DNA from: Mayamaea pseudoterrestris
Taxonomy: Eukaryota; Bacillariophyta; Bacillariophyceae; Sellaphorales; Sellaphoraceae
Assembly (NCBI GenBank): GCA_027923505.1
Contig: BROI01000007.1
Coordinates: 930,001-994,000 of the forward strand
Direction: 5' to 3'
DNA: 64,000 nucleotides
Shown here in pieces: positions 1 through 64,000 of the stretch (positions within the stretch are counted from its first letter, which is position 1; each line of letters starts with the position of its first letter). The notes under the pieces are model-generated. The model saw only the letters and a list, made by a program, of their open reading frames with translations, made no database searches and had not been told where the DNA came from. The translations under genes and the position numbers were made by a program.

Positions 1-399
1 CCCAAGGATGGAGAAATTGCTGCTGCACCCATTGATGATGGAGAGGGCGAGAAAGAAAAGAAGAAGAAAAAGAAGAAACTCAAGGATGATGAAGAAGTCG
101 CTCCAGTTGCTGACGAGGGCGATGGCGAAAAGAAGAAGAAAAAGAAGAAGGCCAAGGACGGCGAGGACGCAGCAGCACCCACTGAAGACGGCGAAGGCGA
201 AAAGGAGAAGAAAAAGAAGAAGTCCAAGGACGGCGAGGACGCAGCAGCACCCACTGAAGATGGCGACGGCGAAAAGGAGAAGAAAAAGAAAAAGAAGAAA
301 GTAAAGGAAGGCGAGGAGGAAGCTGCTGTTGAAGCTGGGGATGAGAAGGAGAAGAAGAAAAAGAAGAAGGTCAAGAAGAAGGAAAGCGACGACGAATGA
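1..399 (+). CDS. C-terminal tail of a Lys/Glu/Asp-rich repeat protein (5' partial)
   Basis: Frame 1 is open from the window edge to a TGA at 397-399, giving 132 residues with no start in the window. The tail alternates acidic/Ala/Pro stretches (DGEDAAAPTEDG and variants) with Lys blocks (EKEKKKKKK) and ends KKKESDDE. Two adjacent 24-residue units, encoded at 151-222 and 223-294, are nearly identical. Such polybasic-polyacidic tails occur in nucleolar and nucleic-acid-binding proteins, but composition alone does not fix a function, and the globular part lies outside the window. I chose this frame because it is open to the edge, ends cleanly before an AT-rich spacer, and its repeats stay in register with codons. 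Confidence 0.7.
   Translation, partial: PKDGEIAAAPIDDGEGEKEKKKKKKKLKDDEEVAPVADEGDGEKKKKKKKAKDGEDAAAPTEDGEGEKEKKKKKSKDGEDAAAPTEDGDGEKEKKKKKKKVKEGEEEAAVEAGDEKEKKKKKKVKKKESDDE
151..294 (+). repeat. Two tandem 72-bp coding repeats
   Basis: The units 151-222 and 223-294 differ by only a few substitutions and are each 24 codons long, so the reading frame is kept. They encode the KDGEDAAAPTEDG-Lys block of the Lys-rich tail. The similarity at DNA level suggests recent unit duplication. Confidence 0.8.
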
Positions 400-538
400 T
401 CGCCTTCATTAAAGTGTTCTAGATTATTACTTTGTTAACGTGACAATTAGTAATAAGGTAGAGTGCTATTGTGAATGTAAAGTCGAGTCAGTGTATAGGC
501 CCATACAACGGCGTTGGATATACAATGATGCATGTCTA

Positions 539-1852
539 CTACGAGTCAAACAGAGCCTTGCCCCATGCATCCGCAACTTCGCCGAGCAAAGCTTTATCAA
601 TCTCCGTACCCAGCCAGTGCGTACCAATGTGATCAAAATGGGTGACTTTGGCCGAATGTTCCTTCAGCTTGGCGAGAAGATCCAAACACTCATCCATCAA
701 CGGGTCGGCGCGATTTGTCGACAGAATAAACTGTGGAGCGTCGGGACCATTTAAACCCATTGGCAAGTCTATCTGAGGCGTAATGAGACGCTCCATTGAC
801 GATCCCTTCCACTTGCACTCGTTCCATGTGGTTCTGTTCGAGTCAATGCCCAGTATCTCCGACCTGGACAAGGTCGCTTCCGATTCTGGTTTCTTGTCCT
901 TGCTTGGCAGCAGCTCCAAGTATGCTTGCCATCCCCATCGAAGAAAGCCAGTGGTCGGCAAGTGAGACGATTTCTGGTTCATGTAGTAGCTGAGCGAGTC
1001 TCCTTTCGGGTCAATGTAGGCAGTACCAATGAATGCCGACGCAATGCGACCTGGGTACTTTCGGACGCACTCCATGGCTACAATGGCTGACAGCGACCCG
1101 CCCGCAGACAAGCCCGAAAGATGAATCTTTCTATCTGGACATTGATCCAAAATGTAGGAAACAACTGTCAAGGCATCCTCGGGAGCAGCTGGAAAGGGAA
1201 ACTCTGGTGCCAGTCTGTACTCAACGCTGGCGAGTATCAGTGGCTTGTTGTGCTTCTCCAACATTGCCGGAACAAGCGTCACCCAGCCAGAGCAAGCTTC
1301 ACCAAGAACAAAGGCACCACCATGAAAGAAAATGGTGAGCGGAATATCTGGTGGCAGGATTAAAAGATTTTCTAGTACGACCTTTCGGAATCCATGCTCG
1401 GTTTCTTCCTGAATGGTGACGCCACTTTCGATGCCCTCCAAAATAGACATCGGAAAGAAGAGATGAACATCAATGCCAGACTCGGTCGATATCTTGCTCG
1501 ACGGTCCGTCGAATCCCCACTCTTTGAGAGTATTTGGATTTCGCGGCACTTGCAAGATAACATGAGCAATTTCACATTCCGCCGCCTTGCTCCAAGCCTT
1601 GGAACAGGCTGCCATTCCCATTTGCAGTGCCTTGGTGGCAAAACCACCAGACCTTGCCTTTAGCAGTACATCATTTGGTTCATGGGCCGAATAGTTGACT
1701 AGTTTGTGAATGGGAAGCAAAAAGGAAACCAAGTAGGAAGCAATAAAGTCGGTCCATGATTGGGCCGGGTGGCGCCACGCGCTGTGAGGCGCAGGGAGTG
1801 GCTCATCGTTATCCTTCACTTCTTGGTTGCTATTGTTGATGTAGGTAGACAT
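539..1852 (-). CDS. Alpha/beta-hydrolase of the hormone-sensitive-lipase (AB_hydrolase_3) family
   Basis: 437-residue esterase/lipase-type enzyme. It shows the HSL oxyanion motif HGGAF (about residues 177-181), the family block YRLAPEFPFPAAPED, a nucleophile elbow GLSAGG (Ser about 249, where many relatives have GDSAGG), an acid in ADPLMDE (Asp about 383) and a His in GTHWLG (about 412). The triad therefore looks complete. Known relatives hydrolyse acyl esters; the substrate here cannot be read. A hydrophobic stretch near residues 35-50 could anchor it to a membrane. The frame stays open to an ATG at 2134, but I prefer the ATG at 1850-1852 because the longer form would overlap the divergent aminotransferase gene. 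The two genes face away from each other over about 230 bp. Confidence 0.85.
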   Translation of the reverse strand: MSTYINNSNQEVKDNDEPLPAPHSAWRHPAQSWTDFIASYLVSFLLPIHKLVNYSAHEPNDVLLKARSGGFATKALQMGMAACSKAWSKAAECEIAHVILQVPRNPNTLKEWGFDGPSSKISTESGIDVHLFFPMSILEGIESGVTIQEETEHGFRKVVLENLLILPPDIPLTIFFHGGAFVLGEACSGWVTLVPAMLEKHNKPLILASVEYRLAPEFPFPAAPEDALTVVSYILDQCPDRKIHLSGLSAGGSLSAIVAMECVRKYPGRIASAFIGTAYIDPKGDSLSYYMNQKSSHLPTTGFLRWGWQAYLELLPSKDKKPESEATLSRSEILGIDSNRTTWNECKWKGSSMERLITPQIDLPMGLNGPDAPQFILSTNRADPLMDECLDLLAKLKEHSAKVTHFDHIGTHWLGTEIDKALLGEVADAWGKALFDS

Positions 1853-2012
1853 GTTTCGTTTGTAAAACTGTCTTGATTGCGTTTGTTTTGCTTGCAGCTT
1901 TGGCTTGGCTGACTTGAATGGAGGGCTTTCCAATCCATGAGTTCTGCCGAAACGGGGAGCGCGCGCTTTCCCGCCACGAATATAGTCGGATCGGTATACA
2001 ATTTCGTCGCAA

Positions 2013-2021
2013 CGGTACTCA
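2013..2021 (+). promoter_or_regulatory. CGGTACTCA promoter word, copy 1
   Basis: The 9-mer lies in the divergent spacer between the lipase gene and the aminotransferase gene, 62 bp before the aminotransferase ATG and in its sense direction. The same word recurs in four other promoters of this window (see findings). Its function is unknown. Confidence 0.45.
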
Positions 2022-2082
2022 TATTTGATCGTGCATCCAGATCGACGACGAGGAGGTACCTTCTTCTCGTCATAGAATAAGC

Positions 2083-3615
2083 ATGTTGCCATCTTCGATA
2101 CTGTTTGCAGGCTCATCATTAACAATGTTAGCATTTCTGCGCAACGAGCGACGGGAACTATCGAAAGTCGTCAGTAGAAAGCGTCCGCTATCGTCGTCGT
2201 TACCGCCTGAAGAACAACCCACCAAAGAACAAGTGCTTGCCCTTCGCAAGGCGCACTTTGCAAACGCACTCAGCATTTCCTACGCCAACACGGATCCTCT
2301 CATGATTGTCAAAGGAGAAGGAGCGTGGCTCTATGACGAAAATGGCGTCGCCTATCTGGACACTCGCAATAATGTCGCCCATTGCGGACACTCGCATCCA
2401 ACCATTGTGCAAGCCATTCAGGATCAAGTCGGACTCATCAATACCAACACACGATATCTTCATCCAAATATGGCACTGCTTGCTAAAAAAATTGCATCAA
2501 AGCTACCAGAGCCACTCAATGTTGTTTACTTTTGCAACTCGGGAACTGAAGCCAACGATCTAGCGCTTCGACTGGCGCGCGTCTACTCGGGCAGTCGAAA
2601 TACCATTGTGGTCGACGGCGCCTACCATGGACATTCCTTGGCAGTCTTGCAAGTATCGCCCTACAAGTATGAGCACCGCAATAGCCAAGGAGTAACCGAG
2701 TTTCCACTTGTTCCACCGGATGGAGACTGCAACTTCGAGTCGCCAGGCACATTTATCTACAAGGTCCCATGCCCAGACGTTTATAGGGGCAAGCATCGCA
2801 ATCCTGACACTGCAGGTACATTATACGCCGCGTATGTGGAAAAGGCATGTCAATTCTACACAAATCGCGGCGAATCAGTGAGCATGATTGTAGAGGGAGG
2901 CATGTCGGTGGCTGGAGTCAAGCTCTTTCCACCAAACTACTTGGAAGCTTGCGCTCGAGCCGTGCGACAAGCTGGCGGCTTGCTGATTGTGGATGAGGTT
3001 CAGACTGGGTTTGGCCGACTTGGGTCGTCGTACTGGGCCTTTCAGCATGGCGACGCGACCGTCGTGCCGGATATAGTCACGGTTGGCAAGCCGTTCGGCA
3101 ATGGCATGCCTTTGGCTGCCGTCATTACAAGTCGGGCAGTGGCGGATCGCTTTGATGCATTGGGAATTGAGTTGTTTAATACGTTTGGAGGGAACCCAGT
3201 CTGTACCGCTGCTGGATTAGCAATGCTAAGGGTCATGGACGACGAGCAACTTCAAGAGCAAGCATTGGAAGTAGGTGACTATCTGCGAAAAAGGGTAAAC
3301 AAGCTATCATGCAGCATTGATCTCATCGGTGACGTTCGAGGGTCTGGTTTGTTTCTGGGCATTGAGCTGGTTCGGAATCGAGATGCGCCTGAACCAGCCA
3401 CACAGGAAACCTCTTTTATATGCTCGACGCTCAAGTCAAAGTTCAAGATCCTATGCAGTATTGATGGACCACATAAAAATGTTATTGTTGTCAAGCCTCC
3501 AATGGTTTTCAGTCGGGAAAATGCCGACTACTTTGTGGATTCGTTTGCAAGAGCAGCCCTGCTTTGCGCTGATGCGCAACTCGATTTGTCTACGCTGATG
3601 AAAACGCCGACATAG
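2083..3615 (+). CDS. Class-III PLP aminotransferase-fold enzyme, ethanolamine-phosphate phospho-lyase type
   Basis: 510 residues. Family blocks in order: LHPN (mid N-terminal part), [16 protein letters not shown] (cofactor phosphate loop), YHGH, the VYRGKHR block typical of the AGXT2L/ETNPPL branch, [11 protein letters not shown] (Asp that contacts the PLP ring nitrogen), [11 protein letters not shown] (Schiff-base Lys, about K336) and TFGGNPV. The order and the YRGK block match ethanolamine-phosphate phospho-lyase and alanine-glyoxylate aminotransferase 2-like proteins better than ornithine or GABA aminotransferases. Characterised ETNPPL turns phosphoethanolamine into acetaldehyde, ammonia and phosphate. 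The basic, Ser-rich first 40 residues could be a mitochondrial presequence; an ATG at 2125 is an alternative start. Single exon. Confidence 0.85.
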
Positions 3616-3713
3616 ATACAAGCGCGACTTCTGTTCATTAAATGATACTAGCGCGTTTATCGGCACTTGTACTATACTCGTAGCCTGATGTCCCCTAGTA
3701 AAGAATGAGCCGA

Positions 3714-3721
3714 TACCGGTA
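3714..3721. repeat. TACCGGTA palindrome, copy 1
   Basis: Perfect 8-bp palindrome in the spacer before the ribose-5-phosphate isomerase gene. Other copies are at 24314, 27766, 34041, 39669, 41911 and 55229 (two of these inside coding sequence); a related word, CACCGGTA, is at 24403. Discussed in findings. Confidence 0.5.
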
Positions 3722-3884
3722 GCTGCGTAGAAATCTTTGTTAGATGTCGCAACGTGACTGAAAGATGAGCGCGCGTGTACGTACGTCATTCGCCGCGAAG
3801 ATTTGCGCTCGTTTCCAAGCACCATGGCCCTCCCTGCTTTGTCCAATAGTCTCGTATCCAAGCGTCTCCGGCACCGTTCGCAAG

Positions 3885-4730
3885 ATGCGTCTATCAGCAG
3901 CAGTGGCCTTACTACTAGCGACCTCCGCTGAAGCTTTCCAACCAGCCTTTCTTTCCAGACAGACAACAAGCAGCAGCGCCCTCGCCATGTCGACCAAAAT
4001 GTCGCAGGATGAACTCAAGAAACTTGTAGGATACAAGGCTGTCGACGACTACGTCAAGTCTGGCATGGTGATTGGCCTTGGAACTGGTTCTACTGCATAC
4101 TTCGCCGTGGAACGAGTTGGAGAAAAGCTCAAGTCCGGCGAGCTTACCGATATTTTAGCCATTCCAACGTCCGTCCGAACCAAGGAGCAGGCCGAAACCC
4201 TTGGCATTCCGCTTGTTACACTTGACACGCACAGCAAGCTTGATGTCGCCATTGATGGTGCGGATGACGTTGACGACGAGCTCAATCTTACCAAGGGTGG
4301 TGGAGGAGCTCTTTTCCGCGAAAAGATTGTCGAAAACTGCGCCACCAAATTCATTGTCATTGTGGACGAATCCAAAATTGGCAAGGGCCTTGGACCTGCC
4401 TTTCCGATTCCCGTCGAGATTGTTCCCTTTTGCCATGAACACACCATGCGAGTCATTGCCGACCTTCCAAGCTGCAAGGGAAAGTGCAAGCCTATTCTCC
4501 GCCTCGGCTCGGCGGCCAACAACCAGGTCGACGGCGAGAACCCAGCGGTGACGGACAATTCAAACTACATTGTTGATCTTCATTTCGAAGATCCCATTAA
4601 GGATCCTGCGCAACTTGGACGGGAACTTAAGAATGTTGTTGGAGTTGTTGAGCATGGTCTCTTTTGCGGTATGGCTTCGGCCGTGATTATCGCATCAAGC
4701 GATGGTATCTCTGTCAAGGAAGCCAAATAG
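3885..4730 (+). CDS. RPIA: Ribose-5-phosphate isomerase A, predicted plastid-targeted
   Basis: 281 residues. It interconverts ribose-5-phosphate and ribulose-5-phosphate in the Calvin cycle and pentose phosphate pathway. The RpiA motifs are complete: LGTGSTA (phosphate loop), DGADDVD with the catalytic Asp residues, and KGGGGALFREK with the active-site Lys and Glu. The ATG at 3885 gives a short hydrophobic signal peptide ending AEA before FQP, the diatom 'ASAFAP-like' bipartite plastid signal, so I prefer it over the upstream in-frame ATG at 3765. The second Met, before the mature enzyme, begins at about residue 35. Single exon. Together with the cytosolic-looking G6PD gene downstream, this gives two pentose-phosphate enzymes in the window. 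Confidence 0.93.
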   Translation: MRLSAAVALLLATSAEAFQPAFLSRQTTSSSALAMSTKMSQDELKKLVGYKAVDDYVKSGMVIGLGTGSTAYFAVERVGEKLKSGELTDILAIPTSVRTKEQAETLGIPLVTLDTHSKLDVAIDGADDVDDELNLTKGGGGALFREKIVENCATKFIVIVDESKIGKGLGPAFPIPVEIVPFCHEHTMRVIADLPSCKGKCKPILRLGSAANNQVDGENPAVTDNSNYIVDLHFEDPIKDPAQLGRELKNVVGVVEHGLFCGMASAVIIASSDGISVKEAK

Positions 4731-4985
4731 GCGATGAAATAGAAATCTTCCTGTATACACGTCTTTATGTATGAGATATATGAAGCCATCTTATACCATG
4801 GCAAGCTACAAGTAGCTCCCGAGCGCCAGTACGACCTCGGAACACATTCTGATCGATATCCATCGAATGGGTGGATCGACCATCACTGTCAATTCTTCGA
4901 AACGATAATGAACCTGTTGCATGTAGTCTTGCTCGCTAAAGGCTTGAAATATTCGTCTCCAGCAGTAGCAAAACGTTCCATAGTC

Positions 4986-5519
4986 ATGTCTGCAAGCGAA
5001 TGGAAGAGTAAAGCTCCATACCGCGCGGAATTCGGCTCAGCCGATGACGCCAATGACACGTACAAGGCGACTTGTTTCTGTGGTCGGGTTGCTTACGAAG
5101 TAAGGGGAGATCCAGTGGACTCGAAGTTGTGTCATTGCCAAGATTGTCAAGTTTTACATGGAGCTCCCTTTGAGTGGGTGTCATTGTTTGAGAAGGATCA
5201 TGTTCGCTTTCAACCGTCGTCGCTTGACTACCTCCACTTTTACAACACCAAACTCGACAAAAGTTGGACAAGTGAAGAGGCACAGGATCGGCAGCTTCCT
5301 GTCAAAGTTCGCTGTCGCCACTGCGGAACTCCGGTGGCGGATGAAGGTCGAAGCATGTGGCTTGGCTACACCACATTGTTTCGCTTTCGCGAGCATGACA
5401 TTCCGAGCACTTTTCGGCATTCCTGTCATATGTTTTATGCTCAAAGGTGCATTAACATGAATGACACCAAAACAAAGTGGGTAGGTGACAAGGACAACTC
5501 ATCGGAATGGCTTGACTAG
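4986..5519 (+). CDS. GFA/CENP-V-type zinc protein, copy A of a tandem pair
   Basis: 177 residues, one GFA (glutathione-dependent formaldehyde-activating-like) fold. Both zinc sites look intact: CFCG near residue 29 and CRHC near residue 110 for the structural zinc, and CHCQDC near residue 48 for the second zinc. The ATG at 4986 aligns with the start of copy B and gives exactly the same length. An in-frame ATG at 4908 would add 26 residues that could serve as an organelle presequence. The name covers a large, mostly uncharacterised family, and formaldehyde activation has not been shown for most members, so the substrate is unknown. Confidence 0.85.
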   Translation: MSASEWKSKAPYRAEFGSADDANDTYKATCFCGRVAYEVRGDPVDSKLCHCQDCQVLHGAPFEWVSLFEKDHVRFQPSSLDYLHFYNTKLDKSWTSEEAQDRQLPVKVRCRHCGTPVADEGRSMWLGYTTLFRFREHDIPSTFRHSCHMFYAQRCINMNDTKTKWVGDKDNSSEWLD

Positions 5520-5820
5520 ATAATATGGTACACATGATATGGCCAAAATAGCTGGATCTTTATACTCTTTAAGAAAGCTCTGCAGACGACATCAGAAGGT
5601 ATTACGTGCATCGTGTTCAGAAAATAGTGACGGCGAACGGATATAATAAGCGAACGTATCTGCTTGCGAACAAATAGCTAATTGCCTATGCATCGAACTC
5701 CATTGACATGTTGGTTCGCTCGCGGTAAAGTTCCAAGATGAGATTTGCGCTCGCAGGCTACACATCCATCCTCTGCTCCTCTTACTCAGGGAGTAAGAAT
5801 TAAGCTGTCAAACAATCAAT
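5520..5820. other. Spacer between the two GFA genes
   Basis: About 300 bp, AT-rich, holding the 3' end of copy A and the promoter of copy B. An ATG at about 5739 opens a 21-codon frame with a hydrophobic start that stops before copy B. I see no convincing gene or RNA here. Confidence 0.4.
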
Positions 5821-6354
5821 ATGTCAAACAACAATTGGAGAAGCAAAGCGCCTTATCATCCCGATTTCGGGATCCGCTTCAGCGACGATCCCATCTACAA
5901 AGCAACCTGTCATTGCGGTCGAGTCTCGTATGAAGTCCAAGGCGAACCCATGGACTCGAAACTCGTGGAATGTGAAGATTGTCATGATTTACCGCAGAAG
6001 GAATGGGTCTCGATATTCGAAATGGAGAATGTTCGATTCAGGCCCGAGTCTCTCGACAACCTTTACTTTTTCAGTTTCAAATTGGACAAGGGCTGGACGA
6101 GCGCTGAAGCGGAGCAGCGAGAACTTCCAGTCAGAGTTACCTGTGCCCACTGCCGCACGCCCGTAGCTGATGAAGGGCGTAGAATGTTTTTAGCGTTTAC
6201 AAGCTTGTTTAAGTTTCAAGAGGATAAAATCCCACGCACCTTTCATCAGTCCGGGCACTTGTTCGATGGGACGCGCGTGGCAGAAAAAGAAAAGTTGGAA
6301 GGACGCTTGCACCAACAGAAGAAATGGGCTGACAGCAAGGCTGGTTCAGAGTAG
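5821..6354 (+). CDS. GFA/CENP-V-type zinc protein, copy B, with a changed second zinc site
   Basis: 177 residues, collinear with copy A (shared SKAPY, GRVSYEV, DSKL, VRFRPESLD, PVADEGR), so the pair arose by tandem duplication. The structural site is kept (CHCG and CAHC). In the CHCxxC site the first Cys is Val and the His is Glu (VECEDC), leaving two of the three Cys expected to bind the second zinc. In characterised GFA proteins that site is the catalytic one, so copy B may have lost or changed its activity while its fold is preserved. The C-terminus is longer in charged residues than in copy A. Single exon. Confidence 0.82.
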   Translation: MSNNNWRSKAPYHPDFGIRFSDDPIYKATCHCGRVSYEVQGEPMDSKLVECEDCHDLPQKEWVSIFEMENVRFRPESLDNLYFFSFKLDKGWTSAEAEQRELPVRVTCAHCRTPVADEGRRMFLAFTSLFKFQEDKIPRTFHQSGHLFDGTRVAEKEKLEGRLHQQKKWADSKAGSE

Positions 6355-6653
6355 GAATTTGTCATGTTCACCAGTCCATCGTTTATTCCTCATGTGGCTT
6401 ACCGCTGGGTTTCATAAGGCTAAATTAGGATTCTGTTCCTACTATCCCATCATGATAGCTGCTCAAGTTTGCCTTTTCTCGTGTGACTCGTTAAAGCTGC
6501 ACCTTGGATAAGCTCTGGATACTCGAACACTACGACTATGCGCCGAAGTTGATGAGAGGTAGCTGATCACACACTGCGACATGCATTCCGTCCAACCGAA
6601 ACGGTTTGTCGTTCACATCATTTCCTTGAAGCTTTTGTTGTATTATCTGTACA

Positions 6654-7561
6654 ATGGCTTCACCCAAAATTGCAACGTTTACCACGACCATGGGGTCGTT
6701 CAAGGCTGAGTTATACGTCGACAAGCTTCCCATTACATGCGGCAGCTTCATATCATTGGCCAGTACGTAAGATTTTGGCTCTCCAAAAAGCTATTCATTC
6801 TTTGCAAGGATCTGTTTCTAACGATATACGCTTCTTAATTCATAGATAGTGGCTTTTACGATGGCATTCATTTTCATCGAGTAATTCCTGGGTACGTTTG
6901 AGAGGTGCCGATTGCATTGTGCAGCACGTAAGGTTCTTCATAATTTCTCGACATTGCTAATGGTTGTTATTTTCTTGAAGCTTTATGAACCAATTCGGTT
7001 GTCCACATGCGAAAGATCCCAACAGTCCCAAAGCAGGAACAGGAGGCCCTCCGCCTAATTCAGCGTTCCAGGGATGCGATGGCAAGGTATGTGCGGTGTA
7101 GCGTTGTAGACAATGTTTTACTATGCTTCTCTCGCCAACTTTATTGATTGCTTGTCATCGAAACTTTAGCAATACAAGCGCAACGCTGACGGCGGTATTC
7201 CAGATGAATTGACCGAAAAAATTAGCAACAGCGCTGGAACACTGAGCATGGCCAACACTGGACAGCCAGAGAGTGGTGGCTCGCAAATTTTTATCAATGT
7301 GGAAGGTACGTGGTAGTCTATACGATGCGCCAAAGACGAACGATTGTATTGTGTCTCTTGTCATTCTAACGTTACACTTGATCGCTTTTGTACACAGATA
7401 ATAGCTTTCTGGATTGGTTCGATAAAAGCTCCGAGTCCGCGCATCCAGTCTTTGGGCGCATCATTGAGAACTACGACTTGGTCGTCAAGATTTCCAACGT
7501 GCCGACGCGTAACGACAATCCTGTGACGCCCGTCAAGGTGACCTCTGTTCGAGTAGAATAA
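6654..7561 (+). CDS. Cyclophilin-type peptidyl-prolyl cis-trans isomerase, five exons
   Basis: Exons by splice consensus and frame: 6654-6762, 6846-6891, 6981-7086, 7170-7305, 7398-7561, giving 186 residues. Introns are 83, 89, 83 and 92 nt with GTACGT/GTATGT donors. The product starts MASPKIATF, then shows [19 protein letters not shown] (catalytic Arg and the FMNQ pocket), GTLSMAN, GSQIFI and LDWFD, the complete cyclophilin order. It most resembles small single-domain cytosolic/nuclear cyclophilins and has no evident targeting peptide. It catalyses Xaa-Pro isomerisation. The exon joins restore phase each time, which supports the model. AATAAA overlaps the stop codon. Confidence 0.92.
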
Positions 7562-7637
7562 AAATGTGATAGACAATGGATGATTACAAAGTACGTTAGA
7601 GCTGCGTTGTTTACGCGACGCAATGGTTTTTTAAATC

Positions 7638-8255
7638 TTAAAACCACACAAAGTAAATGACAAGACACGTCACCACCATTCCGGCGGCTACCAAGTAAGC
7701 ATCTGTAATATCTCGTCGTTCAATGATTCGCATAGTCGCTTGAGAAAGCCCCAGTCGGTTGCCAATGTCGCCCAAAACTCCTTTGATGCCTCGTAGTCGA
7801 TTGCGTTGATCGACCAGTCCACCCAAACTAGCTTCGCCCTGCGCAATCAAGCCAAACACCATGCTCGTCGATTGTTCCAGTGATCGAGATTCTTCAGACA
7901 GATTTTGCAAATCTCCTTGATTCTCATGCTGCAGTACGTTTCGTCGTCGCAGCAGCTCCTGTCGCTCGCGCTGATACATGGATTGGTGGTGCGTCTTTTG
8001 CCAAACGTTTCCTTGTTCCTGCAGCGACGCACATTCCTGCCGCAATTCTGTAATCTTTCGCTTCCATACTTGACGCTGTGTTGCAGTCTCTTTGAAAACG
8101 AGTTGCTCCATTGTGTCGAGCTGGCGATTCAATTCTTCAAGGACCATGAAGAGTTCACTCGGCGGTGCCTGATTGGCTTGGATTTGCGCGAGTTGCTGTC
8201 GAGCATCGTATGCCAATTTGCGGCATTTTGGAAAAAGCTCCGCTATGGATGTCAT
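7638..8255 (-). CDS. MEMB: Membrin/GOSR2-type Golgi Qb-SNARE
   Basis: 205 residues: an N-terminal helical region, a SNARE motif at about residues 120-185, and a C-terminal membrane anchor (YLVAAGMVVTCLVIYFVWF). The block LRGIKGVLGDIGNRLGLS followed by MRIIERR before the anchor is the hallmark of membrin/Bos1-type SNAREs, which act in ER-to-Golgi and intra-Golgi fusion. Tail-anchored, single exon. It lies tail-to-tail with the cyclophilin gene, with only about 75 bp between stops. Confidence 0.9.
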   Translation of the reverse strand: MTSIAELFPKCRKLAYDARQQLAQIQANQAPPSELFMVLEELNRQLDTMEQLVFKETATQRQVWKRKITELRQECASLQEQGNVWQKTHHQSMYQRERQELLRRRNVLQHENQGDLQNLSEESRSLEQSTSMVFGLIAQGEASLGGLVDQRNRLRGIKGVLGDIGNRLGLSQATMRIIERRDITDAYLVAAGMVVTCLVIYFVWF

Positions 8256-8525
8256 TATAGGACTTAAAGTGGTGGTAAGGCGACGAGGAGTGTGTTACAC
8301 GCCATGGATCATGATGATGTTCGTGGCGACAGCGACATGACGGTTGCGCGAGAATGTGTCGCACCGAATACCGATAAGACCCGATCTACACTCACAGGCA
8401 ATAACGATACCGTTACACCTTTCGCTTGATCTACAACCACCTATAACCTACAGATACATTCAGGTTTCATGCTCAGCCATATGACATACAAAAAGATTAA
8501 TCTATGAATAAAATGACGAGCCATT

Positions 8526-9629
8526 TTAGGTCTGCGACAAAATTTGCGCCACCAACCGAGCGCGCACAATCTTGATCTGCTCTTGAAGCAAGAGCTGCGT
8601 CTCCAAATCGTGCACTTGATGTTGCTGGTGATGGTGTTGATGGTGATGCTGCTGCTCGGCGTGCTGCAACAAAAGTGGTCGCACCAGCTGCGCAAGCTGC
8701 GCCTCGGTGAGTTGACTCGTCTGTTGCTGGGGAGCCTGCTGGCCCAATAGACCATTCATGTTTGGAGCGCCCATGCTATTTTGGTAGCACTGACGCTGCA
8801 ATAGCTCCAATGCCGTCATTCGTGGAGCTGCTTGATTGAGAAATGATCCAGTGCTTTCGGCCGATGACGAGACAATGGAGGAGGCGCTCTGCAGGCTTGG
8901 ACTAACCAATGGCGCACCACGACCATACTCATTGCTACTATGAGCAGCATTGAGTGGCAATGGCTGCATCATGTAAAAGTTTGGTTCCGTTTCCGGAGAG
9001 TTTCGCTTGCGGCCCTTTTGGACAGGACCGGTAAGCTTGACTCGCTCCATGCGGTCCGCCAGAAAGCACTTGCCTCGGAGAAAGAGCTCATGCCAGTAAG
9101 CACCCTTGTCTCGCCCGCTTGTTATTCTCTTAAACCCATAGAGATTAATTTGTCTGCGAAAGGAACTGTAACCTGTCTGACGGAACCATCTGTAGAGTAA
9201 AGCAAGGAAGAAGTAGATCAATGAGTTCCGCTGTCGTAAAAACGGGCAGCAAGCTCCACGAGTAGCCATCAGGGTCACTTACTTTGGAATAATTTCCGAC
9301 ACAAACTTGTCTTGCTTGTGAACATGAAAGGCACGACCATGCGGACTCCATCCAATGATGTCGCTTCTTCCATCCTTCTCTAGCTCCGACAGCAAAATGT
9401 GGAGCTTGACTGGAAAGAACTGCTCCATTGACTTGCGGCCGGCTTCGTCGGCGCAAAACGAGGAGACCGCATCCGGGACACACGAGTAATCCGTATATTG
9501 CGGCACAACGCTGCTGCTTGTCGCTTGGGTTTGGGCAGGTGGTTGCCACGGGATGGAGGAGGGATTCATTGTGAGGAGCATCGAAGTTTTGTCGTGGCAA
9601 AGTGAGCTTTGCTGCGCGTTTTGTGGCAT
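8526..9629 (-). CDS. Heat-shock-factor-type transcription factor
   Basis: Two exons on the minus strand, 9629-9283 and 9189-8526, with a 93-nt intron inside the DNA-binding domain; 336 residues. The HSF domain runs across the junction: FFPVKLHILLSELEKDG, IIGWSPHGRAFHVH, then after the intron WFRQTGYSSFRRQINLYGF, the recognition helix. The rest is Gln/His/Leu-rich, with a C-terminal helical LETQLLLQEQIK stretch that could trimerise or activate. HSF genes are greatly expanded in diatoms. The first in-frame ATG is 9629 (a GTG at 9689 extends the frame). A TATA-like palindrome lies about 150 bp upstream. Confidence 0.9.
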
Positions 9630-10310
9630 CGATGTTTTGGAAGCGGGTTCCTTTGTCCTCGGGGAAATTGCGCTCCCGAGACTCCTCACGGTCGACTCCG
9701 ACCCTCCACATCTTGAATTGACCTATCATTATACCCATCGTAGGTTTTGAGGGCTTTAAAAAACCACGTCGGTCTTGCATTTTATATAAGCCGGTGACGC
9801 AGCTAAAGTTTCCATTGAAGACGCGATCCCATTTCTGTCGTCACGAGTTGAACCATGGCGCGGTTAAAATTGTCGACTCCGACCAGAAAAGGAAAGTGCC
9901 GACCTCGTGGTTCGCGTCAAACAGAAGCCGGGCAATTGCCCTCAAGAACGAGACTCCGATCGTGCCAGCCTGAAACGTCACGGCTGCGTGGCAAGCCCGT
10001 GCGTCAGTGACAGGTCGGGCTCTAGCTATCCCTTGTCAGACAATAATGATAGTGAAGGGTCTTTGCAATCCTTATAAAATTGCAAAGGAAGATTGCCGGC
10101 AAGCGATTCAATGTGGGAGAACAAGTCTTTCTAGTAAAAGGGGCTTAGAATATTGACGAAACTGATCGTCACTTGTGTACGTGAGGGAACTCATGAAGGA
10201 AGATCTGGAACTCAAACCGATCAGAACATGCAAAAGCTATTACATCTGTTATGCAGAGTTGTAATTAAAATATGCGAAGCATTCAAGCAGCTAATCTCAT
10301 GAACAGCGGT
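9630..10310. other. Intergenic region with a symmetric TATA-like element and a 51-codon ORF
   Basis: TTATATAA at 9782-9789 is palindromic and could serve either strand: the HSF gene on the minus strand or, on the plus strand, an Arg-rich 51-codon ORF at 9855-10010 that begins in a good context (ACCATGG). The ORF matches nothing I recognise and may be chance. The remaining 300 bp up to 10310 show nothing recognisable. Confidence 0.35.
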
Positions 10311-11147
10311 CTATAAGTCATCATCCATCGTCATGGAGGAATCGCCAGAGCTGGAGTGCTGCATTTCATCATTTTCAATAGACCAAAAGGACGACTGCTT
10401 CTGCAACAAGTGCGGACCAACCGGAAAATGCCCCGCAGTATCAATGGATGTAGCGTTTTTAAAGGGGGATGATGCTGCTGTTGCTGTTGCTGAATCATCG
10501 TGATGGTAACTGCAATGGTGGCTGCTGTTGCCATGCAGATGAAAGCTATGCTGACTATGACTACTGCAATCCTCCAAGTGATGCATCCTCCGTCGCACCG
10601 ACCGCTCCATTTCAAGCTCCTCCGAATCATCCGCTGCTTCCACTGCCGCCAGTTCCGTAATGGCGACTGCGGCAAACTGATCCGTCGCGTCCTCCAAGTG
10701 CCGCTGGTGCGAGCCCGACGACTCGGCCCGTCCCAGTCGACACCTCTTTTTGGCGGAGCTTCCCGTTCGTTCCGGTGGTTTCTGCAACGGTGGAACGAAA
10801 CTGTCGTCCGAGTGCTGATCGTAAAAGTAGTTTGTCGTTTCAATGCAGCTTTGTGTGAGGGCGCAGGCGAAGCCAATGGCGCCTCGCCGACTCATGGTGC
10901 GCTTCAAGTTACTTCGATGCTGTGCTGCACTATCGGTGTATCCATATTGCGCGTCATCATTGTCATAAGACCATGCGTCGGCTGCTGAGGGTGAGACAAT
11001 AGAGTTGTTGTCGAGTGCTTGCTGTTGATGGTGATGCGGTTGCTGCGGTTGCTGGTGGCGCAACTCCTGTCGGCGCTGTAAAACATAGTCAAACAAGGAT
11101 TGGCTATTGCGACTTGACGAGTCGGTGCTCTTGAACCGAGAGCCCAT
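10311..11147 (-). CDS. Unknown His/Ser/Gln-rich, acidic-tailed protein
   Basis: 278 residues from an ATG at 11147. Mostly low complexity: Gln/His runs near the start (QQPQQPHHHQQQ), many Ser, and an acidic C-terminus ending MTMDDDL. The only ordered-looking segments are SQSLFDYVLQRRQELRHQ near residue 15 and SRRGAIGFACALTQSCIETTNYFYD around residue 85-110, followed by a basic SAKKRCRLGR that may be a nuclear signal. I do not recognise the family. Composition and the basic patch would fit a nuclear regulatory protein, which is inference only. The frame is open over its whole length and has no competitor on the other strand with better composition. Confidence 0.6.
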   Translation of the reverse strand: MGSRFKSTDSSSRNSQSLFDYVLQRRQELRHQQPQQPHHHQQQALDNNSIVSPSAADAWSYDNDDAQYGYTDSAAQHRSNLKRTMSRRGAIGFACALTQSCIETTNYFYDQHSDDSFVPPLQKPPERTGSSAKKRCRLGRAESSGSHQRHLEDATDQFAAVAITELAAVEAADDSEELEMERSVRRRMHHLEDCSSHSQHSFHLHGNSSHHCSYHHDDSATATAASSPFKNATSIDTAGHFPVGPHLLQKQSSFWSIENDEMQHSSSGDSSMTMDDDL

Positions 11148-11564
11148 GAAACAAAAGCTCGTTTGTGCAAACCCTGGTCGATTGCTCGGACCGATCTGAT
11201 GCTGAATCAGTGAGGTTCTTCTTTTTTCTGAATCTTTTTACGTGGAAACCGTAGCAACAGTTGCTACTGCAACGAGACCAATGCTAATGGAGACTCTCTA
11301 TATGATATCTACCGAGTTGACAATACAACTAAGGCCACGCGACGGATAGTCTCTGGTCCTGTTTCAGCAGATCAGGCTTGTTCCTTTCGAAGGCGCGGAG
11401 GCCGTTGCGTCTCGTCGTGACAGTGCGTGACCAAAATTCGTACCAGTACTCATAATATACATCGCATCGGTTTTTGACATGATGAAGCTCGCCATGGCGA
11501 TTATGATCACACTCGCAAGGCAAGCTTTTGAAAAGATTTAACTGAATCTTCACTCTCCGCTAAC
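11148..11564. other. Divergent promoter region of the unknown protein and prolidase
   Basis: About 415 bp. It contains an AGTACTCAT word at about 11447, one base off the CGGTACTCA promoter word. No RNA gene or convincing ORF seen; a minus-strand 74-codon frame at 11329-11553 lacks recognisable features. Confidence 0.35.
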
Positions 11565-13246
11565 ATGACTACATCCGCAGGGTCCATCCAAAGCTTCCTG
11601 TACATGGGAAAGGAGACTTATGAAGTGTCAATAAAGGACGTTTTCGTGGCGAATCGACTCAAACTGTTGGAACGACTCGAACAATCCGACCAAGGTTCGT
11701 ATATACATTCAGTAAATAGATATTGTTGACCTACTCGCCTCATTTAATAATCTCGTCACTTCTTTGCTTACTCTGCTTTGCTTCATTAGGCCAAAATGGC
11801 CTTGTCTTTCTGCAGGGCGGCGTGAGCCAGGAGCGATACGACACGGATCACGAACCAATCTTTCGGCAGGAGTCCTACTTTTGGTACTTGACTGGCGTCA
11901 AGGAGCCAGACGTCATGCTACTCTTAAATGTAGCAACCAAGCAAACGTTATTGTTTGTTCCTCGACTGCCATGCGAATATGCGACAATCATGGGACGCAT
12001 CAAAACTTGTGACGAATGGAAGGAGCTTTACATGGTAGATGAGGTTTTGTACACGGATCAAGTGATACAAGTGATTGAAACCATGCTGAAGCAACAGCAA
12101 GAAAGTAAGATTTTGCTCATGGAGGGTCGAAACAGCGACTCTGGAAACATGTACAAGGCTCCTGTGATGATTACCGAACACTTCATAGAAACAAACATTG
12201 ACAAATCGACGCTCTTTTCCATACTGGCCGAGTGCCGCGTCGTCAAGTCGTCGACTGAACTGTTACTGCTTCGACATGTCACCGAAATTACATCGTTCGC
12301 TCACGTTTATACAATGCAACAAATGAAGCCAAACATGATGGAGTATCAAGCGGAAAGCTTGTTTCGGCACTACTGCTACTACAATCATGGCTGTCGCCTG
12401 GTTGGATACACGCCCATTTGCGGATGCGGACCAAACGCTGCCGTGTTGCATTACGGACACGCGGGTGAGCCCAATGCGAGGCAAATATTAGCGGGTGAAA
12501 TGTGTCTCATGGACATGGGCGCTGAATACTTTGGATATGGGTCGGACGTGACGTGCAGCTATCCTATCAATGGAGTGTTTGAAACGAAAGAGCAACGAGC
12601 AATCTATGATGCTGTGTTAAAGGCACAGGTTGCGGTCTATGACATGATGCGGCCGGGTGTGTCGTTGGTGGATTGTCACAAGCGAGCAGAGGTGTGCATA
12701 TTGCAAGGGCTTGCCGACATTGGCGTCGTTGAGCCTGGTGATAAATCGATGGAAGAGTTGGTGGAGATGCGATTGGGCGCAGTCTTCATGCCGCATGGCT
12801 TGGGACATTTAATTGGAATTGATACCCATGATGTTGGAGGGTATCTGGAAGGTCAACCAGAGCGACCAAAGGAACCTGGCCTTGCCAAGCTTCGCACCGC
12901 TCGGTTACTGCAGGAGAACATGACGTTGACTGTTGAGCCTGGTTGCTACTTTATTAACCACTTGCTCGACGAGGCATTGAACGATGACTCACCGTTGCGA
13001 CGCTACCTCAATGCGGACAGGGTGAACAGCCTTCGCGGCTTTGGTGGTGTTCGCCTTGAAGATGTCGTTGCCGTCACAAACAATGGATGCGTCAACTACA
13101 CGCTTTGTCCGCGCACGATTGCGGAGGTCGAGGCGGTCATGGCAGGCGCAAAGTGGCCGCCGACGAGAGACGATGCACCAGAGTTGCGACGAGAGCGCTT
13201 GACAAGCACTACACCACTCTGTGCTCCACCAGGAATAAAGTCATAA
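11565..13246 (+). CDS. PEPD: Prolidase (Xaa-Pro dipeptidase), M24B metallopeptidase
   Basis: Two exons, 11565-11694 and 11790-13246, with a 95-nt intron; 528 residues. The first exon supplies the short N-terminal segment that eukaryotic prolidases have before the VFLQGG block. The N-terminal domain shows FRQESYFWYLTGVKEP and FVPRLP. The catalytic domain carries all five metal ligands in context: the two Asp of LMDMGAEYFGYGSDVTC, His in PHGLGHLIGIDTHD, Glu in TVEPGCY and Glu in GVRLEDV. The enzyme releases C-terminal Pro or hydroxy-Pro from dipeptides using Mn. No targeting signal is obvious, so it is probably cytosolic. AATAAA overlaps the stop. Confidence 0.93.
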
Positions 13247-13496
13247 TAAAGTTATCGATAGAGTAAGATGCTTAATTTATAATGTAATGGTAGCGTAATT
13301 TTAATCTATTGCAAAATCGTAAATAGGTTCGGCGACCTTAAACGATGATGGAGGCTGCAGTGGCACTCGTGTTCAGACACCTATTTCTGCCTTTTGCCAA
13401 CTGAGTCTGATAGCAGGAGAAATGTTGACTGTGGGATTGGGACTACCCGTGGCCTACCAGTAGTTTTGGTCGTCTCGCCGGCAGCCAGCAAGCAGC

Positions 13497-14768
13497 TCAA
13501 TACTCATCATCGTCGGTCACTGTCTCGTCAACCACAGCATTGCCGTCATCCGTAGCGCCATTGTCGTCCACCTTGTCATCCTGATATTGTTGATTTCGGT
13601 AATCATTTTCAATTTCCATGACTTCTTTTTCACTTAAAAGCGACTTGGGCAAATGTTGTTGCAGCGCCACGCGCTCGGCAACGCGCAATAAGTACGCCGC
13701 CTCGTCGCGGGTTGGAAGCGCCATGGTTGGTCCCTCGCTCCAAACCTCCATTCGTCTGGCGCGCGCCCACAAATTCGAAATATCCATGGCCGCGTCAATG
13801 GATGGCATGCGCTGGTATATAGTGGCGTACAGGACGCATCCCATTAGATATGTGCCAAGCGGAGAAGGATGCAAATAGTCTGTATAAAAAAGCTTTTGCC
13901 ACATTTCAAAACTCTCCTCCCATATTGTCAAAAAGGCCAGTCCAATCGGAGCCACTAAAGTTTGCCGTTCGAGAGACTCATTGAGAAGACGAGCGTATTG
14001 CATGTAGCCGTGGTACAAGTGCGAACTAAATTCAGCAATATCTCCCACCTGCGTTGAGATTGGGTCGTCGTCATCATCGTCATCGTCTCCATTGCTGTTG
14101 TCATCGTCATTTGTAACATTGTAAAATGCTTGATAATTGTAGGCGTACGTCATGAGCAAGACGGGTTGAGCGCCCGTGGTTTGTAAATAATTGACGTAGT
14201 AGTTTTGGAGCGCGTTCAAACTCTTTTGCCGCAAGTCGTAAACGGCGGGAAAAGTCGTTCGATCATTCATCACGACAAAGTCCCACTGGGGAGGGCCTTG
14301 CTGTTCGTATGTTGCAGCCATATAGTCATAGTAGCTCGAGTCGCTGAAGCATGGATTCTTTCCATCGTTCTTGTAGTAGCCGTTTTCATTTCCTGATGCT
14401 AAATTGTCGTCGTATCCGAACAGCAGCTGAGGTACTGTGCAACTTCCGAAGTCGTACTGACCATTATCGTCAAGCGCTTGTTTCGTGTTCCATTTGTGGT
14501 ACATGCCATTGCCGTGAGTGAGGTGCGATCGAAGTGAGAGGCTGCCGTGAAGACATGACTGCTGCTGTATCCTTTTTCGACTTAGTGCTTGCATAAATCT
14601 AGGAAGATCATTGGCAAAGGTTATGGAGTTTCCAATGAAAGCAACATGATATTCGTCGACTTTTGGCGCGGAAGGTGTGGTGAAGAGCAGGACCGTCGTC
14701 GTCACTATCAAGATGATTGGCACTCCGAAATATAGCAGTGATCCTTTGGCGCTAGCCGCTAGGTTCAT
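13497..14768 (-). CDS. SGNH-hydrolase-like type II membrane protein
   Basis: 423 residues. A single N-terminal membrane segment (LLYFGVPIILIVTTTVLLF, about residues 12-30) is followed by VAFIGNSITFANDLPRF, which fits block I of SGNH/GDSL esterases (Ser in GNS), and late in the chain DYLHPSPLGTYL, which fits block V with the catalytic Asp-x-x-His. Between them is an Asp run (GDDDDDDDDP) and a putative lumenal domain with Cys and NxT/S sites. The C-terminus is acidic. I infer an esterase-type enzyme in the secretory pathway; the substrate is unknown, and the middle SGNH blocks are not obvious. Confidence 0.65.
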   Translation of the reverse strand: MNLAASAKGSLLYFGVPIILIVTTTVLLFTTPSAPKVDEYHVAFIGNSITFANDLPRFMQALSRKRIQQQSCLHGSLSLRSHLTHGNGMYHKWNTKQALDDNGQYDFGSCTVPQLLFGYDDNLASGNENGYYKNDGKNPCFSDSSYYDYMAATYEQQGPPQWDFVVMNDRTTFPAVYDLRQKSLNALQNYYVNYLQTTGAQPVLLMTYAYNYQAFYNVTNDDDNSNGDDDDDDDDPISTQVGDIAEFSSHLYHGYMQYARLLNESLERQTLVAPIGLAFLTIWEESFEMWQKLFYTDYLHPSPLGTYLMGCVLYATIYQRMPSIDAAMDISNLWARARRMEVWSEGPTMALPTRDEAAYLLRVAERVALQQHLPKSLLSEKEVMEIENDYRNQQYQDDKVDDNGATDDGNAVVDETVTDDDEY

Positions 14769-15377
14769 TATAAGTTGCCAAGCACTTGCCAGTTCGCCTT
14801 TTCTATTCGAGACAATTTATGAGGCACATGGGGTGTTAATACTTGTGTTTGACTGTAGTGAATTTCAATCCTTGCCCGACGACTTTGTCGTCGGATGGAG
14901 GCCTTGCGATTTTAGCGATCGCCACGCTTTCTCAGCGGCACTGAAAACAGCATCGAATGTGTCGCATGCATTTAGCTAACGCACACGCATCAGCAGAAAA
15001 GCATGCCTGTCACCTTGCAGAGCCTTCCCTACAACCATTCTTGCACCATTCTATGTAAATACATCTTTGGTTAAAATATGGCATAATCACAGGTATTTCC
15101 TGTAGCATGAAGCAGGATCCCAGTGCCGATGGTTGCAAAGAGTCAACAAGCTCGTTTCATTTCACAACTGCCAAGTGAAAACACTGAGGCATAGTAATTT
15201 ATACTTGTATATGAATTCTATATTGGGAGCAGTCGCTCACTCATTCAGCTATGCACAGTCCAAAGGTACAATAGGTTGTCTGACGACACGGAAACGGATC
15301 GGTGAGTCATCTTCAGTCACGGATTGAAATTCAAATCCGTCACAGATCTTGTCGTCAACCCATCATTACTCGAAACC
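14769..15377. other. Divergent spacer before the lumenal protein gene
   Basis: About 600 bp between the SGNH-like gene and the lumenal protein gene, generally AT-rich. I see no ORF with sensible composition, no repeats and no RNA gene. Confidence 0.35.
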
Positions 15378-16082
15378 ATGTCGTTCCTGTGCTCAGCAAA
15401 ACTACCTGCGGGGCTACTACTGCTGTCTTGCATAGCGACAAGAGGATTCGGCTGGTCACCGCGCAAAAATGTAGACGCATGTTACTCTCGACGATCCATG
15501 CTCGAGACTGCCACCAAGGCTCTCGTCACCATTGCGGCAACGACTACAACATTTTCTTCTCCCTCACTAGCTGCTGCTACACCCACGCCGCAAGAATTGG
15601 AAAAGCTCCAAAGAGGACATGCACGAGTCCAATACTTGCTCAAGAATTGGGATTCCATCACCAAAGTATGCGGCACCTCCATCATGTCCGACGCGGAGCG
15701 CAAGCAAGTCGTTCGCACCGAGGGTGGCGGCGGCACCGACCAGTGCTCACGATCGCCACTGCGCGTCCAGGACTACATGGGCTACAAGAGCACGAACGAT
15801 CCATTGTTCAAGGCGGAAAAGTTGCTGGTGCGAGCCGCGCCACTGGTTGATCCAGACAATTTTGAAACGTACTTGGATGCCGTGGAACGATACAAGGAAA
15901 AGTCGGATCAGACGGCTCTTTTGGCGTACACGTCATCCTGGGGAGAGGCAAATCCTAACGGAGGGAAGGAAGTGATTGATGACTATTTGGATCAAACAAA
16001 GAGACAGGTGGAAGAGTCAGAGCAGCTCCTTCGGACTTGCTTGAAATACTTGAATTTGGATGTACTTCCTCCCAGTATATAA
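15378..16082 (+). CDS. Predicted thylakoid-lumen protein, possibly PsbQ/Psb31-like
   Basis: 234 residues. The start at 15378 gives a signal peptide ending CIATRG before FGWSP (plastid motif), then a second, lumen-type signal: twin Arg in YSRRSML, a hydrophobic ATKALVTIAATTTTF stretch and an SLAAA cleavage site. The mature part is mostly helical, with ELEKLQRGHARVQYLLKNWD, two Cys (KVCG and DQCS) and PLFKAEKLL. The layout (about 150-residue helical lumenal protein) recalls the extrinsic photosystem II proteins of red-lineage algae (PsbQ', Psb31). The targeting is clear; the family is a guess from fold-level resemblance. Confidence 0.6.
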   Translation: MSFLCSAKLPAGLLLLSCIATRGFGWSPRKNVDACYSRRSMLETATKALVTIAATTTTFSSPSLAAATPTPQELEKLQRGHARVQYLLKNWDSITKVCGTSIMSDAERKQVVRTEGGGGTDQCSRSPLRVQDYMGYKSTNDPLFKAEKLLVRAAPLVDPDNFETYLDAVERYKEKSDQTALLAYTSSWGEANPNGGKEVIDDYLDQTKRQVEESEQLLRTCLKYLNLDVLPPSI

Positions 16083-16256
16083 TCAACTGTGAAAGAACTT
16101 GCTGTTCTTGTTAAAACTGTAGCCTATAATGTTTATGTATTAATATGCGGCGCCAGATGGCGCTGTACACGAATCGACCTGGCTTTGAAGCCTCGTCACT
16201 AACACGATGTACAAGCACCGCACATACATACCGTAGCCAGTCTCTCTAATCAGACA

Positions 16257-19200
16257 TCATTCCTTCAGCACCAAGGATGAGCGGAGAGTACGAGAGTAAA
16301 CTTCCGCTAGCGCTTCGGTGCAAAGGGCATCTATCCTTAGCACTTCGTAGTGGCAATCTGGAACATCTATCGGCTCCTCCAAACGCTGAAGATGAAAGAG
16401 ATAGGGCTTGTGCCTTGATCGAAGAAAGCCTGCAATTCTGTGCAGGCCGGCAAGGTTTCGCTCAGTAGCTGGGTCAAGTGCGACGGATCCATTCAAATTC
16501 CAAAGAGACTCGTTGTCAACGAGACACGACAGGTGAAGTTTCCAAACATGCATGACATTTCCGCCGCAATCAACGTATATCAAAAGGTCTTGCGTGCTTC
16601 CACAAAAGTGGAATCCAGTAATGTACCCAATCGCAGTCTTATTGCAGCTTTCTTCGCAGGCATGCCTCCAGATACCAGCTTTCAGTCGTGTTGCTTGCTG
16701 ATCAAGGCGACTTCTTCCCTCCTTGGATTTGGACCAATGATCAAGCTCCTTTGCAAATGCTGATTGTGTTCCTTGAATGACGGTGGACTTATTACCAAAT
16801 TGCACGACGGCGCATCCTTCAATATGGTCATAGGATTGCAAGGTAACCGCATGCAACTGCAAGCAGACGGACGGCTCATTCTCGTGCCCATTACTTGCCG
16901 AGGCAATCTGTCGCACCAGTCCAGATGTATCACATTCAACCCGCATCAAGAGACCAGATTGGTCTGTCAAGTAAAGCGACGCAGCAACTTTTTGTTTGGG
17001 AATATTGGAATTGATTACAATGCCCGTTACATCCACGACGCTGGTAGTTTCCGGGCAAGACTTGGAAATCACCTGAGCTCGGAAAATACTCGTCACCGAT
17101 TGCTCAGTTACTGCTCTTGGACGTGTCGGGCGCGAATTCGATGAGGACAACTCGACGATGGATGTTCGGGAGGATGCGCTGAGCTGGAGTTTCCCATCGA
17201 AGCGTTCTGCCTTCACGCCAACATTCACCACAGTTATCTTTCCTCCTTCTTTGATGACGTTCAACTGCTCCTCACAAGGATCCCAGATCGTTAGAACCGC
17301 CTCTTCGTTTGAACCATCGCCACTGTCACTTATAACAGAGCGGACGAGTATACGGATGAAGGGCTTACTCGGAACAAATACAAGATCATGCTCTTCCAAT
17401 TTAGCTGTCGCCTCTCCTTGCACCAACTTTTGTAAAAGAGTCGATCGTTTGTCCCTCCAATGCTCAATTTCTCGCTGTTGCTCGCGCGGCAGTCCGTTGT
17501 AAAACTCTTCAGGCGAGTCATGCGAAACATATTGATGCCAAATCTCAGGGGCTTTGTCATCAACATCCTGCGCGTTCATAAAAGTATTGTGTGAAGATCA
17601 TGATTAACATACAACACACAGGCGCTGTACACATTCGTACCTTTTCACATTCTTGCTGGATTTCGTCGATGAACTTGTCTAGAATTACTTGGCGTCGTTT
17701 CTCGTACTCCATCCTCCGCTGAGCTTCTTCCGCCTCGGTTATCAAATTTGACGGGCCTTCCGGATCTTCGGGATGAAGGAGCAAATATTTCAAAGGAAAC
17801 TTCTTAACGACAAATAGGTCTATCGAGGGCAGACTACCTCCTCCTTCCAAAACGTCCGATAGTTTCAAAATATGTAGCATTCCGTTACGGCAGCCAGAGA
17901 AGTGGGAAGACAAAGCAGAGATTTGTCCCAACTTCGCGTTCCATCTCGCCAGTCTTGTCGCATTTACCGAAATTCTCAAGGTAGGACTAGTCGCAGAAAA
18001 CGGATCAAAATCGTCATCACTAGGATCGACACCGTTTTCTCCGCCGACAAGGCAAGCACTTGACAAAAGCAATTTACTTCCAACTCTGATTCGACCCTCG
18101 CCAACTAGCCGGACCAAGTGCATGTCTGCCGGCCAGCATCGGACTGGGTACCATCCGTCTGTAAGCTCAAATAGGTATGATTCTTGTGAGCCTTCGATGT
18201 GTAATCGAATGTCTGCGACGCACAAAATCATTAAACAGCCTGCTGTAACGTCGCGATTTAAAATTCTTCGCACAACAGGGCGAGACCCGCTAGCGATCTC
18301 TTTCTTAAAACGGTGGTGCAACTGCTCCACGACTCTCGAAAATGTCAGATAAGATCCTCCGAGCCATCGCGAGAATCGCCTCTCCTTAGAAGCCAGCTTC
18401 CAGATTATCCACCTGACGTGATTTTGAATCCAATTGTCCGTGAGCATTAAGCAATCACACCCTAGTTTCAACAAAGCGTTACGATAGCTTGCAGTGTCGC
18501 CAAGTAAAGGCCGCAAATGATGGGACAAAGATGCCAAAAACCCCGCAGGAAATCCAGTCTCAAGATCGAAGCGCAAATTTGTAGCGTTGCGGCTATTGAT
18601 GATCAAGATACACGAATGTAGACCGTCTTGTTCTGCCAAAGAACTGTCAGAAAAGTTACCTTGTCGCAATGCGTCGATAAAAGATGTCTTGTCGCGTGCA
18701 TGTTTTTCGAATTCTCTGATAACATATTGGCCATCATATCTCCTGCGACTTGCGAGATCGGCCGTTTCAAATGATACTCGCGTGCGCGATGGCAGAGCTG
18801 GTGATGATGCTTGCTGATCACCAGGATGCTGCTCAAAATATCCTTCTCCCAACGAAACTCGCGGTATCGGTTTAGAGCGAGCGTTAGCGGAACACATGTC
18901 ATTCGATGGTGGGCCATACTTCCTTGCAGGTGAGGTTAAGACGGTACAAGAATTGCCATACGTTTCCCTCTCTTTACGAATCATATCACATTCGTCGCTA
19001 CGTCTCATCGATGCCTTTTGGCATTCAACAGAGGCAGACCTTTCCGTCGTCAACAATTTTGTTGCTTTATCTAAGCTCTCATTTGACACACTAATCGCCT
19101 TTCCGAGGCCGGCAGTGGCGAACATTGGGCAGTCCCCCGCTCCACAACGGATGTCGTGATGCCCAGCGGCGGGAGTTGTACACTCTACTGTGCCTAACTG

Positions 19201-21480
19201 ACCTGACCCCATGATTGTGTCAGCTGGCATGTTTGTTCCGAAAGGTTTGTCCAAGCATGTATCATTGCCGTCGCCCTCGAAAAGCTGTTGGGCTTTCGCC
19301 ATGCTATTCTTTGAGACTTGTATTGCCTTTCCGGCACCTGCAGTAGCGAAGGCTGTGATCCAAGAACTTTTGCCATTGCATTGTTCAGTACCACCAAAAA
19401 GTTGATCAGCTTTCTTTATGCTTTCGTGTGAAACACTTATCCTTTTTCCAAGGCCTGCGGTTGCAAATATCGGACTTCCAGCTTGCGCATATGTCGCGAC
19501 TTCTTGAACATGCTCACTATTATTAGCCTGCACCCACGATGCCATAGCCATACTCTTTTTTCTAGGTGACATTGAAACCGGCTCAAGAGTTGCATTATTG
19601 TACACGTGACCATCGATGCTCCCAGTACCCGCTAGCAGTTGGGCTGCCTTTGCCATGCTCTCGGCCGAGGCTGATATTGTCTTGCCAAGCCCAGCAGTTG
19701 TGAAAGCTGGCATTCTTGTTGCATGTGCATGCAAGGGAGTGCCCTTGCAACTGACTGCCGACAGAAGCTTGGTTGCCTTTGCCATGCTCTCGTCCGAGGC
19801 TGATATTGTCTTGCCAAGCCCAGCAGTTGTGAAAGCTGGCATTGTTGTTGCATGTGCATGCAAGGGAGTGCCCTTGCAACTGACTGCCGACAGAAGCTTG
19901 GTCGCCTTTGCCATGCTCTCGTCCGAGGCTGAAATTGTCTTGCCAAGTCCAGCAGTCGTGAAAAATGGCAGCTGGACTGCCTCTGCCATGTTCTCATCGG
20001 GAACTGATATTGACTTGCCAAGCCCAGCAGTCTTGAAAGTTGGCAAAGTCAATGCAGACGAGGGACTGTCCATGCCAACAACAGCCGACAGAAGCCGTTC
20101 CGCCTTTGCCATGCTCTCATCCGAGGCTGATATTGTCTTGCCAAGTCCAGCAGTCATGAAAATTGGCAGTGTCGTTGCAGACGAGAGACTGTCCTTATCA
20201 ATGCCAGCTGACAGAAGCTGGGCTGCCTCTGCCATGTTCTCATCGGAAACTGATATTGGCTTGCCAAGCCCAGCAGTCATGAAAGTTGGCATAAATGTTT
20301 CAGACGAGTGACCATCCTTACTACTGATATCTGACAAAAGCTTGGTCACCTTCGTCATGCTCTCGTCCGAGGTCAAGCTATTTTTACACCGCTCAACAGT
20401 CGTGAAAGAAGGCATGGTGGTAGCATGCGCATCAAATTGGCCAATGTCATTACCACCACCAAGCAAAAGAGCAGCCGTTGCCATGCTCTCCTTTGAAACT
20501 GATGTCGTCTTACCACGCCCAGCAGTTGTAAATGCTGGTGCAAGCGAAGCTGTACCTGTCATTCCCAGTTTGCCATCGCTTTTATTGCTATCTACAAACG
20601 CAAATGCAGTCATCCTTGCGAGTCCAGCATTTGAAGTATCTGCCACTGCTTCGCATCGCACCTCGTTACATCGATACTTTGCTGCCTCTTCACAGTCAGT
20701 CATGTTGTTACTGGTGCTCGTCAACTCAGCATTAGCACATCCTCTGCCAGCAGCACCCACTATCTCGCTTCGAGACCTGTCAATAAAGAGTTCGGCGGCG
20801 CGGTGCAAGCTTTCGTCGGAAACGGTAATGGTCTTCCTCAGCCCGGCCGTGGCGAACGATAGACGGAAGGTGGGCGGAAGTGTTTCGCCGCCGAGAACGT
20901 GAGCCGCTTTCGACAGACTTTCTTTGGACACAGTAATTGCTTTACCGAGTCCTGCCGTTGTAAATGAAGAAATGGGGGGAGTGACTCTATTGTTCGCTGG
21001 CTCAACGCCACCGTCGAGTTCAGACTTCGCCGGACGTTGCTTCCAACCGCTGGTCGAAGTGCCGATACCCGACCTCACATCACTTTGACCATTTCCGTCA
21101 CTAAGAAGCGCCGCTGCTTTTGCCATACTCTCATCTGTCACCTTTATCGCCTTAGCAAGCCCTGCTGTTGCGAAACTAAGCGAGCTCGATATCGGGCGAA
21201 CCTTTGCAAGTTTTTCTCTGATGCCTTCGGAAGAAGCCATGGAAGTATTGCCGTTGCTTAACTGCAACATCCACTCGCAAGGAATCTCAGCGCGGTAACT
21301 TTCTCGGTCCGGCGACGGCCAAATAGCCAATTTTATCCGTTCGACGTCAATGAGATCATTTTCATTTTTGATAGGATCGACATCTTGAGTGTCTGTGTGT
21401 TCAGTTGATTTCATTACTTCATTTACCGGCGCAAGCGAGCTATTTAATTGTCGCGCCCGATGTGTCAATATGTCAGACAT
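16257..21480 (-). CDS. BRCA2: BRCA2 homologue with a long BRC-repeat array
   Basis: Exons 21480-17641 and 17567-16257 with a 73-nt intron; 1716 residues as modelled. Residues about 100-810 hold roughly 14 BRC repeats of the form FTTAGLGKTISVSDESMAKA, the RAD51-binding unit; most keep the FxxA core. Then come the BRCA2 helical domain (ending NHVRWIIWKLASKERRF), OB1 (RILNRDVTA, LTDGWYPVRCW, NATRLARWNAKLG), the OB2 entry with a charged, tower-like helix (EEAQRRMEYEKRRQ, spanning the intron), and OB3 to the C-terminus. It loads RAD51 onto single-stranded DNA in recombination. Two further ORFs lie directly upstream on the same strand and may belong to the gene, so the true N-terminus is uncertain. 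Confidence 0.92.
19050..21183 (-). repeat. BRC-repeat array, coding
   Basis: About 14 recognisable BRC units plus one or two decayed ones, spaced 35-80 residues apart. Most have F-x-T-A-G-L-G-K; one unit has FTTV in place of FTTA, and one segment (near protein residue 285) retains only the later part of the motif. Vertebrate BRCA2 has eight such repeats. Confidence 0.88.
19646..19975 (-). repeat. Near-identical 129-bp tandem units inside the BRC array
   Basis: Copies at 19646-19774 and 19775-19903 differ by very few bases, and a partial third begins at 19904. The period is 129 bp, or 43 codons, equal to one BRC unit plus linker. The shared linker encodes SAVSCKGTPLHAHAT. This indicates recent unequal exchange expanding the array. 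Confidence 0.85.
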
Positions 21481-21481
21481 T

Positions 21482-23500
21482 TCAGTGTCCGACAAAGCCG
21501 ACTGACGATGTGTTTGCGAATTTGCTAGCTGACGATGCGTTTCCTATGCCTATATTTAGCGCTTGATTTCCATCAGGTCGCCTGTCCGATTCGAGCAGTC
21601 GTTGTTCTTGGTAAGGCAAGTCAAGGATATTTAGTTCTCTTGTATGTTGAAGTATATCAGTAGTTTCAATTGAATCGTCCAACGACTGTTGCGACTGCGA
21701 AGCTTGAGTGTAGAAAAAATGATTTCGCTGCATTTCAGTTGGTGGTGACTGCACAGAAAGGTAAAAGTCTCGGGTTGGCGGTGCGTTAGCCGCTGGTTTT
21801 TCGTGTTCTAGCTGCAAGTTTGCATCAGCCACTGCTGACTCTTCTCTGGCGCGCTTTAATTGGGAGCATTCATTACGAGTTCCACTTAAGGAAGAGCCAT
21901 TCTCTGCTTCGGTTGTTGATTCGCGCAATAGAGGTCCTGCTTCCTTGCTTCTTTGTACGGCCAATATGGACTTGTTAAAAGTCACGCTATGCAAATCAAC
22001 TTCAGCGTCCGGTGCTTGCTCATATTCGCCCGACATAGGTCCTGCTGACACAAGTCCGCCATTCGCAGCGCGTTGCTGGCAATTTAATATGCCATTTGGT
22101 TGAGAATTAATGTACATTTTTGGCGACTGGCTTGCATTATCAATCATCGTCGTCGATGCAATCGCGCCTACCTGCTCGCTTGTATTACATTCAAACTTTA
22201 TTGGACCTGCATCTAAGGGCACTCTTTTCTCGAAAGAGAGATCCAGCAGAGCAGCCACGACCGAGCCAATATTTTCTTCCACATTTACATCAGGTGAACA
22301 TGATAGCGCTTGTGATGAATACAATTCAGCAGTACTTGGCTGCAGCTGCGTATCACCTGCAGACGACAGATCCTGTACCGGCGCAGCAAAAGTATGACAT
22401 GGTAAATTGATGTGACTGCTCTCTCTGTCGCTGATTGTCGGGTCGGCATGAAATATATCCGTCGCACTTGCAACTTGTGTCAAATGTGAATCCTCTTCAG
22501 CTTCTAGCGTGTTGTCCGACGCCAAGCCGACAGGGTAGACGCTTGACGCTTCGTCGATTGCAGCAGAAGGTTGGCGAGGTGAATTGCTGTGGCTGCTCTC
22601 CTCTTTGCATTTGATCGATTCGGCAAAAACTTTATCCTTAGTATCTACTGTCAGCGACGAAAGCGATTTTCTTTCCACTTCTGAATCAACTTTCGACGCA
22701 TCTTTCACCCGCGCCAAGGAAGGACCAGGTAAATTTCTGTTATAGTTCTCTTTTTCGCACATTGTCGCGTCGGCATGCACTTTATTCGTTGGACTTGCTG
22801 GTGGCGTCATTTGTAATCCCGTATCATCTCTTGGCGTATTCTCCAATGTCGGCAATTGGCTCAAAATTGGTAACTGCTCGGAATCCTTCTTCGTTTCTTG
22901 TGGGGCTGCTCTTGGACGAGTCATTCTTGTCAAAGGAAGCAACAAAGGCTGGCGAATGAAAGCTTCATCTTGCTCAACACGCTCCTTTGATGGCTCCTCG
23001 TTAGTATCGCCGTCAATCATTTCCTTTATCAACGGATCACACGCAAGACTTTCGCAACAATCTTGTGCATCATTGTATGGGTTCGTTGCGCGCGAATGCA
23101 AGGCCTTCGTCTCGAGAAAATCTACTGCATTGTTGTATAGATTCTTCTCGGACTCGCAGTCAGTAGTTTTCACAGTCGCTGATGATATTTCCGGTTGTAT
23201 AGTGAGCTGAGGTTGCTCGTCATCTCCTGCATGAATGGCGGCAAGGAGCAGTTCGGGAAAAGACTCGTTCTGCACCTTAATACGGACACGCCAGGTCAAC
23301 GATTCATCAAAACCATTTAGTAATTTCGATTTGTGCAAATTATTGTTGAGTGGTACATTCACCCTAGTCGTTTCTTGGGAATCTGAATCGCACTTGACGC
23401 CGGAAACATGATCGTCGGCCACGATGGTAAACACGGCGGAAAGAGATTGCGGAAGTATTGCATTCCGCACCTTGACGTGGACTAGACACTCTGACGGTAA
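21482..23500 (-). CDS. Ser/Thr/Glu-rich ORF abutting BRCA2 (probable part of the same gene)
   Basis: An open frame of about 670 residues that ends with TGA two bases before the BRCA2 ATG; the BRCA2 frame itself is open back into this ORF for about 60 nt. It has no in-frame ATG near its beginning. The sequence is low complexity and polar, with no known domain, except at its start, where a segment (VHVKVRNAILPQSL then DDHVSGVKCDSDS) repeats one found in the next ORF upstream. With no room for a promoter or UTRs on either side, I infer it is an N-terminal part of the BRCA2 gene whose frame is interrupted, by real mutation or assembly indel. I saw no good splice donor at its end. Confidence 0.5.
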   Translation of the reverse strand, partial: LPSECLVHVKVRNAILPQSLSAVFTIVADDHVSGVKCDSDSQETTRVNVPLNNNLHKSKLLNGFDESLTWRVRIKVQNESFPELLLAAIHAGDDEQPQLTIQPEISSATVKTTDCESEKNLYNNAVDFLETKALHSRATNPYNDAQDCCESLACDPLIKEMIDGDTNEEPSKERVEQDEAFIRQPLLLPLTRMTRPRAAPQETKKDSEQLPILSQLPTLENTPRDDTGLQMTPPASPTNKVHADATMCEKENYNRNLPGPSLARVKDASKVDSEVERKSLSSLTVDTKDKVFAESIKCKEESSHSNSPRQPSAAIDEASSVYPVGLASDNTLEAEEDSHLTQVASATDIFHADPTISDRESSHINLPCHTFAAPVQDLSSAGDTQLQPSTAELYSSQALSCSPDVNVEENIGSVVAALLDLSFEKRVPLDAGPIKFECNTSEQVGAIASTTMIDNASQSPKMYINSQPNGILNCQQRAANGGLVSAGPMSGEYEQAPDAEVDLHSVTFNKSILAVQRSKEAGPLLRESTTEAENGSSLSGTRNECSQLKRAREESAVADANLQLEHEKPAANAPPTRDFYLSVQSPPTEMQRNHFFYTQASQSQQSLDDSIETTDILQHTRELNILDLPYQEQRLLESDRRPDGNQALNIGIGNASSASKFANTSSVGFVGH

Positions 23501-23790
23501 ATGCTTGATGTATCGCTTTGGATAGCGTCGCGCGAGGATTGCGAGCAGTTCCGAAAAAAACGATTTGGGACGCTCAGTGAATCTTCATTCGATGAGCTCG
23601 AGTGCAAGTATTGTTGACTGGTACAGCCACCCTCATCCTTTCTTGGGGACCTGAATCGCTCTTGACGTCGGAAACATGATCGCCATCGTCATACAGGGCG
23701 TAAAGAGGTTGCGGAAGTATTGCATCTTGCACCTTGACGCGAACTAGAAGCTCTAAATGCGTAAAATGCTGCATTGTATCGCGTTGGATA
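23370..23790 (-). repeat. Diverged direct duplication of about 150-180 bp, offset about 267 bp
   Basis: Segments around 23385-23530 and 23640-23795 share long stretches, such as GGAAACATGATCG and GAGATTGCGGAAGTATTGCA (plus-strand; the second copy differs slightly). Comparison of the copies shows small length differences that are not multiples of three, which explains why the reading frame changes between the two ORFs here. Confidence 0.75.
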
Positions 23791-24203
23791 GCGTCAATGC
23801 TGAGTAAGTTTGGACTCGTCGGTCGACTCTGGGGACGCTTGCGTTTGCGATTTGGTCTGGGTTTGGCTTTCGTCGTCGACGATACAGTATCGTTACGTCG
23901 ACTGGCTCGTGCAGGCTTGATTGACAATCTTTTCTCATTCTTTTCCTCGCTTACCAATGTTGATTGCTGCGTTTGCGCGCTCCGCGTAGCACCAAATTGT
24001 TCGCTCGATGCTGCATCACCCATCGCTGCATCGGCGGCTGACGCAGCTACTACTGGTCGGCGCGTTTCACACGCCTTGCAGCGCCGGCATCGCGCCGGAT
24101 TCTCCAGTGTACAGGCGGAACAGATCCATCTCTCGGGCGAAATTGTCTTGCTTGCGGCTGTCGAGGCAGCTTCCTTAGCTCGAGGGCGTTTCAATGACGG
24201 CAT
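23574..24203 (-). CDS. RanBP2-type zinc-finger ORF, candidate first part of the BRCA2 gene
   Basis: 209 codons from an ATG at 24203. A RanBP2/NZF finger sits at residues about 26-45: W-x-C-x2-C-x10-C-x2-C, here WICSAC...CKAC with the usual Asn-Pro after the second Cys. Then a basic region (KPRPNRKRKRPQSR) that could be a nuclear signal, and at the end the VRVKVQDAILPQPL segment that is repeated in the next ORF. The stop at 23574 lies in the duplicated segment and overlaps the following open frame by about a dozen bases. RanBP2 fingers bind ubiquitin, Ran or RNA. It is either a small separate gene or the N-terminus of an interrupted BRCA2 gene. Confidence 0.6.
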   Translation of the reverse strand: MPSLKRPRAKEAASTAASKTISPERWICSACTLENPARCRRCKACETRRPVVAASAADAAMGDAASSEQFGATRSAQTQQSTLVSEEKNEKRLSIKPARASRRNDTVSSTTKAKPRPNRKRKRPQSRPTSPNLLSIDAIQRDTMQHFTHLELLVRVKVQDAILPQPLYALYDDGDHVSDVKSDSGPQERMRVAVPVNNTCTRAHRMKIH

Positions 24204-24313
24204 GATGGTGACGAATTCTGTTCGAGACCCGTCGTAGTCAGCAGATGTTTTAAAAGCCTCAACGACAAGAATTGTAATAATCTCGTCCTTTATTTAGTTT
24301 GCTTGAAAGAGAC

Positions 24314-24321
24314 TACCGGTA
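24314..24321. repeat. TACCGGTA palindrome, copy 2
   Basis: Located in the 260-bp divergent spacer between the zinc-finger ORF and Pcc1, flanked symmetrically (actACCGGTagt context, ten matching bases each way around the centre less the ends). A near-copy CACCGGTA is at 24403. Confidence 0.5.
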
Positions 24322-24462
24322 GTGATGCAATGAATGCGCAGACGGCACCTGATGCGCCATGGTCAACATAATGCATGCTGACGATGAAACGGCTATAATC
24401 GCACCGGTATTCGCTAGGACACGCTCAAGAACGACGCGGCAACCGCGGCCACAAAAATAACC

Positions 24463-24885
24463 ATGGCCACACCCATCATGGATCGCCCGCATTCCTGCGT
24501 CGTTCGCCTCGCCTTTCCAACGGTTCTGCATGCCGAGCAAGTGATGCGAGTCATGCAGGTTGATCAAGAAATTGGGGATCGAGTCACCAAGAGCTTTTCC
24601 ATTGACGAAGCCTCGGCCAATGTTCTCGTCGTGTAAGTGTTTGGTAGTCAGTTTAATTCACTGACAATAATGACAGAATGATGCTGAAAAGCTGATATAC
24701 GACTTTGTAATGGATGTTTGACAGAATCTCACACTTATTCGTATCATCACTGTTCTAAAACAATGTTTCGCAGACGATTCGAAGCAACCGAACTCAAAAT
24801 GCTGCGCGTTTCAGTGTCATCCTTTTACGACTATTTACTCGTCGCTTTGAAATGTTACCAGGAGTTTGACACGTCTCTTCGATGA
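24463..24885 (+). CDS. PCC1: Pcc1/LAGE3-type subunit of the KEOPS (EKC) complex
   Basis: Two short exons, 24463-24632 and 24774-24885, with a 141-nt intron (GTAAGT...CAG); 93 residues. The product has the compact Pcc1 order: VVRLAFPTVLHAEQVM, a central VTKSFSIDE strand, then across the intron VVRFEATELKMLRVSVSSFYDYL. Pcc1 dimerises and scaffolds the KEOPS complex, which with Kae1 makes the t6A modification of tRNAs. An in-frame ATG at 24478 is an alternative start. The gene is too short per exon to stand out as an ORF, and the join restores both phase and the conserved RFEA block. Confidence 0.88.
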
Positions 24886-25876
24886 TGCGAGCGCATGATA
24901 TGCGTTTCTTGCGACGAGGATCAGATTCTAAATGCAGACAGCCAGCTGATTTCTTCAGGCTGCAATTGGTGTGGCTATTGGCTTTTGATGGCTACCCGGC
25001 AGCTGCGACTTGCGATCTTATTTTGACTACATTATACCAATTCAGTGAAGACATGAGGCATGGCAGATGATAGGCATTCTGCAAGTTGAGTTTGCTCAAA
25101 GGGTTCATGCGTAATGCGGTTCATCCTCACTCCTCACTAGTCACTAGAGTGCTAGAGTGGGGTATGGCGCTATAACTGAGCGCAGGTTGGCAGCGCGAGT
25201 CTTTGTTTGTTATATAATATGTTAATGCTTTTTCTACTTTCAATTTACATGGTCATTAGCTGTGAAGATGGATCTTTGGCAATCGTTTGCCTCTCTCGCA
25301 AGTTTCACCGCGCCATGGTGAAGCGGACGAAAGTTACTCCGATTTTGTTTCCGTTGAAGACTCGACTTTAAGCTCGACCGGCTCGATAGGAATCGTGGAA
25401 AATTCCAATACTTAGACATAACTCTCCGTTGCGTTAAGTATTTAAGGCCATACACGCTTGTAAAGGTATCCAACAGGTAGGACGAAACCGACACTTTCCT
25501 CAACGCAACACGCGATCGCTCACACAACCATGGCGGATCGATTCAACCGACCATTGGCGATTCAACTCTTGCTGCACTAGTAGCAAATCGTCAAGGGTTC
25601 CTCCTGTTCCGCGTTAGTCGTGACTGATTCGGATCGACGGCGCGAATACCTCGACGCTACTAACTAGTACGACGTCGCAGCCATTACTTCCTGTCCATCT
25701 CTAGCAGCGAAACCGCAGATAACCGTCTTGTAACGACATCAAATTTCGTGGCCGAGGAAGAAACCTTGCGTGTGTGTGTACACCAGCGAAAGACACGTGA
25801 ACAGATTGTTGGAGCGCAACGCATTGGAATAGAGTGTATAACTAGCAAGAGCAATACTAGCAGGAGCAGCAACAAT
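24886..25876. other. Long spacer upstream of the first DUF6824 gene
   Basis: About 990 bp. A TATA-like TATTTAAG lies near 25440. A 16-codon upstream ORF at 25530-25580 (ACCATGG context) precedes the DUF6824 start. An imperfect inverted repeat, CACTAGTCACTAGAGTG and neighbours, lies near 25133-25160. The minus-strand frame at 25240-25527 (95 codons) has no recognisable features. I see no RNA gene. Confidence 0.35.
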
Positions 25877-27646
25877 ATGCCAACCAGCGTGATTCACACG
25901 CCCAACATGAGCACGGACAGTGACGACGACGCGCTGGCAAGTCCTCAAGTAATTGACAGCAACGCGTCCTGCTGGGTCACGGAGCCAACCTGCAACGATG
26001 TACTATGCGGCAGAGGCGGATCCATTAACGGCCATCCAGGCAATGAGTTTTACAGAGCGCTCGTTGAAAAGAGGAGACGAGTGTACTTGACGGCGCGATT
26101 TAAGCGAGAGAAGCGACTGATTGCCAGCAGCATTGTATCGGAGATTCGAGGATTGAATCCATCGGGTCGGTTTCTGACGCGAGACACCAAGTCGGGGCGA
26201 TGGCGCGACATTGGAGATGAAAAGGCGCGCGACAAGACGAGTCAGGCGCTGCGAGAGAATGCTCCAACGATTCGAGCCGAGATTGAAACGGAGATTAACG
26301 AACATCATGCGGAAATGCAGCGCGCCGAAGAGGAAGGAACTCATGTTTCGCAGCATGCTCCGCCTCCGTATCCAGCCTACAGTGCACCAGGTTGGGGCTA
26401 TCCAGCCTTTTATGGACATCCGCATGCATATGGACATGGTCCACCACCACCACCACCTCCATATCATGGCTTTTGGGGCGCACCCCCTCCGCACTATCCG
26501 CCGCACCCTTCGCCATATACGCAAGCAACATCGTCTACCCCGTATCCTCCATCGCCTCCAAAGTCTGCACTGGAACAGACTGTGGACCTTGTCGCGTCAA
26601 GCGCCGACTCTATCAAACAGTGGACTCAAAAGAGTCTATCGTTTGGCGGCATGCTGCAACCAACAAACTCGTCGGACGGCGCTTCTCGCGCCGACACGAA
26701 TGGAAGCAAGCCCATTGTCTATGTACATGACGATGGCACCAAGAAGCGACGCATGGTCAAGTTTCGCGAGGATCAATCCTTTTCGTCCGCATCACGGCGA
26801 AGACCCACCAAGCGGCACAATGCAAATGCTTCCTTGAATGGCAATTCGCTCGTCAATGGCGAATACGACTATGAGCCGCACGACTTGGAGGCGACGGCGG
26901 CTGCGGCTGACGGCAGTCCCACTGGACTCATGAACTCGTTTGCCAATAATTTTCTCAGTTCCATTGGTTCGTGGGATGCAGTTTCCATCATGTGCGGACA
27001 AGACCAATCTGACGATCGTAAATTCTTTCCTCGTGGTCACGATGACGACGTGGACGAGCATGACGGCATGGAGCATGTGCCCGACGAGGACATGGTTGAG
27101 TGGGAAGGCCAGGAGGTGCAACTCATGGACAATCGCATTGGCAGCGGCAGCGACTCGTGCCGCGAGTCGACTCCGGATCGCATGCCGCCGCCCCCTCGAC
27201 GCCACGGTTTCGACCAAGCGTCGTCGGTTGGCTTTTCGTCGTTGGGAAGCTGTCACTCGTGGCTGCCCGATCAAATTAGTGCCACTGCTTCATACTTTCA
27301 AGGATCGCGCGGCGAAGGCGACAGTATGGATTTGGACTCTGCGGGAGGAACGGAAAACTTTTCTGCTGCCGGGTCGGTGGGCGGCGGTTCACTCACCAAG
27401 GTGTTTGAGCATGAAACGCTGGACGATGGTTTACGGTCGCCGCAAATGACACTCCAAGCCTTGCAAACCATGCCGTCGTGGGAGCGGCACATTCGAAGTC
27501 GTAGTCCGTCGTCGGTGGGAGGTGATGACGATGAGTCGCTCATTTCTCGCACAAGCAGCAAACTTTCGGATCATGGCGGCGGCGGCGGCCTTTCCATCTT
27601 TCCCGTGGGCAGCGCGTCAAGCATGAATTGGGAGTCTCGCGAGTAG
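25877..27646 (+). CDS. DUF6824-domain protein (diatom 'NDVLCGRG' family), number 1
   Basis: 589 residues. The N-terminal domain (about residues 30-115) begins PTCNDVLCGRGG, continues HPGNEFYRALV, RRRVYLTARFKREKR, IASSIVSEIR, GRFLTRD and ends ARDKTSQALRE; this is the DUF6824 signature, common in diatoms and often proposed to be nuclear. It is followed by a Pro/Tyr/His-rich stretch (PPPPPPYHGFW) and long low-complexity acidic and Ser-rich regions with short blocks such as QWTQKSLSFGG and GFSSLGSCHSW. The ATG at 25877 is the first in the frame. The molecular role is not known; inference from composition is a DNA-linked regulator. Confidence 0.85.
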   Translation: MPTSVIHTPNMSTDSDDDALASPQVIDSNASCWVTEPTCNDVLCGRGGSINGHPGNEFYRALVEKRRRVYLTARFKREKRLIASSIVSEIRGLNPSGRFLTRDTKSGRWRDIGDEKARDKTSQALRENAPTIRAEIETEINEHHAEMQRAEEEGTHVSQHAPPPYPAYSAPGWGYPAFYGHPHAYGHGPPPPPPPYHGFWGAPPPHYPPHPSPYTQATSSTPYPPSPPKSALEQTVDLVASSADSIKQWTQKSLSFGGMLQPTNSSDGASRADTNGSKPIVYVHDDGTKKRRMVKFREDQSFSSASRRRPTKRHNANASLNGNSLVNGEYDYEPHDLEATAAAADGSPTGLMNSFANNFLSSIGSWDAVSIMCGQDQSDDRKFFPRGHDDDVDEHDGMEHVPDEDMVEWEGQEVQLMDNRIGSGSDSCRESTPDRMPPPPRRHGFDQASSVGFSSLGSCHSWLPDQISATASYFQGSRGEGDSMDLDSAGGTENFSAAGSVGGGSLTKVFEHETLDDGLRSPQMTLQALQTMPSWERHIRSRSPSSVGGDDDESLISRTSSKLSDHGGGGGLSIFPVGSASSMNWESRE

Positions 27647-27930
27647 TCCAACTGTACGGTAGCACACAAAAAGTATAATAACAATTAGACATATGCATTT
27701 CTACAACTTGGTACATTGCGTGACTTTATAATGATCAATAAAACGTAGTTTGCTCAAAGGCAAAGTACCGGTAGCTGGTTGTGTTGAAACGGTGCGACAT
27801 TTAGATCCAGATCCAAGATCTTCGACGCAAGTCGGCTTCGAACAGCTTCGTTCCGACGATGATTCATCCCCAACTTTGTTGCTCATCCCCATCAAACATC
27901 ATTCTATAAGCAAGCGAACACTTGTAAACC

Positions 27931-29737
27931 ATGACTAACCAAGAAAAGGAAGAGAAAATGCTTTCCGAAAAAGGCTTCTTGCCGCCCACGGAAGTAGCCG
28001 AGGTGTCGCCGGAAGAAATGGAGTGGTTGAACGACGCGACCTTGAGCATTGTCGTTGTCGGCGCCTCGGGCGACTTGGCCAAGGTAAGATGATGGATGAA
28101 CTCGTATAGACCGAAGATTTGTGTGGAAGTGTGGTTACTTGACTCCATGACAACTCATTGCTCTTCGTGGCCTTCTTGCTGCTGACACGCACCACAGAAA
28201 ATGACCTTTCCATCACTGCTAAATCTCTTTGATGACAAATTCTTGCCAGAAAATGTTCGCATCTTTGGGTACGCTCGCTCCAAGATGAGCAGCGAGGATC
28301 TCCACGAAAAGCTTCGACCAAACTTGACCAAGAAACGCTCGGACGAAGCGGTGGATCGATTCTTAAAGCAGGTATCGTACCAAGGCGGCGAGTCCTATGG
28401 GGACAAGGATGCGTTCAACAAGATCAAGGAAGAAATTGAAAAGTATGAGAGTGAGCAATCGGCAAAGCATTCGAATCGCTTATTCTACTTTGCCATTCCA
28501 CCGAACGTGTTTGGCGATACGGCTGTTGCCATCAAGGAAACGTGCATGCAAGACGAGTCAAAGGGTTGGTCTCGATTGATTGTTGAGAAACCGTTTGGCA
28601 AGGACTTGGAGTCGTTTGAAGAGTTGAACAAGACACTCAGTGAGCACTTTGAGGAGGATCAAATGTTTCGCATTGACCATTACCTTGGAAAGGAAATGGT
28701 GCAGAATTTGAATATACTTCGCTTCTCCAACGCATGGTTCGAGCCATTGTGGAATCGCAATCATATTCAGTGCGTCATTCTCACGTTCAAGGAGCCGCAG
28801 ACAGTGGAAGGAAGGTATGGATATTTCGACCAATATGGTATAATTCTGGATGTTATACAGAATCACTTGCTACAAGTCCTTACGCTGCTTGCCATGGAGA
28901 CGCCAACGGAGGTGATGGGACCGAGGTCCAGCAAAGCTATTCGAGATGCCAAGGTCGCCGTCTTAAACTCCATGTCGGAGATTACGTTGGATGATGTCAT
29001 CTTGGGCCAATACGAAGGCTACACCGACGATCCTGACCTTGAAAACAAGGATTCAAACACGCCAACGTTTGCCATGATCCGGGTCAAAGTCAACACTCCG
29101 CGTTGGTATGGCGTTCCCATCATCTTAAAGGCTGGAAAGGCGCTTGATGAGCACAAGTCGGAGGTTCGCATTCAGTTCAAGGATGCTCCTGCCGCTCAAT
29201 TCCTGTTTCCGCACGATGTTCCGCGCAATGAGCTTGGTAAGTCGCTTGTTGAACAAGGTGACCTGTATGTTTCAGTACCGCAAACACTCGTGTCTAATAT
29301 CATTCCTATCTTCTTCATCAGTCATGCGCCTGCAGCCGCACGAAGCGATCTACATGAAGACGAACGTGAAAAGCCCTGGATTTTCGGCGCAACCGATTCA
29401 ATCAGAGCTGGAAGTCAACTACGATACGCGCTTCTTCTCGCACACGAAGGAATCTAACCCTGATGCGTACACTCGCCTCATTTTGGACGTACTGCAAGAC
29501 AAGCACGCTGCCTTTGTGCGCGACGATGAACTTCGCAGGGCGTGGGAAGTATTCACTCCTGTGTTGCACAAGATTGAGGAGGAAAACGTTCGACCAATCA
29601 TTTACAAGCAAGGTTCACGTGGGCCAGTCGAGTCGGACGAGTATATTAGCCGTGTTGCGGACTATAAAAGAAACGAGGATTATGTTTTCTACGATGGCGA
29701 CGTGAAGAAAAAGTCGGGTGCGGAGGAGAAGAAGTAA
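27931..29737 (+). CDS. G6PD: Glucose-6-phosphate 1-dehydrogenase
   Basis: Three exons: 27931-28083, 28198-29236, 29322-29737; introns 114 and 85 nt; 535 residues. The first exon ends in the NADP-binding loop VVGASGDLAK, and the intron falls exactly before the following KMTFPSL. The catalytic motif RIDHYLGKE is intact (Asp-His pair and Lys), preceded by EKPFGKD. The second intron rejoins NEL to VMRLQP with phase restored. It carries out the first oxidative step of the pentose phosphate pathway, making NADPH. There is no plastid signal, so it is probably cytosolic. TACCGGTA occurs at 27766, 165 bp upstream of the ATG. Confidence 0.95.
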
Positions 29738-29974
29738 GGAAACTATATAGTATCATTTTCTACATGTTTACCCACTGTGAAGGTGGCTAAATCTTGTTAG
29801 CTACCAATCACGCCACTCGTAGACTGACTTGAAGCTCGATGTAGTTTACCAATAGCTTACAAACCTTTGCCCCGTGATAGAGAAAGGAGGGTATCTTTAC
29901 AAGTCGCATGCGACATTCTGCAGTACGTCATCGATCAAGCGCGTTTCGTTTGACTCATTTCTTCACATTTCACC

Positions 29975-31390
29975 ATGAAGATTGTCGCTGTACTGCTCCT
30001 CTGCGGATGCATCGTTCATGCAGAGGCCTTTGTAAGCCCGTCAAGAAGGTCTAGCGTGAGGAGAATACTAAATGAGCGGACTTTAGGAGAACTACAGCGC
30101 CCAGTGCGGCTAACCTTGCACGAGCCTGTAATCAATGAACAAGCAAAATCAGAATCTGCTTCACGAACATCGATCCATCCAATTCAAGCAATATCAACTG
30201 CATTCATATCATTGAGTCTGTGTTTCATTCTTTCATTTTCGCCGCAACCATCATCTGCATCCGACTATGGCTCGCTATCAGACGAGCAAAAATTAGTCGC
30301 CGAAGCCTGGCGCTTGGTCGACAACAGCTTCATTGACCGAACCTTCAATAACCAAGACTGGTTCCAGCTGCGCCAAGACAATGTCAAACGCAAGTACAAA
30401 AACATGCAGGAGGCGCAAACAGCCATTCAAAGCATGGTTGCCTCGTTGGGTGACAAGTACACGCGCTACCTTCCTCCGGCCAAGTACCAATCCATGGTGG
30501 ACAGTGCCACGGGAACATTGGCAGGCGTTGGCGTGGAAATTTCCGTCAATGCCAATCAAAAGGTGATTGTGTCGGACGTCGAGCAAAAGAGTCCGGCGCA
30601 AGCTGCGGGCATGCAAGCGAACGACGTGTTTGTGGAAGTGGATGGAACGCGTTTCGAAGCGGGGGCGACGCCGGATGACGTTGCGTTGAAACTGCGCGGC
30701 CCCAAGGGATCCAAGGTGGGAGTCGTTTTGGAGCGGGACGGCAAGCAGCTGGATTTCATTGTGACGCGAGAGCCAATTACAATCACTTCCGTGAGAAGCT
30801 ACATGTCTAATCTGAATGGCGTTGGCAAGGTGGGAGTTGTTCGCATCAAATCCTTTTCGGGAACAACAGCGGCAACAGTGGCTGAGAAAATGAGCGATTT
30901 GAAGAAGAAGGGCGCTCAAGCTTACGTAATTGATGTTCGTGGCAATCCTGGTGGACTTCTACCCGGTGGTGTGGATACTGCATCACTCTTTTTGGAACAA
31001 AACAAGCCAGTTGTCTTTGTCGTGGACAAGAAGGGGATTGTTGACGCACAGTCGACACTTGCGACTGGATCAGAGGTCGATGATACGCCCTTGGTAATTC
31101 TTGTGGATTCTGGAACTGCATCTGCCGCGGAAGTCTTTACAGCGGCGTTGAAGGAGAATGACCGCGCCGTTGTGGCTGGCGAAAAGACGTTTGGCAAGGG
31201 CATTGTGCAAACGATTCGTCCGCTATCGGAAGGCAACGGAGGCGTAGCAATTACGGTGGCTAGGTATGAAACGCCGCAGCATCATGACATTAACAAGCTT
31301 GGTATTGAAGTCGATGTTCCATCTCCAGTGGACTGCCCCAAGGATGATGCAACCCTCTGTCTCAAGGCATCAGTCTTCAAGCAACAATGA
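29975..31390 (+). CDS. ctpA: Thylakoid-lumen C-terminal processing protease (D1-processing type)
   Basis: 471 residues, single exon. Signal peptide plus plastid motif (HAEA before FVSPS), then a second hydrophobic segment (ISTAFISLSLCFILSF) ending PSSASDYG, the tripartite layout for the lumen. The mature part has the PDZ domain (GVGVEI ... AGMQANDVFVEVDG, about residues 175-260) and the S41 peptidase domain with IKSFSG, DVRGNPGGLLPGG, the catalytic Ser in DSGTASAAE and the Lys in FGKGIVQ. The plant and cyanobacterial enzyme trims the C-terminus of the D1 subunit so that the manganese cluster can assemble. An ACGTCA half-site lies about 45 bp upstream of the ATG. Confidence 0.94.
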   Translation: MKIVAVLLLCGCIVHAEAFVSPSRRSSVRRILNERTLGELQRPVRLTLHEPVINEQAKSESASRTSIHPIQAISTAFISLSLCFILSFSPQPSSASDYGSLSDEQKLVAEAWRLVDNSFIDRTFNNQDWFQLRQDNVKRKYKNMQEAQTAIQSMVASLGDKYTRYLPPAKYQSMVDSATGTLAGVGVEISVNANQKVIVSDVEQKSPAQAAGMQANDVFVEVDGTRFEAGATPDDVALKLRGPKGSKVGVVLERDGKQLDFIVTREPITITSVRSYMSNLNGVGKVGVVRIKSFSGTTAATVAEKMSDLKKKGAQAYVIDVRGNPGGLLPGGVDTASLFLEQNKPVVFVVDKKGIVDAQSTLATGSEVDDTPLVILVDSGTASAAEVFTAALKENDRAVVAGEKTFGKGIVQTIRPLSEGNGGVAITVARYETPQHHDINKLGIEVDVPSPVDCPKDDATLCLKASVFKQQ

Positions 31391-31511
31391 TCTAACAACA
31401 TAGTCAAGCTAGCTAATACGTAATAATGAAGACATAGATTACATAGTATATCGAAATATACATACTTCCAAGTTAAACGGAGTAATGTACATGCCAAGCA
31501 ACAACACAAAC

Positions 31512-32615
31512 TCATAATACGATCGCACCCAAGGTGTCCGTCGTCAAGGATGTGTCTCCCAAATAGGACGCCAAGCACGACCTCAGGAAGAGTAATCGCC
31601 GTCGCAGCCGCGCTGGATCGTTCGCCAGAAGATGGATGCTTCGACATATGAGTGGAATCTGCTTGATGGCCAAGAGTCGCTCGTAGTTGCCATTTTCGTC
31701 GCCCGGTTGATGCAGGCAAACGTGAAACAAGTTATGCTCGACGCAGTTGGCGATCAAGTGAAAGATATTGTAACTGACATGTTCAGTTGCTGCTTGCGTT
31801 TCATCCAAGTGATTGACAATAGCATTAGCAGCAGCAGTAGTATTGATCAAAAGACTGGCAATGCCAGAGTCCATCGAGTCGTCCTCCTGCATGCGCCGCT
31901 TGATCAAACCGCCAAACAGCTCCTTGTCAGCATGAGACACTCCCATGTGATCAGCATAGGCACTCGCCGAATCCTTGTAGAAAACCACACTAATCACCAA
32001 GGCCGTCACCTTATGCAAGAGTCGTGGACAAGTCGAGTGTAGTTGCGCCGACGACAGAATTGCAGCAATACCTCCGCAATTGACAAGTCTCGATTTGTTC
32101 GTAGCATTTCGATGGCAGAGTTTGTATAGTGCTTCCATGCAAATCATTTGAAGACGACGATTGTAGAGATTGTAGAGGGAATGAGCGCCAGATCCCGACA
32201 TGACTGCAACAATAGTGTGAACGTCACTGGCTTGCACAGCTTGAGCAACGATTGACTCGGCTCGCCAGTAAATTCTTGTATCGTCCGTCGGCACTATCCT
32301 CCTTCGTCTCTCTAGTTCCTCGCAGGCAATGACTTGCCGCTCCATGTCAATGATGCGCTGCGCAATGGCCGACTCGCCAACTGTCCCTTGCGTGACAAGG
32401 TTGCGGCGAAGGTTGGAGGCGTCGAGCTGTTGCAGCTCATGATACCGCATTTCAATCAAGCGACGAGCCAAGCAGCGCGGTGCAAAGGCTTTGTCTAGTA
32501 GTGCTGACAAGCGTAATGGATCCATGTTAGTATGACAGCAGGACGGATGGAGATGTGAAAGAGGTGCAACCGAGATCCATCCATCAACGGCAGACACGAT
32601 TCGAGAGCAAGCCAT
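31512..32615 (-). CDS. Armadillo-like helical protein of unknown function
   Basis: 367 residues from the ATG at 32615; a second ATG at 32525 (MDPLRLS) would give 337 and leaves more promoter for the divergent TCTP gene. The sequence is almost wholly alpha-helical, with stretches like LQMICMEALYKLCHR, NKSRLVNCGGIAAILSSAQ and LLHKVTALVISVVFY that have the rhythm of armadillo repeats (NCGGI followed by a long Leu-rich helix). No catalytic motif is visible. Armadillo folds usually mediate protein binding. I do not recognise the specific family. Confidence 0.65.
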   Translation of the reverse strand: MACSRIVSAVDGWISVAPLSHLHPSCCHTNMDPLRLSALLDKAFAPRCLARRLIEMRYHELQQLDASNLRRNLVTQGTVGESAIAQRIIDMERQVIACEELERRRRIVPTDDTRIYWRAESIVAQAVQASDVHTIVAVMSGSGAHSLYNLYNRRLQMICMEALYKLCHRNATNKSRLVNCGGIAAILSSAQLHSTCPRLLHKVTALVISVVFYKDSASAYADHMGVSHADKELFGGLIKRRMQEDDSMDSGIASLLINTTAAANAIVNHLDETQAATEHVSYNIFHLIANCVEHNLFHVCLHQPGDENGNYERLLAIKQIPLICRSIHLLANDPARLRRRLLFLRSCLASYLGDTSLTTDTLGAIVL

Positions 32616-32667
32616 CTGTTTGTTCCTTGGCGAACCGGAGATTCATTGTGCGTCATCAAACTCGTAG

Positions 32668-32676
32668 CGGTACTCA
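32668..32676 (+). promoter_or_regulatory. CGGTACTCA promoter word, copy 2
   Basis: In the divergent spacer between the armadillo-like gene and TCTP, in the TCTP sense direction, 178 bp before its ATG. The flank CTCGTAG before it and TGAG after it resemble the copies near 42893 and 42860. Confidence 0.45.
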
Positions 32677-32853
32677 TGAGCAATTGTCGCAGCATCATCA
32701 AACCATAACCCAATTTTCCACCGTCCATTTTCTCACGCGCGACGAGCCCTTCATTCGTTCCGTCACGCGTCGTCACCCTCGCTCGTCCTCGAAACAACAA
32801 GCCAAGTTAGCTTCCTTGTCACTGCCTTCTTTACTTTTGCTTGATTATCAACC

Positions 32854-33541
32854 ATGATTATATACAAGTGCCGCTTCACCGGAGACGAAATGCTTTCCGA
32901 TGCCTTCAAGCCGGTTCCCGTCGTTGACGAGGAAGGCAACGAGGTGGAAGGTCTCATTCAGATTCAGTCGCAAAAAGTCAGCAAGGTATGATGCCATTTG
33001 CTCAAATGAGTGGTATATATGAGGGATTGATACGTCCTGTCATCTCGACAAAGAATGTTGGGAACGTCTATAATGTTTTGCGATTGTCGTTCGCATATGC
33101 TCATTTGTCTCATGCTCGCTCCATTATCAGGACTCTGGCGCTTCGGTTGACATTGGTTGCGGAAACGAGTTTGGAGGAGGCGACGATGACATTGACGGCA
33201 ACGTTGAAACTGTCAACAATGTCGTTGACGAAACTCTTGGATTCGATCTTCACGAAATCCCAATGGGCAAGAAGGATGTCAAGGAATACTTGCAGGGCTT
33301 TTGCAAGAATCTTCGCCAAAAGCTAAAGGACGACCCCAATGTTCCCGGGCCAGAGGTCAAGGCCTTTACGCAGTCGGCTCCCAATCTTTGCAAGTGGATC
33401 TTGAGCCAATATGATGACATGCAGTTCTACACGAGCAGCAGCATGGACCCGGACGGTAGCATGGCGTTTGCGTACTATGGCGACGGCGTCGACCCAAAGT
33501 TTGTCTTCATCAAGGCTGGTTTACTTGAGGAGAAGTGTTAA
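32854..33541 (+). CDS. TCTP: Translationally controlled tumour protein
   Basis: Two exons, 32854-32985 and 33131-33541, with a 145-nt intron; 180 residues. Starts MIIYKC, then GDEMLSDAF, the strand KVSKDSGASVDIGCGNE across the intron, VVDETLGF, the helical hairpin (KKDVKEYLQGFCKNL ... ILSQYDDMQFYTS), MDPDGSMAF and FIKAGLLEEKC. This is the full TCTP order, including the conserved C-terminal EEKC. It is an abundant conserved cytosolic protein linked to growth, translation and calcium or tubulin binding. Its leader just before the ATG is pyrimidine-rich. Confidence 0.95.
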
Positions 33542-33762
33542 ATTGATGTTGTTGTAGACTATTACTATACAACTAAAGATGGTGTTTTACGACGAATGCG
33601 TTGTTGTGCAAATACAGAAGTTTGACAGTGCGATTAGTTTGCGACAGCATAGTCATGGATTTGTGATTTTTTATCTACTTTGTGCCGCTTAACGATGTGC
33701 ACAGCTACGAATGCATCAAGGTCGTAATTACATTTAATAAGAGGAAAGCAAGTCATTCGACA

Positions 33763-34252
33763 TCATAACCGTACAGGTGCACACTCTTCCTCCTCCAGCA
33801 TCATGTTTGGTATTTCGTTTTCGACTGGAAACTCTCGGCCAGTGGCTGGACATGTCAGCAAACCCTCGACGAGATGAACATTCATCAATACATGATAGAG
33901 AGCCTTTAGAAATTCCGGATCGTTTGCTAAGTCCTCCGTTAGTTGCGGCGGTAGCGTTGGAATGCCCATATCGGCTGCAGCCTGCGCCGAGTTACAAAAG
34001 ATGAAGAGAGGTATCAGCATACTGCCTGCATAGAACCTACTACCGGTAGGGTTCACCAAAATCGACCATCCTTACCTTGACAAGCGCCTGCCATTCCAAA
34101 CTCGGTAGCATATTTCTGACAAACTGAATCTCCCTTGCGCCAATTTCGCCTTCCTCGACTCGAACTTTGGTCACCGTGATGCGCAATGGAAAGCCCCGGT
34201 CCTTGGCATCACCCGAGTTGTTTGCTAGTGTATTGTGAGTTAATAGTCTCAT
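33763..34252 (-). CDS. TRM112: TRM112, activator of tRNA, rRNA and eRF1 methyltransferases
   Basis: Exons 34252-34076 and 33981-33763 with a 94-nt intron; 131 residues. Starts MRLLTHNTLANN, then GFPLRI, LPSLEWQALVK, and after the intron DPEFLKALYHVLMNVHLVEG, TCPATGREFPVENEIPNMML, the TRM112 order. The zinc-ribbon is reduced to the single Cys seen in many eukaryotic members. TRM112 is an obligate partner of Trm9, Trm11, Mtq2 and Bud23. A TACCGGTA palindrome (34041-34048) lies in the intron, about 28 nt after the donor. Confidence 0.93.
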
Positions 34253-34776
34253 TTTTTGAATTGTTTGTTTCCTAACGTATACGTTTAGTAGGCTGAATTA
34301 GCGACTTGCTGGGCGATGCCAACTGCTTTGACGAGAGCGAGGACGACGTCGCTGCGTCCCTTTCAAACGATGAGTCGTGCTATAAGCGAACGGGCAATAA
34401 TCTGTCAGTTCAACGCGACAGGAGATGGGAAATGAATCTACCGATGCTGTATGCAGGATTTGCGCGTTTCGATCTTGCTCTTCGTCATGGTCGAATTGAA
34501 ACGATTGGAAGAAACGAGATGTCATAGCGGTAATGAACTAGCTATCGCTTGAACAGACTGCCAATCCTTGGAAGCTCCTGTTAAGCATCGTTTCAACGCG
34601 TTCGGCGCAATTAGAAAATGATAGTGTAATGTTCAGATAGTTTCGTGCGTTGGCTGGGAAGAGTGCCAGTGGATATATAGCAGGACGTGCACTATACTGA
34701 CTTGCTAAGTCTACCACTCAAGTATACTACTGTACATATCTTCTACATCATAAACACATTTTATCTTACACAACAA
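34253..34776. other. Spacer between TRM112 and the second DUF6824 gene
   Basis: About 520 bp. Two overlapping frames on opposite strands (34306-34527 plus, 34298-34525 minus, 73 and 75 codons) have no recognisable motif; neither is convincing. The right part is AT-rich and probably 3' flanking sequence of the DUF6824 gene. Confidence 0.35.
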
Positions 34777-36046
34777 TTACACTTGCTCCCGACGCTGAGT
34801 ATCGTCCTCCGTTCGACCGTCCTCATGAATGTATGTCTCCATGGATTGAATGGCCCGGCCATCCGCATACATCGGTCCAAGGACAGAGGATATCTTGTCC
34901 AAAAAATTGTCGTCATGATCCGCCACATCCATCAAATCAATGGGGCGCGAATCTGTAGACGTTGCAGGCGGCTGGTGCTCACGTGCATAGGCTGATGACA
35001 CAATGGGCGACGCCTGAGGTGCGCTGACGATGGGCATTGGCGTCTCCATCTGCTGCTCAATTCCCAATGGATCCATGGCACGCAAGTGCTGCTGCTGGCG
35101 TCTCAAAATCTGTTCCGACTGTAAATAGTCATGCGAAGATCCATGATGCGACGAGCCATGCGGTAAGGAGCGATGTCGGACAGCCATTAGCGCTGATGCT
35201 GACGGATTACTCGTATTGCCGCTCCAGCTTGAATGTCCGGCCTGCGCCGTCATGGGCGCTCTGCTAAATTCAGTATCGTACCCGTAAAAGTCCAAAACTC
35301 CCGAATGCGGGCGAAGCGAAATGGACTGCATTTGCGGTAGTAAATTCGAAGCAGAGTCATTGAACGAGTACATGGGAGCGCGAGGAGGTAAATCCGATCG
35401 CTCCGCTGCAGCCGAAGAAAATGAAGCAAGCACATTCTGAACGCTCCGGACTTGCTGCGTCCGTGGCGACATGGACAAATGTCCATCCGATTCGCCTCCC
35501 CTGCTGCTGCTCAAGCCTTCAATTCGTTTGCATTTCTTCTTGCGCCCCTCCAGGGCATTCACAGCGTCTCGAACCGCATGTCCCACCTTTTCCTTGGCTT
35601 GAGGCTCGCTAAGCTCCACCCACTTGTTAATGTGATGATCCTTTTTGAGAAATCGACCGCCCTCTTTCTTGACGCGATCCATAATGTTGTGCACTACGAG
35701 TGATTTCTCGAATCGATTCTCCGCCCTCAAGTAGTCATCCATTGATCCCGAGACGGCATCGCGAAACCATTTGTTACCAGCTGTATAGAATGGTAAATGT
35801 TAAAACGTAGTTTATCATGAAATTACAGTCAATGCATTGCTGCGCCTTGGCATGCAGCTGCCGCTTCGGAAACTTACAGTGATTGAAGGAAGTCTTGCCT
35901 CGTCCGCAGAGCACATCAGACCTCCGAACATCAGGTCCTAGGCTCTGGCACAGAGTTGTTTCGATCTTTTCGCTATGCGTTTCACTGCCAATCGACATTG
36001 AAACGCTGTCTTCTTCATTGTGATTCCGAGGCGAAGAGAACATCAT
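34777..36046 (-). CDS. DUF6824-domain protein, number 2
   Basis: Exons 36046-35878 and 35780-34777 with a 97-nt intron; 390 residues. The domain starts VRRSDVLCGRGKTSFNH and continues after the intron SGNKWFRDAVSG, DYLRAENRFEKSLVVHNIMDRVK, GGRFLKKD, WVELSEPQAKEKVGHAVRDA, with a basic GRKKKCKR patch. The intron cuts the domain just before GNKWFRD. The remainder is Ser/Gln/Met-rich and ends with an acidic EDDTQRREQV. Compared with number 1, the domain ends nearer the N-terminus and the disordered tail is shorter. Function unknown; the basic patch suggests nuclear location. Confidence 0.85.
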
Positions 36047-36642
36047 GGCTGTTGCTCTGCGATATTATTGTTGATCAAATGAGCAACATGGAAAGACTGC
36101 CCGCGCAGTATTCTACGCTACGGGGCCCGCACGTGGATTGGACAGTATGTCGAAGCGGCGAACGGCTCTACGACTGCCTCCAGCTTGGAAAGCACGAGCC
36201 AACCAAGCGGAGGTGCTATTGCCCGGGCTATTTCAAGCACACGACTTCACGTTGACGTGACTCGTGTCATACGAACATTGCCCCAAGACCAACCAAGACA
36301 ATGATATTTGCCCTGCGAGCGTAAGCAGGAACCGCTGATGTCAGTGCCAGAAAAGGGCAATGATAAATGACTAACAGCTTGAGGTTCGTCGGCTTCCATT
36401 TTCGTTTGTTCGAGCAGAAGGCAACCATTCTTATTGCCTATTTATCCTAAAATAGAATTCGCTTCTTGTCCACGGTGCACATATGACTGACCAGAAAAGA
36501 TTGCATGAAGGATCGAGTGGACTTTGAGTAAAGATACTCCGCCTTGCTAACAGACTGTTGTCTATGCTAAATATGGCGGAGCTACGTTAGCTAATACTGG
36601 TATGTATTGATTGACCAATGACCAAGCTGTGGATGTGGTAAC
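36047..36642. other. Intergenic region between the DUF6824 and tropomodulin-like genes
   Basis: About 595 bp. It holds a CACGTG palindrome near 36130, upstream of the DUF6824 gene, and otherwise AT-rich sequence. A plus-strand frame running across 35956-36255 overlaps the DUF6824 first exon and looks like a shadow. No RNA gene seen. Confidence 0.35.
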
Positions 36643-39600
36643 TCATTTGGCAGCCAGCTTGGCTTTGCGCTGCAGCTCTCGGTTCTTCTTCAGCTTGCTT
36701 TCCACTTCCAACGTTGCGCGAGAGCTGCGCAAGACGAGACCAAGCTTTACCACTGTTTCATTGTCACCCATGAGACCAGCCAGTGTTTCCTCGGCGGCAG
36801 TGTCCATTGGCTTTTTCTGGTGGCGCAATTGACACTCAACGACTGTCTTGTTGGAGGCAAGTGCTTTGCAGATTGCCTTAATTCCATCCCCTCGAATGTC
36901 ATTTTGCTCCAAAATAAGCTTTTCAATGCTCTTGTTCTTCGTCAGCGACGTTGCTAAAGCTACGGCGAAGGCATCATCCAACTCGAGCATTGTCATTTTG
37001 ACTGACTTAATGTGCGTGTTGGTGGCAAAGCTCGCAGCAGCGTCTAGTCGATCATTCTGGCGCATGGCTAGAAACAGCTTGTCGCCCACTAAATCAACTT
37101 CAGTAATGCTGGAGTCGTTTGCCGCAATCTGCTGGAACCAAGATTGCATCTTTCCCGCAGTCTTGAGCCGAGGCGGTGTGGTAGCCTTGCCCGCGTTGTC
37201 TACAAGGCGCGCTTTTCGAGCAATCTCCCGATTTGCCATGAGCTTCTTCTCGATTGTAGACTGAGCAAGAAGACTGCGAAGGTCAAGACCCAATTTGACA
37301 CAAGACACATTGGCATTAAATAAAGCGGGCAGAGAGTCTTCCGCGGTAGAGTCCATGGGCTTGAATTGGTGCCGGAGCTGCATTTCGACAATCGACTTGC
37401 TCCTTCCTAGAGCAGCGACAAGTGCCGGGATACCTTCGCTAGCAATCTTGTTGGACTCAAAGTTGATCTTTTCGACACAAGAGTTCGCGTCGATCGATTT
37501 CGCCATAGCAACACCAAACGCATCATCCAAGCCAAGCTGGCACATTCGAATCGTCTTGACATGGGTATTGTTAGCGAAAGAACGAGCAGCCTGCAGTCGT
37601 TCTTCTTGCGGCAAGGCCGTGAACAACTGATCCCCTACGAGATCGACTTCGGTGATCGAGGAGTCGTTGGCTGCAATCTTGTCAAAGAACTCTTCAATCT
37701 TGTTCCTTGACCTCTCGACACGCGTCCCCAACTTTACGGCATTCTTCATCCGCGCCTGACGAAGAAAGTCAATGTTGCGCACAACGAATTTGTTGATCTG
37801 GTCGCGCTCCCAGAGATTACGGACTCGGAGACTCATGGTTATGATACTGCGATTCACGCACATGCTTTTCGCGAGAGCAAACTCAGCCCGAGAACTGACG
37901 AGATGTCTCTGATTCTCAAGCTTGACGGATTGCAAGTACTTCCATGCCGCCTTGCTTGCCATGCACTTTGAGAGAGCGACAATACCCGCTTCGGTGAAGT
38001 AGTTGGTTTCTAAATTAATGGCCGATAATTTAGGAAGCAATCTTGGATCCTTCAAGCTGCGCTCACATAGCCGAATGAGCCACTCGTCTCCGCAGCCACT
38101 GTTGGCCACGTTGATATGCGTTAGCTCCTTTGATCGCGGATGATCTAGCAAAGCATCAGCAAACATTTCAGAAATTTTGCGACGATCAGCGTCTCCAATT
38201 GGAAAGCGCTTGAACAATTTCACTTGTGCCTGAAAAGCAAACGTCAAACCTCTGCCTTCGTCATCGTCGACGAGAAAGGATGAGATGAATTCGGGCGTTA
38301 AAAACAAATTATCTGCCGTATACTTGACGTTCATGGCACCAACTGAATTTTTCTTGGGCGAAGGTGACGCAAAATTAGTAGGTTTGTTTGAATCCCCATC
38401 GTCACTTGCGACACCGAGATCGTAATGCTTGTACTTTTTCGCCAACTCATTTAGCTCAAAGAGATATTCCCAATCATGATCGTCAGTAATGTTTTCAATC
38501 TCGCGCTCTTGTCGCACATGCTCAAAGTGCTCCTCCGCCCTAGTGGCTTCTCGCTCCAAAAAAGCCATAATCGTCGCATCCATGTTTCCCATTGACTTGC
38601 CCGGAGCCGCGTTCCGGTCCACAATAGCAGCAACTTCCTTTTTAATTTGCTTGTTTTTAAAGTCAAGTTTCAACCTTTGGATGGTATAATTCTTGCTTAT
38701 GGCGTCCAAAACATCCTCCTCGGCCGTGCCCATGACGGGCGAATGCTGCCCCTTCAGTTCAACGGTGCGGATGCTCTTGTTCTCGGCCATGGCTTGACAA
38801 AACTCCACGAGAGCATCCGACGTGAATGCATTGTTGGACAAGTCAATGTGCTCGAGCGTAAAGTTTGTTTCTAGTGAAGCAGATAGGGACGAAAGAAACT
38901 CATTGTCAAGCTCGGCTTGGGTCATGACAAGTTTCTTCAAATACAAGTTTGTTCGAAGGCCATCGCAAAAACTCAGCAGCTGCGATCGCTTCAGGTGAGC
39001 AACACGAGGGTCGGCCTTGATTTTGATTTCCGTCACGGACGGATCATTGGCAATCACTTTCTCCATGCTAGAAACAATATCATTGTCGCGGATCGATGGC
39101 CGACGACGTTGCGGAAAGCCATTGGCTGCCTTGATGCGAGCAACGAGTGTCTTGGCTTGCGGTAACTTGGACGAGTCTTGTAGTCGCTTCTGCACTGCTT
39201 CCAGCAACACGTCTTGTGGTTCTCGCAGCTGCACCATGGCCTTGGCTTGGGCAGACTTGGCAACGTCGGGCTTGTCAACGCGGCCGACGCCAAAATCCTT
39301 TTTGGCAGCAGCGTCAAGCACTGGAGCCTTTTTCAAACCCGTCATGTTGGACAACTTTCCAGTCGCCGCCTTCCACGACTTGCGAGGACTGAGACGCTTA
39401 CCATCCGTCTTTTGGAGCTTGACTTCTTCAGATGTTGTGTTGCCTTGATTTGTTTCCACCTTAAGCTCATGTTCGGTTTGCGCCAATTGCAAAGCTGAAA
39501 CCTCATCTGCAGCTTCCTTCTTTTTGCGCCATGACAGCGCCTTTTTCATTGGTGACGTTGGTGTTGAAGCCATGTCTCGATCACTCTTCTTTTTGCGCCA

Positions 39601-39843
39601 GGAAAGCTGCTTTCCGGAGCGACGAGGAGAGGCTGCTGCTTCACTATCAAATGGGGTTGTATCTGCTGTACCGGTAGAATCTTTTCCGGTATTGGCCGCC
39701 TTCTTTTTGCTGAGCCATGAACCTTGTCTGCGACTACTCCGCGTTTCGGATGATGCTGCTGCTGCATCGTTACTGTTGGAGTTTCCAGTCGGATTCCAAC
39801 GCGACGCAATGGACGACTTGGGTTTGGCCTTGACGTCCTGCAT
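36643..39843 (-). CDS. Tropomodulin-like LRR protein with four modules
   Basis: 1066 residues, single exon. Residues 1-240 are basic and disordered, with repeated (L/G)SW-x-KKK motifs near 42, 80 and 103 and a related KSWK near 156. Then four leucine-rich modules related to the tropomodulin/leiomodin C-terminal cap: about 258-415, 480-705 (diverged), 706-890 and 905-1066. The last two are close duplicates (both ANDSSITEVDLVGD, NTHxK, LDDAF, AEED/AEET, KLGL). Tropomodulins cap actin pointed ends in animals; the actin-binding helices of those proteins are not obvious here. Inference: cytoskeletal or scaffold protein with basic N-terminal docking motifs. TACCGGTA at 39669 lies in its coding sequence. 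Confidence 0.8.
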   Translation of the reverse strand: MQDVKAKPKSSIASRWNPTGNSNSNDAAAASSETRSSRRQGSWLSKKKAANTGKDSTGTADTTPFDSEAAASPRRSGKQLSWRKKKSDRDMASTPTSPMKKALSWRKKKEAADEVSALQLAQTEHELKVETNQGNTTSEEVKLQKTDGKRLSPRKSWKAATGKLSNMTGLKKAPVLDAAAKKDFGVGRVDKPDVAKSAQAKAMVQLREPQDVLLEAVQKRLQDSSKLPQAKTLVARIKAANGFPQRRRPSIRDNDIVSSMEKVIANDPSVTEIKIKADPRVAHLKRSQLLSFCDGLRTNLYLKKLVMTQAELDNEFLSSLSASLETNFTLEHIDLSNNAFTSDALVEFCQAMAENKSIRTVELKGQHSPVMGTAEEDVLDAISKNYTIQRLKLDFKNKQIKKEVAAIVDRNAAPGKSMGNMDATIMAFLEREATRAEEHFEHVRQEREIENITDDHDWEYLFELNELAKKYKHYDLGVASDDGDSNKPTNFASPSPKKNSVGAMNVKYTADNLFLTPEFISSFLVDDDEGRGLTFAFQAQVKLFKRFPIGDADRRKISEMFADALLDHPRSKELTHINVANSGCGDEWLIRLCERSLKDPRLLPKLSAINLETNYFTEAGIVALSKCMASKAAWKYLQSVKLENQRHLVSSRAEFALAKSMCVNRSIITMSLRVRNLWERDQINKFVVRNIDFLRQARMKNAVKLGTRVERSRNKIEEFFDKIAANDSSITEVDLVGDQLFTALPQEERLQAARSFANNTHVKTIRMCQLGLDDAFGVAMAKSIDANSCVEKINFESNKIASEGIPALVAALGRSKSIVEMQLRHQFKPMDSTAEDSLPALFNANVSCVKLGLDLRSLLAQSTIEKKLMANREIARKARLVDNAGKATTPPRLKTAGKMQSWFQQIAANDSSITEVDLVGDKLFLAMRQNDRLDAAASFATNTHIKSVKMTMLELDDAFAVALATSLTKNKSIEKLILEQNDIRGDGIKAICKALASNKTVVECQLRHQKKPMDTAAEETLAGLMGDNETVVKLGLVLRSSRATLEVESKLKKNRELQRKAKLAAK

Positions 39844-40193
39844 AGTTGTCTATGAAGCAAAATTCATCTGCTTGAATCTTTCGGAGTCAGGTAGTCGGAG
39901 ACTGTCGGAGACTAATTGCATTAACTCGCAAAACCTGCTTGTTTGAATGAATGCGGCATCAGCACGATCAAAGCTTTTGGATGCAAACAAGAAGGTTGGG
40001 TCATTTGCGATGGTGTTTCGCCCGATCCAATCCATTCGTGAATGACCGTCATTGACATCTTTCAGAATCGCATCGGTTCTCACAATTTAAAAATTTTGGC
40101 GCGAAGGCGCGCACCATTCATTTCGTTCGATTCGATCCTACTTTTTGTTCTTACTCGTCTTCCTCCTTTTACTATATCCACTTTCGCTATACC

Positions 40194-41828
40194 ATGACGG
40201 ACGACGCAAGCATAAGAGCCGCCAAGAATGCTGGAGGCATTGCCTGGGAGGGCAGTCTCATGGGCGCGCAAAACCCCAAGAATTTTGGCTTTCGATACTC
40301 GACGCCATCCAAGCGATACCGCTTCGCCGACGACGACAACGACGACAAGAATGGTAGACAGCTTCCCACCAATTTACAGATTCAGTTTCAGAATCGATTG
40401 GGAGAGGAGCTGGCGCAGACGCTTGATGTTCCAACGAATGCGTCAGTGGATGATTTGACGGCACTGGTGCATGCCTTGCTGGAAGCATCCGACGATCGAA
40501 AGCTTCCACTCTCCTTTTACGCCAAGTTGCCACTCGACGCCAGCAACAAGTCCACATTAGCACCCGCAGACGACGTTGAAGTCACAACAACACTCGTCGA
40601 CTTGCTCCAGCAGCACCTTTCCATTAGCACCGAACACGTCTTGACACTCACCTACCAACCGCTGGCCGTCTTTCGCGTCCGCCCCGTCACGCGCTGCACC
40701 GACACGCTGCAAGGCCACGCGGAGGCGATTCTGCACGTTTCCTACAGTCCCAATGGCAAAATATTGGCCAGCGGCGGCGGCGACGCCTGCGTGCGCTTCT
40801 GGGACACGTTCACCAACACACCCAAGTTCACCAGTCAGGGACACAAGAACCATGTACTGTGCACGGCCTGGAGTCCGAACGGACAGCGGTTCGTCAGCGC
40901 CGACAAGAGTGGCGTCATGATTGTGTGGGACCCGACGACGGGACAGTGCATTGGCAAGCACATGAAGGCGCACAAGCAGTGGATCACCGGCTTAACGTGG
41001 GAGCCCATGCATTCCAACGTCGGCAAGTGCGAGCGACTCGCGTCGGCCAGCAAGGATGCCAGTGTCCGCGTGTGGAATGTTCGGACGCAGTCGGCGCTGT
41101 ACACACTGTCGGGTCATACTGATTCGGTGGAAGCGGTCGTGTGGGGAGGTGAAGGATTGATCTACACTGGCTCGCGCGATCGCACCATCAAGGTGTGGAG
41201 CGCCGATCGAGGCATACTGGTGCGCACGTTGGTGGGTCATGGGCATCGCGTCAACTCGCTGGCGCTTTCGAGCGACTTTATGCTGCGGACTGGTCCGTTT
41301 GATCACAAGAAATCCTTGTTCGAGTCACCGGATGAAGCCTACCAGGCTGCCTGCGACAAGTACAAGGAGTTTCGTCAGCAGCAAGGAACGGAGCGGCTGG
41401 TTTCGGGATCTGATGACTTTACCATTTTCCTGTGGCATCCGGAGGAGTCAAAGCAACCTGTCAAGCGACTGACTGGACATCAGCAGGCTGTCAATCACAT
41501 TGTGTTTAGTCCCGATGGACGCTACTTTGCGTCTGCTTCCTTTGACAAGAAGGTCAAGATTTGGAACGGCTTTTCTGGTGATTTCCTGTGCACATTGACC
41601 GGTCACGTTGGTGCCGTCTACCAAATAGCCTGGAGCGGTGACAGTCGATATTTGGTGAGTGCATCCAAGGATTCCACAGCCAAGCTGTGGGAAATGCCAA
41701 GCGGAAAAAAGGCGCGAGAAACGTTACCGGGTCATGCGGATGAAGTATATGCATTGGATTGGAGTCCCTATGGAGGAAGCGTTGCCACTGGTTCCAAAGA
41801 TCGAACAATCAAGATATGGAAGAATTAA
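40194..41828 (+). CDS. NLE1: Notchless/Rsa4, ribosome-assembly WD40 protein
   Basis: 544 residues, single exon. An N-terminal NLE ubiquitin-like domain (about residues 60-155) is followed by VTRCTDTLQGHAEAILHVSYSPNGK and about eight WD40 repeats to the C-terminus, with the family-specific GHKNHVLCTAWSPNG. The final repeats read DSTAKLWEMPSG and DRTIKIWKN. Notchless binds the AAA ATPase Rea1/Midasin through its NLE domain and is removed from pre-60S particles during maturation. The leader before the ATG (about 40141-40186) is pyrimidine-rich. It is divergent from the tropomodulin-like gene, about 350 bp apart. Confidence 0.94.
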   Translation: MTDDASIRAAKNAGGIAWEGSLMGAQNPKNFGFRYSTPSKRYRFADDDNDDKNGRQLPTNLQIQFQNRLGEELAQTLDVPTNASVDDLTALVHALLEASDDRKLPLSFYAKLPLDASNKSTLAPADDVEVTTTLVDLLQQHLSISTEHVLTLTYQPLAVFRVRPVTRCTDTLQGHAEAILHVSYSPNGKILASGGGDACVRFWDTFTNTPKFTSQGHKNHVLCTAWSPNGQRFVSADKSGVMIVWDPTTGQCIGKHMKAHKQWITGLTWEPMHSNVGKCERLASASKDASVRVWNVRTQSALYTLSGHTDSVEAVVWGGEGLIYTGSRDRTIKVWSADRGILVRTLVGHGHRVNSLALSSDFMLRTGPFDHKKSLFESPDEAYQAACDKYKEFRQQQGTERLVSGSDDFTIFLWHPEESKQPVKRLTGHQQAVNHIVFSPDGRYFASASFDKKVKIWNGFSGDFLCTLTGHVGAVYQIAWSGDSRYLVSASKDSTAKLWEMPSGKKARETLPGHADEVYALDWSPYGGSVATGSKDRTIKIWKN

Positions 41829-41936
41829 ATGACTTTAGAAAGTTGTTCGCGCTAATGAATAGACACTTCATACGTTAATACTGCACTTTGTCATGGAACT
41901 AATAAACAGCTACCGGTACATGTATATATTTACTAA

Positions 41937-42731
41937 TCATTTTCGAGTGCGCTTCGATCGGGTCGAAACTGGAGGCGGAGCCGTCGCCTTGCGCTTATTC
42001 TTCTTGTCCGTCTGTTTGCCATCCTCTTCCGTCGTTGTCGTTTCGTCGGTCAGGGGTTCGGCGGCAACCTCCTCCTGCTCCGTGGCATCGTCGTCTCGTC
42101 GCGATGGACACTTGTCGCTCTTGTCTTGCGCTGCAGCTGCATCTTTCGCTTTAGTGCTTTGCCGTTTCATGGCACCAGCTTCTTCCCTTGACATGACAGT
42201 GACAGGCTTGCCATCGCTCTCAACTTGACTCAAGTATTTCAATGGCAAATGGTTGTCCGTCGTCGTTGTACTGGAGAACCATTTGTAATCCTGCGGAATC
42301 TTTCGCAACAGATGCGTTCCGGCAGCATATAATGACGACGACGCTCCTCCACCATGACTGTTATTGGCATGCGAGCTAATGTCGCGATTGTCAATGTAGC
42401 CATCCCAGCCAGTGAAAATGTTGCCGTGCGAGTACGTTTCCTCGTAGTAAACGTTTTCGGCAATGCCAATATGATTCTGCGTGGCGGCAATAGCGTCATT
42501 GACGCGCTGCAGCTCGTCCTCCAGTTCGTCGGCGGTATATATGCGATCGCTGTCTTGTATTGCTACTGATGATGATTTTGCTGATTCATGAATGTCTGCT
42601 TTTATAGGAGCAATGATATGATGGTGCTGCCGCAATTGTCGCTCGAGCTTTCGTTGCAGAATGGGAGGCAACACCTTGGCGGATGGTGGAGGCAACAAGG
42701 AGTCGCCGTTCGCTGGATCCCTCAAGTCCAT
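41937..42731 (-). CDS. MEAF6: Eaf6/MEAF6-type subunit of histone acetyltransferase complexes
   Basis: 264 residues from an ATG at 42731. The middle carries the Eaf6 domain: TADELEDELQRVNDAIAAT helix, then IAENVYYEETYSHGNIFTGWDGYID, the family hallmark (YLEET..GN.I.GWD), and a Ser-rich segment leading to IPQDYKWFSST. Eaf6 is a small shared subunit of NuA4, NuA3 and MOZ-type acetyltransferases. The C-terminal 90 residues are an acidic then basic tail (KKNKRKA, STRSKRTRK), longer than in yeast or human. The frame stays open to an ATG at 42956, but the extra residues are unlike the family and would fill the divergent promoter. Confidence 0.82.
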   Translation of the reverse strand: MDLRDPANGDSLLPPPSAKVLPPILQRKLERQLRQHHHIIAPIKADIHESAKSSSVAIQDSDRIYTADELEDELQRVNDAIAATQNHIGIAENVYYEETYSHGNIFTGWDGYIDNRDISSHANNSHGGGASSSLYAAGTHLLRKIPQDYKWFSSTTTTDNHLPLKYLSQVESDGKPVTVMSREEAGAMKRQSTKAKDAAAAQDKSDKCPSRRDDDATEQEEVAAEPLTDETTTTEEDGKQTDKKNKRKATAPPPVSTRSKRTRK

Positions 42732-42859
42732 GGCGAATTCTGATAGCAGAGGTATGACAAGCGTAGGTAGAGAGCGAAGAAGGTCCGATAAAATACAAAA
42801 TGGTTTGTGGCACAAATAGCCATGGTGATGGATGCATGGAAGCAACATCGTTCCGTCGT

Positions 42860-42868
42860 TGAGTACCG
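42860..42868 (-). promoter_or_regulatory. CGGTACTCA promoter word, copy 3 (with a one-mismatch copy on the other strand)
   Basis: Minus-strand copy 129 bp before the Eaf6 ATG, in its sense direction. On the plus strand at 42893-42901, CGGTTCTCA (one mismatch, also preceded by CTCGTAG) points toward the sterol cyclase gene 94 bp downstream, so each arm of this divergent promoter has one. Confidence 0.45.
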
Positions 42869-42994
42869 CTACGATCTCATTTTGGCTCGTAGCGGTTCTC
42901 ATATTCCGTGGTTCACCGTCGCACTCGTCACACAAGCAATGCGGATGCATCTTCATTGATCATTCCACATTTTCAAGCAAACGTAGTAGCCACC

Positions 42995-45900
42995 ATGGCA
43001 TCAACTTGCTCGTCTACGCTAGATCTGAGCTTGGCCTTGGTTGGAGCAGGCGTGAGTCTGCTGGCAGTCTGCTTGGTCCAGGCTTCCGTCTCGTGTGGAT
43101 ATCCGCTGCATCAACTCGGTATGTCGAATATGCGCTAGTAAAATCGAACCTCATTTTGAATGATGTAAAATTGTTAATGACAGATTCTTCTAATTAATAT
43201 CATGCAGGTGTTCGTCCACGAGGGAGTGGACTCTGGAGTTACCTGTATAATCATTTAGTTCACGGCCAAGGCGTCAAGGGATACGATCCGGTGCAAGGTG
43301 CGCTGTCGCCCCCTCTTCGCCTCGGCGTTCACTTATCATGCTGTTTCTTTGTTTGGGCCATCTTGCTAGCGGCATGGCCAATGTTGCATATTCCAGATGC
43401 TTGTCTCGGTGGCTTTGGGTTGACGCTATCATTCTGGCAATCCGCTCTCGTTGCCGTGACAACCTATTCCTTTTCGTGTCACGTTATTTGCAACTACCTG
43501 CCGGGCGTGTCACATCCAGGAGGTGCACGCCAGCACAAGATGCAACGAAAGCCTCGTTGGAACAACATTGAGTCCAAACTGCCCAGCGATAGCAAGTGGA
43601 GGTTTTCCTCCGCCCACGAAAGTCACCAAGTTACCATGGATCGCTTTGCCGATACGGAGGCGCGCCTCACGGGCGAACCAGTTGGACGAAACGTTTGGAC
43701 CACGGCTCCACCAAAGCAGCAGCAATCGTCGCATCATGACGTCGATGAACGTCTCGTGCAGGAGCTTGCTGCGGGTGGTCGGCCAGTGGGAAGCTTCAAT
43801 CCGTCCATCAATCCAAACAGCTGCGACATGCCGTTTCGTGCGCAAATGATTCGCAACTACATACGTGCTGGTAAAACGCCTCCGTCAATTACGTCGCAAC
43901 CAAAAACGATCAAGGATGTCTTGCGCAAGGCGGTGCACTTTTACTCCATGCTGCAAACGGAGGATGGACATTGGTCGGGCGACTACGGTGGACCACTCTT
44001 TTTGACACCAGGCTTTGTCATTGCCTGGTACATTATGAAGAAGCCGTCGCTCATGTTCGACGTTGACGAAATAGACATGTTGACGCACTACATGCTGGTG
44101 CATCAGCAGGAGGACGGCGGCTGGGGCACGCACATTGAGTCGCCGTCCACCATGTTTGGAACGACGCTCAACTATGTTGCACTGCGACTCATGGGAGTTG
44201 GTGCGGATGAACCGTCGACGCGCAAGGCGCGGGCGTTTCTGTTGAGACATGGCGGCGCCATCATGACATCGTCGTGGGCCAAGCTGTACCTGTGCATGCT
44301 CGGCTGCATGCATTGGGATGGACATAACTCGGTGCCGCCCGAAATTTGGTTGCTGCCCGAATGGTTTCCCTTTCACCCGAGTCGCATGTGGTGTCACGCG
44401 CGCATGGTGTATTTGGTATGTGACAATGTAATGTATTGGATGGTTATGACGTTAAATCAAACTATTAGCTCATAATTAATCTGCTTCCCTTCTACAGCCA
44501 ATGGGATACGTTTATGGCACACGATTGATATACAGCGATGCTGAAACCGACCCAGTCATACTATCACTACGCAAGGAGCTTTACTGTGAAGATTATGAGC
44601 AGATCCAATGGTCAAAGACGAGGCATCTTGTTGCACCAATGGATAACTACTCTCCGATAAATCCAATCATGGCCACTGTTCAAAATATATTGGCTCGATA
44701 CGAGTCATGGCCAATCTTTCGGCCCTTTCGAGACGATGTGCGTCGCCGTGGACTTGCTTTTTGCGTCGACTACATGGCAGCGGAGGATCAGCAAACAAAT
44801 TATATCGACATTGGGCCCGTCAATAAGGTTCTGAATATGATATCTGCGTACCATGCGACTGGGGGAGACGCGCATCATGTTACATTACTCAACCATTTTG
44901 CTCGCGTTTCCGACTATTTGTGGTTGGCGGAAGATGGTCTCAGAGTGAAAGGGTACAGCGGCAGCCAGTGCTGGGATACTTCCTTCGCCATCCAATCAAT
45001 CTACGAAGCGAAGCTACTAGACGAGTTTCCGGATGTTTCGCGACGAGTATGGTCGTTTCTGGAGCGCACGCAAATTTTGTCGACTGAAACCTCGCAGAAT
45101 ACGCTCGCTTATGCGTTTGAGTCACCCGAAAACCGAAAGAAATACTACAGACATGTATCGAAAGGAGGCTGGCCATTCAGCACGAGCGCGCACGGTTGGC
45201 CGATTGCCGACTGCACTGGGGAAGGCCTGAAAGGTGTCTTATGTTTGTTGCGCTCAAAATCAGTACAAGACAGTATTGCGAGTGGGGAGCTAAAACACAT
45301 TGACGAAGAGCGGCTGCAGAATGCAATTAATGTCTTGCTGTCGTATCAGAACGAGGACGGAGGTTGGGCGACGTATGAGAACAATCGCGGCTTTGGTTGG
45401 TACGAGGCTTTGAATCCAAGTGAAGTATTTGGAGATATTATGATCGATTACTCCTATGTGGAACTCAGCATGGCTTCACTGACAGCACTGGTTGAATTTC
45501 GCGAAGTATATCCCGTGCATCGGTGCGACGAGATAAATTCCGCCGTTGAGCGTGGTCGTTCTTTTCTTAAAAGTATTCAAAGAGATGATGGTTCATGGTA
45601 TGGATCTTGGGCTTGTTGTTTCTGCTATGGTGTCTGGTTCGGCGTTGAAGGCTTAATAAAGGCTGGTGAACCACGATCATCAAAATGCATTCAAAACGCT
45701 TGCAAATTTTTACTTCGTCACCAGCGACCAAACGGTGGTTGGGGAGAGGATTTCTCGTCCTGTTACAACAAGGACTACGCAATTAATGGAATGGAAGATT
45801 ACGGAAATGAAGGCAGCGGCGTTGTGAACACAGCTTGGGCTTTACTGGCACTTTCAATCGCTCGTTATGACAACGTTGAAGCTGTGAAACGAGGAATTGA

Positions 45901-46066
45901 TTACTTGGTCAAAAGGCAACTACCCAGCGGAGACTGGCCTCAAGAGGGCATTGCCGGAGTCTTCAACCGTGCTTGTGGCATTTCATACACTGCTTATCGA
46001 AATGTATTTCCAATATGGGCAATCGGTCGGTGCGTGGAAGAATACGGAAATGCTATCGATGGATAA
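42995..46066 (+). CDS. CAS: Cycloartenol synthase-type oxidosqualene cyclase with an N-terminal membrane domain
   Basis: Exons 42995-43118, 43208-44415, 44498-46066 (introns 89 and 82 nt); 966 residues, about 200 more than plant CAS. Residues about 10-130 contain three hydrophobic segments, then a linker, then the cyclase: several QW motifs (QEDGGWGTH, QNEDGGWATY, QREDGSWYGSW, QRPNGGWGED), a lid block RMVYLPMGYVYG, and the active-site segment HGWPIADCTGE. The catalytic Asp (about D682) is present. Tyr in GYSGSQ (about Y597) and His and Ile before the Asp are the cycloartenol-type residues, as opposed to lanosterol-type. The motif reads DCTGE instead of the usual DCTAE. Makes the first sterol ring system at the ER. 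Confidence 0.92.
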
Positions 46067-46095
46067 TTAGCACAGTCGGATAAAACATAACCTAT

Positions 46096-49000
46096 TCAAT
46101 TTTTAATGGCTATTGAGTTGCATCGAGAAATAACCGAGTGTAGGCGCTCCGACGCAGCCACATGAGACCGATGACTCTCTCTTAGTTGTGCGCGAGCCGA
46201 TTTTTCGGTATTTGTCAAATCTATAATAGTGGAAGACGCCTTGACAAGCCTGTAATTACAAACAGCTGATGTCAGTTCTATAAGGCCGTCGCTCAATGGT
46301 TCGGAAAGCTCAGGTGATCCAAGTAAGGAAAAGGAAGGGACGCGGAGTGGCAGAAGATCTTGTAGATGTGACGCAATCGCTGCAGCCTTCCATTTTGAAG
46401 CATCACGTAGCGCCTGCTGTAGAGCTGGACGATAAAGGGTAGCTTCTAGTAAACCGACATCTTCATGCCTGCCATCCGCAACACCAGGGCCAGACGGAGT
46501 CATATCTGAAGCCGAAGGCAAGCCGCGACGGGGAGTCACGTTCTTTTGTCCCTTCGCGGCGGGAGATTTGATATCTTTAAGCGCTGCCTGATATTCTTCC
46601 GCTTGAGTCTGCCAATGTTGCATTGCATCGTGGAGCACTCTATTTTCTTCCGTCAGCCGTTCGAACTCATCAGAAGACTTCAAGTCGATGGTGCGATTGA
46701 CAAAAGAGCCTCCTTTAGCTATCTCTTTCTCCAGTTCTGACAGTCTCGCTGTCTGCAACATGACTTCTTTTGACTTCGTGGCAAGCGTCTTTTCCATTGT
46801 CCCAAGTCGTGCATTCGCGGTCGCAAGTTTCGTCCGGTTTTCGATAGCTTCTGTAAATTGATGCTCAATGTCCCTAGCTCGAGCCATGTAATTAATATCG
46901 TCTTCATCACCATCCACGGAGCGTATCGCTTTGCAAAGAGTTGCTAGTCGGGTCCAGCTATGTTCATCCTGAGGCGACAGCGCATGAAATTGCTCATCAT
47001 TTTCCGCAGAAGAGAAGTTCGCTGGTCGTAGCGCTGAGGTCAATTGTGCCTGTGTTCTGAACATATCCTCAGCAGCAGCAAAACACGAGCCCAGGTCGCC
47101 GTCTTTGGAAACATGCAGCTTTAGTTCATTAAAAACCAAGAGCGTAGCAGCTTTCCAACTCGCTGCCATATCTGAGAGCTCGCTGACAAGACTTTCGTTA
47201 TTTATGTCCAACAAGCTTAAACGGCGATATGAGTCATGGGCGCGCGTAGACGCCTGTTCCAGCTTACTGTGCAGAACGGCAACGCCAGTTGGTGCATTAT
47301 CGTGTCCCAATTCGTGCACAACCAAAGATAGTGTCGCCGCCGCGCCCTGACATGCATAACCAGCAATTGAAATGTCTCTCATCAATTCCCACCCGGGCGG
47401 ATTCCACTCTTCAGGAACTATTGGGTCATTTTCACGCTCGATATCTGTCTTGAGGCGCTGCATGGTTGCAGTAACAGTTTGCTGAAGCGAGCCGAGATTT
47501 GCGTGCTCAGGTGACAGATCGCCTTCTTCTGTAATGCTTCGAAGTATTCCGCCCATGACAAAATCTAGTTCTTCAACTGAATGGCCAAGAGATGATGCCA
47601 GAGTGGCGGATGCCTCTTGCGACAGCAGATCAGGCCACAGAGTCGCAGCGAGGAATCGTATAAGATTGGATGATGCATCAACCACCGTATGCGCAAACTC
47701 GGCTTGGTATAGCATGGACGACGCTTTCCGCCGAACGTCATCAGAAAGATTAATTGTAAGCGGCCCAGATAAAGTAGAGCCTTCCATCAGAACTAAGCCT
47801 GGTAGCGTGGCTTTTGTTAGATAGTTAGAGATGCTTCTGAGAGTCTTCGCGGCACAATTGACAACTTTCGCTGTCAACAGCTCTCCTCTGATTGCCGAGA
47901 CCTCAAGTCCAACTATATTCTGTGGGAGTAAACTTTCCAAACGCAGGGCAAGATCTCGATAAACTTCCTTGTCTATTGAGTCCAAAACCGCCTGAGCTTC
48001 GCGCTTTCGTACAGCAGCAGCCTCAGACACCAACTGGGAAGCTCTTGCAAGCGCATTTTGTGATGCAGCAATGAGATCAGTCTTTTCTCCCTCGCCGCCT
48101 TGGTGCAACTCTAAAAGTGCTTGCTTTTCGTGGTTTAGTTTGGCGACAGTTGTTCGGTAGTTGCCTACTGTACGCAAAAAGTCCTCTTCGCGACGACGTT
48201 GACTATCGTTTGAAAAGAAGCAAAGCAAGCCCAATCGTTTGAAAAGAAGCAAAGCAAGCCCACGAGTCAGTGACAACTTTATTACAATACTCAGACTTAG
48301 CGACAAACCACTTACATCTTGATTGCTTCCTCAAGGTTATGGATTACTGCTTCTCTACCCTCGAGATCGCGAGATAATGCTTTAAGCTCTTCCGCTTGTA
48401 CTTCTTCCATCTCAGCCGTCAACTCGGCAGCTTCTTCCAGCTCTCGCACAACCGTCTTCAATGCAACGCATTCCTCCTCAAGAGAAAACAAGCGGTCAGT
48501 TAAATCTTCGACCATTTGCTCGAACGCGGCGCCCTGTTCGACCATCTCCTTTAGGTCAGTAATTTGCTCTTCTTGATTCGATGTGGTCAAGCGAAGTTCC
48601 GCCACCTCGTTACTCAACGCCCTCCCACTCTCAGCTTCCTTCTCGGCGTCACGAATGAGACGCAAAAGTTCCATCTTTTCAAACTGAGTTTGCTCACGGA
48701 GCCGGATTAACGCTTCGCGCAGTCTTGCATTCTGGGTCGATAGCGCCGTGGCCATTTCCTCCGCTCCTTCGTTTGCCACATTTTGAGACGACCCAGCCGC
48801 CTCCGCTGTCACATGTCGAGCGTCGTCAAGCTCCATTTTCAACTCTTCCACTTCCATTTGAGCAGTTTCGGCATCGAGTCGTAACTCATCAACGCGATCT
48901 TCCAGTGCTTCCTTTTCTTCCAGCAACTGCTCCTTATCCAACGTCAAATCCTCAATCGTTGCCTCCAAATCAAGCTTTTCCCTTTCCAGAGTTTCCACCT

Positions 49001-50288
49001 TTCGCTTTTGCGTACCTAGTTCGGCCTGCAGCTTGGCGCGTTCCTTATAGTGAGAGTTGTTTGCTGTGCCACGCTGCTCCGATTGTTGCGCCTGCATCTG
49101 CAGTTCCTGGCGCCATTGGGCAGCCTCGGCGCGAGCGGCGATCAACTCATCCTTGGCAGTCTCATGTTGTTGTTTATCTTGCTCCAAATGCTTCTTCACG
49201 TTTGTGATTTCCGCAAAGGCTTCCTGCGCCTTTTGTTTCCAATCCTCCACCAGCGACTGCAACGTGGCAACCGTTTCGTCATGTGCGGTCGAATCGTTTG
49301 ACACAATGACTTGAGGTCGGCGGGCCACCTTGGCTTGCTCGAGTTGAACCACTGTGTTTTGCAGCGCCTGTTCCGAGACAGCCAGTTGCGCCTGCAGTTC
49401 AGCTACCTGCGGGTCAACTTGATTCGTTTGCATCGTCGGAGCTGATGCAGCAGCAGCAGTTGATGTAGCTTCTTCAAGCGCCGCCTTCACCTTGTGCAGC
49501 TCTTGTTCGGTCAAGGAAAGCTTGGATTGCAACAGGCTCGCTTCATGCTCCTTGTCACCGAGTCTGGCTTGCACAGCCGTCATGTCGCGTTTCAACTGTT
49601 CCAACTCCTTGGTCAGCTTGCTTACCTCCTCCGCCTGCAAGGCCGCCGCAGGAGATGTAATCGATGTGGCGGCGGTAGCAGCCACTGGAGCAGCCACAGT
49701 TCGAGTAGCTGCGGAAGCAGATTTTCTTGCAGTCGATGTCACTGGAGTTGATTTCACCGAAATTGTTGCTTCAACCGTCGTCTTGGTCTCCATTTTTTCC
49801 TTGAGAGCCGCACGTCGCAAACGGAGCTCCTCCAGCTTGGAAATGGTAGCTTTGGCTGGCTCCACCGGCGGTAAATCCTTTGGATCTGCTTTCGGTGGAT
49901 TGCCAGTCTTTCGAGGCGTGGTCGTTGCCGATTTCGCTCCTCCTTCAACGGAGCTACTACTTGAAGCGGGTCCTGCCGCTGCAGCAGGTTTCTTCGTCGC
50001 CGCCGCCGACAATTCTCTCTTGAGTCGCAGCTCCTCCAGCTTGGTCAGTGGTCGCTTCGTCACAGCACTCGACGGCGCAAAAATGCCGCAATTGGGCGGA
50101 CAGTCAAAGTACTGCTCGTTGTGTAAACTGCCGTTGTTGTTGCCAAGCCCCACGCAGCCTCCCGTCAAACGCACGCCCATCATGTCATCATTGTCAATGT
50201 TGCCAAACCACGCCAAGACTCCCTCGAGCTGGCGACCGTCGACGCTGACGAACACGGCGTCGTTGATTTCGAGTTGATGATCCGCCAT
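46096..50288 (-). CDS. DCTN1: Dynactin subunit p150-Glued
   Basis: Exons 50288-48316 and 48202-46096 with a 113-nt intron; 1359 residues. Residues 1-75 are a CAP-Gly domain, whose usual GKNDG loop reads GNNNG (residues about 49-53). Two basic blocks follow, TKLEELRLKREL and SKLEELRLRR, then Ala/Thr-rich linker, a long coiled coil (about 220-660), and across the intron the FLRTVGNYRTTVAKLN segment and the dynactin domain (AVRKREAQAVLDSID ... NLIRFLAATLWPDLL), then a second coiled coil (about 1080-1170). Dynactin links dynein to cargo and microtubules. It is head-to-head with the 50453 gene over 164 bp. An upstream in-frame ATG exists at 50318. Confidence 0.9.
48205..48262 (-). repeat. Perfect 29-bp tandem duplication at a splice acceptor
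   Basis: Units 48205-48233 and 48234-48262 are identical. On the minus strand each is a pyrimidine-rich stretch (GCTTGCTTTGCTTCTTTTC core) and the downstream unit ends directly at the acceptor AG (48203-48204) of the dynactin intron. The polypyrimidine tract is therefore doubled. Confidence 0.9.
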
Positions 50289-50330
50289 GGTGGATTTTGT
50301 GCGTGCAACGAAACGCATGAGCGCGGTTGA

Positions 50331-50394
50331 TTGTCCGTCCGGTACTCACTTTGTCTTGTCTGTCCGGTACTCATTATTGTCCGTCCGGTACTCA
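50331..50394 (+). promoter_or_regulatory. Array of three TTGTCYGTCCGGTACTCA units in a divergent promoter
   Basis: Units at 50331-50348, 50356-50373 and 50377-50394 share 17 of 18 bases, with spacings of 25 and 21 bp. Each contains CGGTACTCA. The array lies between the dynactin and the 50453 gene, in the sense direction of the latter, 59-122 bp before its ATG. It may be a clustered binding site; the protein that would bind is unknown. Confidence 0.6.
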
Positions 50395-50452
50395 TTCAAA
50401 TCTTGCGATGTTGCAAGCAGCACACACCTCCTCCTTGTACCCATCTTTCACC

Positions 50453-51919
50453 ATGAAGAAGCGGCGACGGCCAGTGTCGTTTTCCACGCATCTATGGAAC
50501 GAAGAAAAGCCTATCAATGGCAAGAGTGGTTTACAGGCGACGGCAAGCAGCAATGGGTCCAGCGACGAAGAAAAGCAGGAGGAGAGCAGCCTCGTCGACA
50601 TTCATGGCCAATTCTTTGCAAAATTACACCAGCAGCAGCAGCCTTTGGAATCCTTGGCATCAATCCAAAACTTCACTAGATTACAGAGTCTTAAGCGTCA
50701 GAGAAGTGCCTTGGCGGCGGAACTGCAGGTTCTCAAGGAGCAGCGAGCAGCAGCTGCTGCAGCACAAAGTGACATCAACCGACAGCAAAGTGTCATGGAT
50801 CATGAACAAGCCTTGCTGCAGCAACGACCCTATCTCACCGGAATGGTCGAGCATCAATCCACCTTTCTGCGGCTCATGCAGCGTCACCATCATATGCAGG
50901 CGAAGCAGCGATGTGAGCAAGATGGACATAACGACGATGCATCCAAGCAGCAGCAGCAGCAGCAGCAGCCGCAACATGCGCTACATCAAACAATGAACGA
51001 ATACCGCCAACAAACGAAGATACAGGCAGCCTACCAACTACTGGGAAAAACTTTTTACTGTCCCGATCTGCTGCAGCAGCATGACAGTGGCATGCTGGGC
51101 CTTTGCATCCACGTATTCGTCGCCGGCGCGTACTATAATTGTCACCACGTCTTTTTTGAATTGGTGATGACTTGCGGCGGCACCACGAAGAATGGCACCA
51201 CCAACGCTCCCATGCTGCAGCTGCAGTACAAGCAAGATACGCTACCCCAACATACAAGCTACATGGACATTTTGCGCAAGCATTTGGGTAGCTCGCTCGC
51301 ACTGGGACCATGGTTGGCGCCTGCTGTGAATGATGATCATGAGCACCACAACACCGCATTGCCCCCCGATTGCTACGCCGCCATTCACCAGCGCCTCCAA
51401 GTTTGCGCCGCGGAGCTTTACGACTTGTGCTTCGCCCACGCGGTGCGAAATGAAGCGGTTCGCTTCTTGAAGGAGCAGCCGTCTGCGACCGATTCAAAAT
51501 ACAGCATTGAACAGGTTGCAACGACTGGTGGCGCCACCATTGACTCCATTTCCTTCATTCTTTGTCTACGTCAATCATTGCCGCACCATGACAATGGACT
51601 GCCTACTTGCATCAGGCTGAGCGTTCGATTGCATTACGATCCCAAGAATTACGCGGAACGACCCAGCGACGTTTCCGTGCACCTTGTGCGAAATCCAACC
51701 GTGTCTCATGGCAGTCGATCAGCAGCATCGGTTGCATCCACGTCGAGTCGAGACGTTATCAGTGACGATGAAGATAACGACAGCGACACCAACATAAGCG
51801 GCAGCCATGGAGCTGCATCGTTGGTCAACTTCGCCACAACAGCCTTTCAACGACGATTGGTGCCGCACGCCATTAATGCCATTGTGGCGCATGCGACTGT
51901 ACACGAGAATGGCAAATGA
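50453..51919 (+). CDS. Coiled-coil protein with a possible CENP-O/Mcm21-like C-terminal domain
   Basis: 488 residues from an ATG at 50453 (MKKRRRPVSF). Residues about 75-200 are coiled-coil and Gln-rich, with a run of seven Gln (CAG repeat at 50948-50968). A globular part follows: YQLLGKTFYCPDL, LGLCIHVFVAGAYYNCHHVFFELV, then LQLQYKQDTLP and ILRKHLG. This order (coiled coil, 'lGxTFY', a strand pair ending in a ligand-like YxVxF, then an HTLP-type turn and a helix) resembles CENP-O/Mcm21 RWD proteins of the kinetochore. I hold this loosely. The C-terminus is Ser/Asp-rich. It shares a 164-bp promoter with dynactin. Confidence 0.6.
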   Translation: MKKRRRPVSFSTHLWNEEKPINGKSGLQATASSNGSSDEEKQEESSLVDIHGQFFAKLHQQQQPLESLASIQNFTRLQSLKRQRSALAAELQVLKEQRAAAAAAQSDINRQQSVMDHEQALLQQRPYLTGMVEHQSTFLRLMQRHHHMQAKQRCEQDGHNDDASKQQQQQQQPQHALHQTMNEYRQQTKIQAAYQLLGKTFYCPDLLQQHDSGMLGLCIHVFVAGAYYNCHHVFFELVMTCGGTTKNGTTNAPMLQLQYKQDTLPQHTSYMDILRKHLGSSLALGPWLAPAVNDDHEHHNTALPPDCYAAIHQRLQVCAAELYDLCFAHAVRNEAVRFLKEQPSATDSKYSIEQVATTGGATIDSISFILCLRQSLPHHDNGLPTCIRLSVRLHYDPKNYAERPSDVSVHLVRNPTVSHGSRSAASVASTSSRDVISDDEDNDSDTNISGSHGAASLVNFATTAFQRRLVPHAINAIVAHATVHENGK

Positions 51920-51990
51920 TGATCATATAATGTAACTCATAATGTAATATCTACGCTAGCGACTTTAATTTGTTGTATATTCACACAAAT

Positions 51991-53310
51991 TTACTGACCG
52001 CGTGATAGCTTGACAGACAAGCTGTTATGTTCATCGTGGATGTTCGTATGCGATTTGCCTTGATCAAGGTCAATGCGTTTCGCATAGGGTTGCGACTGCT
52101 GCATGACGGCAAAGTAGTAGTCGGCCAAGTTACTCTTGGAGTGCACCAGCGTATCACATCGTTCCAGCAACATGAAACTTGCCTGCAGCACTGCCACTTC
52201 GAGCACTGGATCGTTGGACGGAACGTGGTGCTCCCAGCCGCCGTCGTTGCCGTAATGGCGGGGGCGATCAATATAAGACCAATGATATTTCGGAAACATG
52301 GACGTTGCTTCCGTAATGGCGTTGGTGTCATCCGTCAGCAACAGAATGCTGGCGTTGTCGTCCTTTTTCAGTCGACCCGCACGCTGCGCCGCATTCAAGT
52401 ACTCGCTGATGCGATGGTACTTGCGGCTGAACTTGCCGTGGCGCACCACGTCGTTGCGACGCACGTGAATCGCGATACATGGCGCCGTCGTTTCAAAGAG
52501 ACCAGTGGTTGCTGCAATACGAAAAGCCTTGCGACGCAACCATGTTTGCGGGCGGGTGGCATACTGAAGGAGCCAGGCGTTGGAATCTGGCTGCATGAAT
52601 CCCAGCCAGGGAAAGTTGAATGATACGGTCTCGTGCTGCCGCGTCCAGCTGACCAAGTGCGAATCTGGTACGCAGCTTGTCAAGGGCAAAAAGTAGCACT
52701 CCAAGTCAGCCGTGGCACATGGAGGCGTTTGAAGTTGTGGAGGTTTTCCGACGGCGTACTGCCAGTTGATGGGTGCGACGAATATTATGGGCACATGATT
52801 CGTCATGGCATACTGCAGCCCATCGACCACGTGAGCCATATCCGAGCCCCACCCAGAACCCGAAATCTTTTTGTAAAACAAGTCTTGACACGCTTCGCCA
52901 TGTTGAATCTTGTGTAAGCGTCGCAGAAAGAATGCTTTGTTGCTTTCGGAAATGGGGCAGAAACATTGATGAGTCGCATTCTGCAACGCAGTCTCCCAGT
53001 CGGGATGATCCGACCACCAAGAATCAACGTTAAATGTCCAACTTATACAGAAAGGTTCATGACTAAGCTTTCCATAGCTTGCTAAATTCTCCAGAGATGT
53101 AACTTCTGATGCATTTTGTATGATAAAAGACTTAGTTGGATGCTGCGGAAAGGATGAGGTGTATGCTGCCGCGACTGGATCCCAATAAATCAATTTTAAG
53201 ATGTATCGAGTCGCAAGAGCAAATAGTATAACTACGGAAATGGTGATCAAGGAGCGGAGGCGTCGTTTAGTTGTGTATCGCTTGCGTTTGGGCCTCGTCG
53301 TCATGGCCAT
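51991..53310 (-). CDS. FUT8-like (GT23-type) fucosyltransferase, type II membrane protein
   Basis: 439 residues from an ATG at 53310. Short basic cytosolic start (RPKRKRYTTKRR), one membrane segment (LITISVVILFALATRYILKL), then a lumenal domain with NxT/S sites and many Cys. The core has GWGSDMAHVVDGLQYAM, similar to the GDP-fucose-site region of FUT8, and the diagnostic IAIHVRRNDVVRHGKF ... ISEYLNAA ... ILLLTDD block of GT23/O-fucosyltransferase folds, with the conserved HVRR Arg that holds GDP. Likely transfers fucose to glycans in the Golgi. The acceptor linkage is not readable from sequence. Confidence 0.78.
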   Translation of the reverse strand: MAMTTRPKRKRYTTKRRLRSLITISVVILFALATRYILKLIYWDPVAAAYTSSFPQHPTKSFIIQNASEVTSLENLASYGKLSHEPFCISWTFNVDSWWSDHPDWETALQNATHQCFCPISESNKAFFLRRLHKIQHGEACQDLFYKKISGSGWGSDMAHVVDGLQYAMTNHVPIIFVAPINWQYAVGKPPQLQTPPCATADLECYFLPLTSCVPDSHLVSWTRQHETVSFNFPWLGFMQPDSNAWLLQYATRPQTWLRRKAFRIAATTGLFETTAPCIAIHVRRNDVVRHGKFSRKYHRISEYLNAAQRAGRLKKDDNASILLLTDDTNAITEATSMFPKYHWSYIDRPRHYGNDGGWEHHVPSNDPVLEVAVLQASFMLLERCDTLVHSKSNLADYYFAVMQQSQPYAKRIDLDQGKSHTNIHDEHNSLSVKLSRGQ

Positions 53311-53575
53311 GGTTGGAAAAGTCGGAATCGGATGGGCAGTCGCCAAATAGGTGCATGCGGTTATAAAAAGACATATACATGTCGTACAGGTACGAATAGC
53401 GGTAGTTTGGCAATGCAAGTACTCGTACGTATACCTATCTGCTAATTGTGTCTTAAAGTTAGTACAGAAGATAATATTAATATTCCAAGCAGTCTATTGC
53501 TCCACAGTCAAAGTGCAAGGACAAGGACTTGACTGTAAATACACCCCGCCGCGCGTCCACTTCAGCGGACTAAAC

Positions 53576-55282
53576 TTACTTCTGGACATCTTCATCTGCA
53601 TACACCGAAGCCCGCTCACCAACAAGCTTGTCCAACAAAAGAATCACGCTGTCATTTTTGGCTTCAATACGCTGCATTTTAATTTCCTGTTTACTATGGC
53701 TCTGCGTGAGCCTGCGAATCTCCTCCTCCGACTGCCGCTGAGCAGTCATGAACTGCTCCTCCTTTTCTTCCATCAATGCTCGCATTCTAACTTCCAGCTG
53801 ATACATTTCTTGAGCATGCTGCATTTCCTGTGCGTTCATCACCTCCAACATCAAAGTTATGGTTGCCTGATGATCCATTCCCAGTGCCCTCAACTCAATC
53901 ACACTTGCTTCCAAATCCTCAAATTGGCCTGCAGGCGTCCGTGCTTTCAGTAGCATGTTGGAAAAAGCGCGGCACAGTTTGAACTGTTGGTCTGGATTGT
54001 TACGAGCACCAAGCAGCGAGGCGAGAATCAGCGACTGACGAACATCCGTTGGAGGGTCGTCCTTGAGAAGCGGATTGTTTGCCATTTGAAAGTAAGCCAT
54101 GTCGCCCGCAGCCAGTGCAGGCAGTCTGCGACGGACTAGCAATGATGGGTGGCTATCATCATCTTCAGCGGCTGTCCACTCAAGCGTGAATGACCTGTCA
54201 GTTGGTATGGCACTTAAATGTTCTTGACAAAGCTGCCATTCACCAACGGTAACTCCGGTAAAATTAAAAGACGTCCAGCTGGTACCTTCATACAAGACAG
54301 GCGACTGCCATAAATGCTGCCAAGCTTCTTCAGTGATTTGTCCGTCTTCATACTCCACTTCTCCAGCAAATGAAAGCCACATGCTGCAAAACTCATTGAC
54401 TTGCTCTAAAGTTTCCAAATGTCGACAGCGAAAATTTAATCGAGTTTGAATGGGACTTACTTTTCCAGGCGCTCCTTCCGTATCTGTGTCGTTTCCAATG
54501 ACCTGGACAGTTTTTGAGCGAGTATTTTGCAGAAACCGCCAAGGCACGCTAGTCTTAAATAATTTGAAGCGTTCAAAAGGAAATTCTTCCAATCCATCCC
54601 ATTCACGTGGAGACAATTGATACTGATCGATTAGAATCACGCCACGCTGTCTCCAACTATCCTGCTGAAAGCAATCGCGCAAGCACTTTGGAGTGAACGC
54701 GTCGTGCACAGGCATGTTATACAACGCGTGGAGAACAAGACGTCGGCTATAATCATTTTGAGAAACATCTCTTGAGAGAGGATAACTAGTCGCAAGTTGA
54801 AGAATGTCTTGAAGATGCTGCTTGATGAGACTTAAATCGTCACGATCGTACGGGATCGAAGTTTGCGCGAGAAAGAGCTGACACTCCGTAAATCGATATC
54901 GCTCTTCTTCGATGCGGACATATGATTCAAACAGCGGGCCAATCTTGACGTATTTGATTCCATTGCTGTCTCGAATCTGAATTGTTCCGTCCATGCGCAA
55001 ATTATCGTAGAAAAGTGCGCAGAGGTTGCTCGAGATCTGGAGAATGAATCCACCATCAGCCGGAAACAAAATCGAAAGATGCTCGAACCCTACTGAAGTA
55101 AGCTGCCAAATTTTTTTGTCATCTTTTAACTGATACACTGGAAGCTCCATAGGCACGCGAATAGTCCTTGGTACCGTGACGTCGGCCTCATCGCGCAACT
55201 TTGATGCGATCAGAGTCGTCTCCTCTGCTACCGGTACATCCGACAGAATTTGACGAATTGACGCGTGCAGGACGTTAGCCAT
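53576..55282 (-). CDS. Unknown conserved-looking protein with a C-terminal coiled coil
   Basis: 568 residues from an ATG at 55282. The first 450 residues look globular (mixed hydrophobic pattern with many Trp and Phe: SVGFEHLSILFPADGGF, QLSPREWDGLEEFPFERF, NEFCSMWLSFAGEV), and the last 110 are a coiled coil of Glu/Gln/Met (AQEMYQLEVRMRALMEEKEEQ) ending EDVQK. No motif of a known enzyme is visible, and no targeting signal. The upstream region holds a CGGTACTCA copy. I do not recognise the family; the coiled coil suggests oligomerisation. Confidence 0.65.
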   Translation of the reverse strand: MANVLHASIRQILSDVPVAEETTLIASKLRDEADVTVPRTIRVPMELPVYQLKDDKKIWQLTSVGFEHLSILFPADGGFILQISSNLCALFYDNLRMDGTIQIRDSNGIKYVKIGPLFESYVRIEEERYRFTECQLFLAQTSIPYDRDDLSLIKQHLQDILQLATSYPLSRDVSQNDYSRRLVLHALYNMPVHDAFTPKCLRDCFQQDSWRQRGVILIDQYQLSPREWDGLEEFPFERFKLFKTSVPWRFLQNTRSKTVQVIGNDTDTEGAPGKVSPIQTRLNFRCRHLETLEQVNEFCSMWLSFAGEVEYEDGQITEEAWQHLWQSPVLYEGTSWTSFNFTGVTVGEWQLCQEHLSAIPTDRSFTLEWTAAEDDDSHPSLLVRRRLPALAAGDMAYFQMANNPLLKDDPPTDVRQSLILASLLGARNNPDQQFKLCRAFSNMLLKARTPAGQFEDLEASVIELRALGMDHQATITLMLEVMNAQEMQHAQEMYQLEVRMRALMEEKEEQFMTAQRQSEEEIRRLTQSHSKQEIKMQRIEAKNDSVILLLDKLVGERASVYADEDVQK

Positions 55283-55597
55283 ATTACAGATATATATCAA
55301 ACGTATGTGAACGAAAGCGATTTGTAGAGCGCAAGTGAATTGTAGATAAGTAATCGGGAGGTCGTGAAAGGGTCCGTTTCGTATTTGAAGCCTTTCGCGT
55401 TATGCAACTCGCTGGCACGGTTGAGTACCGCTAAGATATACGATGAATCCCAAAACTCATCTCGCGAACGTCTTGTACAAGTACCTGTATCTATCATACA
55501 TCCCGCCTGCTTAGGAATACAAGCCAATGAATTTGTCACATTATATGTTGTCATGAAACTTTATAAAAAGTAAACCATTGCCAGACCATTTTGCCAT
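55283..55597. other. Spacer holding a promoter-word copy
   Basis: About 315 bp between the 3' end of the epimerase-like gene and the start of the unknown gene at 55282. It contains CGGTACTCA on the minus strand at 55422-55430. A plus-strand frame of 69 codons (55364-55573) looks like chance. Confidence 0.4.
55422..55430 (-). promoter_or_regulatory. CGGTACTCA promoter word, copy 4
   Basis: Minus-strand copy 140 bp before the ATG at 55282, in its sense direction; flank TTAGCGGTACTCAACCG resembles the copy at 42860 (TAGCGGTACTCAACG). Here the promoter serves one gene only. Confidence 0.45.
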
Positions 55598-58500
55598 TTA
55601 TTTCACTGCTCGCTGAGGCGCGTACCACTCCTTTCTCGCCAAGGTCATAACTCTATCCGATATAATGCGTGCAAACAACAAAGGCTCTTCATCAATAAGC
55701 TCAGTGCCTTCTATATTGCCTTCTTCTGAGTCAACGTGATCATAGGGTAGCGCCGTTACTTCTCCATAGGGTGTGTAATCCTTGTTTCGTTCGGATAACA
55801 ACGGATACCATTCAAACACATCCGTCAACAAGCGTTTAATTTCCGTCCAGTCCGCCAATGCTTTTAAACCTCGATCCGTAAGTTCCGCCTCCGTTGTTAG
55901 GCGACGAGCGAGCTCTCGTTTTGCCATGACATAAGCAAAACTAAGCTGATCGACGGAACTTCCTTCCCATCGCGTATGTTCCTTGTACCAATCGCAGCGC
56001 AGTTGACGGCCTTCCGCAAGCTCCAAATCGTGCACAACCCAACGTGTTCGGGCCCAATGTTTCATAGCAAAGGTGTACGGCGGCTCAAGAGGTGATCGCA
56101 TGGTGTTCCGGTTTACAAAGGAAACGATGCGTTCGTAGAACTCGCGTTGTGCCTTAATGGAGGATGGCTCCTTGCCAAGCGAGCGCTCGCCGCATTCAAA
56201 ACGCATAAACCGTGAAGCTTGCCGAATTGATATCTTGTCTTTCCAAGCAGACTCGGATCGATATGATTCCTGGTGTCGGAGCTCTGACATGAGAATGACA
56301 GCTCGCCGGGATGGCTCAGCCGGTAAGCGAATCTTGGTTTTCGGCGGGGTCTTTTTCTTCACTGTGCGTTTAGGCAAAGCGTCACGTTTCAACTGCTGTA
56401 CCAAAAACTTAATGTCATCATGCTTTGGCGACACACCAAAACTTTCTTCGATAAACACTGCCTGCTTGACACTCTCGGAGAAAAGTCGTCCTGGTGCCAG
56501 TTTCACTAAGTACTTCAACGCATGAGGTAGAGGATCAGGTACTTCATCCGGCCACACGAGAATCCATCCTTGATACAGCAGTCGGCCGTTTAGCTTGATG
56601 CGTTTCAAGTTGTGCAGCGCATCCTGGGAGCCATAATCTTCTGGTCGAGGAATGACACCGAGTTGAACCTGTTCATGATCTGGAACCTTCTGTACCACAG
56701 ACTGAACAAGCGGACTTTCAAAAGCAACAAAGGCGACTGTACATATAAGCGGGGTTCCTTCATCCATGTACTCAGTGTGCAATTTAAAGTCGGAAGCATC
56801 TTTTACTAGCAGCTGGGTGTACAACACAATTTCACAACCCTCCGTCACATCGTGCACAACGTTCAGCATAGAGTCGAACATTGATGTTGAGCACTTGTTA
56901 GCGTAGGAACATTCAGATGCACAAGGATGACTAGTCGAGCCGATGCGGCACGATGGATCATCTAGTGGGCAAGAGGGAAGAGAATGACGAGCTAACAAGC
57001 CATCGCCCGACAAGGCTGAGCTCGAGTGATTCGCGTTAGCGAGAGGTGGCGGAGGAGCAGTCTGATCCAGATACCAAGCTAGCGTTCTGATCACGCCTTC
57101 ACTAATTGTCGTTCGCGGAAACCAGCTAAGATATTGTCGAGAGTGACCGAAATCCGGCCTAGTTGCAAGTGCTGCTGGCACCATATCTTCCGAACTTGCG
57201 ATGGCTTGTTCCGACTCGGAAATGGAATGCACAAGTTTATTTATCGCCTGCCATGTAGTCTTACCAACCGGCTCCAAAGCAAAAGGTTTCGGATGAGGCG
57301 ATCGAAACTGCATCGCTGCAATCAAAGCTTCAGCAACGTCGTCAACATACAAAAAATCCTGGAGACGCTCGTCATACGAGCTCGCATTTGTCTGATTGCC
57401 GACAGTATTCAACAGTATTTGATGCATAGGCGACTGCACCGAGTGCCAAGGACCAAAAACAACGTCTGGTAGTCTTATGGCTGTTGACTGCACTCCAAAC
57501 GATGAATAATATGCATTCGCCATGATTTCCTGCATCTTGTGAGTCTGCGACATGGCAATGGTGTCCCTACTAGCGTTTTCAACAAACGGCTGGAGAGTGG
57601 ACCCAAGTTGGGATGAAACGTACACAAAATTTGGCCGTGTCCGCTCATCGCCCGTCGAGGCGATTGACATTAAAATCTGCTCCATGGCTGCCAGCGACGA
57701 CCGCACATGGTAGAGGGATGGTTGATACTGCTCACCGTCCAATTTAACGTAGGGGTGCTGCAGATTGTTGTGCTCTGTACTTTGAAAAAAGTTTGCCAGG
57801 TGCACAATGTGCGTGGGACGAAAGGTGCGGACAATGTCAATTTCGCCAGTGGCGTTCAAGAGAACGTTTTCCTCGCGCTTGAAGGGATCGAGTCCAACGT
57901 AACCCCAAAGTATATTTAGTTTTGGAACATGCTTTGCAAGAACTTGAAGTGGCTCGAGCAGTCGCAGTCGGTTTGGGATCGTGTTGGGAAATGTCGGATC
58001 AATCGCTGCTACTACTCGGGCCCGACATCTCTGGTGAAGCAAGAGCGCCAATCGCAGTCCCAACATGTCAGTAATCCCGGTAATCAATATTCTGGATCGC
58101 GTACCAACCGCGTCACGACTCAAGTAGTTGTTTGGAAACGTCAACGACGCGTTCTGGGCGTGAAACCCGCAAAGGGCCTCTAAAGACGCAGGTTCAGAAT
58201 GTGAAATGGACTCTAGCCCCGCGTTCGAATCGGCACCAGCATGTCCATCAATGTCGGCAAGACCGACATGCTGCTCATCAGCAGTAAACACATTCTCCAG
58301 ATTTGCAACTGGTCGCGAGCGAGATATTCTCGAAGTCTCTCTCTGACTATGCAGTTTCCTCGCACTTCGCCGCGATATTGCTTCCCGCTCGTCCAAAAAT
58401 GCGCGCGCCAAACTCAACTTTTCCATTTGATGCACCAACTCCAAAAGTTGCTCCGAATCTTTCGGATCACGAAAATAGTAGTCATCATTCGATGTGACGC

Positions 58501-59020
58501 GTTTGTACATGTAAATGGCTAGTGCAAGGTAGGCTAGCGCCAGCGCCAGCAATATGGATTGCGTCCTTGTGCCGCAAACGGCGGCGCGTCTCTTCTTGGC
58601 CGGATACTGCGCTGCATATCGCTGCTTGCCATACTTGTTATCGGGACTTCCATCGAACGGCCTTTTGTTGTGCGCGCTGCTATTGTAATCCGAAAAGTAG
58701 AAATTGTCCTCGCGATTGACGGAACTGTCGTCGGCAGCATCCTGCTGCGCTCGAAAGTGCCGCTGCCGCTGATGGAGGCCCATGGTTTGCGCGTAAATGC
58801 TCGTTGGACTAGACCGAAGCGTACTCTTCGATTCTGGTAGCGAGTCCGATGCGCCCGAGTCAGTGAGTTTCTCGTCGTCCTGGACGCTTAGAGTTTTCTG
58901 CGGCCATGCTTGCGGCTCAACGGCTCTCTGCTGCGACGAATGCTCGACGTCGTGCTCGTCATTGGCTTCCTCGTCCTCCTTGTCATTCGTTTTACGTCTA
59001 CCAGGCGTAGGAAACATCAT
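55598..59020 (-). CDS. Membrane-anchored NAD-epimerase-fold protein with degenerate active site and long C-terminal domain
   Basis: 1140 residues. Residues 1-145 are polar and disordered, then one membrane segment (SILLALALAYLALAIYMY, about 150-170). From about 320 an extended SDR fold follows: ILITGITDMLGLRLALLL, IVRTFRPTHIVHLA, FVYVSSQLG, RLPDVVFGPW, DFLYVDDVAEAL, which matches UDP-glucuronate/UDP-glucose 4-epimerases. The Gly-rich loop is GITDMLG and the Tyr of YxxxK is Ser (SQTHK), so catalysis of the usual kind is unlikely. The remaining 500 residues include a Cys-rich part (CSYANKC) and a charged C-terminus I do not recognise. Likely lumenal, role unknown. TGACGTCA lies 150 bp upstream. 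Confidence 0.72.
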   Translation of the reverse strand: MMFPTPGRRKTNDKEDEEANDEHDVEHSSQQRAVEPQAWPQKTLSVQDDEKLTDSGASDSLPESKSTLRSSPTSIYAQTMGLHQRQRHFRAQQDAADDSSVNREDNFYFSDYNSSAHNKRPFDGSPDNKYGKQRYAAQYPAKKRRAAVCGTRTQSILLALALAYLALAIYMYKRVTSNDDYYFRDPKDSEQLLELVHQMEKLSLARAFLDEREAISRRSARKLHSQRETSRISRSRPVANLENVFTADEQHVGLADIDGHAGADSNAGLESISHSEPASLEALCGFHAQNASLTFPNNYLSRDAVGTRSRILITGITDMLGLRLALLLHQRCRARVVAAIDPTFPNTIPNRLRLLEPLQVLAKHVPKLNILWGYVGLDPFKREENVLLNATGEIDIVRTFRPTHIVHLANFFQSTEHNNLQHPYVKLDGEQYQPSLYHVRSSLAAMEQILMSIASTGDERTRPNFVYVSSQLGSTLQPFVENASRDTIAMSQTHKMQEIMANAYYSSFGVQSTAIRLPDVVFGPWHSVQSPMHQILLNTVGNQTNASSYDERLQDFLYVDDVAEALIAAMQFRSPHPKPFALEPVGKTTWQAINKLVHSISESEQAIASSEDMVPAALATRPDFGHSRQYLSWFPRTTISEGVIRTLAWYLDQTAPPPPLANANHSSSALSGDGLLARHSLPSCPLDDPSCRIGSTSHPCASECSYANKCSTSMFDSMLNVVHDVTEGCEIVLYTQLLVKDASDFKLHTEYMDEGTPLICTVAFVAFESPLVQSVVQKVPDHEQVQLGVIPRPEDYGSQDALHNLKRIKLNGRLLYQGWILVWPDEVPDPLPHALKYLVKLAPGRLFSESVKQAVFIEESFGVSPKHDDIKFLVQQLKRDALPKRTVKKKTPPKTKIRLPAEPSRRAVILMSELRHQESYRSESAWKDKISIRQASRFMRFECGERSLGKEPSSIKAQREFYERIVSFVNRNTMRSPLEPPYTFAMKHWARTRWVVHDLELAEGRQLRCDWYKEHTRWEGSSVDQLSFAYVMAKRELARRLTTEAELTDRGLKALADWTEIKRLLTDVFEWYPLLSERNKDYTPYGEVTALPYDHVDSEEGNIEGTELIDEEPLLFARIISDRVMTLARKEWYAPQRAVK

Positions 59021-59169
59021 GGTATATACAGTACGACGTTACTTGACGTAAATTGCAAGTCTTCACACATTATGGTTTGGTTCAGTGATGTTGTGTGCGA
59101 CGGCCATGGTGCTTTCGAGGTCGATCGGTGGATCCGAGAAAAAATATAGTCGCACCGGTTCTGATTTTG

Positions 59170-59177
59170 TGACGTCA
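59170..59177. promoter_or_regulatory. TGACGTCA (CRE-type bZIP site) upstream of the epimerase-like gene
   Basis: Perfect palindrome, 150 bp before the ATG at 59020. CRE-like motifs are known to mediate CO2/cAMP-linked control in a diatom carbonic anhydrase promoter; relevance here is inference. Confidence 0.4.
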
Positions 59178-59275
59178 TGCTATCTTTGCCGCAAAATGAG
59201 GCTTCCGATAGATCTCCAAGTCAAAAGAATGTTCGAAATACAACTTCTGTTACTTAATATACCATTTCATGGTGA

Positions 59276-60466
59276 TTATACATTAACTGCGTCAATATCA
59301 TCGTCATCGTTACTTTCTTCGGCGCCCGCCCCGGATCCATCATCATCGCCAACATGAACGTCGCCCGCTGCCCCGGTTCGATTCCGTTTCAAAGGAGATG
59401 CATCGTCACTGGGCACTTCATCCGCTTCTCGCTTGACAGCTTCCGTTTGCGACTCGACACTCAGCGGCTGATGCGTCTTGGTGTCATATCCAGTACCTCC
59501 AAACGCGCCATTGCTGCCATCCGCTCTGTTTGGAGACAGTGTCGACGACGCACTCTTACTCCGCGACGTGAGCGTCGCGCAGTGCCGACTCGCCACTTCA
59601 TCCTCCTCCTGGAACCGTCGTCGGTCATCCTCCTCCTTTTTCACAAACATTTCGCGCTGACCCGGCGACAAGTCTTCCCACGCCCGCATGAGTCGTGAAT
59701 TGAGGTTCGTGTTGATTAAATATAGTTTATCGGCTGCATTTATTGACTTCTTCTTTTTGTCAATACTTGTTTCCACTTCGCGCTCCGCCTCGACGCGAAG
59801 TGCATCCTTGACGCCCAACACGAACCAGTAAAAGTCGGTGCGAATGGGGTCCACCTGCGACAAGGTGATTTCCTGCTCGGTGGAATTCTTGAGGCGCTCC
59901 GCCTCCATTTCCATGATTGTTTTTAGAGTCGTTGGCGGTCCATCTCTGCTGCTAGGCGATGAATCGTCTGCTGCTGATTCTGTTGCTGCTGCTGTAGAAG
60001 CATGCAGACTGCTCGACGGCGCGACGAATGGCTTTGGTTCCGCCGCATCGTTCGACGTGACTGTTGCTTGCGCCGGGAGCGGCGGCCTGGTGTAGGCATA
60101 CTGCGGCATGCCGGCGTAAGCATACGACGACGAAGGCACCATTCCTGGTGCATGACTATTGGCGTTGCGCGGATCATATGTCGGTCGACTTGCCGCCCAT
60201 CCTTGCGGCACGTTTCCTCGCTGCTGCTGGTGCTGCACATTCAATGGTGGTTGCTGTTGATTGCCGTAGGCTGCCGCATAGTTAAACGGCGGAGGCGGAT
60301 AGGGATATCCGGGAGGCGGGTATCCGTAAAAGCCGGGAGGTCCCGGATATCCGTAAAAGGGAGCCGCGCGAGAAGCGTCATGCTGCTGCTGCGAGTCTTC
60401 CGCGGATGTTGTCGTCACGGCAGGTTCGCTGGGGTGGCGTGGAGATGAGGGAGGATCGGAAGCCAT
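59276..60466 (-). CDS. HMG-box-like, Pro/Tyr-rich nuclear-type protein
   Basis: 396 residues from an ATG at 60466. Residues about 25-140 are Pro/Gly/Tyr-rich (YGYPGPPGFYGYPP), resembling phase-separating or RNA-binding protein tails. Residues about 205-310 form one helical domain: FYWFVLGVKDALRVEAERE, KLYLINTNLNSRLMRAWEDLSPGQREMFVKKEEDDRRRFQEE. The last part (W..LS...R..F...EE.D..RF..E) fits the third helix of an HMG box, while the first two helices are less typical. The C-terminus is acidic with a basic SPLKRNR patch. I infer chromatin association, moderately sure about the domain. Confidence 0.6.
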   Translation of the reverse strand: MASDPPSSPRHPSEPAVTTTSAEDSQQQHDASRAAPFYGYPGPPGFYGYPPPGYPYPPPPFNYAAAYGNQQQPPLNVQHQQQRGNVPQGWAASRPTYDPRNANSHAPGMVPSSSYAYAGMPQYAYTRPPLPAQATVTSNDAAEPKPFVAPSSSLHASTAAATESAADDSSPSSRDGPPTTLKTIMEMEAERLKNSTEQEITLSQVDPIRTDFYWFVLGVKDALRVEAEREVETSIDKKKKSINAADKLYLINTNLNSRLMRAWEDLSPGQREMFVKKEEDDRRRFQEEDEVASRHCATLTSRSKSASSTLSPNRADGSNGAFGGTGYDTKTHQPLSVESQTEAVKREADEVPSDDASPLKRNRTGAAGDVHVGDDDGSGAGAEESNDDDDIDAVNV

Positions 60467-60998
60467 GGTAGCCTTTGATAATGAAAGTATAATAGCCTCT
60501 AATTGCGACAATTTGCGTATTTTCTTACTTGATGATGCTTATCAAAGAGCTATATGCAACAGACAAGAATACAAGCAAGCAAGCATGGACGCACGGATGG
60601 TTTCAAAATCGTCAACCTCCACCCAACGTCTGCGAACAGCCGTTGATTGAAGCGGGGGCAACGTTTCCGTTTCTCCGGGGGTCGATCCAACAACTTGTTG
60701 GATCTGCGGGCCACGCACCCCCAGTCCAGCTGCTTGAATGGCCCACAGACCCTCGAATACAATAAAAGGTTGAATGGGACTGATAGTCTTGGGCGTGGAA
60801 CCCATCACCATGCCAGGCGACGCTGCACATTCAACGAACGTGGCAAACCTTTTCCAACACTCGAATGCATTGCAGTGGTGCTGCAATTGGATCCAACGAC
60901 ATGTGTGAAGTTGCCAACGTGCTACTACATGTTGGCAGAGAGGAGCTGCTAAATAAAGTTTTGCATCAGTAAATATGGATTGATGATTAAAGTAGTGA
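60467..60998. other. Unassigned 530-bp stretch with a strong inverted repeat
   Basis: It contains a perfect 21-bp palindrome at 60684-60704 (GATCCAACAA, one central base, TTGTTGGATC), nested in a wider stem formed by GGGGG at 60677-60681 and CCCCC at 60718-60722. The minus strand has a 163-codon open frame (60542-61033) that overlaps the 3' end of the light-harvesting gene and lacks recognisable motifs. I could not match the sequence to any known structural RNA. It may be a terminator or folded RNA. Confidence 0.35.
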
Positions 60999-61897
60999 TT
61001 AAGGAATATAGTAGCCAGCATTTGCACTCTCATGAAGAGCCTCTCCCAATGGTTTGAAGAAAACAGGAGTTTCCTTGACCACTGAAAGGGACGTAACTTT
61101 TTCTTGCACAGCGAAGGCCGTTATTGCAATCATTGCCAGGCGACCATTCTTGAGCTCCGCCAGCTGCATTCGCTTCTGTCCTTCCGTCTCTTTGGGGTAG
61201 AGTCCGAGTGGGTCAAAGCCGAGGTTGCCGGCAAAGTAGGACGGGTCGTTGCTCTTGGCCTTGGAGATTCCGTACACGTCAATGGCCGCGGCAGCTGCAA
61301 GAACAACGATCCAGTAAATGGGGCTGACCTTTCCAAGACCTCCGTTGAGGAGTGAGGGGGCGCGGCCGTCCACACCAACCACTGGCGCAAGTCCAAGAGC
61401 GACGGCAATCTTCTTGTCCCAGAGCTCACTGAGAGGCCAACCAGCAGCAGCCAACATGGCCTGTTGAAAGAGTTGTGAGGAATGAACAAATGTGAGATGT
61501 TTATATGACGCATTGTCTTGTTCGCAAGTATTGGGAGCAGCAAAGAGAATCAACGTACAAGTCGCGCATGCTTGATTTCCGCCTCGCGATAGTTGAGCAA
61601 GTCCTCCTTGGTCTTGGCAAAGCCGAAAGGATCAAAGCCAATGTCTCCGACAAGGGATCCGTCCAAGGCAGCCTGACGCTCCATGAATGGAAGTGACTCG
61701 CTCATGCGCGGCAATGACGCTTTGGTTGGTTCCTGCATCTTGGGAGCAACTGGGACTAGCTCCTCCGGAAGAGTCGTTTCCTCATTCTCCGGAGTAATGT
61801 CCGTCATGCGGAGAGCTTGGTTCTTGGACATGGATTGCGACGTAAAGGCAGATGCGCCAGCTGACATGGCGAGGATGAGAGCAGCAGAGAACTTCAT
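60999..61897 (-). CDS. Light-harvesting chlorophyll-binding protein (FCP/Lhcr-type)
   Basis: Exons 61897-61559 and 61460-60999 with a 98-nt intron; 266 residues. The N-terminus ([17 protein letters not shown] before FTSQS) is the plastid bipartite signal. Helix 1 [19 protein letters not shown] is interrupted by the intron exactly after HARL and carries the Glu and His chlorophyll ligands. Helix 2 includes [15 protein letters not shown]. Helix 3 [24 protein letters not shown] has the Glu-Asn-Arg ligands. It is shorter and less typical than major FCPs and may belong to the Lhcr (photosystem I) group, which I cannot resolve by eye. It binds chlorophyll a/c and fucoxanthin in thylakoids. Confidence 0.94.
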
Positions 61898-62282
61898 TGT
61901 TGAATACTGTTTTGTTTGATGGTTGCGAGGCTGGACGGTGAGAGACGATGATCGAAAGCTTCGAATGTAGATTGTGAAACGATTCGATAGTCTGCTTGAT
62001 CGGCTGATGAGACGACAGGATGACGACGTAAGCTACGTGTTATATTGGAGGATGAATCAGCATCCAATAGGCTCTTTCGTGACCATGCGAGACTTGTCGA
62101 CTCATCGAAAGAGGTCGGTGGCGTTGATGGTCGTCGACGATGTGATGATTGTGACGGTCCAGCACCGCTGATGACGTCATCGAATGAGTCACGGTCCGTT
62201 TTTTAAACGATCGCGACCATGGCGATGATTGGATTTGTGATTTCTACTTTCTATAGCTGTTGAGCGAACTACCCTTGCAATC
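61898..62282. other. Divergent promoter of the light-harvesting and methyltransferase genes
   Basis: About 385 bp. It holds TGACGTCA at 62172-62179 (palindrome ATGACGTCAT at 62171-62180), a TGACG half-site with GACGTAAG at about 62020-62030, and on the minus strand CCAATATAA near 62048-62056 that could act as a core element. Both flanking genes encode plastid proteins, so shared light or CO2 control is possible. Confidence 0.45.
62172..62179. promoter_or_regulatory. TGACGTCA (CRE-type bZIP site) in the light-harvesting promoter
   Basis: Perfect palindrome extended by one base on each side, 275 bp before the light-harvesting ATG and 104 bp before the methyltransferase ATG. It is followed after a few bases by GAGTCAC, a possible AP-1-like half-site. 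Confidence 0.45.
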
Positions 62283-63174
62283 ATGGCCTTCTACCGACTC
62301 ACTTCATCGAATCGGATGAGACTGCTTGCATTTATGTGTACTGGCATTATTTGCAGAGCGTTTCATGCTCCATCACTTCGCATGCAGCGTTTCGATCGTT
62401 TTGCTCGCTATGCATCGTCGTCGTCATCATCACTCATTGAAATGGTGCTACAGAATCCAAAGTGGCCTCCAACGTGGCCATACTCGGACGAAGATTTTCA
62501 GCGACGAGACGAAACGGACGATGCATTCTTTTACGAGCAACCCCGACTCGTCTACCACATTGACGAAGCAGCAGTGCAAGCATTGACGAGTTACTATGCT
62601 ACGCAACTACGCGACGGAATGGACGTTTTGGATATATGTAGCTCCTGGGTGAGTCACTATCCAAAGAACTTTACGGGAAACAAAGTTGTCGGCCTGGGCA
62701 TGAACGAGTATGAATTGAGTCAGAATCCAATCTTGACCGACTATGTTGTCGCAAACTTGAACAAGGAACCGATATTGCCATTCGAGGAAAACAGTTTCGA
62801 CGTTGTCACGTGCGTCGTATCCGTCGACTACCTCAACAAGCCGCTGCAAGTTTTTCGGGAGATTGGACGCGTACTGCGGCCTGGTGGCCAGTGCATCTTG
62901 TCCATGTCGAATCGATGCTTTCCGACCAAGGCGTTTCAAATTTGGTTGCAGACGAGGTGAGACATAATATCTAACTTGATGGTTGCGTCGAAACGTCGAG
63001 TGCGTCGTCTCACACAACCGTACTATACACAGCGACATTGAGCATGTGTTCATCGCAGGAAGCTTCTTCCACTACGCTGGTGCGTTTGATGCGCCAGAAA
63101 GTATTGACATTAGTCCAAACCCCGGCAGAAGCGATCCATTGTACATTGTAAAGGCGCATAAGAAGACTATCTAG
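62283..63174 (+). CDS. Plastid SAM-dependent methyltransferase (Methyltransf_11)
   Basis: Exons 62283-62956 and 63033-63174 with a 76-nt intron; 271 residues. The start region MRLLAFMCTGIICRA before FHAP fits the plastid bipartite signal (the ATG at 62316 may be the true start). The body is a Rossmann methyltransferase: VLDICSSWVSHYP (motif I region, where plant relatives have LDLCSSWVSHLP), VVGLGMNEYEL, FDVVTCVVSVDYL, VLRPGGQCILSMSNRCFPTKA, and after the intron HVFIAGSFFHYAGAF and DISPNPGRSDPLYIV. The WVSH and NRCFPTKA blocks are typical of a family shared by plants, algae and cyanobacteria whose substrate is not established. Confidence 0.85.
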
Positions 63175-63220
63175 CTGTAAATCAATTGAAACTATCTAGC
63201 ATTTCTTTTTTGTAACATGG

Positions 63221-64000
63221 CTAATACTCGCCAACAGGGAAACCCGACACTGTTGCCATGTGCTCCATCTTTTGACCATTGACAGTGAAGCTGACTTTTA
63301 TCTTGAGCATTAGATTCTTCGTTCCAAGCATGGAATTGGTCACGACAATCTTTTGCGTGACTTCCTTGGCATTACCGCCAGAGACTGGAACGGTGGTGGA
63401 GCTCGGTGGGTCCATTTGCATCTGCACATACTTTGGAACGGCCACTTGAAGGTTGAGTCCACGCACGGGTGAGCCAGTCGTATTCTTGAAACAGGCAGCA
63501 AGCTCGGATCGTTGGTTGTTCGTTGGATCAGGCTTGGAATATTCAAACTCAGCGGAGAGACCATTGTGACTAAAACCCATCACTCTGGGTTTTGTTGGCG
63601 TTGCGGGGGCAGGAGTCGACGCGACACTTATAGAACCAAAGAGGTCGACGGGAGCGCTAGTCTGCACAGGAGGCGCTCCGAATAAGTCAATCGCTGTATT
63701 GGAAGTCGGAGCCAAAGAGGTTGACGTAGCTGATGCGGTCGTCGGAGGAGCACCAAACAAATCCATAGGATTCGCAAACGCTGGCGACGGCGCTGCAACA
63801 GCAGGAGCCGAAAATGGATCGTATCCCAGAGATGGCGCAGCAGCTGTCGACGTTTGTGCGGAGAATACCTCTGACAACAAGTCCATGTCACTCTTGGCTG
63901 CCTCGCCAACGGGGGCGAAACTTGTCCCATTCTGCGCAGGAGTTGCTGACGACGATCCAAACATGTCATTTAAATCAAGCAAATCACCTCCATTGGCCGG
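63221..64000 (-). CDS. AP-1 gamma-adaptin-type hinge and ear (5' partial)
   Basis: The minus-strand frame is open from the window edge to the stop at 63221, 259 residues. It begins with GGDLLDLND, a clathrin-box-like motif, followed by a disordered hinge with YDPF and three DLFG repeats (PMDLFGAPP, AIDLFGAPP, PVDLFGS). The last 115 residues are a gamma-adaptin ear (GAE) domain: GLSAEFEYSKPD, GLNLQVAVPKYVQMQMDPPSSTTVP, QKIVVTNSMLGTKNLMLKIKV. GAE ears recruit accessory proteins to clathrin coats at the trans-Golgi. The trunk should lie beyond the window. GGA proteins share the ear, but the clathrin box and DLF repeats fit AP-1 gamma better. Confidence 0.85.
   Translation of the reverse strand, partial: PANGGDLLDLNDMFGSSSATPAQNGTSFAPVGEAAKSDMDLLSEVFSAQTSTAAAPSLGYDPFSAPAVAAPSPAFANPMDLFGAPPTTASATSTSLAPTSNTAIDLFGAPPVQTSAPVDLFGSISVASTPAPATPTKPRVMGFSHNGLSAEFEYSKPDPTNNQRSELAACFKNTTGSPVRGLNLQVAVPKYVQMQMDPPSSTTVPVSGGNAKEVTQKIVVTNSMLGTKNLMLKIKVSFTVNGQKMEHMATVSGFPVGEY

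Follow-up and report, generated by a model that had tools for sequence, protein, structure and literature searches.

In yeast, the sites of general regulatory factors such as Abf1 and Reb1 are multi-part promoter sites that occur in many unrelated genes. CP2/Grainyhead-type factors have the site AACCGGTT. Few promoter elements of diatoms are described in those parts of the literature covered by our survey; among them are the LHCX motifs and the CO2/cAMP elements TGACGT, ACGTCA and TGACGC of Phaeodactylum tricornutum (sections of PMC4915529), and TABASTA, an abundant promoter motif of Fistulifera solaris (sections of PMC5935921). From oomycetes, the combined INR+FPR core promoter is known, which Thalassiosira pseudonana appeared to lack according to the portion of PMC3599244 considered here. 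The octamer TACCGGTA is motif M94 of Phytophthora infestans (sections of PMC3597505), and the passages used of PMC10031896 report for Plasmopara halstedii two motifs upstream of gene sets (206 and 75 genes), one of them streme-5 (ATACCGGTAT), which is equated there with the motif of Seidl et al. called motif-9 (GTACCGGTA).

Here we describe a real and apparently undescribed promoter element of the diatom Mayamaea pseudoterrestris, which is most likely a transcription-factor site. It came from an earlier note on a single 64-kb stretch of DNA (henceforth the window), comprising bases 930001-994000 of contig C7 in a genome of 30.6 Mb and 41 contigs.

The element in the window

The starting point was a 9-base word, CGGTACTCA. 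All seven copies listed in the earlier note are present at the coordinates and on the strands given there, as is the one-mismatch copy CGGTTCTCA at 42893, and all seven fall outside the coding sequence predicted by a self-trained coding model, which assigned 74% of the window to coding and 26% to non-coding sequence. Dinucleotide shuffles of the window (n = 100) contained on average 0.30 copies and never more than three, so that none of the 100 reached seven. Distances of 59-190 bp to an ATG had been reported, close to the values that we found, although the choice of ATG alters them: candidate start codons lie 70 bp downstream of the copy at 2013, 186 bp from that at 32668, 45 or 137 bp from that at 42860, 113, 88 and 67 bp from the members of the triplet, and 148 or 191 bp from the copy at 55422. 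Four of the five places had been called divergent promoters, which holds when coding segments of at least 100 bases are considered (the place at 55422 then being tandem, sense), but the class of 32668 and 42860 shifts when segments from 45 bases up, which include short doubtful ones, are used.

Table 1. Extended elements and one-mismatch copies in the 64-kb window
Feature	Sequence	Position	Strand	Context
Extended element	TCGCAACGGTACTCA	2007..2021	+	Divergent: alpha/beta hydrolase gene (-), class-III aminotransferase gene (+)
Extended element	TCGTAGCGGTACTCA	32662..32676	+	Divergent promoter; + gene TCTP-like, judged by eye
Extended element	TCGTAGCGGTACTCA	42860..42874	-	Upstream of - gene with NuA4 subunit domain
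One-mismatch copy	TCGTAGCGGTTCT	42887..42899	+	Opposite orientation to 42860 copy, 25 bp away
Extended element	TCCGTCCGGTACTCA	50334..50348	+	First of triplet; CAP-Gly gene (-), gene without Pfam match (+)
Extended element	TCTGTCCGGTACTCA	50359..50373	+	Second of triplet, 25 bp after first
Extended element	TCCGTCCGGTACTCA	50380..50394	+	Third of triplet, 21 bp after second
Extended element	TCTTAGCGGTACTCA	55422..55436	-	Tandem sense promoter of gene 53606-55066 (-)
One-mismatch copy	TCGCATCGGTTCT	40068..40080	+	Divergent gap; WD40 gene on +
One-mismatch copy	TCGTACCAGTACT	11438..11450	+	Candidate; divergent gap
One-mismatch copy	TCGCACCGGTATT	24399..24411	+	Candidate; divergent gap
One-mismatch copy	TCTCAGCGGCACT	14930..14942	+	Weaker candidate; divergent gap

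The window is unusually rich in the element. The genome holds 418 copies of the bare word, a mean of 0.87 per 64 kb, and at least five places in one 64-kb window have P = 0.0021, with about one such window expected among some 478. On contig C1, where 94 merged places were available after four copies from a duplicated segment had been left out, regional clustering was not found (dispersion 0.90-1.22, smallest P 0.06). Read backwards, the bare word is at least as frequent (461 vs 418 genome-wide). Only the extended motif described below shows a clear excess.

Extended motif and genomic location

The word CGGTACTCA forms the right-hand part of a longer element, about RTCGYWNCGGTACT, which is partly degenerate, spans 13-14 bp and is imperfectly dyad-symmetric. 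The boundaries of the noted 9-mer were thus misplaced: its last CA is only weakly preferred, while a TC six and five bases upstream of the word, left out of it, is strongly preferred. At the C position of this final CA, the 100 matches listed had 42 C, 23 G, 21 A and 14 T (counted by eye), and on contig C1 the A was also present in 25 of the 45 places that matched through the C. Among 41 promoter-like copies, T and C stood six and five bases before the word in 31 and 33 copies respectively, and A or T stood two bases before it in 38. A longer context had indeed been noticed for several copies in the window, and this context is real, but the TAG noted there is just one common state of TCNNWN, which in full precedes 34 of 55 distinct bare-word copies.

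With these positions included the excess is obvious. TCNNWNCGGTACT has 992 exact matches genome-wide vs 208 for the reversed pattern, a nearly fivefold difference, and TCNNWNCGGTACTCA with at most one mismatch has 1326 vs 332. Opening positions pairwise gave 532/179, 591/176, 471/79 and 469/84 matches (motif/reversed), the commoner substitutions among the first 100 matches listed for each being T for the first C, T for the second G, and T or C within TA. When one mismatch is allowed in TCNNWNCGGTACT the excess is absent (4348 vs 5695 reversed), and lone one-mismatch matches are therefore untrustworthy and may be background; the reversed pattern may itself be a poor control at this level because it contains the start-codon-like TCATGGC.

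For closer analysis we collected 102 distinct copies of TCNNWNCGGTACTCA, seven from the window, 27 from 48 distinct bare-word loci and 68 from 70 extended-pattern loci, all those outside the window coming from contigs C1-C8. Identical 100-base contexts were counted once, by which two of the 70 loci, and earlier two of the first 50, were dropped. Their consensus is R-T-C-G-Y-W-N-CGGTACT, in which T, C, W and the core follow from how the copies were selected. The R position was A or G in 90 copies (G in 70) and Y was found in 83, and the base after W was free (16 A, 39 C, 21 G, 26 T). Beyond the motif the flanks share almost no information, being unrelated except for a few duplicated segments, and we have accordingly rejected an origin from a repeat or transposon family. 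The pentamer GTGAC stood exactly at +17 from the element start in six of the 102 copies (L002, L020, L065, L098, L119 and L122) vs 0.22 expected, and GACAT at +19 survived correction for about 20,000 tests; the composite CGGTACTNNNNGTGAC was weak genome-wide, with 17 matches vs 10 for the reverse.

The sites were classed by their nearest coding segments of at least 100 bases, using a coding model trained on the window and the early loci. Fifty-eight of the 102 copies lay between divergent genes, 21 were tandem sense and 8 tandem antisense, 5 coding and 2 convergent; for 4 only a sense gene downstream of the copy was seen, for 3 only an antisense gene upstream of it and for 1 only an antisense segment downstream. 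The promoter location proposed in the earlier note is thereby borne out genome-wide, the next downstream gene being on the same strand for 83 of the 102 copies and only the five just mentioned lying within predicted coding sequence. The window agrees with this, with none of its 16 matches at up to one mismatch coding, vs 70% of the matches of 20 column-shuffled patterns and 9 of the 11 of the reversed pattern. Typically, the element is found roughly 40-450 bp upstream of the predicted coding sequence. Fourteen loci had no clear sense gene, and searches there for small RNA or tRNA genes found none.

The element may have some preference for divergent promoters. The ratio of divergent to tandem copies was 58:29 (P = 0.0025 against one half, by our own reasoning the divergent share under random gene orientation). 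The element is nevertheless not a mark of all divergent promoters, an idea that we rejected: gaps with a match at up to one mismatch made up 8 of 10 divergent, 5 of 30 tandem and 0 of 11 convergent gaps in the window, but 2 of 19, 5 of 78 and 1 of 15, respectively, at the other loci with the bait gap excluded.

Some features of the genome itself emerged along the way. On contig C1, at about 1.832-1.871 Mb, five motif places are each repeated at a distance of 19,945 bases, probably the mark of a tandem duplication of about 20 kb, and loci L037 and L038 share a flank. On contig C2 (about 593-615 kb) the pairs of motif places 593593/604974 and 603388/614769 are each 11,381 bases apart, likely also a duplication. 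The word TCATTCCGGTATTCA occurs four times within 3.5 kb at 1826960-1830381 of contig C2, perhaps as a local repeat family. The light-harvesting family has 53 matches in the genome, and the two products compared best match fucoxanthin chlorophyll a/c proteins (7vd6 chains, which we take to be those of Chaetoceros gracilis), in line with a diatom genome. Two matches to this family lie in the window at 61101-61672 on the minus strand (C7:991101-991460 and 991559-991672) and apparently belong to a single, intron-containing gene. Light-harvesting genes are also found at loci L034 (C7:278 kb) and L035 (C9:441 kb); their products, and likewise the reading frames upstream of them, are almost identical, which suggests recent copying from one contig to another.

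Orientation, pairing and likely function

The earlier note regarded the word as a position- and strand-specific promoter element, perhaps of the core promoter. Its place in promoters stands; strict strand specificity and a core-promoter position are not borne out. That the copies were always in the sense orientation is nearly automatic with four of five sites divergent, since either strand there is sense to one gene and such sites carry no strand information. Tandem promoters are the informative ones, and their 21 sense and 8 antisense copies (binomial P = 0.024) show a preference, not exclusivity. For the 58 divergent copies, the nearer gene was the sense one in 31 cases and the antisense one in 26, the two being equally far in one, and the quartile distances were alike, 98/174/270 on the sense side and 93/171/281 on the antisense side.

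Copies also come in groups. Within 60 bp of the 102 copies there were 19 second matches, in 13 sequences, vs 0.57 expected with the rate at 150-700 bp as background (the window triplet being counted from each of its members), and three control patterns gave 4, 4 and 1. Thirteen of the 16 distinct pairs were 17-27 bp apart, in the same or in opposite orientation. This is about two helical turns, a spacing expected of cooperating proteins on one face of the DNA and unlike that of a start-site element. The loose orientation, the alike distances and the pairs running either way all suit a transcription-factor site better than an initiator.

In our judgement, the element is probably the site of a sequence-specific transcription factor with a general promoter role at one or both flanking genes. 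A factor of the diatom would bind it as double-stranded DNA at sites that often lie between divergent genes, singly, in pairs or as a triplet, mostly 17-27 bp apart. Once bound, it would likely keep the intergenic region open and recruit the transcription machinery for one or both neighbours, acting as the general regulatory factors of yeast do, without itself setting the start site. The tandem sense bias of 21:8 speaks against this reading, as it would not be expected of a purely orientation-free site.

A general role is to be weighed against that of a condition-specific regulator, for which the carrier genes would form a regulon, e.g. for cell cycle, light or nutrients. Paired copies of a strong, partly degenerate site would be expected of a single regulator as well, and the 58 copies between divergent genes would be placed for potential co-regulation. 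The genes downstream nonetheless look unrelated. Pfam scans covered 10 proteins of the window and 40 of the 62 sense proteins gathered from the first 73 copies, and revealed no common pathway; 24 of these 40 sense proteins had a match at 1e-5, Methyltransf_16 being the sole family to be best hit twice. The matches included DcpS decapping, nascent-polypeptide NAC, MnmE, mitochondrial carrier, lumazine-binding domains, pyruvate kinase, sulfate permease and the uracil-DNA glycosylase superfamily, among others. Judged by the 40 proteins scanned, the element is present in many promoters of functionally unrelated genes, like the site of a general regulatory factor, and this mixture leads us to favour a broadly used promoter factor and to hold a narrow regulon for somewhat unlikely.

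Improbable, and rejected by us on account of the orientation, the alike distances and the weak last bases, is the idea of a core-promoter or initiator element that would set the start of transcription, at TCA. The tandem sense preference would agree with it, as would its lying no more than a few hundred bp from predicted coding starts, but the final CA is only weakly preferred, eight tandem copies are antisense, the divergent copies are not nearer to the sense gene (31:26), repeated copies take either orientation, and about a thousand exact copies would have to serve a whole genome. An RNA-level element in the 5' leader of the sense transcript is more doubtful still, and we consider it very improbable; a sense gene does follow in 83 of 102 cases, but the eight tandem antisense copies, the several divergent copies that are near the antisense gene and far from the sense gene, and the pairs in opposite orientation speak against it. 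Chance, i.e. a common word in a rich window, could draw on the bare-word counts and on the roughly one equally rich window expected per genome, and is hardly credible given an extended motif nearly five times as frequent as its reverse and sharply concentrated in non-coding, upstream sequence.

A second, palindromic motif and the comparison with known systems

The element had been put forward as absent from the literature. In the open-access literature, which covers few of the subscription journals, we found no description of it among the matches listed; those for the exact word CGGTACTCA, also in combination with promoter motif, were unrelated by title, and the match examined for diatom together with CGGTAC was a primer. 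The claim needs qualifying in one respect, as the CCGGTA core resembles promoter motifs of oomycetes.

A second sequence also bears on this resemblance. In 208 upstream regions with the element masked, the most over-represented octamer was TACCGGTA, a palindrome whose 20 copies count as 40 on both strands (0.6 expected). It occurs at 2048 places genome-wide vs 874 for its reverse and was non-coding in 35 of 42 places examined; of all 42, 11 were within an exact element, 9 were CTACCGGTAG and 7 were ACTACCGGTAGT. The pure TACCGGTA palindrome is thus a second, mainly non-coding motif of this genome. Within the window it stands at 3714, 24314, 27766, 34041, 39669 (coding), 41911 and 55229. The diatom element contains TACCGGTAC in 16 of its 102 copies; a palindromic TACCGGTA core is not shared by the element as a whole, the base after W being free.

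The paper of Seidl et al. that defined motif-9 is presumably PMC3520976. The motif words that we sought are absent from the part of its text covered here, and the core words are likewise absent from the main texts of a Phytophthora protein-binding survey (PMC11267843) and of a P. tricornutum aureochrome paper (PMC10967249), both of which present their logos as non-searchable figures. It is conceivable, though we think it unlikely, that a single ancient promoter system of the stramenopiles takes two forms, the element and the palindrome. Its factors, a family reading CGGTA half-sites by their spacing and symmetry, would have the general task of opening promoters in this lineage and would have been retained since diatoms and oomycetes separated. 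The element allows a test of whether the two groups share promoter machinery. Its approximately 1000 exact copies, clear consensus and natural pairs also make it a concrete bait in the search for the factor, and the compact divergent promoters that carry it could be useful in diatom genetics.

Compared with the sites of Abf1 and Reb1 in yeast, the element is likewise multi-part and associated with unrelated genes, but its sequence differs. The RTCRY half of the Abf1 site resembles the RTCGY of the element, the other half being one base off. A search for the CP2 domain (PF04516) had no match in the genome and was uninformative, as the control genomes were equally without one. The LHCX motifs and CO2/cAMP elements of P. 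tricornutum are diatom promoter elements too, and the nine sequences in the table of PMC4915529 show no match to the element by eye; TABASTA, from the sections used of PMC5935921, is also a different sequence. The INR+FPR combination, as given in the portion of PMC3599244 considered, is similarly a stramenopile promoter element near gene starts, but one that marks the start site and has another sequence. With the oomycete motifs built on a TACCGGTA core, the element has in common that it is a stramenopile promoter motif with a CCGGTA core over-represented in promoters; unlike them, it lacks symmetry, has a preference for TC on its left side and can do without the C at the free position. Resting on eight bases, the resemblance is to be taken as a lead and not as homology.
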